Source of the DNA: Zoogloea sp.
GTDB lineage: Bacteria > Pseudomonadota > Gammaproteobacteria > Burkholderiales > Rhodocyclaceae
DNA length: 55,681 nt
NCBI RefSeq assembly: GCF_028693495.1
Contig: NZ_JAQUVG010000009.1
Coordinates: 1 to 55,681 of the forward strand
Direction of reading: 5' to 3'
Shown here: one piece after another, positions 1 to 55,681 of the stretch
How positions within the stretch are numbered: the stretch's first letter is position 1
Layout: every line of letters starts with the position of its first letter
Notes under the pieces: model-generated
Databases searched by the model: none
Told to the model about the DNA's origin: nothing
The model's input: only the letters and a program-made list of their open reading frames with translations
Made by a program: the position numbers and the translations under genes

Positions 1-1
1 G

Positions 2-94
2 CTGTATCGGGTGCCGCCCAAGGCCGTGGCCAAGAACCTCGCCGTGCCCATTTCGACGCTGTACCGCTGGGTGCCTGCCTCCGCGCACGCTTAA
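2..94 (+). CDS. C-terminal end of a probable transposon serine resolvase (partial)
   Basis: Thirty codons run in from the window edge to a TAA at 92-94. The residues AVAKNLAVPISTLYRW form a helix-turn-helix of the kind found at the C-terminus of Hin/Tn3-family serine resolvases (pattern: AK-L-V-STLYRW). The stop codon lies within the transposon's terminal inverted repeat (90-127), so the gene belongs to the transposon and reads toward its end. The catalytic domain is outside the window, so the resolvase assignment rests only on the HTH and the transposon context. It could instead be another HTH protein carried by the element. Confidence 0.5.
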   Translation: MYRVPPKAVAKNLAVPISTLYRWVPASAHA

Positions 95-127
95 CGTGCT
101 TTATTATCCGTTTTCTGAAACGACCCC
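90..127 (-). repeat. Tn3-family (Tn21-like) 38-bp terminal inverted repeat
   Basis: Read on the minus strand from 127, the sequence begins GGGGTCGTTTCAGAAAACGG and ends GCACGTTAAG. That is 38 bp long and, against the Tn21/Tn501 subgroup repeat as I recall it, differs at about three positions. It marks the exact outer end of a Tn3-family transposon whose body lies to the left, outside the window. The host bases abutting it are 128-132 (TAGTA), which should be duplicated at the other end of the element if the insertion is intact. Confidence 0.88.
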
Positions 128-1944
128 TAGTAGCTGGCGCTCTTCTGGCGGTCGCGCCCGGCGAGGCGGTAGATGAAGCTGCCCCTGGGGTACAGGCGCA
201 GCTTGCGGTGGCCGGACTCGGTGATGTCGTAGACGCGCTCTTCATCTTTGTATTCGGCGAGGCGGCAGGAGGGGACGAACCAGGCGGTATCGAGCTTGTC
301 GGCGTCCGAAGCGGCGCCGCTGCCCTTGCGGCGGCCGCGGCCGGTGTTGTCGTCGGCGGACTCGCTGTCGTTGGCATCGTCGTTGCCTTCGCTGTCGGTG
401 TCCTCGGTGTCGGTGTCCTCGTCTTCCGCTGCGGCAGCTTTGCCCTTCTTGGGTGCGGGCTTCACCTCGTAGAGGTCATCGGATGCAAAGAAACCGCGGT
501 AACTCAGCAGCGCCTCATACACCGCGCCGAGCTGGTTGATGGACAGCAGCTGGTAGCTGACCCGGCCGCTGCGGCGCCCCCTGCCCTGGCCCCGGGTGAG
601 CGACATGAGGCGGATGATGGTCTGCCAGATGTGGTTGGGGAAGCGCACCTTGCCCAGCAGCGGCAGGGTGCTGTCGTCGAACAGGCGGCTGTCCAGCGGC
701 GCGAGCGCGAAGGTTTCTCGGGCACCGGCCACGGTGCTGCCGCCCGAGCCGAGGGCGTGCTGGGTGGGGCCGCCCAGGCCGGTGCCTTCGGCAACGAGCT
801 TGAAGAGACGGCGCAGGGTGGCGTCGAAGTAGAAGCCGTCGCGGGCGTGGGGCGTGGTGAGCGGCTGCATCTCCAGGTCGCGCAGGCTCTCGAGGCTGTA
901 GCCCTTGAGGTAAATATCGCTCTTGGCGATGGGCACGTAGCCGAGTTCGGGCCGGGCCTCGATGTAGAACATGAAGAGCAGGCGATACACCAGGCGCAGA
1001 CATTCGAGACTGAGGTCGCCAGCGTCGAGCTGGTCCTTTCCACTGAAAAAGCCCTTCTTGGCGTCGGCCGCCTGCTCGCGCAGCTGGCGCGCAGCCTCGT
1101 TGCCGAGGAGTTCGATGGCTTCACGCAGGGCGTACTTGAGGTCTTCGCTGACACCGAAAGCGTGCTTGTGGGCGTTCTCGTCCAGGCTCTCCAGCAGGCT
1201 GTTGCCCTCGCCGGGGGCAAGACAGTCCTTGTGCAACAGCGCGGCGCAAGCCTTGAGGGTGTCGGCGTCCTTACGGTCGAGGATGTCGGCCCAGTTGAAG
1301 CGTAGCGCGCGGTTGTTGGGCCACTTGTAGCGGTCGAGCAGCAGCCATTCGTCCAGCCCGCACAGCAGCACGTAGCGCGGTGGGGTATCGGCACCGAACA
1401 CCACGCCAGAGAGCAGGTCGGCCCAGGTCTCATTGCGCAGGGCTTGGGGCACCGGCTCGCCGCCGTAGTGCAGGCTGAGCAGCTTGTGGTCGAGCAGCTC
1501 CTGGTCTTCGGCGCCAGGCTGGTAGGCGGGGAGGATGGCGAGCTGTGGCAGTTGCAGGTGCCAGAAAGGAAGCGCCTTGCCGGTAGCCAGTTCGTGCACG
1601 GGAGGTAGCTTGCCCGGCACGGCGTGGCCCAGGGCCTGCAGCAGGCCGGCCTGGAGCTGGGTGAAGAGGCGCCAGCGCTCGGCGGCGTCGCCAGCCCGTT
1701 GCATCTGGCTGCGCAGGGCGAACCACTTTTGCGCCCAGGCTTGCAGGCGCCTGTGGGGCCCGCGGTGGCGGTCGCGAGCGGTCTCATCTACCTCGTTGCC
1801 TTGAGCCAATGTTTCGGCGGCCTCCCAGGCGTCGAGCCGGGCCTTGATGTCGCCCTTGAAGACCTCGGCCAGGTAGTGGTGGCTGTAGAACTCGTTTTCG
1901 TTGGTGATGCCGGCGAAGGTTTGAACGGCGTCCAGTACGGGCAT
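127..1944 (-). pseudogene. drmMI: DrmMI-like Eco57I-type DNA adenine methyltransferase, cut by transposon
   Basis: The frame starts at ATG 1944, two bases after the helicase stop (TGA 1949-1947), so the two genes are translationally coupled. It encodes 605 residues and ends in GRDRQKSASY followed by a TAG formed at the transposon junction. In large Eco57I-like methyltransferases the motif REKSASYYTPE opens the SAM-binding catalytic domain, so the break comes exactly where catalysis begins. No NPPY/NPPF motif is present in what remains. Only the N-terminal region survives, including a long acidic low-complexity stretch (about residues 505-550). The order helicase then methyltransferase matches drmD-drmMI of class 1 DISARM. 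As it stands the gene cannot make an active methylase. The family name is likely; the loss of function is read directly from the sequence. Confidence 0.75.
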
Positions 1945-1946
1945 GG

Positions 1947-4895
1947 TCAGGCTCCGGCAGGGCTGGGGTTGCAAACGGCGGCGAGCACCTGAATCCAGGG
2001 CTGCGGCTCGGTGGTGAGGGTGTCTTCCACCCAGCGCCGGTAGTCGTCAAAAACGCGGTGGATATCGCGGCTCTTCTGCTCGAAGCGACCGCGCTTGACG
2101 GTTTCGAGCTGCTTCTCGAGGTCGAGGCTGAGCTGTTCGATTTGGCGGCCCTGCAGGCGCTGCAAGTCGGTCAGCGTGCTTTCGAGGCGCTTGGCGAGTT
2201 CGGCCGAGAAGGCGGCCTGCTGCTTGAGCATGTAGGCGTGCATCGCGCGCACCGCGCCGGGCAAGGCGCTCTGCATGACCTCGGTGGTCGCAGTGAGCTC
2301 CGAGGTATGCCCACGGTTGGGCAAGCCACCCGCTTTGAGGCCAGCGCGGGCGATGAAGGCGTCGAAGGACTCCAGCGTGAAGGGAGCTGAAGCGCCCTGC
2401 CCCACCCGGCTCGCCACCTGCCACTCGACCAGCATGGGCTGGCCCTTGCGGTTGGGGATGAGGCTCATGAGGATGAAGGCCTGCTCGCCGGGCGCGAGCT
2501 TGTGGCTTTGCAGCAGCGGCGCCCGGTGGCGACCGAAATGCGTCAGCACGCGGTCGCCCAGCCATTCGACGATGGGATGCTGGGGCCAGAGGTAGTGCAG
2601 CTTGGGCCAGGTGTCCTGCTCAGCGCGGGCCTGGCGGGCAGTTTCAATCGCATCGGCCATGCGCCGGGGGTCGGCGCACAGGGCGTAGTGGTCGTTGTCG
2701 GCCTGGGCTTCGCGCGGCAACTGGCGCAGGCGGTCTTGCAGGTCAAGCGGCGCGGTGAGCGCGATGACGCGCTCGGCATCCTCGGCGGTCCACTGGCACA
2801 GGGTCTGGCCCTGGTTGAGCAGGGTCAGCGCGGTCTTGGCGTAGTGGAAGTCGCTGTCGAAGAGAGAGGCGGGCTCGGCGATGTTGTCGAGGCTGCTACC
2901 GGCGGCGGGCGTCGCCTCTTCGTCTTCGGTTGCGCTGTTGCCGCTGAAGAGGGTCATCAGCCAGTCGCCGTCATTGTCCGAGTCAGAGGCGACCGCCGCG
3001 TCCATCGTGGCTTCGACCTGTTCGGGGCTGAGGCCTTCGGCCATGAAGTCGGCGACCTTCTCCGCTTCCTTTTCCGGGTCGAAGACGTTGAGAAAGGCCG
3101 AAGGGTCGCCAAGGTTCAAGGTGGCCTGCTCGTCCTTGCGTTCGAGGATTTCCAAGATGCGCAGGTCGCCCTTGATTTTCTCGTTCGCGGCGTCGGTAAA
3201 AAGATAGACGATGTGCGGCTGATGCTTCTGGCCATAGCGGTCGACGCGGCCGTTGCGCTGCTGGAAGACCATCAGCGACCAGGGCAGGTCGAAGTGCACC
3301 AGACGGTGGCAGAAGTAGTGCAGGTTGAGGCCTTCGCTGGCGACGTCCGAACACAAGAGGATGCGCAGCGGGTCGTCCAGGCGACCGAAGCGGTCGACCA
3401 GCTCCTGCTGCTCCGTGTCGGCCATCTGGCCGTGCAACACCTCAATCTGATTGGGCTTGAGCTTGAGGTCGGCGCTGAGGTGCTCGCGTAGCCAGCGCAG
3501 GGTCTCGATGCGCTCGGAAAAGATGACCAGGCGGTCTTCGGCGTGCTTGACCTGCCAGCTGAACTCGGCTGACTGCAGGTGCTGCTTGAGACGCTGGTAC
3601 TTGCTGAACTGGGTTGCCGCCGGGTCGGTGGCGAGAGGGGTGAGCGTCTCTTCAAAGTAGCGCAGGGATTCGACCTCAGTCGCCTCCTCTTGCGTCGGAC
3701 TGCTCTTGCCCTGCAGCAGGGCCATGCGCTTGCGCGTGGATTCCATCGCGGCCGCCGGGCTGGAGAACAGCGCCTTCTGCATCGCGATACGCTGGAGCTC
3801 CTGCTGCTTGCCGGCCCGGTGCTCACCGCCCTGAGTGAAGGGAATCTCCAGCAGCGCGCGGTAGGCGGCTTCCTCCTGCGCCGTGGCGGGCGTGCGCAGG
3901 CAGTTGGTAACGCGCTCCTGGAAGTCGGCGCTAACCTGGTCGCGGATGTCCTTCTTGAAGCGGCGGATGACCAGGCCCTTGCTGCGGAAGTCGTCAGGCG
4001 TGTAGTCGTCGGGGTCGGAGATGGCCGTGGGGTCGAGCAGGCTCATCAGTGAGGCGAAGCTGCGCGCCGAGCCGTCGTGCGGCGTAGCCGAAAGCAGCAT
4101 GAGGGTGTCCGAGCGGGTGGCCAGCAGCTTCGCCAGCCGCGCGCGGCGCGAGAGCCCCGACTCGCCTAACCGGGCGGCGACGTTGTGGCATTCGTCGATG
4201 ACGATGATGTCCCACCAGGCGTTCTCGAGATAGTTGCGGTACTCGAGGTTGCTCTTGAGGGTATCGATGGAGATGATGCTGCGGTCGAAGTAGTTGAACG
4301 GGTTATGGTTGGCGGGGATGCGGTTGCGCACGCGAGCCAGGCCTACCGAGTCCAAACGCACCAGCGGGATGGAGAAGCGGCTCCACCACTCCTTCTGGAA
4401 CTGCGTGAGCATCGCCTTTTGCGTGACCACCAGGATGCGCTTTCCCCTGCCCCGCTGAATCAGCTCGGTCGCGAGCACGCCCGCTTCCAGCGTCTTGCCC
4501 AGACCGACCGCATCGGCAATCAGGATGCGCGAGCGCGGCTGACGCAGCGCCTGCAGCGCCGGGTCGAGCTGATAGGGCACCAGGTTCATCACCCCGCGGT
4601 GGCCCAGATGGACCTTGTCGTCGTTGGCGACGTTGCGCCGGCGCAGACTCTCCAGATACAGGATGCTGGCGTTGTAGGCGGGGGTGTCGTCGGGGATGAG
4701 CTCGGTCTTCTCCGGGTCGAGGACGTGAATCTCGTCCTCTAGGACGGTGAGGAACAGGGCCGACTGGCTGCGAACCAGCTCTGAGATGCCGTCGCAGGTA
4801 AGAAGCCAGCCACCGTCGGTGGCGGGGTCGATACGACGGACGAGCCATTCTTCGTCGCGGATGACGACGCGGGAGCCGGGGGCAAAAGGAAGCAT
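1947..4895 (-). CDS. drmD: SNF2-family helicase, DrmD-like (DISARM defence)
   Basis: A full-length 982-residue superfamily 2 helicase. Visible motifs are Walker A GLGKT (131-135) within ADAVGLGKTLEAG, motif II DECH (234-237), motif III SATPHDG (269-275) and motif VI QQRNGRVDRYGQ (around 545-556). The long tail after the helicase core, partly coiled-coil-like (RLQGRQIEQLSLDLEKQLE), is typical of DISARM DrmD and related defence helicases. In class 1 DISARM this ATPase works with an adenine methylase and DrmA/B/C to restrict incoming phage DNA. Here it is intact, but its partner methylase is broken and drmA, drmB and drmC are not in the window. Alternative: a helicase of another SNF2/Eco57I defence cassette. 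Confidence 0.75.
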   Translation of the reverse strand: MLPFAPGSRVVIRDEEWLVRRIDPATDGGWLLTCDGISELVRSQSALFLTVLEDEIHVLDPEKTELIPDDTPAYNASILYLESLRRRNVANDDKVHLGHRGVMNLVPYQLDPALQALRQPRSRILIADAVGLGKTLEAGVLATELIQRGRGKRILVVTQKAMLTQFQKEWWSRFSIPLVRLDSVGLARVRNRIPANHNPFNYFDRSIISIDTLKSNLEYRNYLENAWWDIIVIDECHNVAARLGESGLSRRARLAKLLATRSDTLMLLSATPHDGSARSFASLMSLLDPTAISDPDDYTPDDFRSKGLVIRRFKKDIRDQVSADFQERVTNCLRTPATAQEEAAYRALLEIPFTQGGEHRAGKQQELQRIAMQKALFSSPAAAMESTRKRMALLQGKSSPTQEEATEVESLRYFEETLTPLATDPAATQFSKYQRLKQHLQSAEFSWQVKHAEDRLVIFSERIETLRWLREHLSADLKLKPNQIEVLHGQMADTEQQELVDRFGRLDDPLRILLCSDVASEGLNLHYFCHRLVHFDLPWSLMVFQQRNGRVDRYGQKHQPHIVYLFTDAANEKIKGDLRILEILERKDEQATLNLGDPSAFLNVFDPEKEAEKVADFMAEGLSPEQVEATMDAAVASDSDNDGDWLMTLFSGNSATEDEEATPAAGSSLDNIAEPASLFDSDFHYAKTALTLLNQGQTLCQWTAEDAERVIALTAPLDLQDRLRQLPREAQADNDHYALCADPRRMADAIETARQARAEQDTWPKLHYLWPQHPIVEWLGDRVLTHFGRHRAPLLQSHKLAPGEQAFILMSLIPNRKGQPMLVEWQVASRVGQGASAPFTLESFDAFIARAGLKAGGLPNRGHTSELTATTEVMQSALPGAVRAMHAYMLKQQAAFSAELAKRLESTLTDLQRLQGRQIEQLSLDLEKQLETVKRGRFEQKSRDIHRVFDDYRRWVEDTLTTEPQPWIQVLAAVCNPSPAGA

Positions 4896-4972
4896 CAGCA
4901 GATTCGACTGGTTATGAGAAGTGCTTACGGGAAGCCGCGGAGATTATCGCAGATGCGCGATAAGGCACGGCA

Positions 4973-6343
4973 GCCGGCATGCGGGTCCGCACCGGGCGGT
5001 TCGAGATCTTGAGCAGACGGTTACTGTTGCGCCACCAGCGTCGGTTGTTCGCCGCCACTTGTCGCGCCACGTCTTCCTTCGCACCTAATGCCTTGAGTTC
5101 GCGGTAGATCGTCCCCGGCCGTCTCCAGTGCTTGAGCTGTATGGCCCGCAATCGGTGGCGCAGCCACTCGTCCAGCCTCAGCCAAACTGCGGGCGTTTGC
5201 GCTAGTCCGAAGTACACCTTCCATCCAAGCAGATAGGGCCGGATTTTCTCTACGACTTGCCCCATGCTGCATCCCCCTGAGCGCCTTGTGGGCCACTGCA
5301 CATTTGACTTCTTTGCCCCTGGCCACCCACAGCGCATACCCCAGGAACTTCCGCCCAAAAGCACTGGCCACCGCGCTCTTCGCTTCGTTGATCTGAAGCC
5401 GCAGCTTGGCGTACAGCGTCCTGAGCAGCGCCATCACCCGTTCGCCAGCCTTTCGGCTGACCACGTAGACGTTGCAGTCGTCGGCGTAGCGCGCGAAGCT
5501 GTAGCCTCGCGTATCAAGCGCCTTGTCCACCTCGTCGAGCAGCACGTTGGCCAGCAGCGGGGATAGCGGTCCGCCTTGCGGCGTTCCCAGGTGGCGCTCG
5601 ATCACCACCCCGCCATCCATGATCCCGGCGTTCAGGTATGCACGAACCAGCCGGATCACTCCGGCGTCATCGATGCGTCGCTTGAGCCTGTCGATCAGGA
5701 TGTCGTGGTTGACCCGGTCGAAGAACTTCTCCAGGTCCACGTCCACCACCACGCGCTTGCCCGACTGCACGTAGCTACGCGCGGCCTTGACCGCGTCGTG
5801 CGCCCGCCTGCCGGGACGGAACCCATGGCTGTGTTCGCTGAAAGTGGGGTCGATCAGGGGTTGCAGCACTTGCAACAGTGCCTGCTGGATCAGCCGATCC
5901 AGCGCCGTCGGGATGCCCAGCTCACGCTGGCTACCGTCCGGCTTGGGAATCATGACCTTGCGTACCGGACTCGGCCGGTAGCACCCCTGCAACAGCGCCT
6001 CACGAATGTCGGGCCAGCGCGTGCGCAGCAGATCGGCGGTCTGCTCGATGTCGAGCCCATCCGCCCCGGCCGCACCCTTGTTGGCCTTGACCCGTTTCCA
6101 GGCCGCTTGCAGGTTCTGTCTCGTCAGCGCCGCTTCCAGCAGGCCACCGGTGCCCGCCTTCGGCCTTGCCGACCCTGTGTCCGGGTCTTCACTCGGCGGG
6201 CCGCTGGCTTCGTCGCTGATGAGATCACGCACGGCTTCACCGGACGCTTCCCCCACCCTCACGCAGTTGCGCTTCACTTCACTCACTGTGACCAGCTCGT
6301 GGCGGGACTTGCACCCGCAGGCGTGCGCCCATGCTGGGCGCAC
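4973..6343 (-). mobile_element. Degenerate group II intron (bacterial class C-like) at tRNA-Ser terminator
   Basis: On the minus strand the element begins GTGCGCCCAGCATGGGCGCAC at 6343, a 5' hairpin, directly after the T-run of the tRNA-Ser terminator. Insertion just behind a terminator hairpin is the hallmark of group IIC introns. A reverse transcriptase gene follows, then a recognisable domain V arm (CCGCCCGGTGCGGACCCGCA, about 5000-4980). The expected distal strand of domain V and all of domain VI are missing: the sequence departs from the family pattern near 4973. The ORF is also frameshifted. The intron is therefore probably dead. The 3' boundary is approximate. Confidence 0.72.
5004..6160 (-). 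pseudogene. ltrA: Group II intron reverse transcriptase/maturase, frameshifted
   Basis: The frame from about 6160 carries the RT domain: LLEAALTRQNLQAAWKRVKANKG, RELGIPTALDRLIQQ, HGFRPGRRAHDA, TPQGGPLSPLLANV and the catalytic YADD within FARYADDCNVYV. After AVAHKALR (about 5273) this frame becomes nonsense. The maturase domain (MGQVVEKIRPYLLGW, ..HRLRAIQLKHWRRPGTIYREL.., NNRRWWRNSNRLL) continues in another frame down to about 5004. Relatives carry some 15-20 extra residues between the halves, so a small frame-changing deletion is likely. The usual C-terminal end is also missing, with the frame running directly into domain V. The upstream start is undefined because the frame stays open through intron domain I. 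Confidence 0.85.
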
Positions 6344-6374
6344 AAACAAAAAAGCCCTGAATAATCAGGGCTTT
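6344..6374 (-). terminator. Rho-independent terminator after tRNA-Ser
   Basis: A 10-bp perfect stem (6351-6360 with 6365-6374, loop ATAA) is followed on the minus strand by a T-rich run, TTTTTTGTTT. It lies 13 bp beyond the tRNA-Ser 3' end and is the landing site of the group II intron. Confidence 0.85.
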
Positions 6375-6386
6375 CGTGTTTTTTCT

Positions 6387-6480
6387 TGGCGGAGAGTGAG
6401 GGATTCGAACCCTCGATGCAAGTTTTAGCTCGCATGCTCCCTTAGCAGGGGAGTGCCTTCGACCTCTCGGCCAACTCTCC
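6387..6480 (-). tRNA. tRNA-Ser (anticodon GCU)
   Basis: Read on the minus strand, the gene runs from GGAGAGTTGGCCGAGAGGTC to ACTCTCCGCCA. The acceptor stem GGAGAGT pairs with ACTCTCC, the anticodon loop is CTGCTAA, a long variable arm marks a class II tRNA, and the T arm reads GGGTTCGAATCCC. The 3' CCA is encoded. Total 94 nt. It follows lysC on the same strand. Confidence 0.97.
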
Positions 6481-6532
6481 TCCGCAAGAGCTGCGCATTT
6501 TAGACAACGCTCAGCCCATTGTCAAAAATAAT

Positions 6533-7756
6533 TTACGCTTGATCGAGGCCAAAGGCGCGGTGCAGAACACGGACGGCCAACTCCAGGTACTTCTCGTCGA
6601 TGGCAACGGAGATCTTGATCTCGGAAGTGGAGATCATCTGGATGTTGATGCCTTCCTCGGCCAGGGTCCGGAACATGCGGGAGGCCACGCCCGGGTGGGA
6701 GCGCATGCCGACGCCGACGATGGAGACCTTGGCCATGGTGCGGTCGCCCTCGATGGCGCGGGCGCCGATGTGGCCCTGCACGCCTTCAAGGATCTTGATG
6801 GCCTTCTCGTAGTCAGGACGATTGACGGTAAACGAGAAGTCGGTGGTGCCATCATGGCCGACGTTCTGGATGATCATGTCCACATCGACGTTGGCGTCCG
6901 CCACGGGACCGAGGATCTGATAGGCGATGCCCGGCTTGTCGGGAACGCCCAGCACGGTGATCTTGGCTTCGTCGCGGTTGAATGCAATGCCGGAGATGAT
7001 CGGCTGTTCCATGTTCTTGTCTTCCTCTACGGTAATCAGGGTGCCCTCACCTTCCTCCTGGAAGCTGGAGAGAACACGAAGCTTCACTTTGTACTTGCCG
7101 GCAAATTCCACCGAGCGGATCTGCAGCACCTTGGAGCCGAGGCTGGCCATTTCCAGCATCTCTTCAAAGGTGATGGTGTCCAGCTTGCGGGCTTCCGGAA
7201 CAACCCGGGGGTCGGTGGTGTACACGCCATCCACGTCGGTATAGATCTGGCACTCATCTGCCTTGATCGCCGCGGCCAGGGCTACGCCTGTGGTGTCCGA
7301 GCCACCCCGGCCAAGTGTGGTGATGTTGCCGGCGTCGTCGACACCCTGGAAACCCGCCACAACGACAACGGAACCCGCATCCAGGTCACGAAGGATGTTT
7401 GCACCATCGATGTCCAGGATGCGGGCTTTGGTGAAGGCGTTGTCGGTGAGGATGCGCACCTGACCACCCGTGTAGCTGCGCGCCTTGACGCCCATCTCCT
7501 CCAGAGCCATGCACAGGAGACCGATGGTGACCTGCTCGCCGGTGGAAATCACCACGTCGAGCTCACGGGGGCTGGGGGCCGGACTGATTTCCTTGGCCAG
7601 AGCAATCAGACGGTTGGTCTCGCCGCTCATCGCGGACAGGACGATCACCATCTTGTGCCCTTGGGCGTGGAACTTCGCGACCCGCTTGGCCACGTTCTTG
7701 ATCCGTTCTGGATTGCCGACGGAAGTGCCGCCGTACTTCTGAACTATGAGCGCCAT
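6533..7756 (-). CDS. lysC: Aspartate kinase
   Basis: A 407-residue aspartokinase, which phosphorylates L-aspartate as the first step of lysine, threonine, methionine and diaminopimelate synthesis. The N-terminus [14 protein letters not shown] is the kinase signature. [16 protein letters not shown] contributes to the active site. Two C-terminal ACT domains (around [13 protein letters not shown] and [15 protein letters not shown]) provide allosteric control by lysine and/or threonine. Length and architecture are those of class II aspartokinases, which may also produce a shorter beta subunit from an internal start. The start chosen is ATG 7756, directly at [10 protein letters not shown]; an in-frame upstream extension has no conserved sequence. 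The tRNA-Ser gene lies 52 bp downstream. Confidence 0.97.
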
Positions 7757-7903
7757 CTTGACTTCTAAGAAGGTGTGATGTGGAAAGCTCATGATCTTAT
7801 CGGATTACGGTCTTGCGTGCAGCAAGTCGCACTGACAAATGCCGTCCGTGCTTCATGTCACGGGGACGACATGTGGAAAACCCTAATCAATGCAAATATG
7901 TCG

Positions 7904-7933
7904 TTGTATCCGTAGAGCGTACTGATCTATACT
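7904..7933 (+). promoter_or_regulatory. Candidate sigma-70 promoter for the XRE gene
   Basis: TTGTAT (7904-7909) and TATACT (7928-7933) are separated by 18 bp, giving a predicted start near 7940. This is the best promoter-like pair in the gap between lysC and the small regulator gene. Confidence 0.5.
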
Positions 7934-7941
7934 TTCCGACA

Positions 7942-7957
7942 TATAACGAAAGTTATA
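7942..7957. promoter_or_regulatory. Palindrome TATAACGAAAGTTATA, candidate operator
   Basis: A perfect 6-bp inverted repeat (TATAAC / GTTATA, spacer GAAA) placed just after the predicted start site of the XRE gene. A bound repressor here would block transcription, which would suit autoregulation by the downstream HTH protein. The binding protein is inferred. Confidence 0.45.
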
Positions 7958-8019
7958 CAAAACAGCAGCTAGTCTGTTGTTAAGACTGACAGAGTGACGA
8001 CCCCCTAGAGGATTGCAAA

Positions 8020-8322
8020 ATGAAAACGACCGAAAAAGTTGATGTCCGCGAAATCCGCCGCAAGCTTGGCCTGAACCAGTCCCAGTTCTGGTCCAAGATC
8101 GGTGTCACCCAGAGCGGCGGCTCCCGCTACGAAAGCGGCCGCAACATCCCCCGCCCCGTGCAGGCCCTGCTGCGCCTCGTGCATATTGAGCAGGTGGATA
8201 TCAGCAAGATCAAGAAGGATGACGTGGAAGTGGTCGAGTACCTGAAAGCCACCAACCCTGAGCTCTTCAAGACCCTCAAGAAGGAAGCTCGCGCAAAGAA
8301 GAAGGAACGCGTGGCCCATTAA
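8020..8322 (+). CDS. Small XRE-family helix-turn-helix regulator
   Basis: A 100-residue protein. Residues about 9-45 (VREIRRKLGLNQSQFWSKIGVTQSGGSRYESGRNIP) form an XRE-type HTH with the usual LNQSQF and YESGR landmarks. The C-terminus is lysine-rich (KKEARAKKKERVAH). A ribosome site AGAGGA lies 8 bases before ATG 8020. The gene stands alone, with its own promoter, palindrome and terminator, so autoregulation is plausible. Its target genes are unknown. It resembles short HTH proteins common in Rhodocyclales and Burkholderiales. Confidence 0.85.
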   Translation: MKTTEKVDVREIRRKLGLNQSQFWSKIGVTQSGGSRYESGRNIPRPVQALLRLVHIEQVDISKIKKDDVEVVEYLKATNPELFKTLKKEARAKKKERVAH

Positions 8323-8338
8323 AGAGTGGATCCACGCG

Positions 8339-9190
8339 CTAGGGGCTGACCAGTACGGTCAGCCCCTTTGCTTTCAAGGCTACTGCCGCAGCCTCCAGTT
8401 CTTCTAACGTCATGGAATCCAGATGAACGGCCTCCGGCTGATGGGATTCTCGGGCCACGCCATACAGCAGCACTCCCCGCAGCGCGCTCAGTCCAGCCTG
8501 TTCCAGCAAGGCCTGCCAGGCTTCCAGTTGCGGGCCGTCGGGCAAGGCCCCATCCCAGCGGAACATGCAGGTCTGCACCCACGTAGGGCACAGGCGAGCG
8601 CACAGGGCCAGACGCCGGGCATGAGCCTCGGGGGTGATCTCCACCCCATTGATGCGGGCGATGTCTTCCCCACGTCCTGCATCCACCTTGAACCACACCT
8701 CCCCGCCCGCCCGGGCCAGCCGGCGCAAGCCTTCCTGCACGTAGGGGCGATCCACGAGGCTGCCGTTGGTGATCAGACGTACCGGCACCGCTGCCAAACC
8801 CCATTCGTCCCGGATGGCGATCACACGCTCGACGATGCGTGCAAACGCCTTGCAGCTGGTGGGCTCTCCATTGCCGGAAAAGGCAATGTCACGAATCACC
8901 CGGGCATCCTCGGGCACATGCTCCTCCATGAAGGTGCCCTGGAGAAGCGCCTGCAGGAAAGATCGCAACTCCCGCTCCAGCAGTTCCAGGTCGATGTCCG
9001 GTGCGCTGCCCCGGACCAGCCCGGGCACCTGGCAGTAGGCACAATGCCAGTTGCAGGCATTGTTGGGATTCAGATTGATGCCGACCGACACGCCCCCGGC
9101 CCGCCGGGACACCACAGGATAGATGTAGGTGTTGGTACTGAAACAGCGATTGTGGTCACTGACCGTGAGCATCTGTCCCTGCTGATTCAT
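8339..9190 (-). CDS. Radical SAM protein, function unassigned
   Basis: A 283-residue radical S-adenosylmethionine enzyme. The 4Fe-4S cluster motif CNWHCAYC places Cys46, Cys50 and Cys53 in the CxxxCxxC pattern. FSGNGEPTS is the SAM-binding GE-type motif, followed by LITNGSL. The protein begins close to queD, which is divergently transcribed (67 bp between the two starts). It does not look like QueE, which is shorter and has a different cluster region, so a link to queuosine synthesis is only suggestive. No second cluster-binding cysteine set (SPASM type) is visible. The specific reaction is unknown. Confidence 0.85.
   Translation of the reverse strand: MNQQGQMLTVSDHNRCFSTNTYIYPVVSRRAGGVSVGINLNPNNACNWHCAYCQVPGLVRGSAPDIDLELLERELRSFLQALLQGTFMEEHVPEDARVIRDIAFSGNGEPTSCKAFARIVERVIAIRDEWGLAAVPVRLITNGSLVDRPYVQEGLRRLARAGGEVWFKVDAGRGEDIARINGVEITPEAHARRLALCARLCPTWVQTCMFRWDGALPDGPQLEAWQALLEQAGLSALRGVLLYGVARESHQPEAVHLDSMTLEELEAAAVALKAKGLTVLVSP
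8342..8373 (+). terminator. Terminator inside the 3' end of a convergent gene
   Basis: A perfect 10-bp stem GGGGCTGACC / GGTCAGCCCC with a 5-base loop, then TTTGCTTTC. It ends the XRE transcript, but its bases also encode the last residues of the convergent radical SAM protein, whose stop is at 8339-8341. Confidence 0.75.
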
Positions 9191-9257
9191 GCTGCCGCCC
9201 GGGGGTCAAAAGGAGGTCGCGTATAATAGTGAGCTTTTACAGCCATCGGTGCACCCC

Positions 9258-9722
9258 ATGCGCATCACCCGCCGCCTGGAATTCGACGCAGGCCATCGCA
9301 TTCCCGACCACGCCAGCCAGTGCCGCCACCTGCACGGCCACCGCTACACCCTGGAGATCACCCTGACGGGGGGGGTGATCCAGGCCGATGGAGTGCCCGT
9401 CAACGGCATGGTGATGGATTTTGCCGACGTCAAGGCCATCGCCAAACAGAACCTGGTGGATCTGTGGGATCACGCCTTCCTCGCCTATCGGGGAGACACC
9501 CGGGTCGTGGAGTTCCTGACCTCGATGCCCGGCCACAAGACCGTCGTGCTGGACGTGGTTCCCACCGCGGAAAATCTGGCAGCGGAGGCTTTCCGCATCC
9601 TCGACCCCCTGTACAAGGACGTCTATGGCAACCAGCTCCGCCTGGCGCGGGTCCGTCTCTACGAAACCCCCAACTGCTGGGCCGACGCCCTGCGGGACGA
9701 ACAGGACAGCCGGTCGAGGTAA
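9258..9722 (+). CDS. queD: 6-carboxy-5,6,7,8-tetrahydropterin synthase (QueD/PTPS family)
   Basis: A 154-residue member of the 6-pyruvoyl-tetrahydropterin synthase fold, converting dihydroneopterin triphosphate to carboxy-tetrahydropterin for 7-deazaguanine (queuosine) synthesis. Zinc-binding histidines are visible in [10 protein letters not shown] and [12 protein letters not shown], and a catalytic cysteine in [17 protein letters not shown] and LWDHAFL are also family motifs. Start ATG 9258 gives the usual N-terminus [13 protein letters not shown]. The next gene follows after 70 bp. Confidence 0.93.
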
Positions 9723-9792
9723 CCGGATACCACCTGCGCCACCCGCCATGCCGCCAGACTCTCTCCCTTCAACCACCCGAAAGGAGACCGGC

Positions 9793-10371
9793 ATGGCCAA
9801 GAAGATCCTGATGATTTGCGGCGATTTTTGCGAAGACTACGAAACCATGGTGCCCTTCCAGGCACTCCAGGCCGTCGGGCACACGGTGCATGCCGTCTGC
9901 CCGGAGCGCAAGGCAGGCGATACCATTGCCACCGCGATCCATGATTTCGAAGGCGACCAGACCTACACCGAAAAACGCGGCCACAACTTCACCCTCAACG
10001 CCACCTTCGCCGACATCCGGGCTGAAGCATACGACGCACTGGTGATTCCCGGCGGCAGGGGTCCGGAATACCTGCGCCTCTACCCCGCCGTGATCGAGGC
10101 AGTAAGGCACTTCTTCGAGGCCGACAAGCCCGTGGCGGCCGTCTGTCATGGCGCCCAGCTGCTGGCCGGCGCCCGGGTCCTGCAAGGGCGCACCTGCTCC
10201 GCCTATCCAGCCTGCCGGGCCGAGGTCGAACTGGCGGGTGGCACCTTTGCGGACATCCCCGTGGACCAGGCCATCACCGACGGCAAGCTGGTCACCGCCC
10301 CCGCCTGGCCCGCTCACCCGGCCTGGATCGCCCAGTTCCTGGCGGTCCTGGGGACAACGATCGCTCACTAG
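9793..10371 (+). CDS. DJ-1/PfpI family protein
   Basis: A 192-residue DJ-1/PfpI superfamily protein. The nucleophile elbow is [12 protein letters not shown] with Cys118, preceded by [14 protein letters not shown], which supplies the family glutamate/glycine-rich loop. Members act as glyoxalases, deglycases or amidase-like stress proteins, and the exact activity cannot be read from sequence. A strong AAGGAG site lies 7 bases before ATG 9793. It follows queD on the same strand and could be co-transcribed, though the 70-bp gap may hold its own promoter. Confidence 0.9.
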
Positions 10372-10458
10372 CGCATCAAGCATCCTAGGTTCCGCAGAGC
10401 GTCCCAGCCCCCTAAAATGGGGGCATGGGGACGTCCCCGCCTTTGGAGCACCGCGACG

Positions 10459-10815
10459 ATGTGCCAGATCTTCATCAATGCCAACCCGAAGCTCTACGCC
10501 AGCCGCAGCCGATCCATCCGTCTTCACGGCGTAGCCACCAGCCTGCGCCTGGAGAATCTGTTCTGGAACATCCTGGAAGAGATCGCTACCCGCGACGGCC
10601 TGAGCGTTCCACTGCTCGTCAGCCGGCTCCACGACGAACTGCTGGCCAGCGGCCAGTTGAATGAGCACACGAACTTCACGTCCTTCCTGAGGGTCAGTTG
10701 CATGCGTTATCAGCAGTTGCAGCTCGCCGGCCGTATTCCAACGGATCCCCATCAGCCCTTGCGCGACCTGGACTCCCGCTGGGTACTGGCCGCAGAACAC
10801 CGCCCTTCCGCCTGA
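10459..10815 (+). CDS. Ribbon-helix-helix domain protein
   Basis: A 118-residue protein. SRSIRLHGVATSLRLENLFWNILEEIATRDGLSVPLLVSRLHDEL (about residues 16-60) matches the RHH_4 ribbon-helix-helix family: a beta strand followed by a bundle beginning LRLE-FW-ILEEIA. Such proteins are usually small transcription factors. The gene starts 87 bp after the PfpI gene and ends 12 bp before the glutathione transferase gene, so it may be co-transcribed with the latter. Target unknown. Confidence 0.8.
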   Translation: MCQIFINANPKLYASRSRSIRLHGVATSLRLENLFWNILEEIATRDGLSVPLLVSRLHDELLASGQLNEHTNFTSFLRVSCMRYQQLQLAGRIPTDPHQPLRDLDSRWVLAAEHRPSA

Positions 10816-10827
10816 AAGACCTCATTG

Positions 10828-11532
10828 ATGATCGACCTCTATTACTGGACCACCCCCAACGGCCACAAGATCACGCTGTTCCTGGAAGAAACCGGCCTGC
10901 CCTACCGGATGGTCCCCATCCACATCGGCAAGGGGGAGCAGTTCGCCCCGGACTTCCTCCGGATCGCCCCCAACAACCGGATCCCCGCCATCGTGGACCA
11001 CGCCCCCGCTGACAAGGGCGAACCGGTTTCCGTCTTCGAGTCGGGGGCCATCTTGCTGTATCTGGCAGAAAAGACCGGCCGGTTCCTCTCCTCCGAACTC
11101 CGGGAGCGCACGGAAACCCTGCAGTGGCTGTTCTGGCAAATGGGCGGCCTCGGCCCTATGGCAGGGCAGAATCACCACTTCGTACAGTACGCCCCAGAGG
11201 TCATACCCTACGCCATCGAGCGCTACGTCAAGGAAACCGCCCGCCTCTACGCAGTACTCAACAAACGGCTGGCCGATCGCCCCTTCATTGCCGGGGAGTC
11301 CTACTCCATCGCAGACATGGCCTGCTACCCCTGGATCGTGCCTCACGCACGCCAGCGCCAGGACCTGCAAGATTTTCCTCACCTGCAGCGCTGGTTCGAA
11401 GAGATCCACCAGCGCCCTGCCTCTATCCGGGCTTACGCCCTGGCGGACGGAATCAATCCAGCCCCCACGGTGGACGAGGCTGCGAAACGGGTCCTTTTCG
11501 GGCAGGATGCGGGAACCGTCACAAAACCGTGA
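10828..11532 (+). CDS. Glutathione S-transferase family protein (YfcG/YghU-like)
   Basis: A 234-residue GST. The N-terminal thioredoxin fold begins MIDLYYWTTPNGHKITLFLEE, with the TPNGxK pattern of the nu class (YfcG), which act as disulfide-bond oxidoreductases rather than detoxifying transferases. NNRIPAIVDH and FESGAILLYLAEKTG are glutathione-binding motifs, and the C-terminal helical domain contains GESYSIADMACYPWI. The start chosen is ATG 10828. A hairpin follows the gene at 11573-11589. Confidence 0.92.
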   Translation: MIDLYYWTTPNGHKITLFLEETGLPYRMVPIHIGKGEQFAPDFLRIAPNNRIPAIVDHAPADKGEPVSVFESGAILLYLAEKTGRFLSSELRERTETLQWLFWQMGGLGPMAGQNHHFVQYAPEVIPYAIERYVKETARLYAVLNKRLADRPFIAGESYSIADMACYPWIVPHARQRQDLQDFPHLQRWFEEIHQRPASIRAYALADGINPAPTVDEAAKRVLFGQDAGTVTKP

Positions 11533-11572
11533 TGGGCACCGGGACGGACGGAGCCATTTCCGGTAAAATCAA

Positions 11573-11600
11573 CGGCTTAATTGAAGCCGCTTCTTTCTCC
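11573..11600 (+). terminator. Candidate terminator after the GST gene
   Basis: A stem CGGCTT / AAGCCG with loop AATTG is followed by the pyrimidine tract CTTCTTTCTC. It is short, and could instead be a 5'-leader hairpin of the following RNA helicase gene. Confidence 0.4.
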
Positions 11601-11650
11601 CGGGCCGAAGACACCGCTTCACCCTCCACCCGGCCCGTGCGTCCCGCCCC

Positions 11651-13474
11651 ATGACCACATCCATCGAACGTTTCGACCAGCTCGATCTTGCCACGCCCAT
11701 CCTTGAGGCCCTGACCGAGATCGGTTACGAAACCCCGTCGCCCATCCAGGCGGCCTGCATCCCACATCTGCTCGCCGGCCACGACATCCTCGGCGAAGCC
11801 CAGACCGGCACCGGCAAGACAGCAGCCTTTGCCCTCCCTGCCCTCGACCGGGTAGACCTGTCCCGACGCAGCCCCCAGGTACTCGTCCTTACTCCCACCC
11901 GGGAACTGGCCATCCAGGTGGCGGAAGCCTTCCAGCGCTATGCCAGCCGGATGCAGGGTTTCCACGTACTGCCGATCTACGGCGGCCAGAGCATGGTGGT
12001 GCAGCTGCGCCAGCTGCAGCGCGGCGCCCACGTGGTGGTCGGCACCCCCGGCCGGGTCATGGACCACATTGAGCGCAAGAGCCTCAATCTCGACGGCCTG
12101 ACCACCCTGGTGCTCGACGAAGCCGACGAAATGCTGCGCATGGGCTTCATCGACGACGTGGAATGGATTCTCGAGCACATCCCTGCAGAACGCCAGACCG
12201 CCCTCTTCTCGGCCACCATGCCCGACGCCATCCGCCGGGTGGCCCATCGTTACCTGAGGGATCCCAAGGAAGTCAAGATCAAGGCTGCGACGACCACCGT
12301 CTCAACCATCCACCAGCGCTACCTGCAGATTGCCGGCCCGCACAAGCTGGATGCCCTCACCCGCATCCTCGAGGTGGAAGACGAGTTCGACGCCGCCATT
12401 GTATTCGTACGCACCAAAACGGCCACCGTAGAACTCGCCGAGAAACTCGAAGCCCGTGGCTACGCTGCCGCCTGCCTGAACGGCGACATGACCCAGCAAC
12501 TGCGCGAGCGTGTCATCGAGCAGCTCAAGAACAAAACCCTCGACATCGTCGTTGCCACCGACGTGGCGGCTCGTGGCATCGACGTGCCCCGCGTCAGCCA
12601 TGTGATCAACTACGACATTCCGTACGACACCGAAGCCTACGTTCACCGCATCGGCCGCACCGGCCGTGCGGGCCGCGCCGGCAATGCGATCCTCTTCGTC
12701 GCCCCGCGCGAAAACCACCTGCTGCGTCAGATCGAGCGCGCCACCCGCCAGCCGATCGAAGCCCTCAAGCTGCCCTCGCGGGAAGCCGTTGCCGACAAAC
12801 GGGTCGCCTCCTTCCGCCAGCAGGTTACCGAAGTGCTCGAATCCGAAGACCTGAGCTTCTTCCTCAATGTGATCGCTGGCATGGAAGAGAACAACGACTC
12901 GGACATCCGCGAAATCGCGGCTGCGCTCGCCTACCTGGCCCAGAAGGATCGCCCGCTGCAGATGCCGGACTCCGGCAAGCCCGACTTTGCCCAGATGTCT
13001 GCCTCCGGCAAGCCGGATCCGCGCGCCCCGCGTGAAACGCGCGAGCCCCGCGAAAACCGGGGTGAAATCCTCGAGCGTCGCCGCGACTACGCGGAAGGCC
13101 GCCTGGCCCGCTACCGCATCGACGTGGGCCGTGAGCACATGGCCAGCCCGAAGGACATCGTCGGCGCGATCGCCAACGAAGCAGGTATCGAAAGCCGCTT
13201 CATCGGCCAGATCAACCTGTTCGAGGACTACAGCACCGTTGAGCTTCCCCCCGACCTGCCCGCCGACGTGCTGCAGATCCTGAAAAAAGCCCGGGTCCGC
13301 CAGCAGATGCTCAACATCCGCCTGGCCAGCCCCGAGGAAGCCGCACGAGAACGGGGGCGCCCCGGCCCTGGTGGCCGTGGAGTTCCCGGCAAGAAGCCCT
13401 TCCAGAAAGACGGCTTCCGGGATGACTTCAAGGGGGGCAACAAGGACTTCAAGAGCCGCAAGCCCAAGTTCTGA
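11651..13474 (+). CDS. deaD: DEAD-box ATP-dependent RNA helicase (DeaD/CsdA-like)
   Basis: A 607-residue DEAD-box helicase that unwinds RNA in ribosome assembly, cold adaptation and mRNA turnover. Motifs in order: Q motif (YETPSPIQAACIP), motif I AQTGTGKT (50-57), PTRELA, GTPGR, DEAD (156-159), SATMP, ARGIDVPRVSHVINYD and HRIGRTGRAGR. A DbpA-type RNA-binding domain follows (RYRIDVGREHMASPKDIVGAIANEAGI, about residues 475-560), and the tail is basic and glycine-rich. Length and C-terminus fit CsdA rather than the shorter RhlE. It is followed by a strong terminator. Confidence 0.95.
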   Translation: MTTSIERFDQLDLATPILEALTEIGYETPSPIQAACIPHLLAGHDILGEAQTGTGKTAAFALPALDRVDLSRRSPQVLVLTPTRELAIQVAEAFQRYASRMQGFHVLPIYGGQSMVVQLRQLQRGAHVVVGTPGRVMDHIERKSLNLDGLTTLVLDEADEMLRMGFIDDVEWILEHIPAERQTALFSATMPDAIRRVAHRYLRDPKEVKIKAATTTVSTIHQRYLQIAGPHKLDALTRILEVEDEFDAAIVFVRTKTATVELAEKLEARGYAAACLNGDMTQQLRERVIEQLKNKTLDIVVATDVAARGIDVPRVSHVINYDIPYDTEAYVHRIGRTGRAGRAGNAILFVAPRENHLLRQIERATRQPIEALKLPSREAVADKRVASFRQQVTEVLESEDLSFFLNVIAGMEENNDSDIREIAAALAYLAQKDRPLQMPDSGKPDFAQMSASGKPDPRAPRETREPRENRGEILERRRDYAEGRLARYRIDVGREHMASPKDIVGAIANEAGIESRFIGQINLFEDYSTVELPPDLPADVLQILKKARVRQQMLNIRLASPEEAARERGRPGPGGRGVPGKKPFQKDGFRDDFKGGNKDFKSRKPKF

Positions 13475-13495
13475 AGAGCAGCCACCCCGTAACCC

Positions 13496-13529
13496 AAGCC
13501 GCTGGCCCACCACGCCAGCGGCTTTTTTA
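13496..13529 (+). terminator. Rho-independent terminator of deaD
   Basis: AAGCCGCTGGC pairs with GCCAGCGGCTT around a short loop, followed by TTTTTTAT, 22 bp after the deaD stop. Confidence 0.9.
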
Positions 13530-13661
13530 TCGGCTTTCCGCCATGGAGACGCCCGTTCAGGGCGTTGCGCCCACCACACAATCACGCACGCAGGCGGAGC
13601 TACGTGTCTTCGGCTCTGGTAGACTGCAACATTTCCGTAAACATGCAGTAACAAATACCCA

Positions 13662-14288
13662 ATGTTTGGACGCCTGCTGCCCCAAGAGGGACGTTTTTTT
13701 GACCTTTTCAACTCCCATGCGGAGCAAATCGTTCTCGGAGGCCAGGCTCTGGTCGCATTGATGGAAGATCTTCCCAATGCCGAGAAATACATTGCCGATA
13801 TCGAGACCATCGAACAGGCTGCCGACAAGATCACCCACGAAACGGTCGCCCAGCTTCACAAGAGCTTCATCACCCCCCTGGACCGGGACGAGATCCACGG
13901 GCTGATCAATGCCATGGACGACATCCTGGACACTGTCCAGGACGTGGCCGAATGCACCACCCTCTACCACATCCAGCGCATCACCCCCGAAGCACTGCAA
14001 CTGGCCAACGTCAGCCTGTCCTGCTGCACCCGGGTCAAGATCGTCGTCGGCCTGATTTCCAACATGGACAACGCCAGCGCCATCCTGCAGACCTGCAATG
14101 AAATCGATCGCCTCGAGACCGATGCAGACCGCATCATGCGTGGAGCCATGTCCCGCCTGTTCCGGGACGAGCGGGATGCCCTGCAAGTGATGAAACTGAA
14201 GGCCATTTACGAGCAGCTCGAATCAATTACCGACCGCTGCGAGGACGTCGCCAAGATCGTTGAAGGCATCGTGCTGGAAAACGCCTGA
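13662..14288 (+). CDS. DUF47/PhoU-like regulator of phosphate transport
   Basis: A 208-residue all-helical protein of the TIGR00153/DUF47 family (MFGRLLPQEGRFFDLFNSHAEQI.., TPLDRDEIHGLINAMDDILD..). Acidic clusters (DRDE, DDILD, ETDAD) resemble the metal-binding sites of PhoU. Members are nearly always encoded beside a Pit phosphate transporter, as here, and are thought to modulate it. The stop is 10 bp upstream of the pit start, indicating an operon. An inverted CTGCA/TGCAG lies in the upstream leader (13624-13649). Confidence 0.93.
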   Translation: MFGRLLPQEGRFFDLFNSHAEQIVLGGQALVALMEDLPNAEKYIADIETIEQAADKITHETVAQLHKSFITPLDRDEIHGLINAMDDILDTVQDVAECTTLYHIQRITPEALQLANVSLSCCTRVKIVVGLISNMDNASAILQTCNEIDRLETDADRIMRGAMSRLFRDERDALQVMKLKAIYEQLESITDRCEDVAKIVEGIVLENA

Positions 14289-14298
14289 GCGACGCATC

Positions 14299-15306
14299 AT
14301 GGAAACCGTACAGATTACGTTCTGGGTCATCGCCGGGCTGGTCATCGTCGCCTTGGTGTTCGACTTCATGAACGGCTTCCACGACGCAGCAAACGCCATC
14401 GCCACCGTCGTCTCCACAGGCGTGCTCAAGCCCCACCAGGCCGTGGCCTGGGCAGCCTTCTTCAACTTCGTTGCGCTCTTCATCTTTCAGCTCAAGGTGG
14501 CCAGCACCGTGGGCAAGGGCATCATCGATCCAGGGGTAGTGGACCACTATCTCATCTTCGGCGCCTTGCTGGGCGCCATCGCCTGGAACGTGATCACCTG
14601 GTACTACGGCATCCCGTCCAGCTCCTCACACGCGCTGATCGGCGGGATCGTCGGTGCAGCGATCGCCAAGGCCGGCACTGACCCCCTGATCAGCAGCGGC
14701 ATCGGAAAAACAGTCGCGTTCATCATCATCTCGCCCCTGTTCGGATACATCCTCGGCTCATTGATCCTGGTGATTGTGGCCTGGGTCTGCCGCAACAAGA
14801 CCCAGCGCCGGGTAGACAAGTGGTTCCGGCGTCTCCAGCTGGTTTCGGCAGCCCTGTACAGCCTTGGACACGGGGGCAACGACGCCCAGAAGACGGTCGG
14901 TATCATCTGGATGCTGCTGCTGGCGGCGGGGGTCACCGCCCAGGGAGATCCGGTCCCCTACTGGGTCGTGGTGAGTTGCTACCTGGCCATTGGCCTGGGC
15001 ACCCTGTTTGGCGGCTGGCGGATCGTCAAAACCATGGGCCAGCGCATCACCAAGCTCAAGCCGGTAGGCGGCTTCTGTGCCGAAACCGGCGGTGCAATCA
15101 CCTTGTTCCTGGCCACATCCCTGGGCATCCCGGTATCCACCACCCACACCATCACGGGCGCTATTGTCGGGGTGGGATCCGTACGGCGTGCCAGCGCCGT
15201 ACGCTGGGGCGTGGCAGGCAATATCGTCTGGGCCTGGGTGCTGACGATCCCCTGCTCGGCACTGATGGCAGCGGGTGGCTACTGGATCGGCCGGGGCATC
15301 CTCTGA
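14299..15306 (+). CDS. pit: Inorganic phosphate transporter, Pit family
   Basis: A 335-residue inner-membrane protein with about ten hydrophobic segments. It carries the duplicated PD001131-type signature: DFMNGFHDAANAIATVVSTG near the N-terminus and GHGGNDAQKTVGI in the second half. These mark PiT-type metal-phosphate symporters, which have low affinity and are usually constitutive. Its operon partner is the DUF47 protein directly upstream. Start ATG 14299 gives METVQITFWVIAG, beginning the first transmembrane helix. Confidence 0.95.
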   Translation: METVQITFWVIAGLVIVALVFDFMNGFHDAANAIATVVSTGVLKPHQAVAWAAFFNFVALFIFQLKVASTVGKGIIDPGVVDHYLIFGALLGAIAWNVITWYYGIPSSSSHALIGGIVGAAIAKAGTDPLISSGIGKTVAFIIISPLFGYILGSLILVIVAWVCRNKTQRRVDKWFRRLQLVSAALYSLGHGGNDAQKTVGIIWMLLLAAGVTAQGDPVPYWVVVSCYLAIGLGTLFGGWRIVKTMGQRITKLKPVGGFCAETGGAITLFLATSLGIPVSTTHTITGAIVGVGSVRRASAVRWGVAGNIVWAWVLTIPCSALMAAGGYWIGRGIL

Positions 15307-15385
15307 ACCTGTCGCCGGGAGTGCTTGACGCAGAATGAGGCTGGCCCCATTCTCGCGGCACTCCGGCTTTTCATGTCCGTTTGCC

Positions 15386-15625
15386 ATGGCTACTCCCACC
15401 CTCAAGCAACAGAAAACCTTTGCCCTGATCCGCATCATCGGCGGCCTGACCTCGGCCGGCGTGCTCGGCTACTCATTCATTGTCAACGTACTGGCCGGCG
15501 AGCCTGCAGAAGGCCGCGTACTGCTGACTGGCATTGTCGCCCTGTGTGCCCTGGGCTATGTGGCGTTCTACACCCGCAGCCTGAGTCGTGTTGCGGAAGC
15601 CGAGAAAAACACCGGCCAGTCTTGA
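15386..15625 (+). CDS. Small two-helix membrane protein
   Basis: A 79-residue protein (start ATG 15386, MATPTLKQQKTF) with two hydrophobic stretches, IIGGLTSAGVLGYSFIVNVLA and LLTGIVALCALGYVAFYT, joined by a short acidic loop. No family is recognised. The next gene begins 5 bases after its stop (or overlaps if a TTG start at 15622 is used), so the two are co-transcribed and probably functionally linked at the envelope. Confidence 0.7.
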   Translation: MATPTLKQQKTFALIRIIGGLTSAGVLGYSFIVNVLAGEPAEGRVLLTGIVALCALGYVAFYTRSLSRVAEAEKNTGQS

Positions 15626-15630
15626 AGCAG

Positions 15631-16899
15631 ATGCACCTGATTGCCTTGGCCATCCTGTCAGGTGGCCTGTCCCTGCTCGCAGGTTGCGCCAGTACCGGCC
15701 CGCTAGAGTCCCGTCCTTCGCCGCCCCTGCCTCCCGTCCGAGGCGAAACCGCCCCCCAGAGCGTCCCGCCTCCCAGGGTAAACGCTCCCCCAGCCGTGGT
15801 AGTGCCACCGGGCATCGTCACCCCACCGCCCACCATCCTCCGGCCCCCGCCGACAGCAAGCTACCCTTCGGAACGGGAAGGCCGGACCCTGGTTGCAGGG
15901 TTCCTGCCTGAAAAGTTGAAGGACCGGGAAGGATGGGCGACGGACATCTTCTCCGCCTTTGCTGCACTCCGCATCCCTCCCACCCCTGACAACATCTGCG
16001 CAGCCATCGCGGTGATCGAACAGGAGTCCACCTTCCAGGCTGATCCGGTGGTCCAGGGGCTGGACCGGATCGTCTGGAAGGAAATCGAGGCCCGCCGCCA
16101 ACGTCTCCATCTGCCCAAGGTGCTTGTCGACACGGCCCTGCTGAAGAGCTCACCGGATGGGCGCAGCTACAAGGCCCGGATCGACGCCCTGCGCACTGAA
16201 CGGGAAATGAACCTCCTGTTCGAGGACATGATCTCTGAACTCCCTGCCGGCAGAAGCCTGCTCGACGGCTACAACCCCGTCCGCACGGGCGGTCCGATGC
16301 AGGTCAGCGTTGCCTTTGCCGAAGAGCATATCCGGGGAAAGCCCTATCCCCATACCCGCAGGGGCAGCATCCGCAACGAGGTATTCACCCGGAAAGGTGG
16401 CCTGTATTTCGGCATCGCCATTCTGCTGGACTATCCGGCACCCTACACCAAACCCCTTTATCGCTTTGCCGACTTCAACGCGGGGCGCTACAGCAGCCGC
16501 AATGCGGCCTTCCAGGGCGCAGTGGCCCAACTCACAGGACAGGCGCTCGCCCTTGACGGCGATCTGCTGCGCTATAGCGGCGGGGCCCCTTCCAGCGAGC
16601 CAAGCGAAACCTTGAGTGCGCTGCTGCGCATCGCCAGCAAGCTGGGCCTGGGCAAGAACGAACTCGAGCGGGACCTGCGCCTCGAGAAAACCCCCCAGTT
16701 CGCCCAGAGTCCTCTTTACACCAAAGTGTTCGCGCTGGCCGAGGCAAGCCTGGGTGGCCGCCTGCCCAGGGAAGCCTTGCCCCGGATCGAGCTGAAGAGC
16801 CCCAAGATTCAGCGCAAGCTGACCACCGCCTGGTTTGCCGAACGGGTGGACTGGCGTCACCGGACCTGCCTGGGCCGGGACAGGAGCCAACTCCCCTGA
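15631..16899 (+). CDS. DUF1615 lipoprotein, possible lytic transglycosylase-like protein
   Basis: A 422-residue protein with a lipoprotein signal (MHLIALAILSGGLSLLAGC, lipobox LAGC, Cys19). A proline-rich linker follows (about residues 28-75), then a globular domain matching DUF1615. The segment AIAVIEQESTFQADP resembles the catalytic-glutamate region of goose-type/Slt lysozyme folds, and GGPMQVS and DFNAGRYSSRNAAFQ recall similar positions in transglycosylases. A role in peptidoglycan remodelling is thus likely but unproved. The start chosen is ATG 15631; TTG 15622, overlapping the upstream stop, is an alternative. Confidence 0.8.
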   Translation: MHLIALAILSGGLSLLAGCASTGPLESRPSPPLPPVRGETAPQSVPPPRVNAPPAVVVPPGIVTPPPTILRPPPTASYPSEREGRTLVAGFLPEKLKDREGWATDIFSAFAALRIPPTPDNICAAIAVIEQESTFQADPVVQGLDRIVWKEIEARRQRLHLPKVLVDTALLKSSPDGRSYKARIDALRTEREMNLLFEDMISELPAGRSLLDGYNPVRTGGPMQVSVAFAEEHIRGKPYPHTRRGSIRNEVFTRKGGLYFGIAILLDYPAPYTKPLYRFADFNAGRYSSRNAAFQGAVAQLTGQALALDGDLLRYSGGAPSSEPSETLSALLRIASKLGLGKNELERDLRLEKTPQFAQSPLYTKVFALAEASLGGRLPREALPRIELKSPKIQRKLTTAWFAERVDWRHRTCLGRDRSQLP

Positions 16900-17094
16900 A
16901 CCTGTACCGCTTCCTCAGGTCCATGAACAGTGACTTTTTATTGATCCGGCGTGCAGCAAATCTCGCCCTTCAGGGCGAGGAAGGATAACGGAGACGGCGG
17001 AGCCGGCCTTGCCTTTGCAATGAACTCGGTATAATCCGGTAGCGGCATACAGCGGGCTCGGGCTGCAAAAATCCGTAGGGGGATACAAGCACTA

Positions 17095-17121
17095 CCCTTC
17101 ATTCACGCTGGGAATGAAGGG
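17095..17121. repeat. Perfect hairpin CCCTTCATTC/GAATGAAGGG
   Basis: Ten paired bases enclose a 7-base loop. It lies just upstream of the TnpB fragment, in a position compatible with a subterminal hairpin of an IS200/IS605 element, and has no T-run of a terminator. Confidence 0.5.
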
Positions 17122-17132
17122 AGAGATGTGCA

Positions 17133-17310
17133 GAAGGCAATGGACTGAAGCGCGCCATCCAGGACCAAGGATGGAGGGCCTTCCGCCGGCAACTGGAATA
17201 CATGCCCGCCTGGAAGGGCGCGCAGCTCATCGCTGCTCCGGCGCACTACACGAGTCAAACCTGCCCGTGCTGCGACCATGGGCCGGCGGACAACCCGTCC
17301 GTCTGCGCAT
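17133..17310 (+). pseudogene. tnpB: TnpB (IS200/IS605 OrfB) remnant
   Basis: In this frame the translation reads NGLKRAIQDQGWRAFRRQLE, then Y, then MPAWKGAQLIAAPAHYTSQT, then CPCCDHGPADN. This is the part of IS605 OrfB/TnpB just before and into the zinc finger (relatives: DQGW-FRRQLEYK-W-G-L-V-P-YTSQTCS-CGH). Everything before it and the second half of the zinc finger (the CxAC pair and the C-terminal RuvC aspartate) is missing. It is a fragment of about 55 codons, not an expressed gene. Confidence 0.75.
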
Positions 17311-17395
17311 GGGCGAGAATTACAATCCAGTACAGTCAGTGCCCACAAGGCATGATTTAATTCGGAATAAAACAATGACCAAGGGAGAAACATCC

Positions 17396-18691
17396 ATGAG
17401 CTTCCAGGAGCAATACGTTGCCAAGCGCGTCACTGCCGTTGAGGCAATCCGCAACGTCCACAACGGCGATACCATCGTCGTCCCCACCGCCGTGGCCGAG
17501 CCGCCAGCCCTTCTCAACGCGCTGTCCGAGCACCGCCGCGATTTTCGTGATGTCAAGGTCTCCCAGATCCTGGCGGTACGCAAGTTCGGTTACCTGGATC
17601 CTGCCACCGCCGAAAACGTGCGCCATGTGGCCTATTTCTTCAGTGGCGCCACCCGCCCGGGCTTCAAGGAGGGTGTGGGCGACTTCATTCCCAGCTATTT
17701 CTCCGAAATGCCCCAGCTCATCGACCGGGGCCTGATGCCGGCAGAAGTGGTGTTCACCCAGGTCTCGCCGATGGACAAGCACGGCTACTTCTCCCTGGGC
17801 CTGGCGCCGGACTACACCATGGCAGCGATCCGCAAGGCGCGGGCCGTCGTGGTGGAAGTGAACCCCAACGTTCCCTACGCCTTCGGTAACTGTCACATTC
17901 ACATCTCCCAGATCACCGCCCTGGTGGAGAACGACGAACCGGTGCTGGAAGTGGGTCTCCCGACCATCGGCCCCGTACAGGAAGCCATCGGCAAGTACGT
18001 GGCAGACCTGATCGACGACGGATCTACCCTCCAGATCGGCTACGGCGGCATTCCCGACGCGGTGGTAGTGCAACTCACCCACAAGCATGACCTGGGCATC
18101 CACACCGAAATGATCGGCGACGGCATCCTGACGCTCCTGGAGTCGGGCGCCGTCACCAACCGGCGCAAGAACTACCTGCCCGGCAAGATGGTGGCTACCT
18201 TTGCCCTCGGTTCGAAGAAGCTCTACAGTTTCATCGATCGCAATCCGATGATCGAAATGCACCCGGTGGATTACACCAACGACCCCTACCTGGCCGGCCA
18301 GAACGACAACCTGATGTGCATCAACGCCACCCTGGAGAGCGACTTCATGGGGCAATGCGGTTCCGAGAGCCTGGGTCCGATCCCCTACTCGGGCACCGGC
18401 GGTCAGTCAGACTTCGTGCGGGCAGCCAATCGCTCCAAGGGCGGCAAGGCGTTCATCGTGCTGCCCTCCACCGCCAAGGACAACACCATCTCCCGGATCG
18501 TCCCCACCCTGACGCCGGGCACCCACGTCTCCACCAGCAAAAATGACGTCAACTATGTGGTCACCGAGTACGGTGTGGCCCAACTGCGCGGCAAGACGGC
18601 CAAGCAACGCTGTGAAGCCCTGATCGGGATTGCCCACCCGGACTTCCGTCCGCAGCTGCGCGAAAGCGCGAAAAAGATGAATCTGCTCTGA
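17396..18691 (+). CDS. Acetyl-CoA hydrolase/transferase family, 4-hydroxybutyrate CoA-transferase-like
   Basis: A 431-residue class I CoA transferase of the Cat/AbfT/AcH family. Landmarks are VSPMDKHGYFSLGLAPD, IGYGGIPDAVVVQL, the segment LGIHTEMIGDG with the probable catalytic glutamate, GQCGSESLGPIPYSGTGGQSDF, and VTEYGVAQLRGKT near the C-terminus. It moves CoA between acetyl-CoA and a short acid (4-hydroxybutyrate, butyrate, propionate or succinate); which acid cannot be decided here. GGGAGA lies 8 bases upstream of ATG 17396. It is monocistronic, behind an IS remnant. Confidence 0.9.
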   Translation: MSFQEQYVAKRVTAVEAIRNVHNGDTIVVPTAVAEPPALLNALSEHRRDFRDVKVSQILAVRKFGYLDPATAENVRHVAYFFSGATRPGFKEGVGDFIPSYFSEMPQLIDRGLMPAEVVFTQVSPMDKHGYFSLGLAPDYTMAAIRKARAVVVEVNPNVPYAFGNCHIHISQITALVENDEPVLEVGLPTIGPVQEAIGKYVADLIDDGSTLQIGYGGIPDAVVVQLTHKHDLGIHTEMIGDGILTLLESGAVTNRRKNYLPGKMVATFALGSKKLYSFIDRNPMIEMHPVDYTNDPYLAGQNDNLMCINATLESDFMGQCGSESLGPIPYSGTGGQSDFVRAANRSKGGKAFIVLPSTAKDNTISRIVPTLTPGTHVSTSKNDVNYVVTEYGVAQLRGKTAKQRCEALIGIAHPDFRPQLRESAKKMNLL

Positions 18692-18721
18692 TCACCGGGG
18701 CAAGCGCCCGGTATTCATTCC

Positions 18722-18748
18722 AGCCCCGGCCATGCCGGGGCTGTGTCG
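18722..18748. terminator. Hairpin between convergent genes, weak terminator
   Basis: AGCCCCGGC / GCCGGGGCT with loop CAT gives a strong 9-bp stem, but the following run (GTGTCGTT) is poor in T. It lies between the CoA-transferase and rlmJ, which converge. Confidence 0.45.
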
Positions 18749-18762
18749 TTGACATCCTGCAA

Positions 18763-19608
18763 TCAGGGAATCTCGGATTCCAGGGTATAGCTAGCCCCTG
18801 TGTCCAGACCAAGGACCGTCACCAGATAGGGCAGGGTCTTTTTCAGGATCTCATTGAGGGTCCAGGGCGGGTTGATGATGAAGAGACCGCTGCCATGCAT
18901 GCCGTATCCATCACTGGATGGACTGCGGACGTCCAGGCTGACATGAAGCCAGCTGGTGATCGGCAAACGCTTGAGTTTTTCTGGCAACTCCCGGGACTCC
19001 ATGCTGTGCAACTTCGGGTACCACACTGCATACGTCCCGGTGGGGAAACGCCGCAGGCACTCCTTGAGCGACGAGACCACCGTGCGGTAATCCGTCTTCA
19101 CCTCATAGGGCGGATCCATCAGGACCAGGGCACGGCGCGGCGGCGGAGGCAGGAAGGCGTTGATGCCCGTGAAACCGTCCTGTTGCAGCACCATCACCTT
19201 GCTGCCCGCAGTCTCGAAGGTTTTCTGCAGCAGCTTGTTGTCTGCCGGATGGAGTTCGAACAGGCGCATCCGGTCTTCTTCCCGCAGCAGCGGTGCCGCA
19301 CAGCACGGAGACCCCGGATACAGGCGGAGCTTGCCTGCACTGTTGAGATCCCGCACCAGCTTGAGATAGCTTTTCAGTTCCTTGGGGACATCCTTGCGAC
19401 CGAGGAGGCGGCCGACACCGTCCTCATACTCGGCATTCTTGCGGGCAAAGGCCTCGTCCAGGGCATAGCAGCCGGCCCCCGCGTGGGTGTCGATGTACCA
19501 GTAGGGCTTGTCCTTCTGATTGAAATACTCCAGCAACTGGACAAGAACAAAGTGCTTGAGCACGTCGGCATGGTTGCCGGCATGAAATGCGTGACGATAA
19601 CTGAGCAT
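18763..19608 (-). CDS. rlmJ: 23S rRNA (adenine-2030 N6)-methyltransferase
   Basis: A 281-residue RlmJ homologue. It starts MLSYRHAFHAGNHADVLKH, the invariant N-terminus of this family. The catalytic DPPY motif (165-168) sits in VLMDPPYEVKTDY, and the SAM-binding region lies around WYIDTHAGAGCYAL. The end of the core reads GSGLFIINPPW. It methylates A2030 of 23S rRNA. Same strand as the MazG-like and crotonase genes upstream, with a gap of about 110 bp. Confidence 0.96.
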   Translation of the reverse strand: MLSYRHAFHAGNHADVLKHFVLVQLLEYFNQKDKPYWYIDTHAGAGCYALDEAFARKNAEYEDGVGRLLGRKDVPKELKSYLKLVRDLNSAGKLRLYPGSPCCAAPLLREEDRMRLFELHPADNKLLQKTFETAGSKVMVLQQDGFTGINAFLPPPPRRALVLMDPPYEVKTDYRTVVSSLKECLRRFPTGTYAVWYPKLHSMESRELPEKLKRLPITSWLHVSLDVRSPSSDGYGMHGSGLFIINPPWTLNEILKKTLPYLVTVLGLDTGASYTLESEIP

Positions 19609-19717
19609 GGCTGGCGACCCCGGAGAAGGGGCGAAAATCGAGGGTTCAGGGGCAGGATGCTATCACCTTCCCCCGCCCCCTTGCCCGATGGACTGCACGC
19701 ACCGCGACGGACGCGCC

Positions 19718-20077
19718 TTATTCTGCCGCGTCGTACTTGCGACGCGACCCCCGGAAACGGGCCACAGGATACTTGACCTCGTTCTTCGCCAGCTTGGCCA
19801 GCGCCGCTGCCTCCAGGTCAATGCCGGCCCGCTCGGCGATCAGCAGCAGGTAAAGCAGTACATCGGCGCACTCGTCCTCCAGCGCCTCCCGTCCGTGCAG
19901 ATCCGCCGGCAGGCGCTCAATCTCGTCGTCCCCCTTCCACTGGGTCAGCTCAAGAAGCTCTCCGGCCTCCAGATTCAGGGACACGATCAGGCTGCGCAGG
20001 GTGTGGAACTGGGCCCAGTCGCGGGCATCCCTGAAAGCCAGAAGGCGGCGGGTCAGCTCATCCAGGTCGACTGCCAT
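19718..20077 (-). CDS. MazG-like nucleotide pyrophosphohydrolase
   Basis: A 119-residue single-domain member of the MazG/RS21-C6 (dCTPase) superfamily, which hydrolyses (d)NTPs to monophosphates. The metal-binding acidic pattern is visible as LEAGELLELTQW and EDECADVLLYLLLIAERAGID, followed by LAKNEVKYPVARFRGS. The start is 2 bases past the crotonase stop, so the pair is translationally coupled. The link between the two functions is not obvious and may be a housekeeping arrangement. Confidence 0.9.
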   Translation of the reverse strand: MAVDLDELTRRLLAFRDARDWAQFHTLRSLIVSLNLEAGELLELTQWKGDDEIERLPADLHGREALEDECADVLLYLLLIAERAGIDLEAAALAKLAKNEVKYPVARFRGSRRKYDAAE

Positions 20078-20079
20078 GG

Positions 20080-20871
20080 TCAGCTTCTCTTGCGCTCGAG
20101 AAATGCCGCGACCGCGGCATCGTGCTCCGCTGAGGTATGGGTCAGGGCCTGGTAAGCGGCGGACAGCTCAAGAATGGAGTCCAGACGGCTGGTCTGAGCC
20201 TCCCGCATCAGGCGCTTGGTCATGCGCAGGGCCTGCCCCGGATTGGCGGCGATCCGCTCCGCCAGCGCCCGGGCTTCGCTCATCAGCTGATCCGGGGGAA
20301 CCACCCGGGAAACCAGGCCAATCTCCAAAGCCTGACGGGCATCCAGCAGATCGCCAGTGAAGCTCATTTCGGCCGCCCGGGAATAGCCCACCACCCGCTG
20401 CAGCAGCCAGGCCCCGCCGTCACCGGGAATCAATCCCAGCTTCACAAAGCTCTCGGCAAAGCTCGCCTTTTCCGACGCAATCCGGATATCCGCCATGCAG
20501 GCCAGATCGCAGCCGGCACCGATGGCCGGCCCATTGACGGCAGCGATCGTCGGCACATCCAGACGGTAGAACGCCAGGGGAATCCGCTGGATGCCGTTGC
20601 GGTAGTTCTCCCGGACCGCCATGCCGTTGCCCGCAGCCAGGCCGCGCTTATCGCGAAAATCCTTCACGTTGCCACCGGCACAGAAGGCACTGCCGGCCCC
20701 GGTAAGGATGACCACCCTGACCAAGGGGTCCCGCTGCACCCGCTCACAGGCGGCCACCACCTCCTCCCATTGGGCATGGCCGGTGAGTGCATTACGCTCC
20801 TCCGGCGCATTGAGGGTCAGGGTCACGATCCCCTCGTGCTGTTCAAAAACCACAAAATCCGTCACTGCCAT
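20080..20871 (-). CDS. Enoyl-CoA hydratase/isomerase (crotonase) family protein
   Basis: A 263-residue crotonase-fold protein. The oxyanion-hole segments are AFCAGGNVKDF (about residues 64-74) and GAGCDLACMADIRIA. The latter is followed by FAESFVKLGLIPGDGGAWLL, where G(D/E)GG is the usual second catalytic position. Here the residue after LIPG is Asp, which departs from hydratase consensus and fits family members with other activities. The C-terminal trimerisation helices are present. Substrate not determinable. Divergent from the gamma carbonic anhydrase gene, with a 203-bp gap. Confidence 0.92.
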   Translation of the reverse strand: MAVTDFVVFEQHEGIVTLTLNAPEERNALTGHAQWEEVVAACERVQRDPLVRVVILTGAGSAFCAGGNVKDFRDKRGLAAGNGMAVRENYRNGIQRIPLAFYRLDVPTIAAVNGPAIGAGCDLACMADIRIASEKASFAESFVKLGLIPGDGGAWLLQRVVGYSRAAEMSFTGDLLDARQALEIGLVSRVVPPDQLMSEARALAERIAANPGQALRMTKRLMREAQTSRLDSILELSAAYQALTHTSAEHDAAVAAFLERKRS

Positions 20872-21074
20872 GGCGCCTCCTGAGGATTGTTCCGTTGTGA
20901 CAATGGTGCTGCGTAATACGGCAACTGCACTGCTAAGCCCTTATTTCCCTTGCGGAAAGCGCCAAAAAAGGCATTCTCTCCCCTTGCGCTGGGGTAACAC
21001 CCTGTTATTATGGCGCGCTCTTTGGCTGGCCATTCGGCGGTACGGCCGAAAACACAAACATAACAGGGATCAAC

Positions 21075-21596
21075 ATGCCGATATATCGCCTTGGAGAGCG
21101 CAGTCCCCAGCTTCAGGAGGGTGTCTGGATTGCGGAGAATGCCACTGTCGTCGGCGATGTCCGCCTTGGACGCAACGTCAATATCTGGTTCGGCGCCATC
21201 CTGAGGGGAGACAACGATCCCATCACCATCGGCGACAACACCAACATCCAGGATGGCTCCGTACTGCATACGGATGACGGAGTCCCCCTGGACATCGGCC
21301 ACCACGTCACCGTCGGCCATAAAGTCATGCTGCATGGCTGCACCATCGGGGAAGGCAGCCTGATCGGCATCAACGCCGTCGTGCTCAACCGGGCCGTGAT
21401 CGGCAAGCATTGCCTGATCGGCGCAAACTCCCTGATTCCTGAAGGCAAGGTGATTCCCGATCGCTCCCTGGTCTGCGGTTCCCCGGGCCGGATCATCCGG
21501 GAACTGACCGATCATGAAATCAGCCGGCTGCTGGCGAGTGCCGAAGCTTATGTAGGTAACGCGGAGCGCTACCAGCACGAACTGAAAAAGCTGTAG
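21075..21596 (+). CDS. Gamma-class carbonic anhydrase family protein (YrdA/CaiE-like)
   Basis: A 173-residue left-handed beta-helix protein built from hexapeptide repeats (VVGDVRLGRNVNIWFGAILRGD, ITIGDNTNIQDGSVLHTD). The metal-site histidines are in SVLHTDDG and VTVGHKVMLHGC. Members are zinc or iron proteins related to archaeal gamma carbonic anhydrase, and many bacterial YrdA-type homologues have no measured activity. Monocistronic. Confidence 0.92.
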   Translation: MPIYRLGERSPQLQEGVWIAENATVVGDVRLGRNVNIWFGAILRGDNDPITIGDNTNIQDGSVLHTDDGVPLDIGHHVTVGHKVMLHGCTIGEGSLIGINAVVLNRAVIGKHCLIGANSLIPEGKVIPDRSLVCGSPGRIIRELTDHEISRLLASAEAYVGNAERYQHELKKL

Positions 21597-21644
21597 CACG
21601 CGCTTTCCCGTTCAGCCAGGGGGTTTGGTCCCCTGGCCCATGCC

Positions 21645-22502
21645 TCAACCCAGGGTGAGCATCACCGGCTGATGATCCGAGGCCCCCGTGGCCTGATCGA
21701 CGGCGACAGCCTCAACACGGTCCACCAGATCTCCGCTGATGAAAAAAAAGTCGCAGCAGTAACGCCGGTCAGGCCATTCGGCGCCATTCAGCCCGACGGT
21801 GGCCAGATGGGGAATGTCCCCGTAGCAGACCCGCCAGGCATCCTCCCAGCCCGGCACATCTGCAGCAACCGGAGCCGTCATCCGATAGTACTCAGGACTT
21901 CCCGGTTCGCAGTTGAAATCGCCACACACCACCGCCGAAACCGGCCGCGGCCAGCAGGCAAACGGCGAGTCGGGAGACGTCTCCCGATGATTGGCGTCGG
22001 TCGCCGACGCCAGGCGCACCACATCGCACTGGAGGCCGGACAAGGCTGCCACCTGGGTCATCCGCTGGACCCGGGAGTAGTACTCCAGATGCGTGTTGAG
22101 CACGCGCACCGGCCCTCTTGGCCCGCTTATGACCACTTCGAGGCATACCCTTGGCATGCTGGGCACCCCCTCATCCGGCGGACGGGGCAAGCTGTGACGG
22201 AAAACCTGGCCCACCGGCAAGCGCGAGAGCGTGAGATTGCCAAAGCAGCTGCGCCCCCCTTCCCCATCCGGCACGTCCACCCCTTCAGCATAGTGGGCGC
22301 TGTACTCCGGAAAGGCCGATGCCAGCACTGCCACCTCATCCACAGGCTCGCCGCCGTGGAGACTGGCAAAGCCTACAGACACTTCCTGCAGACAGATCAC
22401 ATCGAAATTACCCAGCATCCGGATCGCCGCGATCGTGCGCGACAGATTGACAACGCCATCGGCACCACGACCCCACTGAATGTTCCAGCTCAGCAGGCGC
22501 AT
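21645..22502 (-). CDS. Endonuclease/exonuclease/phosphatase (EEP) family hydrolase
   Basis: A 285-residue EEP-fold protein. Conserved metal and catalytic motifs appear in order: LLSWNIQWG, VICLQEVS (Glu), VLNTHLEYYS, VVCGDFNCEP (Asp/Asn) and GASDHQPVMLTL (terminal Asp-His). Substrates in this family range from DNA to sphingomyelin and inositol phosphates and cannot be assigned here. The start chosen is ATG 22502, with GGAG 8 bases upstream; an earlier ATG at 22514 overlaps that ribosome site. No signal peptide. Confidence 0.9.
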   Translation of the reverse strand: MRLLSWNIQWGRGADGVVNLSRTIAAIRMLGNFDVICLQEVSVGFASLHGGEPVDEVAVLASAFPEYSAHYAEGVDVPDGEGGRSCFGNLTLSRLPVGQVFRHSLPRPPDEGVPSMPRVCLEVVISGPRGPVRVLNTHLEYYSRVQRMTQVAALSGLQCDVVRLASATDANHRETSPDSPFACWPRPVSAVVCGDFNCEPGSPEYYRMTAPVAADVPGWEDAWRVCYGDIPHLATVGLNGAEWPDRRYCCDFFFISGDLVDRVEAVAVDQATGASDHQPVMLTLG

Positions 22503-22782
22503 AGAAAACTCCATCTTTCATGATTGGCCACTTCACCCCATGACACCCCAGGCATCATGCTTCACAAGAGGCGGTTGCAATGTCATGCATCCTGCCAGAG
22601 AGGCCGCCCATCGACCGTGCCCCATTGCACGTTGCAGGCCGGAGATCCTGATCCTGGCAGGGTCAGCGTGAGGCAACGCACGCCGGCGGGCCTGCGGTGA
22701 TCACCGTGACAGGTTAAAACGCGGAGTCTGGATGTCGTAAGATGGAGCCCGTCCGCTCCCTTGCCATGCACCCAAATCCTTC

Positions 22783-23634
22783 ATGAGCTCAGCCCAAGAA
22801 CTTGTCGCCTGCATCGAAAAACTGGTCAGCCTGCCCGCAGCCTATCACCGGATCCGCCAGCTGCTGGACGACCCGGACAGCTCCACCCAGCAGATGGCCG
22901 AGGCGGTGGCCAGCGATGCAGGGATGACGGCTCGGGTACTGCGGGTAGTGAACAGTGTGCTGTACGGTTTTCCCGGCAAAGTGGAAACGGTCTCCCGGGC
23001 GGTCACCCTGATGGGCATGCAGCAGGTGCACGATCTGGTTCTCGGGAGTGTCGTCGTCGGCGCATTTTCAGGCATCCGGCCGGCCCAGACCGACATGCTG
23101 CGGTTCTGGAAGGATGGCATCTACCGGGGATTGCTGGCGCGGGCTGCCGCCCGTCGTCTGGGGATCGGAAATCCGGAGCGGATCTTCGTAGAGGGGCTGC
23201 TGGCCGACATTGGGCATCTGGTGATGTTCCAGGTGACGCCTGAAGCAGCGGCACAGGCACGCCAACAGTCCCGGCTCAGCAAACGCCCTCTCCACGAAGT
23301 GGAACAGCAAATCATCGGCTGCCATTTTGCCGAAGTCGGCGCAGCCCTGGTATCCGCCTGGCAGCTGCCTGGAGGCTTTGCCTCTGCCATTGGCGCCCAA
23401 TTGACCCCGGCCCTGGGGGGAGCACACACCACCGAAGCAGCCCTGATCCATCTGGCCAACCAGATGGTGGCAACCCGCGACCTGGATGCCCCCGACGAAG
23501 ACACCCTTGACCGCCTGGATCCACTCAGCGCCATCCGGCTGGAGATCGATCTGGAACACCTGGCTGAAATCCGTGCCCGGGCGGAAGAAGAAAGCGCTGC
23601 CGTGATTACCCTGTTCTGCCCTGCTCAGGGCTGA
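22783..23634 (+). CDS. HDOD domain protein
   Basis: A 283-residue protein whose first ~200 residues match the HDOD domain (LVSLPAAYHRIRQLLDDPDSS..MAEAVASDAGMTARVLRVVNSVLYGFPGKVETVSRAVTLMG). Degenerate HD-type positions remain (GLLADIGHLVMF, HFAEVGAALVSAWQLP). These proteins usually act in signalling and lack phosphodiesterase activity. No attached GGDEF, EAL or receiver domain is present, so its partner is unknown. Start ATG 22783; terminator at 23681. Confidence 0.9.
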   Translation: MSSAQELVACIEKLVSLPAAYHRIRQLLDDPDSSTQQMAEAVASDAGMTARVLRVVNSVLYGFPGKVETVSRAVTLMGMQQVHDLVLGSVVVGAFSGIRPAQTDMLRFWKDGIYRGLLARAAARRLGIGNPERIFVEGLLADIGHLVMFQVTPEAAAQARQQSRLSKRPLHEVEQQIIGCHFAEVGAALVSAWQLPGGFASAIGAQLTPALGGAHTTEAALIHLANQMVATRDLDAPDEDTLDRLDPLSAIRLEIDLEHLAEIRARAEEESAAVITLFCPAQG

Positions 23635-23680
23635 AATTGCTTCACATGGCAATCAAAGCGCAGATGGTTGTTCCGGAAAA

Positions 23681-23709
23681 GTCACCGGCACCCGGTGACA
23701 GGTTTTCTT
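23681..23709 (+). terminator. Terminator after the HDOD gene
   Basis: GTCACCGG / CCGGTGAC with loop CAC, followed by AGGTTTTCTT. It lies 47 bp after the HDOD stop and just before the DUF3293 frame. Confidence 0.75.
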
Positions 23710-24280
23710 GAACCCGCCAGACCACACAACGGCTACGCAAGGCACGAGGAGGCTCTCGAGGGCGACCCTTGCAGCCTATCTCGCCACGGACTACCGGGTG
23801 TTCCTTGACACGGGCCTCATCACCCTGCGCATCGGCGAGCAGAATCCTGTGCTCCTCCGCCTGTTTGAAAACGAGGGGGTACGGGGCGCCCTGTTCATAA
23901 CCGCCTGTAATCCGCAAGGCGCACAGCACGTGGAGACTGCCAACCAGCGCTATCAGCTGGAGCTGGCGGCAGAACTTGCCCAGACTGGATACAGAGTCCT
24001 CCCCGGGGAGGGCGCAAGCACCACCGGTGACTGGCCCCCGGAGCCAAGCATGCTCGTACTCGATTCAGGGCCGGGTGATGCATTGAAACTCTGTCGCAGA
24101 TTTCGGCAGAACGCGGTCGTTGTGGTTGAGTCGGACGGAACACCGAAGCTGCTGCTGGATCCCGGTTTGCAGATCGAAGGCAGCGATGATCCTCAAGCGC
24201 CGGCAAATAACCCGCGCCTGATCTGCACGGCAGTCGCCAGGCCCACTCCGCACGTCGGACTCGATCCCGACCAGGCCTGA
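23708..24280 (+). CDS. DUF3293 domain protein
   Basis: A protein of up to 190 residues. The central part, ATDYRVFLDTGLITLRIGEQNP followed by LFITACNPQG, matches the short DUF3293 family of unknown function. No ATG lies upstream of the conserved part; the longest frame begins at TTG 23708, inside the T-run of the preceding terminator, so that start is doubtful and translation may begin at a later non-ATG codon. The C-terminal ~50 residues are less conserved in appearance. No role can be given. Confidence 0.7.
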   Translation: MNPPDHTTATQGTRRLSRATLAAYLATDYRVFLDTGLITLRIGEQNPVLLRLFENEGVRGALFITACNPQGAQHVETANQRYQLELAAELAQTGYRVLPGEGASTTGDWPPEPSMLVLDSGPGDALKLCRRFRQNAVVVVESDGTPKLLLDPGLQIEGSDDPQAPANNPRLICTAVARPTPHVGLDPDQA

Positions 24281-24717
24281 ACTGAAACGGGCACGGTGAG
24301 CCTTCAACGCGCGCCAGACGCACCCACAATTCCGGGCACCAACGAAGCAAGAGCCCTGCCTCCACAGGCATGGTCCCAGCCAGGGAGCGATCAGACGCTC
24401 GGGGCGGACACGGCCTGCACTGCCGATACGCTTCTCCGGCAATTTTCCGGTAGAGACAGCGAAGTCGTCCCCCCCAGCGGCAGTTCAATTTCCCGAAAAA
24501 TCAAGGCGCTGGACGTCGTTGACGGATCTTTCCGTTGATTTTCTTACTTTTAAAGGCTACTAAATATAGTAGAAAAAAAACTTCATAAACACTATTGATT
24601 TTTTTAAGTATTTGTTTTTTAACAAAATAAAAATTTTGACGATTGCTGACCGTGGGGTAAGCTATGCGCCGACCTAGAGCACTACCGATCAACCATCCGA
24701 AAGGCCACCAACGAGCC
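24281..24717. other. Intergenic leader of nrdJ with an AT-rich segment
   Basis: The first ~250 bp are GC-rich with no convincing gene; a short open frame at 24296-24538 has no recognisable protein. Bases 24535-24645 are strikingly AT-rich compared with all neighbours and hold two NrdR-box-like sites. A promoter candidate follows: TTGACG (24635-24640), 16 bp, TAAGCT (24657-24662). No cobalamin riboswitch landmarks were found. Confidence 0.55.
24557..24604. promoter_or_regulatory. Pair of NrdR-box-like sites
   Basis: Box 1 is the palindrome CTACTAAATATAGTAG (24557-24572). Box 2 starts ACACTATT (24589-24604) with a good left half-site. Compared with the NrdR consensus ACACWATATATWGTGT, box 1 matches the centre well. 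The two starts are 32 bp apart, close to the three-helical-turn spacing known for NrdR boxes. They lie 30-80 bp upstream of the promoter candidate of a ribonucleotide reductase gene, the classical NrdR target. Confidence 0.55.
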
Positions 24718-27600
24718 ATGACCGCCACGACCAAGACCGCCAAAGTCCAGCCCGCCACCGCCGCCAACCTTGAACCGCAGGAGATTTCCGGCGAGGTTCT
24801 GCTCGAAAAGTACGCCAAGGGCAACGAGAAGACCATTGCCGACGTTCGCCTGCGCGTTGCGCGTGCCCTGGCGGCCATCGAATCCGAGGACAAACGCGCC
24901 TTGTGGGAAGCCAGGTTCCTGGAAGCCCAGGAAAAGGGCTTTGTCCCCGCTGGACGCATCAACTCCGCTGCCGGCACCAACCTGGCCGCCACGCTGATCA
25001 ACTGTTTCGTCCAGCCGGTGGGCGACTCCATCACCGAATCCGTCGACGGCCGCTGCGGCATCTACACCGCCCTGGCCCAGTCCGCCGAAACCATGCGCCG
25101 CGGTGGCGGCGTGGGTTACGACTTTTCCTCCATCCGTCCCAAGGGCGCACTGGTGCGCGGCACCCAGTCCAACGCTTCCGGTCCGGTTTCCTACATGCGC
25201 GTGTTCGACCGCTCCTGCGAGACGGTCGAGTCCGCCGGCTCCCGCCGGGGCGCCCAGATGGGCGTGCTGCGCTGCGACCACCCGGACATCGAGGAGTTCA
25301 TCCACGCCAAGGACCACGGCGACCTCTCCAACTTCAACGTCTCCATCGCGGTGACCGATGCCTTCATGGAGGCCGTCGAAGCCGATGGACACGTGGAACT
25401 GGCTCACAAGGCCGAGCCTTCCGGCGAAATCCGGGAGGCCGGCGGCTACAAGCGCGATGACGGTCTGTGGGTGTACCGCAAGGTGCGCGCCCGTGATCTG
25501 TGGGATCAGGTCATGCGCTCCACCTACGACCATGCAGAGCCGGGCATCCTGTTCCTGGATCGCATGAACAAGGACAACAACCTTTACTATTGCGAGACCA
25601 TTGAGGCCACCAACCCCTGTGCCGAGCAGCCCCTGCCCTCCTACGGCTGCTGCTGCCTGGGCTCCATCAACCTGACCCTCTACGTGAAGGACGCCTTCTC
25701 CGAGAAGGCCAGCTTCGATTTCGCCGGCTTTGCCAAAACCGTCGAGACGTCCATCCGGATGCTCGACAACGTGCTCGAAGCCACCCACTGGCCGCTGGAG
25801 CAACAGCATGCCGAAGCCCAGTCCAAGCGTCGCGTCGGCCTGGGCTTCACCGGTCTGGGTAATGCCCTCGCCATGCTGCGCCTGCGCTACGACACCGACG
25901 AAGCCCGCGCCATGGCCACCCGAATTTCCGAGTTCATGCGCGACCAGGCCTACCTGGCCTCCGTCGAGCTGGCCAAGGAGCGTGGCGCCTTCCCCCTGTT
26001 CAACGCTGATCTCTACCTGTCTGGCGGCAACTTCGCGTCCCGCCTGCCGGCCGAGGTGAAGGACAAGGTCCGCAAGCACGGCCTGCGCAATTCGCACCTG
26101 CTGTCCATCGCCCCCACCGGGACCATCAGCCTGGCCTTCGCCGACAACGCCTCCAACGGCATCGAGCCCCCGTTCTCCTACACCTACACCCGCAAGAAGC
26201 GGATGGCCGATGGCACCTTCAAGGAGCACGCCGTCGAGGACTACGCATGGCGTCTCTACAAGCACCTGGGCGGTGACGTCACCAAGCTGCCCGACTACTT
26301 CGTGACCGCCCTGGAGATCTCCGCCAAGGCTCACAAGGACATGGTTGCCGCCGTCGCGCCGTATGTGGACACCTCCATCTCCAAGACGGTGAACGTGCCC
26401 GCCGACTATCCCTACGCCGAGTTCGAGAACCTCTACCTCGACGCCTGGAAGTCCGGCCTCAAGGGTCTGGCCACCTACCGCCCCAACAGCGTGCTGGGTT
26501 CGGTCCTGTCGGTCACCCCGAGTGCCGAGCAGAAGCAGCCCCATGATGTGGAAATCTCCGACGACACCAACCGCCGCCTCTCCATCAAGAGTCTGCCTGC
26601 GCCAGTGCTGTCCTCGCTGCGCTGGCCCGGTCGCCCGGACCTTCCGGACGGCAATGCCGCCTGGACCTACATGCTGAGCACCCCGCAGGGCAACTTCGCC
26701 CTCTTCGTGGGCCACATGGACCAGACCGAGGAGAGCAATGCCAAGGGCGCCTTCCCGTTCGAGGTTTGGGTAAACGGTGCCGACCAGCCCCGCGGCCTGG
26801 GTGCCGTTGCCAAGACCCTGTCCATGGACATGCGCGCCAACGACCGCGGCTGGCTCAAGCTCAAGCTGGAAACCCTTGCCAAGACCGTTGGTGAAAAATC
26901 CTTCGAGATGCGCTTCCCGCCCCATGGCGAGCAGAAGATGATGCCTGGTGTGGTGTCTGCCTTCGCCCAGGTGGTCCGCTATCGCTGCGAAAAGCTCGAC
27001 GCCCTGGACGGCGACCTGCCGACCCCGGTGCTCGACAGCGTGTTCAGCCTGGCCGAGCCCAAAACCGGCACCGATGGCACCCTGTCCTGGACCGTGGATA
27101 TCCAGAACCCGGCCACCGGCGAGGAATTCGTGCTCGGCCTCAAGGAGATCACCCTGCCCGACGGCGTAACCCGTCCCTACTCCATGTGGCTGTCGGGCAA
27201 CTACCCCCGCGCCCTGGACGGCCTGTCCCGCATCCTGTCCCTCGACATGCGCGTAATGGATCCGGCCTGGATCGGCATGAAGCTGCGCAAGCTCATCGAC
27301 TATCCCGAGCCCCTGGGTGACTTCATGGCCTTCGTGCCCGGCACCCGCCGTCAGCAGAACTGGCCTTCCACCGTGGCCTACCTGGCAGCCCTGATCATCC
27401 ACCGCTACGCCATGCTGGGTGTGCTCGACGAAGCCGGCTACCCAACCCGGGAGATGGGCATCCTCGAAGCGCCCCGCGACGACAATGAGCCGAAGCTGAT
27501 GCAGGGCGCCCTGTGCGGTGAGTGCGGCAACCACTCGGTGATCCGCAAGGACGGCTGCGACTTCTGCACCGCCTGCGGTGCGGTGGGCACCTGCGGCTGA
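24718..27600 (+). CDS. nrdJ: Adenosylcobalamin-dependent (class II) ribonucleoside-diphosphate reductase
   Basis: A 960-residue class II ribonucleotide reductase, which makes deoxyribonucleotides with or without oxygen using coenzyme B12. Core motifs: [53 protein letters not shown] and [20 protein letters not shown] followed by EPPF. The large C-terminal extension has two related segments ([38 protein letters not shown]), as is usual for proteobacterial NrdJ. The tail [20 protein letters not shown] carries redox or zinc cysteines. The start at 24718 is preferred over ATG 24664 because conserved sequence begins after it and the promoter candidate predicts a transcript start near 24668. Confidence 0.95.
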
Positions 27601-27626
27601 CCCGGCAGACCCACCTGTATCGCGTG

Positions 27627-27650
27627 AGCCCCTCTCCGGAGGGGCTTTTT
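27627..27650 (+). terminator. Rho-independent terminator of nrdJ
   Basis: AGCCCCTC / GAGGGGCT around a CCG-rich loop, followed by TTTTT, 26 bp after the stop. Confidence 0.9.
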
Positions 27651-27889
27651 CATGGGCACCCAGCAAGCGTACTCACGTGCCGTTTCTCCCTGTCCGTCAC
27701 GGAATGGAGCAGGTTTCAAGCCGGCTCGCCCATGTCGGGAAAATTTCCCGGGTCAACGAGGATCACTTCCCGATACAGCCCCGCCGATGCTCACGACAAT
27801 ACGGCCCGTGAATCGCGCACGTTGGCCACGGCATCGCATCAAGGCTTCCTGCGTGTCCCGACACACCATCAAGACAACAGGAGGAGCCC

Positions 27890-30094
27890 ATGCAGTTCAA
27901 ACCCCGCCACCTTGAAAGTGCCGTGCTATCGGCGCTGGTCTGCCTGAGCGGCCCAGTCCTGGCCCAGGACAGCGTGACGATCAACCCGGTCACTGTGAAA
28001 GGCATCCTGCCGGACCGCCTGGAAGCTGTTCCAGGCTCCTTCTCCCTGGTATCCGAACAGGAACTCCGGGAAGGCAATCCCCTCTCCCTCCGCGAAGCCC
28101 TTGCCCACACGCCCGGAGTGCATGTGGTCGGTGAGGACAGCCTGGGTCTGGGCCTGAACATCGGCATCCGGGGCATGGACCCCCGGCGCACCTCCCGTAC
28201 CCTGCTGCTGGAAGATGGGATGCCCCTCTTCCTGGCGCCCTATGGCGACCCTTCCGCCCACTACGCCACTCCCCTGGAGCGGATCCAGCGCATCGAGGTG
28301 GTCAAGGGCTCCGGCCAGGTCCTCTACGGCCCCCAGACTGTGGGCGGGATGATCAACTTCGTCACCCAGCCCATTCCCACCCAGGGTCTGGCAGGCAGCG
28401 TTTCCGTGGCTGCGGGCAACAAGGCCTACCTGAGCACCCATGCCAATGTGGGCTATGGCACCGAGCGGGGCGGGGTCATGCTCGATGTGCTGCAGAAGAA
28501 GGGGGACGGCGTCCGGGACAAGCACGACTTCGACGTCCAGGACTACAGCCTCAAGGGACGCCTCAAGATCGATGCCCGCCATACCCTGACGGCCAAGGCG
28601 AGCCACTACACTGAAAACTCCCACATTTCCGAGACTGGCCTGGGCACCCTCGAATACGCGGAAAACAAGTACCAGGCCCCGACCGGCAAACAGGATCTGT
28701 TCGAGCAGAAACGCACCGCCCTCCACCTCCAGCATCTGTTCGAGGTTTCCGATACAGCCCGGCTGAGCACCCAGATCTACCACGTCAAGACCGACCGGGC
28801 CTCCTTCCGCCAGATCAACGATCCGGGCGGTTTCGACGACGCCAGCAACAACGCCACGGGCTACTCCCTGATCGACCGCTGCGACACGCCGGCGACGCCG
28901 GCCAATGCTGCCGCCTGCGGTGGGCGCTGGCGCCCGCGGGAGTACACCTACTGGGGCATCGAGCCACGCCTCGACCTGCAGCACAGCCTGTTCGGCCTTC
29001 CGAGCGATGCCGTGTTCGGCCTGCGCTACCATGTGGAAGACATCAGCCGCAATCAGTACCGCTCCGCCGACCCCCTGGCCCAGAACCAGGCGTGGGCCGT
29101 GCGTTTCGGTACCCATCGGGAAGACATCCAGATCGAAACGGAAGCGCTCTCGGCCTATGCCCAGAACACCTTCCACCTGGGCAACTGGTCCCTGACCCCC
29201 GGCCTGCGGATTGAGCGGTACGCCATCAAGACCGACATCCGCCGGGCGGACGGAGAAATCCAGAACAACCCCGAATCCAATCAGAACAACCGCCAGACCG
29301 TGGTCCTGCCCGGCTTCGGAATCGCCTGGAACGGCATGCCCCGGACCACCCTGTTCGCCGGTGTGCACAAGGGCTTCGCTCCGCCCCGTCCGGACCGGGA
29401 CGTGAATGAAGGCAACGGCGCCAACACGGCTGTGGCCCACAAGACCCGTGCGGAGGAAAGCACCAACTGGGAGCTGGGCCTGCGCTCCAGCTATTTTCTG
29501 GGAACCCGCGTGGAAGCCACCCTTTTCCACACCGACTTCGACGACATTGTGATCAACAATGGCGCTGGCGCGTTCATCAATGGCGGCCGCTCCCGGATGA
29601 GCGGTGTCGAGTTGTCGGGCCGGGTGGACTTTGGCCAGATCTTCCGTAGCCCCCACAACGTGTATGTGCTGGCTTCGCTCACCCACCTCTTCGATGCCAA
29701 ATTCACCCGGGACGGCATCGATCCGGATGATGGCATCATGAAGGGAGGCCGCCTTCCCTATGCGCCCCGCAACCTGGCGTCGCTGGCCGTGGGCTACCAG
29801 CACCCCGTGGGCCTGGAGGGACGGATCGGCGTGGATCACGTGAGCCGCCAGCAGCCAGACACCTTCGCCCGGGTCCTGCCCCCGGTGGATGCCCAGCTCT
29901 CGGGGCTGTCCGGGGAGATCCCGTCCTACAGCCTGCTCAATGCCTCCCTGCGGTACACGCCGCCGGGCAGCAAGACGTCCTTCTTCGTGAGTGGCCACAA
30001 CCTCACCAACAAGGAGTACCTGGTGAGCCGGGTGGACGGCATGGTGGCGGGACGACAGCGTCAGGTGTTCGCGGGCGTCAGATTCGCGTTCTAA
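27890..30094 (+). CDS. TonB-dependent outer-membrane receptor (FecA/siderophore type)
   Basis: A 734-residue receptor. The signal peptide ends at about GPVLA|Q (residue 25). The plug domain follows (REALAHTPGVHVVGEDSLG, NIGIRGMDPRRTSRTLLLED), with ERIQRIEVVKGSGQVLYGP as the family plug motif. The beta barrel ends in a terminal phenylalanine (VFAGVRFAF) preceded by LTNKEYLVSRV. Closest in style to FecA-like ferric siderophore or ferric citrate receptors. A strong AGGAGG lies 6 bases before ATG. No FecIR pair or Fur box was recognised nearby. Substrate unknown; B12 uptake to feed NrdJ upstream is only a speculation. Confidence 0.9.
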   Translation: MQFKPRHLESAVLSALVCLSGPVLAQDSVTINPVTVKGILPDRLEAVPGSFSLVSEQELREGNPLSLREALAHTPGVHVVGEDSLGLGLNIGIRGMDPRRTSRTLLLEDGMPLFLAPYGDPSAHYATPLERIQRIEVVKGSGQVLYGPQTVGGMINFVTQPIPTQGLAGSVSVAAGNKAYLSTHANVGYGTERGGVMLDVLQKKGDGVRDKHDFDVQDYSLKGRLKIDARHTLTAKASHYTENSHISETGLGTLEYAENKYQAPTGKQDLFEQKRTALHLQHLFEVSDTARLSTQIYHVKTDRASFRQINDPGGFDDASNNATGYSLIDRCDTPATPANAAACGGRWRPREYTYWGIEPRLDLQHSLFGLPSDAVFGLRYHVEDISRNQYRSADPLAQNQAWAVRFGTHREDIQIETEALSAYAQNTFHLGNWSLTPGLRIERYAIKTDIRRADGEIQNNPESNQNNRQTVVLPGFGIAWNGMPRTTLFAGVHKGFAPPRPDRDVNEGNGANTAVAHKTRAEESTNWELGLRSSYFLGTRVEATLFHTDFDDIVINNGAGAFINGGRSRMSGVELSGRVDFGQIFRSPHNVYVLASLTHLFDAKFTRDGIDPDDGIMKGGRLPYAPRNLASLAVGYQHPVGLEGRIGVDHVSRQQPDTFARVLPPVDAQLSGLSGEIPSYSLLNASLRYTPPGSKTSFFVSGHNLTNKEYLVSRVDGMVAGRQRQVFAGVRFAF

Positions 30095-30241
30095 CCCCTT
30101 GGGCAGGCTTCATGCCGTTCCCTCAGAGCATCCTGCAGTTCAGCACCCAGGCCCCATGCGCTGCAGCTGAGACATGAACGGCGGGACAGGCACGGGCTGT
30201 ACTACACTCGTGCCCTTTCCCATCTGCAGGAGGGTGTCCCC

Positions 30242-31702
30242 ATGAACGAAGCCGACGCCCGTCGAGTGATTCTCGTCCGGGCCCTGGAAAGCAGCCCGAC
30301 ACCCGGCACGCCCTGGAAGGACAGTGATACGGCCTGGGCCAGCCGGGCAGCCGCCGAAGTGGTCGGTGAAGACGCTGACGCAGAGCGCTTTCTGGCCCGT
30401 CGGGCCCAGTTGGCCGTGGAGCGTCTCGGAGACCGGGATCGCCAGTTTCTCCGCCTGGGGGAAGGGCACGACTGGCGTCCCTGGGTGACCAGCGTGGTCG
30501 TGGCGGTGGCCTTTGGGCTTGGCATCCTGATGGATGCGAGCGGCCCTGTCCGCTATGTCAACCTGCTGGCCTTCCCCCTTCTGGGTCTGATCCTCTGGAA
30601 TCTGCTCATTTACCTTCTGCTCCTGGCTCATGGGCTCAGTTCGCCCTTCCGCCAGACCCCCCGACGCCAAGGCCCGTTCGCGCGCCTGATGGCCCGGCTG
30701 GGGGGTGCCTTGCAGGAAGGGAGCGGAGCTATCGACTCCCCCAGCCAACGCTTCCGTGCGGACTGGGCTCTGGCATCAGCTAGGCTCACCGGCCTGCGGG
30801 TCGGCTGCACACTCCATCTGGCGGCGGCAAGCTTTGCCCTGGGCGCCATACTGGCCCTCTACGTGCGCGGACTGGTACTGGATTTCCAGGCAGGCTGGGA
30901 GAGTACCTTTCTGGATCCGGAGCAGGTCCATCAAGCCCTGAGCATGGTCCTCGGGCCAGCCTCCCTGTTGGCGGAAATCCCGATTCCAGATGCCATGCAT
31001 CTGGCCACCCTCCGTCTCCCGGAGAGCAGCGGCGAGAATGCTGCAAACTGGATTCACCTGATCGCTCTGACCCTGCTTTTAAGCATCGTACTCCCCCGCC
31101 TGCTGCTGGCAGCACTGGCGGGCCTGGCAGCCGGGCATCTGCACCGGCACTTTCCCCTGCCCCTGGGTGAGGCCTACTTCCAGCGCCTGCAGCGCAGCTT
31201 CGAGGGCCGGGCCGCCCATACCCACCTCCTGCCCTACAGCTACACCCTTTCCCCTCAGGCGACCCTTCGGCTACACGAGGCCCTCCAGAAGACCTTCGGT
31301 CCCCAGGCCAGCCTGGGCGTTGCACCTTGCACCCGCTTCGGTGACGAGGATAAGCTGAGTGCCGACCTGCTGCCCGATCCCCCCTCTGCGCTCACCCTCA
31401 TGCTTTTCAGCCTGAGTGCCACACCCGAAACAGAAAACCACGGCTGCTTCGTGGAAAGCATCATAAAACGACTTCCTGCCGGTGCTCCCCTCGCCGTCGT
31501 CCTCGAGGAAGGAGCCTTCCTGAGTCGCTTTGCGAGCCAGCCGGAACGCCTGGAGGAGCGCCGGCGGGCCTGGACCCGGCTGCTCGAGAAGTATCCGCTC
31601 GCCGTGGGCTGCCTCAATCTGGAGACTGGAACAGCCGACGAAACAGCGCTGGCTCTTGCCAGCTTGCTGGATCAACAGGCCCATCTGGAGAAGTCCCGTT
31701 GA
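30242..31702 (+). CDS. DUF2868 membrane protein
   Basis: A 486-residue protein of the DUF2868 family. Hydrophobic segments lie at about residues 83-97, 103-127 (VNLLAFPLLGLILWNLLIYL), 183-210 and 262-292. The cytosolic C-terminal part carries FSLSATPETENHGCFVES. The stop overlaps the start of the next gene by 4 bases (TTGA), a tight coupling seen repeatedly for DUF2868 and DUF3482 genes. Function unknown; a membrane partner of the adjoining GTPase is likely. Confidence 0.85.
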   Translation: MNEADARRVILVRALESSPTPGTPWKDSDTAWASRAAAEVVGEDADAERFLARRAQLAVERLGDRDRQFLRLGEGHDWRPWVTSVVVAVAFGLGILMDASGPVRYVNLLAFPLLGLILWNLLIYLLLLAHGLSSPFRQTPRRQGPFARLMARLGGALQEGSGAIDSPSQRFRADWALASARLTGLRVGCTLHLAAASFALGAILALYVRGLVLDFQAGWESTFLDPEQVHQALSMVLGPASLLAEIPIPDAMHLATLRLPESSGENAANWIHLIALTLLLSIVLPRLLLAALAGLAAGHLHRHFPLPLGEAYFQRLQRSFEGRAAHTHLLPYSYTLSPQATLRLHEALQKTFGPQASLGVAPCTRFGDEDKLSADLLPDPPSALTLMLFSLSATPETENHGCFVESIIKRLPAGAPLAVVLEEGAFLSRFASQPERLEERRRAWTRLLEKYPLAVGCLNLETGTADETALALASLLDQQAHLEKSR

Positions 31703-33153
31703 ACACGATCAACTTGAGCCTGGTCTCCCATACCAACACAGGCAAGACCACCCTGGCCCGCAGCCTGTTGGGACGGGATGTGGGGGAGATTCGCGACGAA
31801 GCCCATGTCACGGCCGTGGCCGAGCGCTACCGGATGGTGGATACCGGAAATGAGGCCCTCGACCTGTGGGACACCCCCGGCTTTGGCGACAGTACCCGGC
31901 TGGCCAGACGCCTGGCCCTGCAGGGCAATCCAGTCGGGTGGTTCCTGAGCGAAGTCTGGGACCGCTGGCGGGATCGCCCCCTGTGGTCCAGTCAGCAGGC
32001 CCTCCGCAATGTTCGGGACGTGGCCGATGTGGTGCTTTACCTGGTCAATGCCACCGAAAAACCCGGTGATGCCGGCTACGTCAAGCCGGAAATGGAGATC
32101 CTGGCCTGGATCGGCAAGCCAGTGCTGGTTCTCCTCAACCAGCTTGGCGAACCGCACCCGGACGCCCAGGACAAGGCCGATGAAGAAGCCTGGCGAGCCC
32201 ATCTAGCGGCCTACCCTTTCGTCCGTCATGTCATGCCTCTGGATGCTTTCGCCCGCTGCTGGATTCAGGAGCTGGCACTCCTGGATGCGATCGCCAGGAT
32301 CCTGCCCACCACACAGCAGGACACCATGAAGCCGTTGCGAGCCGCCTGGCAGCAGCGGCGCATGGACGAGTTCGGGATCGCCATGAAGATTCTGACCCGT
32401 TTTCTTGCTGAAGCGGCCCAGGATACGGAAACCCTGCCCGATGAAGGCCTCGGCGGCACCCTGCGCACTCTGGGACACGCCATGGGCATCGGCCGCCGGG
32501 ATGCGCCCTCGCCCCGGGAAGAAGCCATGACCCGACTGGCCGAGCGCCTGGAAACCGCGATCCGCCGCAGCACCGACCAGCTGATTGAAACCCATGGTCT
32601 CGGAGGGCGTGCGGCCAGTGAAGTACTGGCCCGACTCGGTGAGGATTTCACTGCCCGGGAACGGCTTCATGCGGGTAAGGCCGCCTTGCTGGGGGGCGCG
32701 GTGTCCGGTGCCCTGTCAGGACTGGCCACCGATCTCGCCACGGGCGGTCTGAGCCTGGGCGCCGGGCTGGTGGGCGGTACGGTACTGGGCGCCCTGGGCA
32801 GCGCAGGCCTCGCCACAGGCGTCAATCTGATCCGGCGATCCGACCACAGCCGTCTGGAATGGAGTCCGGAAAGCCTGGAACGGCTGATGGCCAGTACACT
32901 TCTGCGCTATCTCAGCGTCGCCCACTACGGCCGTGGCCGTGGTGAGTGGCGCCAATCCGGAACGCCCGGACACTGGCAAGAAGCCCTGGAGGGAGTGCTC
33001 GAACCCATCAACCCACGGCTCCCAGGCCTTTGGAAAGCCCTGCGCAACAGCAGCTTGCAAGAGCAGGCCAGCTCCGACCTGGAAACCTTGCTTCACGACA
33101 CCACCCTGCGCTTGCTGAACATTCTTTATCCAGTCAAATTGATCCTTGATTGA
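31699..33153 (+). CDS. GTPase with DUF3482 domain
   Basis: A 484-residue protein with an N-terminal P-loop GTPase domain: Walker A HTNTGKTTLARSLLG (about 11-25), switch/G3 DLWDTPGFGD, and a position like G4 in VLVLLNQLG, where the usual NKxD is replaced by NQxG. The C-terminal half is DUF3482 with a glycine/alanine-rich, membrane-seeking stretch (AALLGGAVSGALSGLATDLA.., VGGTVLGALGSAGLATG). Translation starts at TTG 31699 inside the stop of the DUF2868 gene. Probably a membrane-associated GTPase acting with it; the process is unknown. Confidence 0.85.
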   Translation: MNTINLSLVSHTNTGKTTLARSLLGRDVGEIRDEAHVTAVAERYRMVDTGNEALDLWDTPGFGDSTRLARRLALQGNPVGWFLSEVWDRWRDRPLWSSQQALRNVRDVADVVLYLVNATEKPGDAGYVKPEMEILAWIGKPVLVLLNQLGEPHPDAQDKADEEAWRAHLAAYPFVRHVMPLDAFARCWIQELALLDAIARILPTTQQDTMKPLRAAWQQRRMDEFGIAMKILTRFLAEAAQDTETLPDEGLGGTLRTLGHAMGIGRRDAPSPREEAMTRLAERLETAIRRSTDQLIETHGLGGRAASEVLARLGEDFTARERLHAGKAALLGGAVSGALSGLATDLATGGLSLGAGLVGGTVLGALGSAGLATGVNLIRRSDHSRLEWSPESLERLMASTLLRYLSVAHYGRGRGEWRQSGTPGHWQEALEGVLEPINPRLPGLWKALRNSSLQEQASSDLETLLHDTTLRLLNILYPVKLILD

Positions 33154-33479
33154 TCTTTTGTGGATTGTGATAGCCAGGGTTTCTACCCCTTTGTAATGTT
33201 CTTGATTAAATCATTGACGCTTAATTGCATTAAATATCATTCTTCGTCAGGTCTTCCCTGCCGACCTACCACCGCCCTCTCCTCACGGAAGGCCACCTGG
33301 CATCCCCCACCTGGGTCAGGGATCAGCCCTATCCAGTTCGGCGAGCACCTCAAGAAACGGGGACGCCCCGCAACCAGGGGTTGCGCCATCGGGGAAAACC
33401 CCAGCACAAAAGTCCATCCATGAGCAGGGTCCCCGACGTAAGCTGGCCGACACCCGGCTTGCCACAGGAGAAAATCGAG
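33154..33479. other. Intergenic region upstream of the CoA transferase
   Basis: No gene is seen. An AT-rich stretch (33195-33242) contains TTGACG (33214-33219) with TATCAT 15 bp later, a weak promoter candidate. The rest is GC-rich leader ending in AGGAG, 9 bases before ATG 33480. Confidence 0.4.
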
Positions 33480-35483
33480 ATGTCCCGCACCATCCCCCGT
33501 ATCGAGCGTCCCCAGGGCCACAACACCGGCAAGGTGGTGAGCGCCGCCGACGCCGTCAAGCTGATCCGCTCCGGCGACACGGTGGCCACCACCGGTTTTG
33601 TCGGCATTGGCTTCCCGGAGAACATTGCCATTGCCCTCGAACAGCGCTTTCTCGAAACCCGGGAGCAGGATCCGGAAGGCCGTGGCAAGCCGGAAGGGCT
33701 CACGCTGGTTTATGGCGCCGGCCAAGGGGATGGCAAGGACAGGGGGCTCAACCACCTGGGTCATGAGGGTCTGGTGGCCCGGGTCATCGGCGGTCATTGG
33801 GGGCTGGTACCCCGCCTGCAGGAACTCGCCGTGGCCAACCGTATCGAGGGCTACAACCTGCCCCAGGGGGTGATCACCCACTTGTACCGGGACATCGCTG
33901 CCGGCAAGCCTGGCACCCTGACCCGCGTCGGCCTCGGCACCTTTGTCGATCCGCGCTTCGGTGGAGGCAAGGTGAACGAGCGCACGACCGCCGACCTGGT
34001 CCGGGTACTGGAAATCGACGGTGAGGAATACCTCTTCTACAAGGCATTCCCGATCAGCGTTGGCATCATCCGCGGCACCACCGCCGACCCGGACGGCAAC
34101 ATCACCATGGAAAAGGAAGCCCTCACCCTCGAAGGACAGGCCATCGCCATGGCTGCCCGGAACAGTGGCGGCATCGTCATCGCGCAGGTCGAGCGCATCG
34201 CCGAATGCGGCTCCCTCAACCCCCGTCAGGTAAAGATCCCCGGCATTCTGGTGGACTGCATCGTGGTGGCAGAAAAGCCCGAGTGGCACATGCAGACCTT
34301 CCTGGAGCAATACAGCCCCGCCTTCTCCGGCGAGATCCGGGTGCCGGTCACGTCCCTTGCCCCGATGGAAATGAGCGAGCGCAAGATCATCGCCCGCCGC
34401 GCCGCCATGGAGCTCACCCCCAACGCCGTGGTCAACCTGGGCATCGGGATGCCGGAAGGCATCGCCGCAGTGGCCGCCGAGGAACGGGTCATCGACCTGA
34501 TGACCCTCACCGCAGAACCGGGCGTGATCGGTGGCGTGCCCCAGGGCGGGCTCAACTTCGGGGCGGCCATCAACACCGCGGCCATCCTGGACCAGCCCAG
34601 TCAGTTCGATTTCTATGATGGTGGCGGACTGGACATCGCTTTCCTCGGACTCGCCCAGGCCGATCAGGAGGGCAACCTCAACGTTTCCAAGTTTGGCCCC
34701 AAACTCACTGGCGCCGGCGGTTTCATCAACATTAGCCAAAATGCCAAGAAGGTGGTCTTCGTAGGCACCTTCACGGCCAGCGGACTGGAAGTGGCACTCG
34801 AGGACGGCCAGTTGAAGATCCTTGTCGAAGGCTGCTCGATCAAGTTCGTGGACCGGGTGGAGCACCGGACCTTCAGCGGCCAGGAGGCACTGCGGCGCCG
34901 GCAACCGGTGCTCTACATCACCGAGCGGTGCGTCTTCGAACTGACGCCTGGGGGCATACTCCTGACGGAGATCGCCCCGGGGGTGGACCTGGAGCGGGAC
35001 ATCCTGGCCCATATGCAGTTCAGACCGCTCATCAAGGGTACTCCCCGTCCGATGGACGAACGGGTCTTCCAGAACGAACCCATGGGGCTGCGCAGCATCA
35101 TCGTCACCACGCCGCTGGAATCCCGTTTCCATTTCGACACGAGACAGAACATCTTCTTCATCGACTTCCAGAATCTGCGGCTACGCCAGGCGGAAGACAT
35201 CGAGCGGATCCGGCAGCATATCGCAGCGATCCTCGGCCCCGTGGGCCGGAAAATTCCGGCAGTGGTCAATTATCACGGCTTCGACATCCTGGACGAGCTG
35301 ATCGAACCCTACGCCAACCTGATCAGCCACTTGATGGAGCATCACTACAGCAAGGTGACACGCTATGCCACCAACACCTTCCTGCGCGTCCGCCTGGGGG
35401 GCGCCTTGAGTGCCCGGCAACTGCCTCCCAGAATTTTCAACTCGGCCGAGGAAGCCCGGGCAGGACTCGCAGAGGACCACTGA
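33480..35483 (+). CDS. Acyl-CoA:acetate/propionate CoA transferase (Pct/YdiF-like) with extra C-terminal domain
   Basis: A 667-residue fused alpha-beta family I CoA transferase. The alpha half begins [28 protein letters not shown] and includes [18 protein letters not shown]. The beta half contains [18 protein letters not shown] and [15 protein letters not shown], with probable catalytic Glu346. Typical Pct/YdiF proteins are about 520 residues; this one continues for roughly 130 more (from about ..[10 protein letters not shown]..) with a conserved-looking region ([40 protein letters not shown]). It probably supplies acyl-CoA for PHA or short-acid metabolism, given the phasin next door. AGGAG precedes ATG 33480. 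Confidence 0.9.
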
Positions 35484-35556
35484 GCCTATGACGGACTGCC
35501 CATTCCGGGCACATCAACACCCGTGCTGCCACAGAAATGCAGCATTCCCAACACAC

Positions 35557-35576
35557 TTGTTGCTGCGCTGCAACAA
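35557..35576. promoter_or_regulatory. 20-bp palindrome upstream of the phasin gene, candidate PhaR operator
   Basis: TTGTTGCTGCGCTGCAACAA has 7-bp perfect arms around TGCGCT. It lies 135 bp before the phasin start. PhaR repressors of PHA granule genes recognise TGC/GCA-rich dyads, which this resembles. A phaR gene is not in the window. Confidence 0.45.
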
Positions 35577-35711
35577 AGTCAGAAAATGAAAAGCGTTTTT
35601 TTGTCCATGCCCCTTGTCGGTGCATCGGCCTGTGCTATTGTTTTCCGCGAGAGGCCGGGGAGGGAGTCATTCTGGGTCTCTAACTGTTCAACAACAAATG
35701 TGGAGAAAACT

Positions 35712-36215
35712 ATGGCATCGAAGCAAGAACAGCAATTCAACGAGATCCAGAAGAAGAACCTCGAAGCAGCCATGCGCCTGGCGCAGCTCAGCATTGAAAA
35801 CTCCCAGCGCATCATGGAACTGCAGGTCGGCACCGCCAAGTCCCTGTTCGAAGAGGGTGTTGCCAACGCCAAGGCCCTGTCCTCCGTCAAGGATCCCGCC
35901 GAAGCCCTGAGCCTGCGCACTGCCTATGCTCAGGCCACCACCGAGAAGATGCTGTCCTGTGCCCGCGAGATCGCCGAGATCACCTCCAAGACCCAGGCTG
36001 AAGTCGGCAAGATGGTCACCGAGCAGCTGACCGGCGGCGGCCAGGATGTAGTGGATTCCTTCCAGAAGCTCTTCAAGGGCCTGCCCATCGGCGACCACAA
36101 TGCCCTGGGCAGCATCCAGAGCGCCATGGACACCGCCCGTGCCGCCTACGAGCAGATGACCAAGGCCTCCACTGAAGCCTTCCAGGCCTTCACCAAGGTG
36201 ACCCCGAAGAAGTAA
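35712..36215 (+). CDS. phaP: Phasin family protein (PHA granule-associated)
   Basis: A 167-residue amphipathic helical protein of the TIGR01841 phasin family: EIQKKNLEAAMRLAQLSIENSQRIMELQ, LFEEGVANAKAL, DPAEALSLRTAYAQ. Phasins coat polyhydroxyalkanoate granules and control their size. The composition is Ala/Gln/Glu rich with no membrane segment. Start ATG 35712 has GGAGAA upstream. It is followed by a strong terminator, and the palindrome at 35557 suggests PhaR-type repression. Implies the organism stores PHA, although no synthase gene is in view. Confidence 0.92.
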   Translation: MASKQEQQFNEIQKKNLEAAMRLAQLSIENSQRIMELQVGTAKSLFEEGVANAKALSSVKDPAEALSLRTAYAQATTEKMLSCAREIAEITSKTQAEVGKMVTEQLTGGGQDVVDSFQKLFKGLPIGDHNALGSIQSAMDTARAAYEQMTKASTEAFQAFTKVTPKK

Positions 36216-36238
36216 TCCTCTCCGGCTTCGGAACAGCA

Positions 36239-36266
36239 ACGGCGCCCTCGGGCGCCGTTTTTTTTT
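36239..36266 (+). terminator. Rho-independent terminator of the phasin gene
   Basis: ACGGCGCCC / GGGCGCCGT with loop TC, then nine T residues. Confidence 0.95.
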
Positions 36267-36294
36267 ATGCACTTCCCGGCGCGGGCAGGCCGCC

Positions 36295-36400
36295 GCGCGG
36301 AGCCACGCCGCGACGCTGGCCACGGTGGGGATGCGCCCAGAGGACAGCAGCTTCCCATCCACCACCAGGCCCGGAGTCTTGATGACATCGTGAGCAAGGA
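36295..36400 (-). pseudogene. C-terminal remnant of a thioredoxin-like (redox-active disulfide) protein
   Basis: The minus-strand translation contains HDVIKTPGLVVDGKLLSSGR followed by IPTVASVAAWL. This is the C-terminal third of thioredoxin_3-type proteins (pattern GVM-TPALVVDGKVVSSGRIP). The N-terminal half with the CxxC active site is absent; upstream sequence in the same frame shows no similarity. Such genes often lie beside ArsP-type permeases, and a permease remnant adjoins. Confidence 0.7.
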
Positions 36401-36476
36401 GATGAAGCAACCCTCTGACGCCCCAGCCAGTGGAGGAGGAGGCACAGGCTGACCCACGTCCACCGATTGGGACCCT

Positions 36477-36884
36477 AGATGATGTTCTCAAGCCCTTTCC
36501 AGGCACTCGCGCCGATGCCTGACAGCAACAGGATCAACGCCACGCCCTGAACGGAAACCCCTTCCTCACCCCGGGCCGCCTCATGGGGCACCCAGGCATC
36601 CAGGACCATCTGCCAGCCGCTTGCCGCGGCAATGGGTATGTGGCACGACACGTAGCTGCCCGTCAGGAGTTGAAGCTTGAGGGTACCCGCCAGCCATAGA
36701 CCAGAGCAAGGATGTTGCCTGCCGGAGCAAAGAACAGGAAGGTGATTGCCGGCCCCAGACCAGCGCCTTTCCTGTAAATGCCGGCAAACAGGGGCACGAT
36801 GGTGCAGGAGCAGACCGCCAGCAGCGACCCAGCCGCTACCGTCGCGGGGTAGGACACGAGCTTGTGAGCAGGGTGAAATTTCAA
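36477..36884 (-). pseudogene. Decayed ArsP/DUF318-type permease
   Basis: One frame (36884-36663) reads SLLAVCSCTIVPLFAGIYRK, then GAGLGPAITFLFFAPAGNIL, then AL, the signature core of DUF318/ArsP permeases (VCSCTVLPLFAGIYKRGAGLGPA). The N-terminal helices are missing and the frame breaks at about 36663. A second frame down to about 36477 ends with a hydrophobic helix (GVALILLLSGIGASAWKGL). Intact relatives are about 300-350 residues and export organoarsenicals or metals. The truncated 5' end abuts the arsR promoter region. Confidence 0.7.
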
Positions 36885-36889
36885 TCAAA

Positions 36890-36910
36890 CATTTCAACAA
36901 TAGTTGTATA
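36890..36910. promoter_or_regulatory. Candidate ArsR operator
   Basis: CAACAATAGTTG (36895-36906) is a dyad embedded in an AT-rich stretch that also repeats ATTTCAA (36887 region). It ends 12 bases before the arsR start, in the divergent promoter region shared with the dead permease. Confidence 0.45.
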
Positions 36911-36918
36911 GTTAAAGA

Positions 36919-37296
36919 ATGAAAATCCAAACTGCCACTTCCATCTTCGAGTCCCTTGCGTCGGGCTGGCGCCTGGAGGCCTTCCGGCTGCTGGTCAAGC
37001 GTGGCCCGCAGGGCATGGTTGCCGGCGACATCGCAAGCGCTCTGGATATCTCCCCTTCCAGCCTGTCCTTCCACCTCAAGGCCCTGAGCCATGCGGGGCT
37101 GGTCAGTGTGGAACAGGAGGGACGCTTCCAGCGCTATCGGGCCAACATCCCCCTGATGCTGGAGCTCATCGCCTACCTCACGGAGGAATGCTGCAATGGT
37201 CATCCCGAGACATGCGCCGGCATGCGCAGCGCTTCCAACTGCTGCGACGCAATCCTTCCTCCCCTTGAACCTCCCGGAGAAAGCCCCCGATCGTGA
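36919..37296 (+). CDS. arsR: ArsR-family metalloregulator
   Basis: A 125-residue winged-helix repressor: LASGWRLEAFRLLVKRGPQG, MVAGDIASALDISPSSLSFH, LKALSHAGLV. It lacks the classical CVC site in the recognition-helix region. Instead it carries C-terminal cysteines C91, C92 and C99 (EECCNGHPETC) plus C108/C109, as in ArsR types that bind arsenite at the C-terminus (Acidithiobacillus ferrooxidans type). It likely represses the arsC-acr3 genes downstream and itself. The ribosome site is weak (AAAGA). Confidence 0.9.
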   Translation: MKIQTATSIFESLASGWRLEAFRLLVKRGPQGMVAGDIASALDISPSSLSFHLKALSHAGLVSVEQEGRFQRYRANIPLMLELIAYLTEECCNGHPETCAGMRSASNCCDAILPPLEPPGESPRS

Positions 37297-37303
37297 ACAT
37301 CCT

Positions 37304-37450
37304 GCTCCCATGTGCGCCAGTGCAGCAGGGGAAACCTGGCCCCTCTACTTGGGTTCCGTGCTCCGCAGCCACTGGGGGGTGGAGGATCCGGCCCATGCCA
37401 GCGGCAGCGATGCCGAGATCGAAGGGCTGACCTGTGTCCTCCGCCCCTGA
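37304..37450 (+). pseudogene. Remnant of a second arsenate reductase (arsC)
   Basis: The frame ending at TGA 37448 reads CASAAGETWPLYLGSVLRSH followed by WGVEDPAHASGSDAE. This parallels the intact downstream ArsC ([20 protein letters not shown], then [11 protein letters not shown]). The N-terminal P-loop part is missing and the C-terminus decays into GLTCVLRP. It indicates that a second, divergent arsC was once present between arsR and the current arsC. Confidence 0.7.
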
Positions 37451-37476
37451 ATCTCTCCCCCTTGGCAGGAACATTC

Positions 37477-37989
37477 ATGTCCGACAAAACCTACACCATC
37501 CTCTTCCTGTGCACCGGCAACTCCACCCGGAGCATCCTGGCGGAAGCCATCCTCAACGAGATTGGCCGGGACCGCTTCCGGGCCTACAGCGCCGGCAGCC
37601 GCCCCGCAGGCCAGGTCCATCCCCTCGCCCTGGAACTGCTCCAGCGCAACCGGATTCCCACCGAAGGCCTGCGCAGCAAGCGCTGGGACGAATTCGCCAC
37701 GCCAGACGCGCCCCACCTGGACTTCGTCTTCACCGTCTGTGACAACGCCGCCGGCGAAGCCTGTCCTGTCTGGCCCGGCCAGCCCATGACCGCCCACTGG
37801 GGCCTGGAAGATCCCGCGGCGGCGGACGGCACGGACGACGAACGCCACCGGGCCTTCTCCCAGGCCTTCCTGCTGCTGCACCGCCGCCTCTCCCTCTTCG
37901 CCAGCCTGCCCATCGCCAAGCTCGAAGGGCTCGCCCTTAAGAGAGAGTTGGAGCAGATCGGCCGCACTGGCCCGGCCCAGGAGTCCTGA
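37477..37989 (+). CDS. arsC: Arsenate reductase, low-molecular-weight phosphatase family
   Basis: A 170-residue ArsC of the LMW-PTPase type. The P-loop is CTGNSTR (Cys12-Arg18, CX5R). [20 protein letters not shown] and [20 protein letters not shown] follow, the latter providing redox cysteines near residue 90. It reduces arsenate to arsenite for export by Acr3, whose gene begins 1 base after this stop. ATG 37477 with AGGA upstream was chosen; the frame is open further upstream but covers the arsC remnant out of frame. Confidence 0.93.
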
Positions 37990-37990
37990 C

Positions 37991-39082
37991 ATGGGTCTGT
38001 TCGAACGCTATCTGACCGTCTGGGTCGGCCTGGGCATCCTGGCAGGCATCGGCCTGGGCCTGATCGCACCGGGAGCCTTCCAGACCATCGCCGGCATCGA
38101 GATCGCCCACGTGAACCTGGTAGTGGCCGTCTTCATCTGGGTCATGATCTACCCGATGATGATCCAGATCGACTGGCACGCCGTGCGGGACGTGGGCAAG
38201 AAGCCCCGGGGCCTGCTCCTGACCCTGGTGGTCAACTGGCTGATCAAGCCCTTCACGATGGCGGGCCTGGGTGTACTGTTCTTCCAGTACGTATTTGCCC
38301 CCTGGGTGGATCCCAACTCCGCAAGCGAATACATCGCCGGCATGATTCTTCTGGGCGTCGCCCCCTGCACGGCCATGGTGTTCGTCTGGAGCCAGCTGGT
38401 CAAAGGGGACGCCAACTACACCCTGGTTCAGGTGTCGGTGAACGACCTGATCATGGTGGTGGCCTTTGCCCCCATTGCCGCCTTCCTGCTGGGCGTGACC
38501 AACATCACCGTGCCTTGGGAAACGCTGGTGCTGTCCACCGTCCTCTACGTGGTGCTCCCCCTGGCGGCCGGGATGGCCACGCGCCATATGCTGGAACAAC
38601 GTTCCGCCGACGCAGTGGCGGCCTTCGTGGGCCACCTCAAGCCCTGGTCGATCATCGGCCTCATTGCCACCGTCGTGCTGCTCTTCGGCTTCCAGGCCCG
38701 GACCCTCGTGGACCAACCCCTGGTGATCGGGATGATCGCCGTCCCCCTGATCGTCCAGAGCTACGGCATCTTCGTGATCGCCTACGCGGGTGCCAAGGCC
38801 CTCAGGCTGACCCATGACGTGGCTGGTCCCGCCTGCCTGATCGGCACCTCCAACTTCTTCGAGCTGGCCGTAGCCGTGGCCATCTCCCTGTTCGGCCTGA
38901 ACTCCGGGGCGGCCCTCGCCACCGTGGTGGGCGTTCTGGTGGAAGTACCGGTGATGCTCTCCCTGGTCGCCATCGTCAATGGCACCCGTGCGTGGTTCCC
39001 CGCCCGCCCGGAAGACACTGCCGCCGGCCCGGGCGACAGCCCTCCGTCATGTTCGGGGCAACGGCGGCACGAGCTGCAATAA
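37991..39082 (+). CDS. acr3: Arsenite efflux transporter, ACR3 family
   Basis: A 363-residue inner-membrane protein with ten predicted helices. It has the ACR3 signatures [20 protein letters not shown] and [20 protein letters not shown], the latter containing the essential cysteine (Cys126). It exports arsenite using the proton-motive force. A short hydrophilic tail follows. AGGAG lies 7 bases before ATG 37991. With arsR and arsC it forms a minimal arsenic-resistance operon. Confidence 0.95.
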
Positions 39083-39104
39083 AGCCTTAACACCCGTGTC
39101 ACAG

Positions 39105-39135
39105 CAGGCCGCGACCATCGCGGCCTGTTTCGTTT
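39105..39135 (+). terminator. Rho-independent terminator of the ars operon
   Basis: CAGGCCGCG / CGCGGCCTG with loop ACCAT, followed by TTTCGTTT, 22 bp after the acr3 stop. Confidence 0.85.
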
Positions 39136-39156
39136 AATGACCGGAGTACCGCACCC

Positions 39157-41322
39157 ATGAGTCTCAAGCCCAGCCAGGCCACCGAACTGTCCCCGATGAA
39201 CGATGGCACCGACGTAAATCCGTCCTCCAACACCCACATCGACGACATCATCGCCGTCCGCATGAGCCGCCGTGGCGTGCTCAAGGGTGGCATCGCCGCC
39301 ACCACGGCTGCCGTCTTCGGCAGCCTCAGCATGACTGCCTGTGGCGGTGACGACGATAACGACGCCAAGCCCCTGGCCCTCAACTTCGACGCCGTGGCCA
39401 AAAACAAGCTGGACATGGTCACTGTCCCCACCGGCTACCAGGTGAGTGTCCTCCACGCCCTGGGCGACCCCCTCACCGCCACTGACGCCGTCTGGGCCAA
39501 CGACGGCTCCGAAACGCCGGCCTCGTACAACAACCGCATCGGCTGCGGCCACGACGGCATGCACTATTTCGGCCTGTCCGACAACGGCAGCTTCCAGGCC
39601 AACCGTTCCGACAAGGGCGTGCTGTGCGTTAACCACGAATACGTAGTCAGCCCCTACGGCCTCCACCCCAACGGCCGCACGGCGGGCGCCACCCGCCTGG
39701 CCTCCGAAGTGGAAAAGGAAATCAACGCCCACGGCGTCAGCGTGTGTGAAGTGACCCGTGCGGCCTCCGGCACTGCCATGAGCATGACGCGTGGCTCCCG
39801 CTTCAACCGTCGCATCACCTCCGCCACGCCGATGGCCTTCAGCGGCCCCATGAAGGGCAATACCCTGGCCAGGACCAAGTACTCGCCCGACGGCACCACC
39901 ACCCGGGGCACCAACAACAACTGCGGCAACGGCTACACCCCCTGGGGCACCTACCTCACCTGCGAGGAAAACTTCACGAACGTGATCAGCCGTGCCGCCG
40001 GCGACGACGCGAAGCGCAGCGCCAAGGAAATCACCGGCCTCAAGCGCTACAACCTCGCCGAGAACAAGAAGAGCTCCTACCTGTGGGACACCGCCGGTAC
40101 CGACGACCTCTTCGCCCGCTGGAGCGCCTCCGTCACCGGCGCCAGCGCCGCCGAGGACTACCGCAACATCTTCAACACCTTCGGCTGGATCGTCGAGATC
40201 GACCCCTTCGACCCCACCTCCACCCCGCTCAAGCACTCCGCCCTGGGCCGCTTTGCCCATGAAGGCTGCTGGCCCTGCAACGCGGTTGCCGGCAAGCCCA
40301 TCGTGTTCTACATGGGCGACGACTCCCGCAACGAATACATCTTCAAGTTCGTTTCCAAAGCCCTGTGGGACAGCGCGGACGTGGGCAAGGGCCACACCGC
40401 CGGCCTCAAGTACATGAGCGAAGGAACCCTCTACGTGGCCAGGTTCAATGCCGACGGCTCCGGCCAGTGGATCGAGCTGACCCACGGCAAGAACGGGCTG
40501 GATGCCAGCAACGCCACCTACGCCTTCGCCGATCAGGCCGACGTGGTCACCCACGCCCGTCTCGCGGGTGACGCGGTGGGCGCCACCAAGATGGACCGTC
40601 CCGAGTGGGGCGCGGTGCACCCCACCAATGGCGAGATCTACATGACCCTCACCAACAACAGCTACCGCGTGGCCCCCACCGCCACCCCCACCGGCAGCCA
40701 GCTCAAGCCCGACACCGCCAACCCCCGTTACTACGAGGACATCAAGGACGGCAGCACCAGCCAGAAGGGCAACCCCAACGGCCACATCATCCGCTGGCGG
40801 GAAGCCGGCAGCGATCCCGCCGCCACCACCTTCACCTGGGACATCTACCTGTTCGGCGCGGAAGCTGGCGCGGCCGCCGATGTGAACCTCTCCGGCCTGA
40901 CCGACGTGAATGATTTCTCCAGCCCCGACGGCCTGTGGTTCGACAAGAACGGCATGCTGTGGATCCAGACCGACGACGGCGCCTACACCGATGTGACCAA
41001 CTGCATGATGCTCGCAGCGGTCCCTGGCAAGGTGGGTGACGGCACCGCCGTGGTCGCCGCTGGCGGTACCCCCACCCTGAAGGGGGCCAACGCCACCAAC
41101 GCCACCGTGCGCCGCTTCCTGGTGGGGCCGAAGGACTGCGAAGTCACCGGCATCGCCATGACGCCTGATCGCAAGACCATGTTTGTCAACATCCAGCACC
41201 CGGGTGAAGACGGCAGCCTGTCCGCACCCACCAGTACCTGGCCTGCTGGCCAGAGCGGCGCCCGCCCCCGCTCCGCCACGGTGGTGATCACCCGCAGCAA
41301 CGGCGGCGAGATCGCGGTCTAA
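39157..41322 (+). CDS. phoX: PhoX-family phosphatase (DUF839), Tat-exported
   Basis: A 721-residue PhoX-type alkaline phosphatase. The leader contains the twin-arginine motif MSRRGVLKGG (Arg38-Arg39). The hydrophobic segment ends in SMTACGGDD, which could be a Tat lipoprotein cleavage site (Cys62). Active-site regions seen are GYTPWGTYLTCEENF, GRFAHEGCWPC, KMDRPEWGAVHPTNG and SSPDGLWFD. These supply the calcium- and iron-binding side chains of PhoX. It releases phosphate from phosphoesters outside the cytoplasm. No clear Pho box is visible in the 74-bp upstream gap. Confidence 0.93.
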   Translation: MSLKPSQATELSPMNDGTDVNPSSNTHIDDIIAVRMSRRGVLKGGIAATTAAVFGSLSMTACGGDDDNDAKPLALNFDAVAKNKLDMVTVPTGYQVSVLHALGDPLTATDAVWANDGSETPASYNNRIGCGHDGMHYFGLSDNGSFQANRSDKGVLCVNHEYVVSPYGLHPNGRTAGATRLASEVEKEINAHGVSVCEVTRAASGTAMSMTRGSRFNRRITSATPMAFSGPMKGNTLARTKYSPDGTTTRGTNNNCGNGYTPWGTYLTCEENFTNVISRAAGDDAKRSAKEITGLKRYNLAENKKSSYLWDTAGTDDLFARWSASVTGASAAEDYRNIFNTFGWIVEIDPFDPTSTPLKHSALGRFAHEGCWPCNAVAGKPIVFYMGDDSRNEYIFKFVSKALWDSADVGKGHTAGLKYMSEGTLYVARFNADGSGQWIELTHGKNGLDASNATYAFADQADVVTHARLAGDAVGATKMDRPEWGAVHPTNGEIYMTLTNNSYRVAPTATPTGSQLKPDTANPRYYEDIKDGSTSQKGNPNGHIIRWREAGSDPAATTFTWDIYLFGAEAGAAADVNLSGLTDVNDFSSPDGLWFDKNGMLWIQTDDGAYTDVTNCMMLAAVPGKVGDGTAVVAAGGTPTLKGANATNATVRRFLVGPKDCEVTGIAMTPDRKTMFVNIQHPGEDGSLSAPTSTWPAGQSGARPRSATVVITRSNGGEIAV

Positions 41323-41356
41323 AGCGTCTCATCCTCTTCTGTCAGTTGTCCCTTCC

Positions 41357-41388
41357 GGCCTCCCGCTTCCTGCGGGAGGCCTTTTTTT
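41357..41388 (+). terminator. Rho-independent terminator of phoX
   Basis: GGCCTCCCGC / GCGGGAGGCC around TTCCT, followed by seven T residues. A group II intron 5' end starts two bases later. Confidence 0.95.
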
Positions 41389-41389
41389 G

Positions 41390-42050
41390 GTGCGCCTAGC
41401 ATGGGCGCACTCCTGCGGGTGTAAGTCCCTTTGTGCGTTGATCGCAGCGAACGAAGTGAAGCGCAACTGCATGAGGGTGACCGAGTGTGGGGAGGAAGCG
41501 TGGATCGTCATCTGCGAGCCGATGGACAAGAACCGGATAGAAGGCGCTGCTGAACAGGGCGAGTGGGCCGATAACCACAAAGCTCTCGTGATCAAGGCGA
41601 AGTGGCGTAGATCCGGCGGTTGTGCAGAGAAGGAGTGCGATCTTAGCCGGGGAGATCTCGCCTTGTGCCTGAAAGGGCGACGGTGGTGAGCCGGAGCGAG
41701 AAGTCAGCAGAGGCCGTAGTACTCGGAAGCGGGACCGCTGAGGTCGAAGGCCGACGAGGAAAGGCCGAAGGCCATGTCGCTCGGACGCGCAGTGCATCAG
41801 AAGCCCGGTGGGCCGGGGCGCAACGCGGGAGGGCGAGGTGAAGCCGCCAGCCCAGGGCGAGACGGCCTGCTTGCGCAGGCGCTCGCGAGCGCGAACATGG
41901 GGGCGGCGTGGAAACACGTCAAATCCAAGACGGTGACGGATCGGCTGATCCAGCAAGCCCTGCTGCAAGTCTTGCAGCGCATCACACAGGCGACCTGTCG
42001 CTTCAGTACGTGAAGCAGTTCAAAAGTTCAAAGGACACGGCAAGGTGACA
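41390..42050 (+). mobile_element. Group II intron remnant behind the phoX terminator
   Basis: The element starts GTGCGCCTAGCATGGGCGCA at 41390. It shares the following domain I sequence (CTGCGGGTGTAAGTCCC.., GAACGAAGTGAAGCGCAACT) with the intron at 6343. The reverse transcriptase gene is reduced to a fragment, and no domain V was found. The right limit is approximate. As with the other copy, the insertion is immediately after a terminator T-run, as group IIC introns do. Confidence 0.7.
41774..42013 (+). pseudogene. Internally deleted intron reverse transcriptase fragment
   Basis: In this frame LLAQALASANMGAAWKHVKS is the RT N-terminus (compare LLEAALTRQNLQAAWKRVKA in the other copy). It jumps directly to TVTDRLIQQALLQVLQRI, which in the intact protein lies some 70-80 residues later. 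All catalytic motifs (YADD) are gone. It is the product of an internal deletion. Confidence 0.75.
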
Positions 42051-42054
42051 GCAA

Positions 42055-42077
42055 GAGTGCGCCCATGCTGGGCGCAC
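42055..42077 (-). mobile_element. Third group II intron 5' end, behind the porin terminator
   Basis: On the minus strand, GTGCGCCCAGCATGGGCGCA begins at 42077, one base after the T-run of the porin terminator. The first ~23 bases (through CACTC) match the + strand copy at 41390, then similarity ends. It is an intron 5' tip in opposite orientation, forming an inverted repeat with 41390-41412. Confidence 0.6.
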
Positions 42078-42078
42078 C

Positions 42079-42110
42079 AAAAAAACGGGCGACCCGCAGG
42101 TCGCCCGTTT
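42079..42110 (-). terminator. Rho-independent terminator of the porin gene
   Basis: ACGGGCGACC / GGTCGCCCGT with a 4-base loop, followed on the minus strand by seven T residues. Confidence 0.95.
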
Positions 42111-42136
42111 CTGCCAATGAATTGTATTTCGGTCTA

Positions 42137-43303
42137 TTAGAAGGAGTGGCGGACGCCCAGCGACAGGCCCTGCACAGTACCACCCACAGTGCTGGCACCA
42201 GCGGGCAGGCTACCGGCGTTGATCCCCACCGCGTTGATGCCGAAGTCGTAGCTGGCACGCTGGTCGTTGTTGATCATCGCGTAGGCCGCCTTCAGGGTGG
42301 TGCGCTTGGACAGGCTGTGCAGCACCCCGATCTCGAACAGCTTGGCGCCGGTGTCGTCGCGGCTGGAGCCGTTCATCTTCTCATCACGGGCCATGTAGAA
42401 CTGACCGATCAGCTTGGAAGCCGGGGTCACGTCATAAGTGGCACCCACGCCATAGACCGCCTGGGTGTACTTGGCGCCGCCCAGGTTGTCAGCACGGGCC
42501 AGATCGAACATCGCACGGATGCTGGCAGCACCGAACTTGTAGCTGCCGCCGATACGCAGGTCGGAGAACTTGTTATCAGCAGAATTGCCACGGGACACCG
42601 CGTTGTAGGTGACGGCAGCCATCACGGGGCCATTGGCGTACTTCAGGCCCAGGTCGTAGGCGGAGGTATCGGCAGCGTTCAGACCGTTGAGGGCCTTGTT
42701 CTCGTTGGCAGCGTAGAGGACGGTTGCATTGACGCCGGCAAAGGTCGGAGAAACGTAAGCGATGGCGTTCTTCCAGCGGTTGTCAAACACGGACTGGCAG
42801 CTGGAGGAGCGGGCACAGGAAGAGGACGGGGAGTAATCCCAGGTGCCGGTGTTGGTGCTGCCCAGGGCGCGGTTGCCCAGCTTGCCGATCAGGGAGTTGT
42901 TGGCGCCAATGCCGGTGGCACCGGGGTTGATGTCCAGGGTGGTGCCCAGGGCGCGGGTCGGACCGGTCATGGTACCGAGCATGACGGTACCGAAGGCACC
43001 CTTGATGCCCACGTAGCTGTCGCGGTTGGTGCTGAGGGTGCCAGCGTTGTCGAAGCTCACACCGCTTTCGAACTGGAACAGGGCTTCCATGCCGTTGCCC
43101 AGGGATTCCTTACCCTTGAAACCAATGTAGGAAGAGTTGGTGGACACGCGGGTGGTGTTGCCCAGCTCATTGTTGGCATCGCCACTGATCTTGACCAGAT
43201 CAAAGGAAGCATCGGCAATACCATAGATGGTGACGTTGGCCTGGGCAAACGCACCCGAGGAGGCCAGGCCGGCAACAGCCAGGGCGATCAGTTTCTTGTG
43301 CAT
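42137..43303 (-). CDS. Gram-negative porin (Porin_4 / OmpC-like)
   Basis: A 388-residue outer-membrane porin. The signal peptide MHKKLIALAVAGLASSGAFA is cleaved before QANVTIYGIADASFD, the usual first strand of betaproteobacterial porins. Other landmarks are SYIGFKGKESLGNGMEALFQ, FGTVMLGTMTGPTRALGTT in the constriction loop region, and the C-terminal strand GLSLGVRHSF ending in Phe. Start ATG 43303 is preceded by GGAGAAGA; a TTG four codons earlier lies on that site. Passive diffusion of small solutes is the expected role. Confidence 0.94.
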   Translation of the reverse strand: MHKKLIALAVAGLASSGAFAQANVTIYGIADASFDLVKISGDANNELGNTTRVSTNSSYIGFKGKESLGNGMEALFQFESGVSFDNAGTLSTNRDSYVGIKGAFGTVMLGTMTGPTRALGTTLDINPGATGIGANNSLIGKLGNRALGSTNTGTWDYSPSSSCARSSSCQSVFDNRWKNAIAYVSPTFAGVNATVLYAANENKALNGLNAADTSAYDLGLKYANGPVMAAVTYNAVSRGNSADNKFSDLRIGGSYKFGAASIRAMFDLARADNLGGAKYTQAVYGVGATYDVTPASKLIGQFYMARDEKMNGSSRDDTGAKLFEIGVLHSLSKRTTLKAAYAMINNDQRASYDFGINAVGINAGSLPAGASTVGGTVQGLSLGVRHSF

Positions 43304-43589
43304 CTTCTTCTCCAATTGATTGAGGGCTGGCCATCACCGGCAAGTTGGCAATGGACCATTTCACCTGTTTGAACCGGCACCCGAACCCCGAAAGATCCGT
43401 TCCCACCCCCTTCCGGGGAGGATTGCAGTGCAACAAATTCAGACCGGGCGAGAGGCTAACCGGACGAGGTTGCAGGTTCGTTACAAACGCATGACAACCC
43501 GGCAAACCACCAGAACAGCCCCTCCCGGGAAACCAAGTCGGTGGCGCGCGGTCTTGAATGCATGGCTATTCCTCACGCCGGAGAACCGC

Positions 43590-44564
43590 ATGTCCCCTCG
43601 CCCCTTGCTCCTGAGCACCCTCCTGATCTTCCCTGCCTTTACCCTGCGCGCAGCGCCCGCCCAGCCCGGAGACTTCATCGAAGCGTTTCAAGGTCAGTTT
43701 GGCGAACACCCGGGAGAGCGGAAAGGCCACGCCAAAGGGATTTGCGCTGCCGGAGACTTCACGGCCAGCCCGGCGGCGAAGGCCCACTTCAGGACGCCCC
43801 TCTACTCGGGCCGGGTGATTCCCGCCCGGATCCGCTTCTCGATGGCAGGGGGTAACCCCGCCGTTCCGGACTACACCCGCTCCCCCCGCGGGCTGGCAGC
43901 CCAGTTCACACTGCCCGACGGGAGCGTGCACAATATCGCGGCCCTGAGCACCCCCGTATTCGGCGCCCGGGATCCGGAATCGTTTCTCGGCCTGTTGCGT
44001 GCATCCCTTCCAGGCTCCGACGGCAAACCGGACCCGGTACGGATCCAGGCCTACCGGGAGGCCCACCCCGACACCCGCGCCCAGGCCGAATGGCTGTCAC
44101 ACAACGCACCTCCCCGCAGCTACGCCAGCGTGGCGTACCACGGCCTGCACACCTTCCTTGCAGACCGCAGGATGGGCAAGGCGGCGCCCATCCGCTGGCA
44201 TCTGGAACCCCGGGATGGCGTCCAGGGGCTGAGCGATGCCGAAATCGCAGCCAGGCCGGCCGACTTCCTGAACCGCCGTCTGGAAGAGCGACTGGCCCAG
44301 GGTCCCGTTCATTTCGACTGGATCATCACCTTCGCCGATCCGGACGACCCCCTCCACGATCCCAGCGTAGCGTGGCCTGCAGGGCGGAAGCAGATCCGGG
44401 CAGGTACGCTGCGCATCACCCAGGCGGGCGGCAATGCCTGCAGCGGCATCAATTTTGATCCCAACATCCTGAGCCCGGGTTTTGCCGCGAGCGATGATCC
44501 CATCCTCCGGATGCGCTCACCGGTCTATGCCATTTCCCTCGGAAAACGTCTGAGCGGTCAATGA
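43590..44564 (+). CDS. Periplasmic catalase-related peroxidase (SrpA-like)
   Basis: A 324-residue heme protein of the catalase-related peroxidase subfamily. It has a signal peptide (MSPRPLLLSTLLIFPAFTLRAAPA), a distal histidine in GHAKGICAAGDF (His47), the SPRGLAAQFTLPDG region and a proximal-side segment RMRSPVYAISLGKRL with the probable heme-ligand tyrosine. It is shorter than true catalases (about 480 residues), as is usual for SrpA/YerE-type proteins, which are mainly peroxidases. GGAGAA lies upstream of ATG 43590. Divergent from the porin. Confidence 0.9.
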   Translation: MSPRPLLLSTLLIFPAFTLRAAPAQPGDFIEAFQGQFGEHPGERKGHAKGICAAGDFTASPAAKAHFRTPLYSGRVIPARIRFSMAGGNPAVPDYTRSPRGLAAQFTLPDGSVHNIAALSTPVFGARDPESFLGLLRASLPGSDGKPDPVRIQAYREAHPDTRAQAEWLSHNAPPRSYASVAYHGLHTFLADRRMGKAAPIRWHLEPRDGVQGLSDAEIAARPADFLNRRLEERLAQGPVHFDWIITFADPDDPLHDPSVAWPAGRKQIRAGTLRITQAGGNACSGINFDPNILSPGFAASDDPILRMRSPVYAISLGKRLSGQ

Positions 44565-44671
44565 ATACAACACCCCGATACCCTTTAAGGGGAGTTTCGG
44601 GGGAGACGCCGTCTTTTGTGGCGTGAGGCTGATTATGATTCAGGAGTCAGTTCGTCAAGGAGCCCTACGCT

Positions 44672-46054
44672 GTGTCCGCCACCGATCTCTTTAGCCGCAG
44701 CCTTTCAAAGGTCCGTGCCCTGGTCAATGCAGGGGAACGCCGGCCTCGCGCCCCATCTGAGCGGGATATGGAACGCATTCACCAGCAGCTCCAGGAATGT
44801 GCCGAGAGCCTAGGGGGCGAGGTGTCCACCCGCCAGCGGGCAGCCCGCCTGGCTGAAACCTACCTGCGTCTCGATGACGCCGGCCGGCGACGCTTCCTGA
44901 TGATGATTGCCCTGGAATTCGGTCCGGATCCGGCCCAGGTGGGCAAGGCCCACGAAGCCTACCAGGCCGCCGTGGGCAGCGATGCCCAGTGGGATGCGGA
45001 AGCCCGCTTGCGCGTGGCCATGCGCTCCCGTCGCCTGCGCATCCTGACCCAGTTCAACGCCATCCCTCAGGGCGTCAAGTTCCTGGTGGACCTGCGTGCC
45101 GACCTCCTGCGCTACCTGCCGGAAGAACCCCTCCTCAAGCCCCTCGACCGGGAGCTGGAAAACCGGCTGTCCGCCTGGTTCGACGTGGGTTTTCTGGAAC
45201 TCCAGCGGATCACCTGGCAGTCGCCGGCCGCCCTCCTGGAAAAGCTGGTCAAATATGAAGCGGTGCACGAGATCCGCTCCTGGGACGACCTCAAGAACCG
45301 CCTTGACTCGGACCGCCGGTGCTATGCCTTTTTCCATCCGCGAATGCCCCTGGAACCCCTGATTTTCGTGCAGGTGGCCCTGGTGGACGAGCTTGCGGAC
45401 AACGTCCAGAAGCTCCTGGACATTCATGCGCCGCTGGCCGACGCTGAGCACGCCAATACCGCAATCTTCTACTCCATCAGCAACACCCAGGATGGTCTCA
45501 GGGGTGTCTCCTTCGGGAACTTCCTCCTGAAACGGGTGGTGGACGATCTCAAGCGGGACTTCCCCAAGCTCAAGATGTTTTCGACCCTCTCCCCCATTCC
45601 CGGCCTGACAGGCTGGATCCGGCGCAAGCCGGACGAGGTGGCCGGAGTGCTGGGCAGTACCGACTGGAAGAAACTGGCTGCGGCAGGCATCGATGGCCCG
45701 GCTTCCCCCTTGCTGATGAACGCCCTCACCGGCCATGGGGAGTGGGCCAGCGAGAAGAGGCTCCCGCGAGCCCTCAAGGAGCCCCTGATGCGGCTGGCAG
45801 CCCACTATCTGCTGCATGTGAAGCGGGAAGGCAAGCCTCTGGACCCGGTGGCCCGCTTCCATCTGGGCAACGGCGCCCGGGTGGAGCGCCTCAACTGGCT
45901 GGCCGACACTTCAAGCAAGGGCTTTGCCCAGTCCATGGGCATCATGGTGAATTATCTCTATGATCCCGACCGGATCGAAACCAACCTGGAAGCCTTCACC
46001 AGCGACGGCACGGTGGACAGTTCCGCCTCGGTGCGTCGCCAGGCCCGCAGCTGA
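44672..46054 (+). CDS. mcd: Malonyl-CoA decarboxylase
   Basis: A 460-residue malonyl-CoA decarboxylase, converting malonyl-CoA to acetyl-CoA and CO2. It has an N-terminal helical domain (about residues 1-150), then the acyltransferase-like domain with HPRMPLEPLIFVQVAL, ANTAIFYSISNTQDGLRGVS, FSTLSPIPGLTGWI and the catalytic-histidine segment PVARFHLGNGARVERLNWLA. It starts at GTG 44672 with AAGGAG 9 bases upstream. No matABC transporter or malonyl-CoA synthetase adjoins, so it may act on fatty-acid synthesis intermediates or imported malonate activated elsewhere. Confidence 0.95.
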   Translation: MSATDLFSRSLSKVRALVNAGERRPRAPSERDMERIHQQLQECAESLGGEVSTRQRAARLAETYLRLDDAGRRRFLMMIALEFGPDPAQVGKAHEAYQAAVGSDAQWDAEARLRVAMRSRRLRILTQFNAIPQGVKFLVDLRADLLRYLPEEPLLKPLDRELENRLSAWFDVGFLELQRITWQSPAALLEKLVKYEAVHEIRSWDDLKNRLDSDRRCYAFFHPRMPLEPLIFVQVALVDELADNVQKLLDIHAPLADAEHANTAIFYSISNTQDGLRGVSFGNFLLKRVVDDLKRDFPKLKMFSTLSPIPGLTGWIRRKPDEVAGVLGSTDWKKLAAAGIDGPASPLLMNALTGHGEWASEKRLPRALKEPLMRLAAHYLLHVKREGKPLDPVARFHLGNGARVERLNWLADTSSKGFAQSMGIMVNYLYDPDRIETNLEAFTSDGTVDSSASVRRQARS

Positions 46055-46073
46055 ACCCGGCAACCCAAGCCCT

Positions 46074-46769
46074 TCACAGTCCGAGGGACTCCAGGAAGGC
46101 ATCAGTGTCACTGTCCGGCGGCGGGTTCTTGCCTGCCGGAGCAGCGTCCCTTTGCTGTCCAGCCTGGGCAAAGACGGCGTCGGGATCGGTCACCTCGTCA
46201 GCGTCAAAATCATGCAGCTTGATGAATTCGGTGCGGTCCACTGCCAGTTCCAGGTAAAAAACGTTGCCTGCGCCGGTGTAAAAGGTGACCCGCCGGGCCT
46301 CTGGCTGGTCCATGTGAGTGTCCACACTCAGCATCACCTGCTTGTTGAGGGCAAGCATCTTGGGCTGATTCTGGGTGATGTGGGTCTGAAACTCCTGACG
46401 CACCTTGCCAGTAAAGTCGCCGACAATCTGATTCATCAACTCGCCCATCACATTGGCCACCTCATCCGAGGTGAAGGATCCTGCCAGATCATCCTTCGCC
46501 ATGCCCATGCTCAACATGTAGCGGGCATACAGCTCCATGGCGGCAGACGCCGAGAAATTGAGGATGACCAGTCCGGAAAAGCCGCCATCGAACAGCACGA
46601 AACAACCAATGTCCGGCTTAAGGCAGGTCTTGGTAATCCGCTGAACCATGGCGGAATACTGGATCTCGCTCTGGCTTGCCGCGGTCAATACCTTGCTCAC
46701 GGATCGACACAGGCTGACCAGCAGGTCGTCAGTACCAAGCACGTTGCGGGTTGATTCGGATTGGGGCAT
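46074..46769 (-). CDS. DUF3334 family (CheX/CheC-like) protein
   Basis: A 231-residue protein matching DUF3334. The middle part (CFVLFDGGFSGLVILNFSAS, AMELYARYML, DEVANVMGELMNQIVGDF) resembles the CheC/CheX phosphatase fold, where E-x2-N pairs form the active site; EVANVMGELMNQ is such a segment. The C-terminus is acidic and disordered. It may interact with chemotaxis or other two-component proteins, but no che genes are near. Convergent with mcd (19-bp gap). Confidence 0.75.
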   Translation of the reverse strand: MPQSESTRNVLGTDDLLVSLCRSVSKVLTAASQSEIQYSAMVQRITKTCLKPDIGCFVLFDGGFSGLVILNFSASAAMELYARYMLSMGMAKDDLAGSFTSDEVANVMGELMNQIVGDFTGKVRQEFQTHITQNQPKMLALNKQVMLSVDTHMDQPEARRVTFYTGAGNVFYLELAVDRTEFIKLHDFDADEVTDPDAVFAQAGQQRDAAPAGKNPPPDSDTDAFLESLGL

Positions 46770-46959
46770 GACAAGACTCGCTCGAAAGTAAAGTTATCGG
46801 ATAGAGCGCGATGGTACACGGGTGCTGTGCCGGGAGCTTGAAATCACACTTCTTTAGACGTCCCCGTTTCGCAACAGGATGGTCACTCGCCGGCAACAAC
46901 CCTCCCGTAGCATGGTGCGACCTTGTTTTGCCGGCCCGCCGTCGGCGCCCCCTCCGGTC

Positions 46960-47865
46960 ATGGCCCTGCCTTCCCTGCTCGCCTCTCCCACCCGCCTCTT
47001 CCTGCCTCTTCTTGCCCTTGGCCTGGCCGCCTGCTCTCCCCAGCAGATGATGATGCGGGGCGTCGCCGACCAGCTCGCCGCCCAGGCCCAGAACGCCGAG
47101 GACGACCTGGATCTGGCCCGGGAGGCCAGCGCCTTCTACCTCAAGCTCTCCGAATCAGTCCTCCGGGGGCAGCCGGAACACACCGGTCTGGCCACTGCGG
47201 TGGCCGGAGGCTTCACCCAATATGCCTATGCTTTCGTGGCCTTCGAAGCCGATCGCATCGAAACCACGGATGCCCGCGCTGCCCAGCGTCTGCGGGAACG
47301 GGCTGCCCGGCTGTACTTGCGGGCCCGCAACCATGCCCTGAACGCCCTCGAAAAGACCCGCCCGGGCTTCCGTCAGGCCCTGGAAAGCACCGCGCCAGGC
47401 GACTGGCCCCGACTTGAAGCTCACCAGGTAGCTCTGGCCTACTGGGCAGCAGCAGCCTGGGGTGGAGCCATCTCCCTGTCCAAGGACAAACCGGACCTGG
47501 TCGCAGACCTGCCTGTGGCCTTGCGGCTGGCCCGGCTGGCCTTCGAGCAGGATCCCTCCTTCGGACAGGGGGAACTGATGGGCCTGATGGCCACCTTCGA
47601 GGCCGCCCGCCCGAATGGAAACCTCCGTCAGGCAGCCGCGTGGTTCGATGAGGCGATCCGCCTCTCCGGGGGTTTGAGCGCCGGCACCTATCTGGCCAAA
47701 GCGGAATCCATCGCCCAGCCGGCCGGCGACAAGTCCGGCTTCCTGGCACTGCTGGACAAGGCCCTGGCCATCGAAGACGCCCCCGGCAGCCCCCGCGCCC
47801 TGGTCAATGAAGTGATGCGGCGCCGCGCCCTGTGGCTGAAAGAATCCGCTGACGACCTGTTCTGA
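46960..47865 (+). CDS. TRAP transporter-associated lipoprotein TatT
   Basis: A 301-residue lipoprotein. The start chosen is ATG 46960, which gives a clean signal peptide MALPSLLASPTRLFLPLLAL ending GLAAC (Cys25). The mature protein is helical TPR-like (EDDLDLAREASAFYLKLSES, RLRERAARLYLRARNHALNA, PVALRLARLAFEQDPSFGQG), matching the TatT family of TRAP-T auxiliary proteins that form trimers and contact the solute-binding protein. It is the first gene of the TRAP operon; the next begins 20 bp later. Confidence 0.88.
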   Translation: MALPSLLASPTRLFLPLLALGLAACSPQQMMMRGVADQLAAQAQNAEDDLDLAREASAFYLKLSESVLRGQPEHTGLATAVAGGFTQYAYAFVAFEADRIETTDARAAQRLRERAARLYLRARNHALNALEKTRPGFRQALESTAPGDWPRLEAHQVALAYWAAAAWGGAISLSKDKPDLVADLPVALRLARLAFEQDPSFGQGELMGLMATFEAARPNGNLRQAAAWFDEAIRLSGGLSAGTYLAKAESIAQPAGDKSGFLALLDKALAIEDAPGSPRALVNEVMRRRALWLKESADDLF

Positions 47866-47885
47866 CCCTTCCCGGAAACCCTCCA

Positions 47886-48890
47886 ATGCTCAAGCTTTCC
47901 CGTCTTGCCGCAGTGATTCTTGGTCTGCTCCTGGGGGGCACTGCCCTGGCCGCACCACAGCTGCGCATGGGCACCCTCGCCCCGAAAAACTCCCTTTATC
48001 ACCGCCAGTTGCTGGAAGTGGGGGAAGCCTGGCGCACCGCCCAGGGCGATGGCGCGAAGTACCTGGTGTATCCGGATGGCAGCCAGGGGGGCGAGACCGA
48101 CATGGCCCGGCGCATGCGCATCGGCCAGTTGCAGGGCGCCCTCCTCTCGGTGGTCGGCCTGCGGGAGATCGAACCCTCGATCGCAGCCCTTCAGAACATG
48201 CCCCTGCTGTTCAGGAGCTGGGACGAAGTGGATTACGTCCGGGAGAAGATCCGCCCTGGCATGGAACGGAAATTTCTGGAAAAGGGCTTTGTGGTGCTGG
48301 CCTGGGGTGACGCTGGGTGGGTCCGTTTCTTCTCGAAGGAGCCCGCCCTGCGCCCCGAGGACTATAAGAAGATGAAGTTCTTTGCCTGGGCCGGCGAGAG
48401 CGAACAGCAGGAAATCATGAAAAGCCTGGGCTACACCCCTGTTCCCCTGGAAACCAGCGACATTCTGCCTTCCATCCAGACCGGCATGATCAACGCTGTT
48501 CCCGCCACCCCCTACTTTGCCCTCGCCACTCAGATATACAACACTGCACCGCACATGCTCGACATCAACTGGGCCCCCATCGTGGGCGCGCTTGTGGTCA
48601 CCCGCAAGAGCTGGGATGAGATGAGCCCCACCGCCCGGGACGCCCTGCGGGCAGCGGGCGAGAAGGCCGGAGCCCAGATGCGCGCCCGCGCCCGCCAGGA
48701 AGTGGATGAAGCCGTGGAGGCCATGAAAAAGCGTGGCCTGAAGGTGAACACACCGACGCCGGAACAGCTGAAGGAGTGGAACGAGCTGGCTGAGCGGCTC
48801 TATCCCCGGATCCGTGGCCGGATGGTCCCGGCGGACACCTTCGACGAGGTGACGGGACTTCTGAAAGCCTACCGGGCAGGCAAACGGTAA
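47886..48890 (+). CDS. TRAP transporter solute-binding protein (DctP family)
   Basis: A 334-residue periplasmic binding protein with signal peptide MLKLSRLAAVILGLLLGGTALA. TRAP motifs are TLAPKNSLYHRQLLEVGEAW, DMARRMRIGQLQGALLSVVG and TSDILPSIQTGMINAVPATP. The conserved carboxylate-binding arginine is not where DctP consensus would put it (usual ..G.EIRV..; here VRFFSKEPALRPED), so the ligand may not be a simple C4-dicarboxylate. TatT-linked TRAP systems have been connected with lipid-like or hydrophobic ligands. Confidence 0.9.
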   Translation: MLKLSRLAAVILGLLLGGTALAAPQLRMGTLAPKNSLYHRQLLEVGEAWRTAQGDGAKYLVYPDGSQGGETDMARRMRIGQLQGALLSVVGLREIEPSIAALQNMPLLFRSWDEVDYVREKIRPGMERKFLEKGFVVLAWGDAGWVRFFSKEPALRPEDYKKMKFFAWAGESEQQEIMKSLGYTPVPLETSDILPSIQTGMINAVPATPYFALATQIYNTAPHMLDINWAPIVGALVVTRKSWDEMSPTARDALRAAGEKAGAQMRARARQEVDEAVEAMKKRGLKVNTPTPEQLKEWNELAERLYPRIRGRMVPADTFDEVTGLLKAYRAGKR

Positions 48891-48896
48891 TTCCCG

Positions 48897-50714
48897 ATGC
48901 GCCGCCTGCCTGCCCTCGACGAAGCCATCGCATCCCTTGCGCTGGCCCTGATGGTCCTGATCCCGGTCATCGAGATTGCCCTGCGACCTTTCCATGGCAA
49001 GGGCATCGACAATGCCCCGCTGCTGGTCCAGCATCTGGGGCTGGCCCTCGCCATGTTCGGCGCTGTGGTAGCCGAACGGAGCGGTCACCTGACCACCCTC
49101 GGCAACGGCTTCGCGGGCCACCCAGACCCACACGTCCGCCAGCTGGCCCATCTCTTCGGCAAGGGCAGCTCAGCCATCCTCAGCGGCATGCTGGCGGCAG
49201 CGAGCTGGCACTTCGTGGCCAGCGAACTGGAGGGTGGCCGGGACCTGGCCTACGGAATACCCACCTGGAGCGTCCAGGCTCTGATGCCGGCAGGCTTCCT
49301 GCTGCTGGGACTCCAGCTGGGCAGCCGCTGCAGCCAGGTGCCCGCCCTGCGTCTACCCCTGGGCCTCGCCCTGACGGCCTCGGGTTTCCTGTTCGCTCAC
49401 ACCTTCGATGGCGAGACCCTGCCCCTGCTGCCCCTGGCCCTCTGGCTGCTGGGGATACTGCTGGTCGGTGCACCGGTCTTTGCCGTGCTTGGAGGCCTGG
49501 CCCTCGCCCTGTTCTGGTCGGAAGGGCAGCCCCTGGCCTCGGTTTCCCTCTCCCACTACCAGATTACCGTCAATCCCTCCTTGCCGGCCCTGCCCCTGTT
49601 CACCCTGGCCGGGCTGGTCTTCGCCCGCAGCGGCGCAGCCACCAGACTGGGCGCCCTGTTCACCGCCAGTTTCGGCGGTGGCCCCCTAGGCACCGTGATC
49701 GCTGCGGCATTGTTGTGCTCTTTTTTCACGGCCTTCACCGGGGGAAGCGGCGTCACCATCCTGGCCCTGGGAGGGTTGCTCCTGCCGCTGCTGAAGGATG
49801 CAGGCTATCCCGAACGGCGGGGAATCAGCCTGATCACCAGTGCCAGCGCCCTGGGGGTGCTACTGGCCCCATCGGTACCCCTGATCATGTACGCAATCAT
49901 CGCCCGGGTCCCGATCAATACGATGTTCCTGGCAGGTTTGCTGCCAGCCCTGGTGATGGTGGCCTTCCTGCTGGTAGTGGGGGGCTACCTGCGAGGCCCG
50001 GACACGCCGGAAACATCATCGCCCCGAGGCGGGACCGGTTGGCAAGCCGTACTGCGGGCCGCCTGGAATGCCCGCTGGGAGATCCTGGCGCCTGTCGTGG
50101 CTATTGGCTCCCTGATCAGCGGCATCGCCACCCCCACCGAAAGTGCGGCCCTCACCGCCACCTATGCACTGCTGACCCAGTGGCTGGCCCACCGGGAGCT
50201 GGACGGGCCACTGCTGCGCCGCTGCCTTGCCGACTGCGCCCAGGTGATTGGTGGCGTGATGGTGATCCTGGGCATGGCCCTCGGTCTCACCAACTACCTG
50301 GTCGATGCAGGCATCCCGGACGCGGCCGTGGAGTGGGTGCAGCAGGCCCTTCCCAACAAACTGGCGTTTCTGGTGGCACTTAATGTGTTCCTGTTCATGG
50401 CGGGGGCCCTGATGGAAATCTACGCGGCCATCGTCGTGCTGGTGCCCCTGCTGCTGCCAGTGGCCGTCAGCTACGGCATCGACCCGGTACATTTCGGCAT
50501 CCTGTTCCTGGCCGTGATGGAGATGGGCTTCCTGTGCCCGCCGGCAGGCATGAACATTTTCTTTGCATCCGCCATGTTCGCCAAACCCATCAAGGAAATC
50601 GCCGTGTCAGTACTGCCTGCCCTGCTGGCAATCTTCCTCGGCGCCCTGAGCATTTCGGCCCTGCCCTGGCTGGCTACCGCCCTGCCGGTCGCGTTTGGGG
50701 CTTATCAGCCCTGA
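48897..50714 (+). CDS. Fused TRAP transporter permease (DctQ-DctM)
   Basis: A 605-residue inner-membrane protein. The first ~170 residues form the small four-helix subunit (ALDEAIASLALALMVLIPVI, SVQALMPAGFLLLGLQLGSR). The remainder is the large DctM subunit with the motifs GSGVTILALGGLLLPLLKDA, GLLPALVMVAFLLVVGGYLR, ATPTESAALTATYALLTQWL and MEMGFLCPPAGMNIFFAS. It uses a sodium or proton gradient to import the ligand handed over by the binding protein. It starts 6 bp after that gene and overlaps the convergent moaE by 10 bp (50705-50714). Confidence 0.93.
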   Translation: MRRLPALDEAIASLALALMVLIPVIEIALRPFHGKGIDNAPLLVQHLGLALAMFGAVVAERSGHLTTLGNGFAGHPDPHVRQLAHLFGKGSSAILSGMLAAASWHFVASELEGGRDLAYGIPTWSVQALMPAGFLLLGLQLGSRCSQVPALRLPLGLALTASGFLFAHTFDGETLPLLPLALWLLGILLVGAPVFAVLGGLALALFWSEGQPLASVSLSHYQITVNPSLPALPLFTLAGLVFARSGAATRLGALFTASFGGGPLGTVIAAALLCSFFTAFTGGSGVTILALGGLLLPLLKDAGYPERRGISLITSASALGVLLAPSVPLIMYAIIARVPINTMFLAGLLPALVMVAFLLVVGGYLRGPDTPETSSPRGGTGWQAVLRAAWNARWEILAPVVAIGSLISGIATPTESAALTATYALLTQWLAHRELDGPLLRRCLADCAQVIGGVMVILGMALGLTNYLVDAGIPDAAVEWVQQALPNKLAFLVALNVFLFMAGALMEIYAAIVVLVPLLLPVAVSYGIDPVHFGILFLAVMEMGFLCPPAGMNIFFASAMFAKPIKEIAVSVLPALLAIFLGALSISALPWLATALPVAFGAYQP

Positions 50715-51220
50715 ACCTTTGGGCTGCCCCAGCGGGCTGCAGCCGCATCGTCCGTCTCCCGGGCATCGACCCAGCGACCACCCTCGGGCGTGTCCTCCCT
50801 TTTCCAGAAAGGGGCACGGGTCTTGAGGTAATCCATGATGAACTCACAGGCGGCAAAGGCATCCCCCCGGTGGGCGCTGGCCACACCCACGAAAACGATG
50901 CGCTCGCCGGGCACCAGGGGCCCGAAACGGTGGATCACCCGGACGCCCTGCAGGGACCAGCGTTCCCACGCCTCGCGAACGATGGCCTGCAGGGACCTTT
51001 CGGTCATGCCAGGATAGTGCTCCAGGGTCATGACCGAAATCTCGCTCGCCTCAGCTGCCCCCTTGTCTGCCCGTACAAGGCCGACAAAGGTGGCCACCGC
51101 ACCCACGTCGCGCCGGCCGGCGGAAAGGGCCAGCGTCTCCGCCCCCGGGTCAAAATCTGCGGCCTGAACGGATACGCATGCCTCAAGGGAGGCTGCAGCA
51201 AGGGGCGCATCAGAAGTCAT
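50705..51220 (-). CDS. moaE: Molybdopterin synthase catalytic subunit
   Basis: A 171-residue MoaE. Motifs: VGAVATFVGLVRAD, LEHYPGMTERSL, VIHRFGPLVPGERIVFVGVA, SAHRGDAFAACEFIMDYLKT and PFWKRE, with the catalytic lysines in LKTRAPFWK. It transfers sulfur from MoaD thiocarboxylate to precursor Z, making molybdopterin. The start ATG 51220 lies 1 base past the moaD stop, with GGAGG of its ribosome site in the moaD end. The 3' end overlaps the TRAP permease gene. Confidence 0.96.
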   Translation of the reverse strand: MTSDAPLAAASLEACVSVQAADFDPGAETLALSAGRRDVGAVATFVGLVRADKGAAEASEISVMTLEHYPGMTERSLQAIVREAWERWSLQGVRVIHRFGPLVPGERIVFVGVASAHRGDAFAACEFIMDYLKTRAPFWKREDTPEGGRWVDARETDDAAAARWGSPKVQG

Positions 51221-51221
51221 G

Positions 51222-51476
51222 TCAGCCTCCGGTGACCGGTGGAAAGAAGGCAATCTCATCCCTGGGCTGGACCAGCGCATCGGGACCCGCCATTTCCTGG
51301 TTGATGGCCGCGCGCACGTTGTGCCCATCCCCCAGTGCCTCCCAGACCCCCCCTCGCCTGGCCAGATGGGCGCGCAGGTCACCCAGGGTGGCAATGGTCG
51401 GCGGCAGGGTGAGGGTTTCGTGGGAATAGCCGAGGGATTCCCGCAGGCTGGCGAAATAAAGGACCTTGACACTCAT
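51222..51476 (-). CDS. moaD: Molybdopterin synthase sulfur carrier subunit
   Basis: An 84-residue ubiquitin-like protein (MSVKVLYFASLRESLGYSHE) ending in the diagnostic double glycine (FFPPVTGG) that carries the thiocarboxylate. Its ATG overlaps the moeA stop in ATGA, so it is translationally coupled to moeA. Confidence 0.96.
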   Translation of the reverse strand: MSVKVLYFASLRESLGYSHETLTLPPTIATLGDLRAHLARRGGVWEALGDGHNVRAAINQEMAGPDALVQPRDEIAFFPPVTGG

Positions 51477-52705
51477 GACAGCAACTCGGAATAAGGAATG
51501 AAGGACACCCGGTCCCCAGCCGTGATGGCCTGGCCCGGAGGATTATCGACGAGACCGTCGGCCCACACCGTGGAGCGGAGGATCCCCGGCCCCTGGTGGG
51601 GAAAAAGCTCGACCCGCCCATCCGGTCCGATGCGGGCACGCAGGAACTCCCTGCGGCGATCAGGCCGACGCCAGTCAAAGGCAGCCTGCAGGGGAATCGC
51701 CTGAGGCAGGCAGTCCGTCACCCCCTGGCTGCTGAGCACGAAGGGGCGAACCAGCATGATGAAGGTGACGAAGCTCGAGACCGGATTGCCTGGCAGCCCG
51801 ATGAAGGCTGCCCCCGCCCGGCCCGCAGGATCCCGGATCCGGCCAACGGCCACGGGCTTGCCGGGCTTCATCGCCACAAGCCAGGAATCCAGACGCCCTT
51901 CGGCACTGACCGCGGGCTTGATGTGATCCTCTTCCCCTACCGACACTCCGCCGCTGGTCAGGATGAGGTCATGCTGAAGAGCGGCTTCCCGCAGTACGGC
52001 CCGGGTCGCCTCAAGGTTGTCGGGAACAATGCCCAGATCAGAGACCTGGCAACCCAGAGCCTCCAGCAATCCCCTCAGCACATAGCGGTTGGAATTGTAG
52101 ATGGCCCCGGGCGGCAAGGGCTCTCCGGGCATCACCAGCTCGTCCCCCGTGGAGAAAAGGGCGACCCGCAGCCTCCGGATGACAGGCAGGGTGGCACACC
52201 CCACGGAAGCTGCCAGACCGAGCATCTGCGGGTTGAGACGAAGGCCGGCGCGCAGCACCACCGAACCCAGGGCAATGTCCTCTCCAGCCCGACGGATCCA
52301 TTCTCCGACGCGGGGCACGTGGTTCACGAGCACATGGTCCCCGTCATGGGCGCACAGCTCCTGCATCACGACAGCATCGGCCCCAGCAGGGATCGGGGCA
52401 CCCGTAAAGATCCGGGCAGCGCTCCCCGGTACCAGCGTATGGCCGACACTGCCTGCAGGGATCCGCTGGGCCACGGCCAAGCGGACACCGACAGCGGCCA
52501 CGTCGGTGCACCGGACCGCATAGCCATCCATCTGGGAATTATCAAGGGGTGGCACGTTGAGGCCCGACACCTGGTCCACTGCCAGGACTCGCCCCAGAGC
52601 CTCGGCCGTGGGCACGTTTTCAATGGTGGCAAGGGGCACGGCGGCAGCCAGCAAGGCCACCCGCGCCTCCTCGAAGGAGCGCATGCTTGGGTTGCTTGGA
52701 TTCAT
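51473..52705 (-). CDS. moeA: Molybdopterin molybdotransferase
   Basis: A 410-residue MoeA, which inserts molybdate into adenylated molybdopterin. Motifs: VPPLDNSQMDGYAV, ARIFTGAPIPAGADAVV, RRAGEDI, VALFSTGDEL, YNSNRYVL, LTSGGVSVGEEDHIK, MKPGKPVA and FIGLPGNPVSSFV. Domains are in the usual order and full length. The start overlaps the mobB stop by 4 bases. Confidence 0.97.
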   Translation of the reverse strand: MNPSNPSMRSFEEARVALLAAAVPLATIENVPTAEALGRVLAVDQVSGLNVPPLDNSQMDGYAVRCTDVAAVGVRLAVAQRIPAGSVGHTLVPGSAARIFTGAPIPAGADAVVMQELCAHDGDHVLVNHVPRVGEWIRRAGEDIALGSVVLRAGLRLNPQMLGLAASVGCATLPVIRRLRVALFSTGDELVMPGEPLPPGAIYNSNRYVLRGLLEALGCQVSDLGIVPDNLEATRAVLREAALQHDLILTSGGVSVGEEDHIKPAVSAEGRLDSWLVAMKPGKPVAVGRIRDPAGRAGAAFIGLPGNPVSSFVTFIMLVRPFVLSSQGVTDCLPQAIPLQAAFDWRRPDRRREFLRARIGPDGRVELFPHQGPGILRSTVWADGLVDNPPGQAITAGDRVSFIPYSELLS

Positions 52706-53196
52706 AGGAGCCCTTGATGTTGAAGGATGAATTCGGCCACACCGGCCGCATCGTTGAGATTGAGACAGGTCAAGGGTGCGGATAAATCCCCATCGGTGGC
52801 AATCGCCACGATGGCAGGATTGTCCGGATACATCAGGGGACGACCATGGCTGGGCCGATAGATCTCGATCTTGGGAACCGGCACGGTCTTGAAGCCCTCC
52901 ACCAGCACCAGATCACAGGGGGATAAAATGGCCAGCTGCCCAGCAAGGTCGGGCTCCGGCTCATCGCGCCGTTCATGCATCAGCACCCAGCGCTGGTCGG
53001 ACATCAGCAACACTTCGGTGGCGCCCGCCTCCCGATGGCGCCAGGAGTCCTTGCCCGGCCTGTCCACATCGAAACCGTGGTGAGCATGCTTGATTACGGA
53101 CACTCGCAGGCCGCGAGCCGTGATGCATGGGATGAGTTTCTCGATCAGGGTGGTCTTGCCCGAGCCAGACCACCCTGCGAATCCGAATACCTTCAT
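52702..53196 (-). CDS. mobB: Molybdopterin-guanine dinucleotide biosynthesis adaptor protein
   Basis: A 164-residue P-loop GTPase: Walker A GWSGSGKTTL (8-17), VIKHAHHGFDVDRPGKDSWRHR and LVLVEGFK as family motifs. It assists MobA in forming the guanine dinucleotide cofactor; mobA is not in the window. The ribosome site GGGAGGT lies in the last codons of the upstream gene, and its stop lies 4 bp before this ATG. Confidence 0.96.
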   Translation of the reverse strand: MKVFGFAGWSGSGKTTLIEKLIPCITARGLRVSVIKHAHHGFDVDRPGKDSWRHREAGATEVLLMSDQRWVLMHERRDEPEPDLAGQLAILSPCDLVLVEGFKTVPVPKIEIYRPSHGRPLMYPDNPAIVAIATDGDLSAPLTCLNLNDAAGVAEFILQHQGLL

Positions 53197-53200
53197 TAAA

Positions 53201-54586
53201 TCAGCTACCTCCCGCCGTGTGGGAATACAGGGTTGCCTCCCGGTCGCAAGGCACCGTCAGCACCGGGGCAAAACCGCCCCCGGGAGTCCGGAAATTGGTG
53301 GTTTGCCCCCGGTACAAGCGGGCGGTGACCAGCTGGACCTGCCCCTGATAGACGTAATTGCGCAGATCCATTTTCAGGTCCACCGCCTCTCCCCCCACCG
53401 CCAGCCGGCGCGCAGAAGGCGGAACGAAAGCCTGGGCGATATAGTCACCCTCCAGGATCTCATCGAACACCCTGCGGGTCAGCTTGTCGCCCCGATAGGC
53501 GCCCCGGCTTCCAAAGCCCGATGCGGGTTTGAAGAAGAGTTCCCGTCGTCGCGCCCAGAGGGACGGCCCCTCCTCCGGCCGGACAACTTCGGTCCGCGGG
53601 ACGCACGCCTGGATCAGGGCCATGTCCGCCGGATCCACGCCCAACCGGGCCAGGGCCAGAGGATCGGCAAGGAGCACCAGGTTGCGCTTGTCCGCATACA
53701 GGGCATGGGCTCTGGGATGAGGCGTGATCACGGCAGATTCTGCCTCCCAGGCGGCCTTGAGGGCGGCGCAGGCAGGCATGTCAAAGGCAAAATCGGTCAG
53801 GCGGTTGTAAACCAGATCCACCGGACGGTCCCCCAGCCAGAGGCGTTCATCCCGATACGCAAGTTCGGCGGGGTCACAGATCCACGCGGACAGCCCGTGG
53901 AGCTCAAACAGCCGCTGAAACAGCAGGAACTCGGGCAACAGGTATTGCTCCCGGGGGGCCTGATCCACGATGGCGATGGTCCGGAGTGTTTCCTCCCCCC
54001 GCTCCAGCCGCCACTCGTTGCGGAACATCTCCACGAAGCGGGCCTCCAGATCGGCCGCCTGGCCGGGGAGCTCCTCCATGACCTGGGCAACTTCCGGACA
54101 GCAGGCCCGCTGGGCTTTCCCCAGAACGGCGTTGAGCAGCGCGCCGCCGGCATTGGTGTTGATCTCGATGAGCTGGGGCCCCGCTTCTCCCAAATGGAAG
54201 TCGTAGCCCAGGAATGCCCCCGCCGCCCGGGCAGGCCGCCGGGCTGTCGCTGGCGCCCAGGACAGCACTTCGGATTGCCAGGCGGGCGAAGCAAGCACCC
54301 GCTCGATGGCAGCGATCGCATCGGCCATGGCCTGCACGTGACGGGCCGCCACAAAGGCCATGGATTCGGCAAAAAGATGGGGACGGGACTCTGCCAGCAT
54401 CGCCTGGAGCGCACCATCGCGGGGATCCGCTGCCAACGCGCCCCGCAGGGCCTGGCGATCCAGGGAAACACACTGGCAGCCGGCATTGAGGGCTTCCGCC
54501 GTGCTCCTGCAGTCACCCGTCCGCAGCGCCTCCAGCACGGAACCCATGGCGGGGGAAGAACCGGAGACAGACTTGAACGCGGTCAC
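53201..54586 (-). CDS. Uncharacterised ATP-grasp-like protein
   Basis: About 461 residues from GTG 54586, which has GAGG 8 bases upstream; ATG 54547 is an alternative without a ribosome site. I do not recognise a named family. Features suggest an ATP-grasp ligase: FLGYDFHLGEAGPQLIEINT, then NAGGALL, LFFKPASGFGSRGAYRGDKL, and a C-terminal DLKMDLRNYVYQGQVQLV. These supply the Lys, the glycine-rich loop and the carboxylates expected of the fold. IEINTNAGG recalls metal-binding residues that in ordinary ATP-grasps lie near the C-terminus, so the order may be permuted. It sits in an operon with molybdenum cofactor genes, which hints at but does not show a related role. Confidence 0.65.
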   Translation of the reverse strand: MTAFKSVSGSSPAMGSVLEALRTGDCRSTAEALNAGCQCVSLDRQALRGALAADPRDGALQAMLAESRPHLFAESMAFVAARHVQAMADAIAAIERVLASPAWQSEVLSWAPATARRPARAAGAFLGYDFHLGEAGPQLIEINTNAGGALLNAVLGKAQRACCPEVAQVMEELPGQAADLEARFVEMFRNEWRLERGEETLRTIAIVDQAPREQYLLPEFLLFQRLFELHGLSAWICDPAELAYRDERLWLGDRPVDLVYNRLTDFAFDMPACAALKAAWEAESAVITPHPRAHALYADKRNLVLLADPLALARLGVDPADMALIQACVPRTEVVRPEEGPSLWARRRELFFKPASGFGSRGAYRGDKLTRRVFDEILEGDYIAQAFVPPSARRLAVGGEAVDLKMDLRNYVYQGQVQLVTARLYRGQTTNFRTPGGGFAPVLTVPCDREATLYSHTAGGS

Positions 54587-54643
54587 GGACAGCCTCGACA
54601 AACGAACAAGGAGGGATTGTAGCAAGCCCCGGGGGCGAAGGGC

Positions 54644-55681
54644 TCACCGGGGCGCGGCCGGAGGAGGCAATTGCTCCAGGAAGTTCACCACCTCGGCCTC
54701 CACCTTGCTGCGACGCATGGGAGGCAGGCTTTGCCAGACCCGGCGCCCATAGGGCTTGGTGAGCATGCGGGGATCACAGATGGCCAGCACGCCCTTGTCC
54801 CGCTCCGTGCGGATCAGGCGCCCTGCGCCCTGCTTGACGTTGATCACCGCCCGCGGCAGCTGGTATTCCATGAAGGGACTTCGACCCGATTTCTGCAGGT
54901 ACTCGATCCGGGCAGCGAGCACCGGATCATCTGGGGGGGCAAAGGGCAGCTTGTCGATGACCACCACCGAGAGGGCATCTCCCGGCACATCCACCCCTTC
55001 CCAGAAACTCTGGCTGGCCACCAGGACCGCGTTGCCCAGGCGGCGGAAACGATCCAGCAGTTCGGAGCGGGAACCCTCCCCCTGGATCAGTAGTGGAAGC
55101 TTGAGCTTTTCCCGCTCCAGCTTCTCCTCGATGAGCTCGTGGATCCGGCGCATGGCCCGCAGGGAAGTGCACAACACGAAGGTGCGCCCCTGGGCTGCAC
55201 GGATCAGGGGAAAGGCCACCTCTGCCACCGCGTCCGGATACTCGGGGCTGTTGGGCTCCGGCATGTTCTGGGGAGCGTACAGCACCGCCTGCTGGGCGTA
55301 ATCGAAGGGACTTCCCCAGACTGCCGTCTCGATGGGAGGCTCCACCCAGTGCAGCCCCAGTTCCCGACAGTAATGATCAAAGTTGCGCCCGACCGCCAGG
55401 GTAGCCGAAGTGAAGACCCAGGCTCGCGGATGCCCATCCATCTGGCGCTTGAAAATGGCAGCAATGGACAAGGGAGTGGCGTGGAGGGCCAGCGATTGGC
55501 TGAACACCTCCACCCAGCGCACCCAGTCCGCCCCCTCCGGATTCTGCCAGCGGACCAGGAGCTGCTGTAGTTCCTGAGTCCGGCGCAGACAGTTGGCCAA
55601 CCCTTCCGAACGCTCCGCCTGGGTCTCGAGGATCGTGCAAAAGGCCGCCAGTTCAACCTCCAGATTTTCCAGTGCCTCGAA
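54644..55681 (-). CDS. DinG/YoaA-family ATP-dependent DNA helicase (partial, 3' end)
   Basis: The frame is open to the window edge, so only the C-terminal 345 residues are visible. Motifs of XPD/DinG-type superfamily 2 helicases: WVFTSATLAVGRNFDHY (motif III-like), GRTFVLCTSLRAMRRI, VLVASQSFWEGVDVPGDALS (motif V) and QGAGRLIRTERDKGVLAICD (motif VI). Walker A, DEAH and any iron-sulfur cysteines lie outside. It ends 57 bp before the ATP-grasp-like gene on the same strand. Confidence 0.93.
   Translation of the reverse strand, partial: FEALENLEVELAAFCTILETQAERSEGLANCLRRTQELQQLLVRWQNPEGADWVRWVEVFSQSLALHATPLSIAAIFKRQMDGHPRAWVFTSATLAVGRNFDHYCRELGLHWVEPPIETAVWGSPFDYAQQAVLYAPQNMPEPNSPEYPDAVAEVAFPLIRAAQGRTFVLCTSLRAMRRIHELIEEKLEREKLKLPLLIQGEGSRSELLDRFRRLGNAVLVASQSFWEGVDVPGDALSVVVIDKLPFAPPDDPVLAARIEYLQKSGRSPFMEYQLPRAVINVKQGAGRLIRTERDKGVLAICDPRMLTKPYGRRVWQSLPPMRRSKVEAEVVNFLEQLPPPAAPR

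Follow-up and report, generated by a model that had tools for sequence, protein, structure and literature searches.

The window analysed here (the whole stretch of DNA, 55,681 nucleotides) is the entire contig C58 of a 179-contig, 3.51-Mb assembly of Zoogloea sp. (GCF_028693495.1), and at its left end a gene for a defence methylase stops at what appears to be the end of a transposon. The locus raises the question of which defence system was hit, whether the joint is genuine, and which genes of the system survive beyond the transposon. To place the locus, we used 66 relatives that came from a scan of genome contigs; the closest are in Parazoarcus communis (L008) and Thauera propionica (L009). 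The best explanation, which we consider highly probable, is that a Type II ARMADA operon has its front half at the left end of C58, that its armB was cut by a Tn3-family element and that its ArmA, ArmC and ArmD are intact. The assembly itself is probably a binned metagenome, since it has no detectable bacterial 16S rRNA (the control search was positive in 9 of 14 named genomes, so that a miss is not conclusive) and the shortest contig, among the 80 of 179 looked up, has 2,846 bases.

Evidence that a Tn3-family end interrupts a defence methylase

The inner side of the transposon end occupies positions 1-94 (plus strand) and reads as a resolvase-like C-terminus whose stop codon (92-94) lies just within a 38-bp terminal inverted repeat at 90-127 (minus strand, GGGGTCGTTTCAGAAAACGGATAATAAAGCACGTTAAG). 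We take this to be a Tn3/Tn21-type terminal repeat, its 38-bp GGGG...TAAG form being common to this end and to the Tn21-like elements of the Tn3 family; unlike a complete element, the copy in the window has one end, and the transposase and the second end lie outside the contig. The inner side also has a 73% DNA match over 70 bases to the tail of an ORF of plasmid pALTS33 that is annotated as hypothetical only and that we recognised as a resolvase by eye. The first 127 bases of the window are identical to pALTS33 and to positions 1-127 of contig C3 of the same assembly, and at megablast sensitivity pALTS33 is the one record among 72,556 plasmid records that matches window positions 1-126.

On the other side of the repeat lies the N-terminal part, 605 aa, of an ArmB-like methylase (127-1944, minus strand; frame 130-1944), which ends in ...RQKSASY at a TAG stop codon that arises at the joint, the target supplying TA and the repeat its first G. 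The fragment is 88% identical in amino acids to its counterpart in T. propionica and 87% identical to that in P. communis, in which the methylase is uninterrupted at 1741 and 1746 aa, respectively (about 1745 aa in relatives generally). At the position of the joint both genomes read ...AGCTACTACACCCCGCAG, that is SASY|YTPQ, in which TACTA is the native target sequence. The DNA homology to both genomes runs from window position 128 to 4955 and thus ends at the repeat, which shows that the joint is not a chance match. Accordingly, the first-pass annotation was right that a 38-bp Tn21-like repeat is fused to the methylase frame, and that this frame stops within SASY|Y before the catalytic domain, where relatives continue with SASYYTPQ. 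Its description of the frame as Eco57I-like holds for the full-length relative, in which the Eco57I domain (PF07669) covers residues 1015-1069, a part missing here, but not for the 605-aa fragment, in which a Pfam scan found no match. In L008, the SAM-motif region at 639 and the NPPW motif at 1059 also fall within the part missing from the window. These results support the conclusion that a Tn3-family end interrupts the methylase at the start of its catalytic part.

An artificial joint, produced by chimeric assembly of a transposon end and a methylase gene, is very unlikely. Such an error would fit a contig that terminates 127 bases from the joint, within the repeat, but the flank begins exactly beyond the outer end of the terminal repeat, as it does in real insertions, and the homology to relatives ends exactly at the joint. 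In addition, C58 and C3 begin with exactly 127 common bases and then diverge, as would be left by an assembly graph with k=127, which suggests that there was no branch at the joint itself; since C3 has the same start and then differs, C58 stops where the repeat begins.

Adjacent to the repeat, TAGTA (128-132) is a candidate 5-bp target duplication. A duplication had been predicted here, and one copy is indeed present at the window side, where it is native sequence in L008 and L009, but no partner copy was found. With a tolerance of up to 3 mismatches in 30 bases, five other repeat ends were found in the assembly, with related ends in contigs C3, C55, C110 and C137; as a negative control, the pattern read backwards gave 0 matches. 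A matching target copy was absent at all five. C55, C110 and C137 were therefore rejected as carriers of the second copy, none of them having a TAGTA partner, and C3 was rejected as the far side of the insertion since its end sequences do not match TAGTA. The transposon body was not found in the assembly beyond C58 and C3.

Contig C3 (L074) is 19 kb long and is bounded by two different Tn3-family ends (1-127 and 19196-19440), both of which, judged by eye, seem to cut genes. Its right end matches a TetR-efflux transposon, found on pPRO2 among other plasmids, that may be different from the element in the window; at least 80% of this query was covered by 183 of the 72,556 plasmid records, and 2,447 records gave any match. 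No continuation of this right end was found on any other contig.

The locus is assigned to ARMADA Type II rather than to DISARM

Next to the methylase fragment, an intact SNF2 helicase of 982 aa (1947-4895, minus strand) carries the domains SNF2-rel_dom and Helicase_C. It is ArmA-like (BrxHII/RapA/DrmD-type) and is identical to the T. propionica and P. communis proteins at 93% and 92% of positions, respectively, over 982 aa. In PADLOC it scored 329 bits with DrmD and 190-196 bits with BrxHI/II, and it scored 151 bits with the RapA model, under the cut-off of that model. On the E. coli plasmid NZ_CP080067, relatives of the helicase and the methylase are followed in a row by two further helicases, one of 2113 aa (DEAD/MZB) and one of 704 aa (UvrD-type). 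A recent preprint (Bell et al. 2025, PMC12458937) describes ARMADA Type II as ArmA, ArmB, ArmC and ArmD in that order, and since the order on NZ_CP080067 is the same, the pair in the window is ArmA and a truncated ArmB of ARMADA Type II. As the preprint describes the type, it consists of a helicase (ArmA), a PglX-like methylase (ArmB), a YprA-type helicase (ArmC) and a GajB-like protein (ArmD, with a RelE-like N-terminal domain), and relatives of our locus keep this same order. The helicase in the window is the BrxHII/RapA-like SNF2 helicase expected of ArmA. Of the PglX-like methylase with NPPW expected of ArmB, the window has only 605 aa, and the remainder was not found in the assembly. Three features set our locus apart from ARMADA Type II: armB breaks off after 605 aa, the genes are divided between two contigs, and armC is preceded by an IS-like remnant and a PIN-domain gene. 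The main text of PMC12458937 names neither Mokosh nor DrmD.

The locus had been read as class 1 DISARM inactivated by transposition with an intact DrmD-like helicase upstream. Transposition into a defence methylase and the open 982-aa helicase frame both stand; the family does not, and we consider a DISARM origin extremely improbable. The helicase is related to DrmD and the methylase weakly so to DrmMI, but the helicase reaches 350 bits with the NCBIfam DISARM DrmD model, below its equivalog cut-off of 610, and the methylase fragment matches REase_MTase_IIG (198 bits in PADLOC) better than DrmMI (37 bits). Moreover, separate drmA, drmB and drmC genes adjoin the pair neither in relatives nor on the contig that carries the downstream genes here (C69, see below); instead of a split drmA/drmB there is a single third gene, of 2137 aa on C69, for a YprA/DruE-type protein, followed by one UvrD-type helicase. 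REase_MTase_IIG is the best PADLOC match of the fragment as well as of the full-length relative, a likeness to the Type IIG restriction-methylation enzymes; unlike stand-alone Type IIG enzymes, this methylase belongs to a four-gene operon with three helicases. Taken together, these results suggest that the locus is a broken member of the known, recently described ARMADA family and is probably switched off.

ArmC and ArmD are intact on another contig

A search of the same genome with ArmC of the E. coli plasmid found contig C69 (L104). It encodes an unbroken ArmC of 2137 aa without internal stop (C69:1921-8334) and an unbroken ArmD of 702 aa (C69:8331-10439). Over residues 1-2094 of 2113, ArmC shares 37% identity with its counterpart on the E. 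coli plasmid. DEAD, Helicase_C and MZB domains and matches of the DruE/YprA type were found in that counterpart, and through this homology ArmC is assigned as a YprA-type helicase with a DUF1998/MZB region, the domains being those of the E. coli homologue. ArmD, a UvrD/GajB-like helicase placed after ArmC, is 42% identical over 5-696 to the E. coli plasmid protein, which itself matches UvrD and GajB. The amino acid identity of ArmC is 93% to T. propionica and 90% to P. communis (2137 of 2137 residues), and that of ArmD, for which 14 genomes were compared, is 88% to both (702 of 702 residues). The start of ArmD overlaps the end of armC by 4 bases, as it likewise does in both of these genomes. 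GC3 is 0.872 for ArmA, 0.868 for ArmB, 0.841 for ArmC and lower, at 0.752, for ArmD.

ArmC is preceded on C69 by a PIN-domain gene and a gene for a 216-aa protein (1118-1768), and the tail of a transposase, IS5-like by eye, lies at the very left end of the contig. The 216-aa protein has no Pfam match, and its relatives are found between ArmB and ArmC in two other loci (L032 and L055); positions 1022-1751 of C69 are 69-71% identical in DNA to the sequence between ArmB and ArmC there.

Thus, ArmA and ArmB lie on C58 and ArmC and ArmD on C69, and the two contigs are not joined in the assembly. Since the nearest relatives of all four genes are in the same two genomes, and about equally close, C58 and C69 most likely represent a single operon, though not physically joined; C69 could be mis-binned. 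Whether the effector-side genes survive beyond the transposon had been named as the key question, and the intact ArmC and ArmD on C69 largely answer it.

Fate of the remainder of armB

In the proposed course of events, a Tn3-family element inserted into armB around codon 605, immediately ahead of the region that binds SAM, which created an in-frame stop at the joint. ArmC and ArmD are intact on C69, behind the PIN-domain segment and the terminal IS-like remnant, and the catalytic part of ArmB was either deleted or left on an unbinned contig.

The catalytic two thirds of ArmB, a stretch of 1146 aa, gave no match when searched for in the 3.51-Mb assembly. As a positive control, the same query was run against 395 family genomes and gave matches in 73. 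In 6 of these it was covered almost completely; one of the 6 has an internal stop, and one is 100% identical and probably the query's own genome. Large pieces were matched in 4 more, and the matches in the other 63 were weaker or partial. The control shows that the search works and that our assembly lacks the remainder. Since the assembly is probably binned, its absence does not prove a deletion. Relatives read on past the joint with YTPQ. The first-pass annotation had named the lack of this remainder as a result that would speak against its reading, and the assembly does lack it.

Two variants can be weighed within this explanation. A simple insertion, with the remainder on an unbinned contig of about 3.5-4 kb bounded by two repeats, has in our estimate an even chance. 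TACTA is native at the site, and a short, repeat-bounded contig would be of the kind lost in binning; however, contigs of 2.8-4.3 kb were retained in the assembly, and nothing of the 1146 aa was found. The other variant is a true deletion: about 3.4 kb, from the Tn3 end to the IS-like remnant at the left end of C69, would have been lost in a rearrangement linked to transposons, and a natural armB-minus, armA/C/D-plus strain would have resulted. This is a serious candidate that we would nonetheless sooner doubt than assume. It agrees with the lack of any remainder in 3.51 Mb, with the lack of a partner end with a matching target copy among the repeat ends found, and with the start of C69 inside IS-like sequence (family by eye), but the assembly is probably binned, and the transposon body is also missing beyond C58 and C3, which may mean that repeats were lost from the assembly together with adjoining sequence.

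In one relative (L022:9899-15072), the methylase frame also ends early: it is open for 908 aa, or for about 874 aa when counted from the usual start. The early end adjoins an IS21-like istA/istB pair (IstB 280 bits) near the contig end, and the genome retains ArmC and ArmD on another contig. This is possibly a second, independent interrupted armB.

The ArmB-ArmC junction as a candidate cargo slot

Of the 66 relatives, 46 carry ArmB and ArmC on the same contig (38 within loci and 8 via genome coordinates); the remaining 20 lack one end or were not followed. The junction distances given here were extrapolated from tblastn matches and are accurate to tens of bases. Between ArmB and ArmC the distance is at most 94 bp in 11 of the 46 and 0.5-12.7 kb in the other 35, exceeding 5 kb in 11. 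Between ArmA and ArmB it does not exceed 45 bp in 56 of 59 (large negative values reflect extrapolated starts), with exceptions of 0.4, 4.3 and 6.7 kb in three loci. The 6.7- and 4.3-kb distances belong to L050 and L052, respectively, which shows that the ArmA-ArmB junction is not wholly closed to insertions. The 11 loci without cargo in the slot all have ArmC and ArmD at a distance of -10 to +14 bp. In another 14 genomes, of which 12 have cargo in the slot, the distance is -4 to +4 bp in the 8 with a placeable ArmC end, and in the other 6 ArmD is close to the start of the stretch examined; ArmD thus directly follows ArmC in 25 of 25 checked. The 46 loci are not independent, the slots of L064, L065 and L066 being more than 99% alike and those of L062 and L067 98.5%.

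Slot-bearing loci include L008, L009, L013, L019, L024, L030, L032, L043, L046, L050 and L055. A scan for domains and systems covered 34 of the 103 listed slot ORFs, some of which may be spurious. Genes of several defence systems were matched: MkoA and MkoB of Mokosh in L008 (and, by similarity to L008, in L030), QatA and QatC of Qat in L024, ZorA1, ZorC1 and ZorD1 of Zorya I in L046 (where ArmC matches over 196 aa only), and ZorA2 of Zorya II in L032 and L050. Other cargo comprises GmrSD with a DrmD-type helicase (L013), GmrSD_N (L062), a HEC-06-like protein (L064), SIR2 (L029), a YhcG nuclease (L049), a kinase (L063), AAA_21 (L051) and an ISL3 transposase (L032). Several of the scanned ORFs had no match (for example those of 1142 aa in L019, 406 aa in L055, 445 aa in L016 and 615 aa in L013). 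We also considered Mokosh as the system's own effector, as helicase, methylase, MkoA and MkoB occur together in L008, and rejected it: ArmC begins directly after MkoB in that locus, which makes Mokosh slot cargo. In our genome, MkoA gave an 18-bit match only, and the first slot gene of Thauera (L009:15233-18169) gave only a 23-bit match, inside ArmD.

Remnants of the start of armC were found inside the slots of L030 (39 aa, L190:2420-2545) and L041 (15 aa), and a 46-aa remnant of the end of armB inside that of L055, a pattern that points to exchange through recombination within the genes on either side. We propose, tentatively and at a little under even confidence, that the ArmB-ArmC junction is a built-in docking slot, an island within an operon, that takes up whole other defence systems by recombination in the end of armB and the start of armC. 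Our own slot would have received an IS remnant, a PIN-domain gene and a gene that recurs in such slots; the later cut in armB would have deprived armA, armC and armD of their methylase. PMC12458937 calls the Type II gene order strict, and a word search of its main text found no mention of an ArmB-ArmC slot. Extra effectors inside BREX loci are reported in a passage of PMC12839542, so the principle of cargo within an operon has precedent.

The slot is a more interesting result than the broken locus. A variable slot in an otherwise tight operon would help to explain the growth of defence islands, and automatic callers would report Mokosh, Qat or Zorya as separate neighbours although they lie inside ARMADA.

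Probable loss of defence and the question of self DNA

According to PMC12458937, deletion of any one of the four ARMADA genes abolished protection in E. coli. By analogy with that system, in which all four proteins are needed, the truncated operon here presumably no longer defends. The first-pass annotation had raised the concern that loss of the methylase endangers self DNA. This receives no support from the passages of the same preprint on single-gene removal, which report lost protection and mention no toxicity. A change in NPPW of ArmB abolished protection there and a change in its SAM motif led to partial loss only, which suggests that methylation as such may not be everything. Here, in a natural setting, a modification-type defence system appears to have lost its methylase and kept its helicase/nuclease side, which bears on whether ArmB protects self DNA or acts only in attack. 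If armA, armC and armD do persist without the methylase, then the methylase would not be needed to spare self DNA.

The upstream flank of ArmA

The homology to L008 and L009 ends at 4955, about 60 bp before the start of ArmA, which indicates that the native upstream region was replaced. Directly upstream of ArmA lies a reverse-transcriptase ORF (4912-6349, minus strand; RVT_1, 129 bits) with its C-terminal piece at 4912-5364 in a different frame; the group II intron type and the frameshift were judged by eye. No Rfam match to a group II intron RNA was found in window positions 4500-8300 at E 0.01. The reverse-transcriptase ORF sits between ArmA and a tRNA-Ser(GCT) gene that borders the island (6387-6480, minus strand; ARAGORN and Rfam RF00005), beyond which a lysC-like ORF (6533-7792) was recognised by eye. 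The 3′ side of a tRNA gene is a typical site for islands, and the ARMADA remnant lies on the 3′ side of this tRNA-Ser(GCT) gene.
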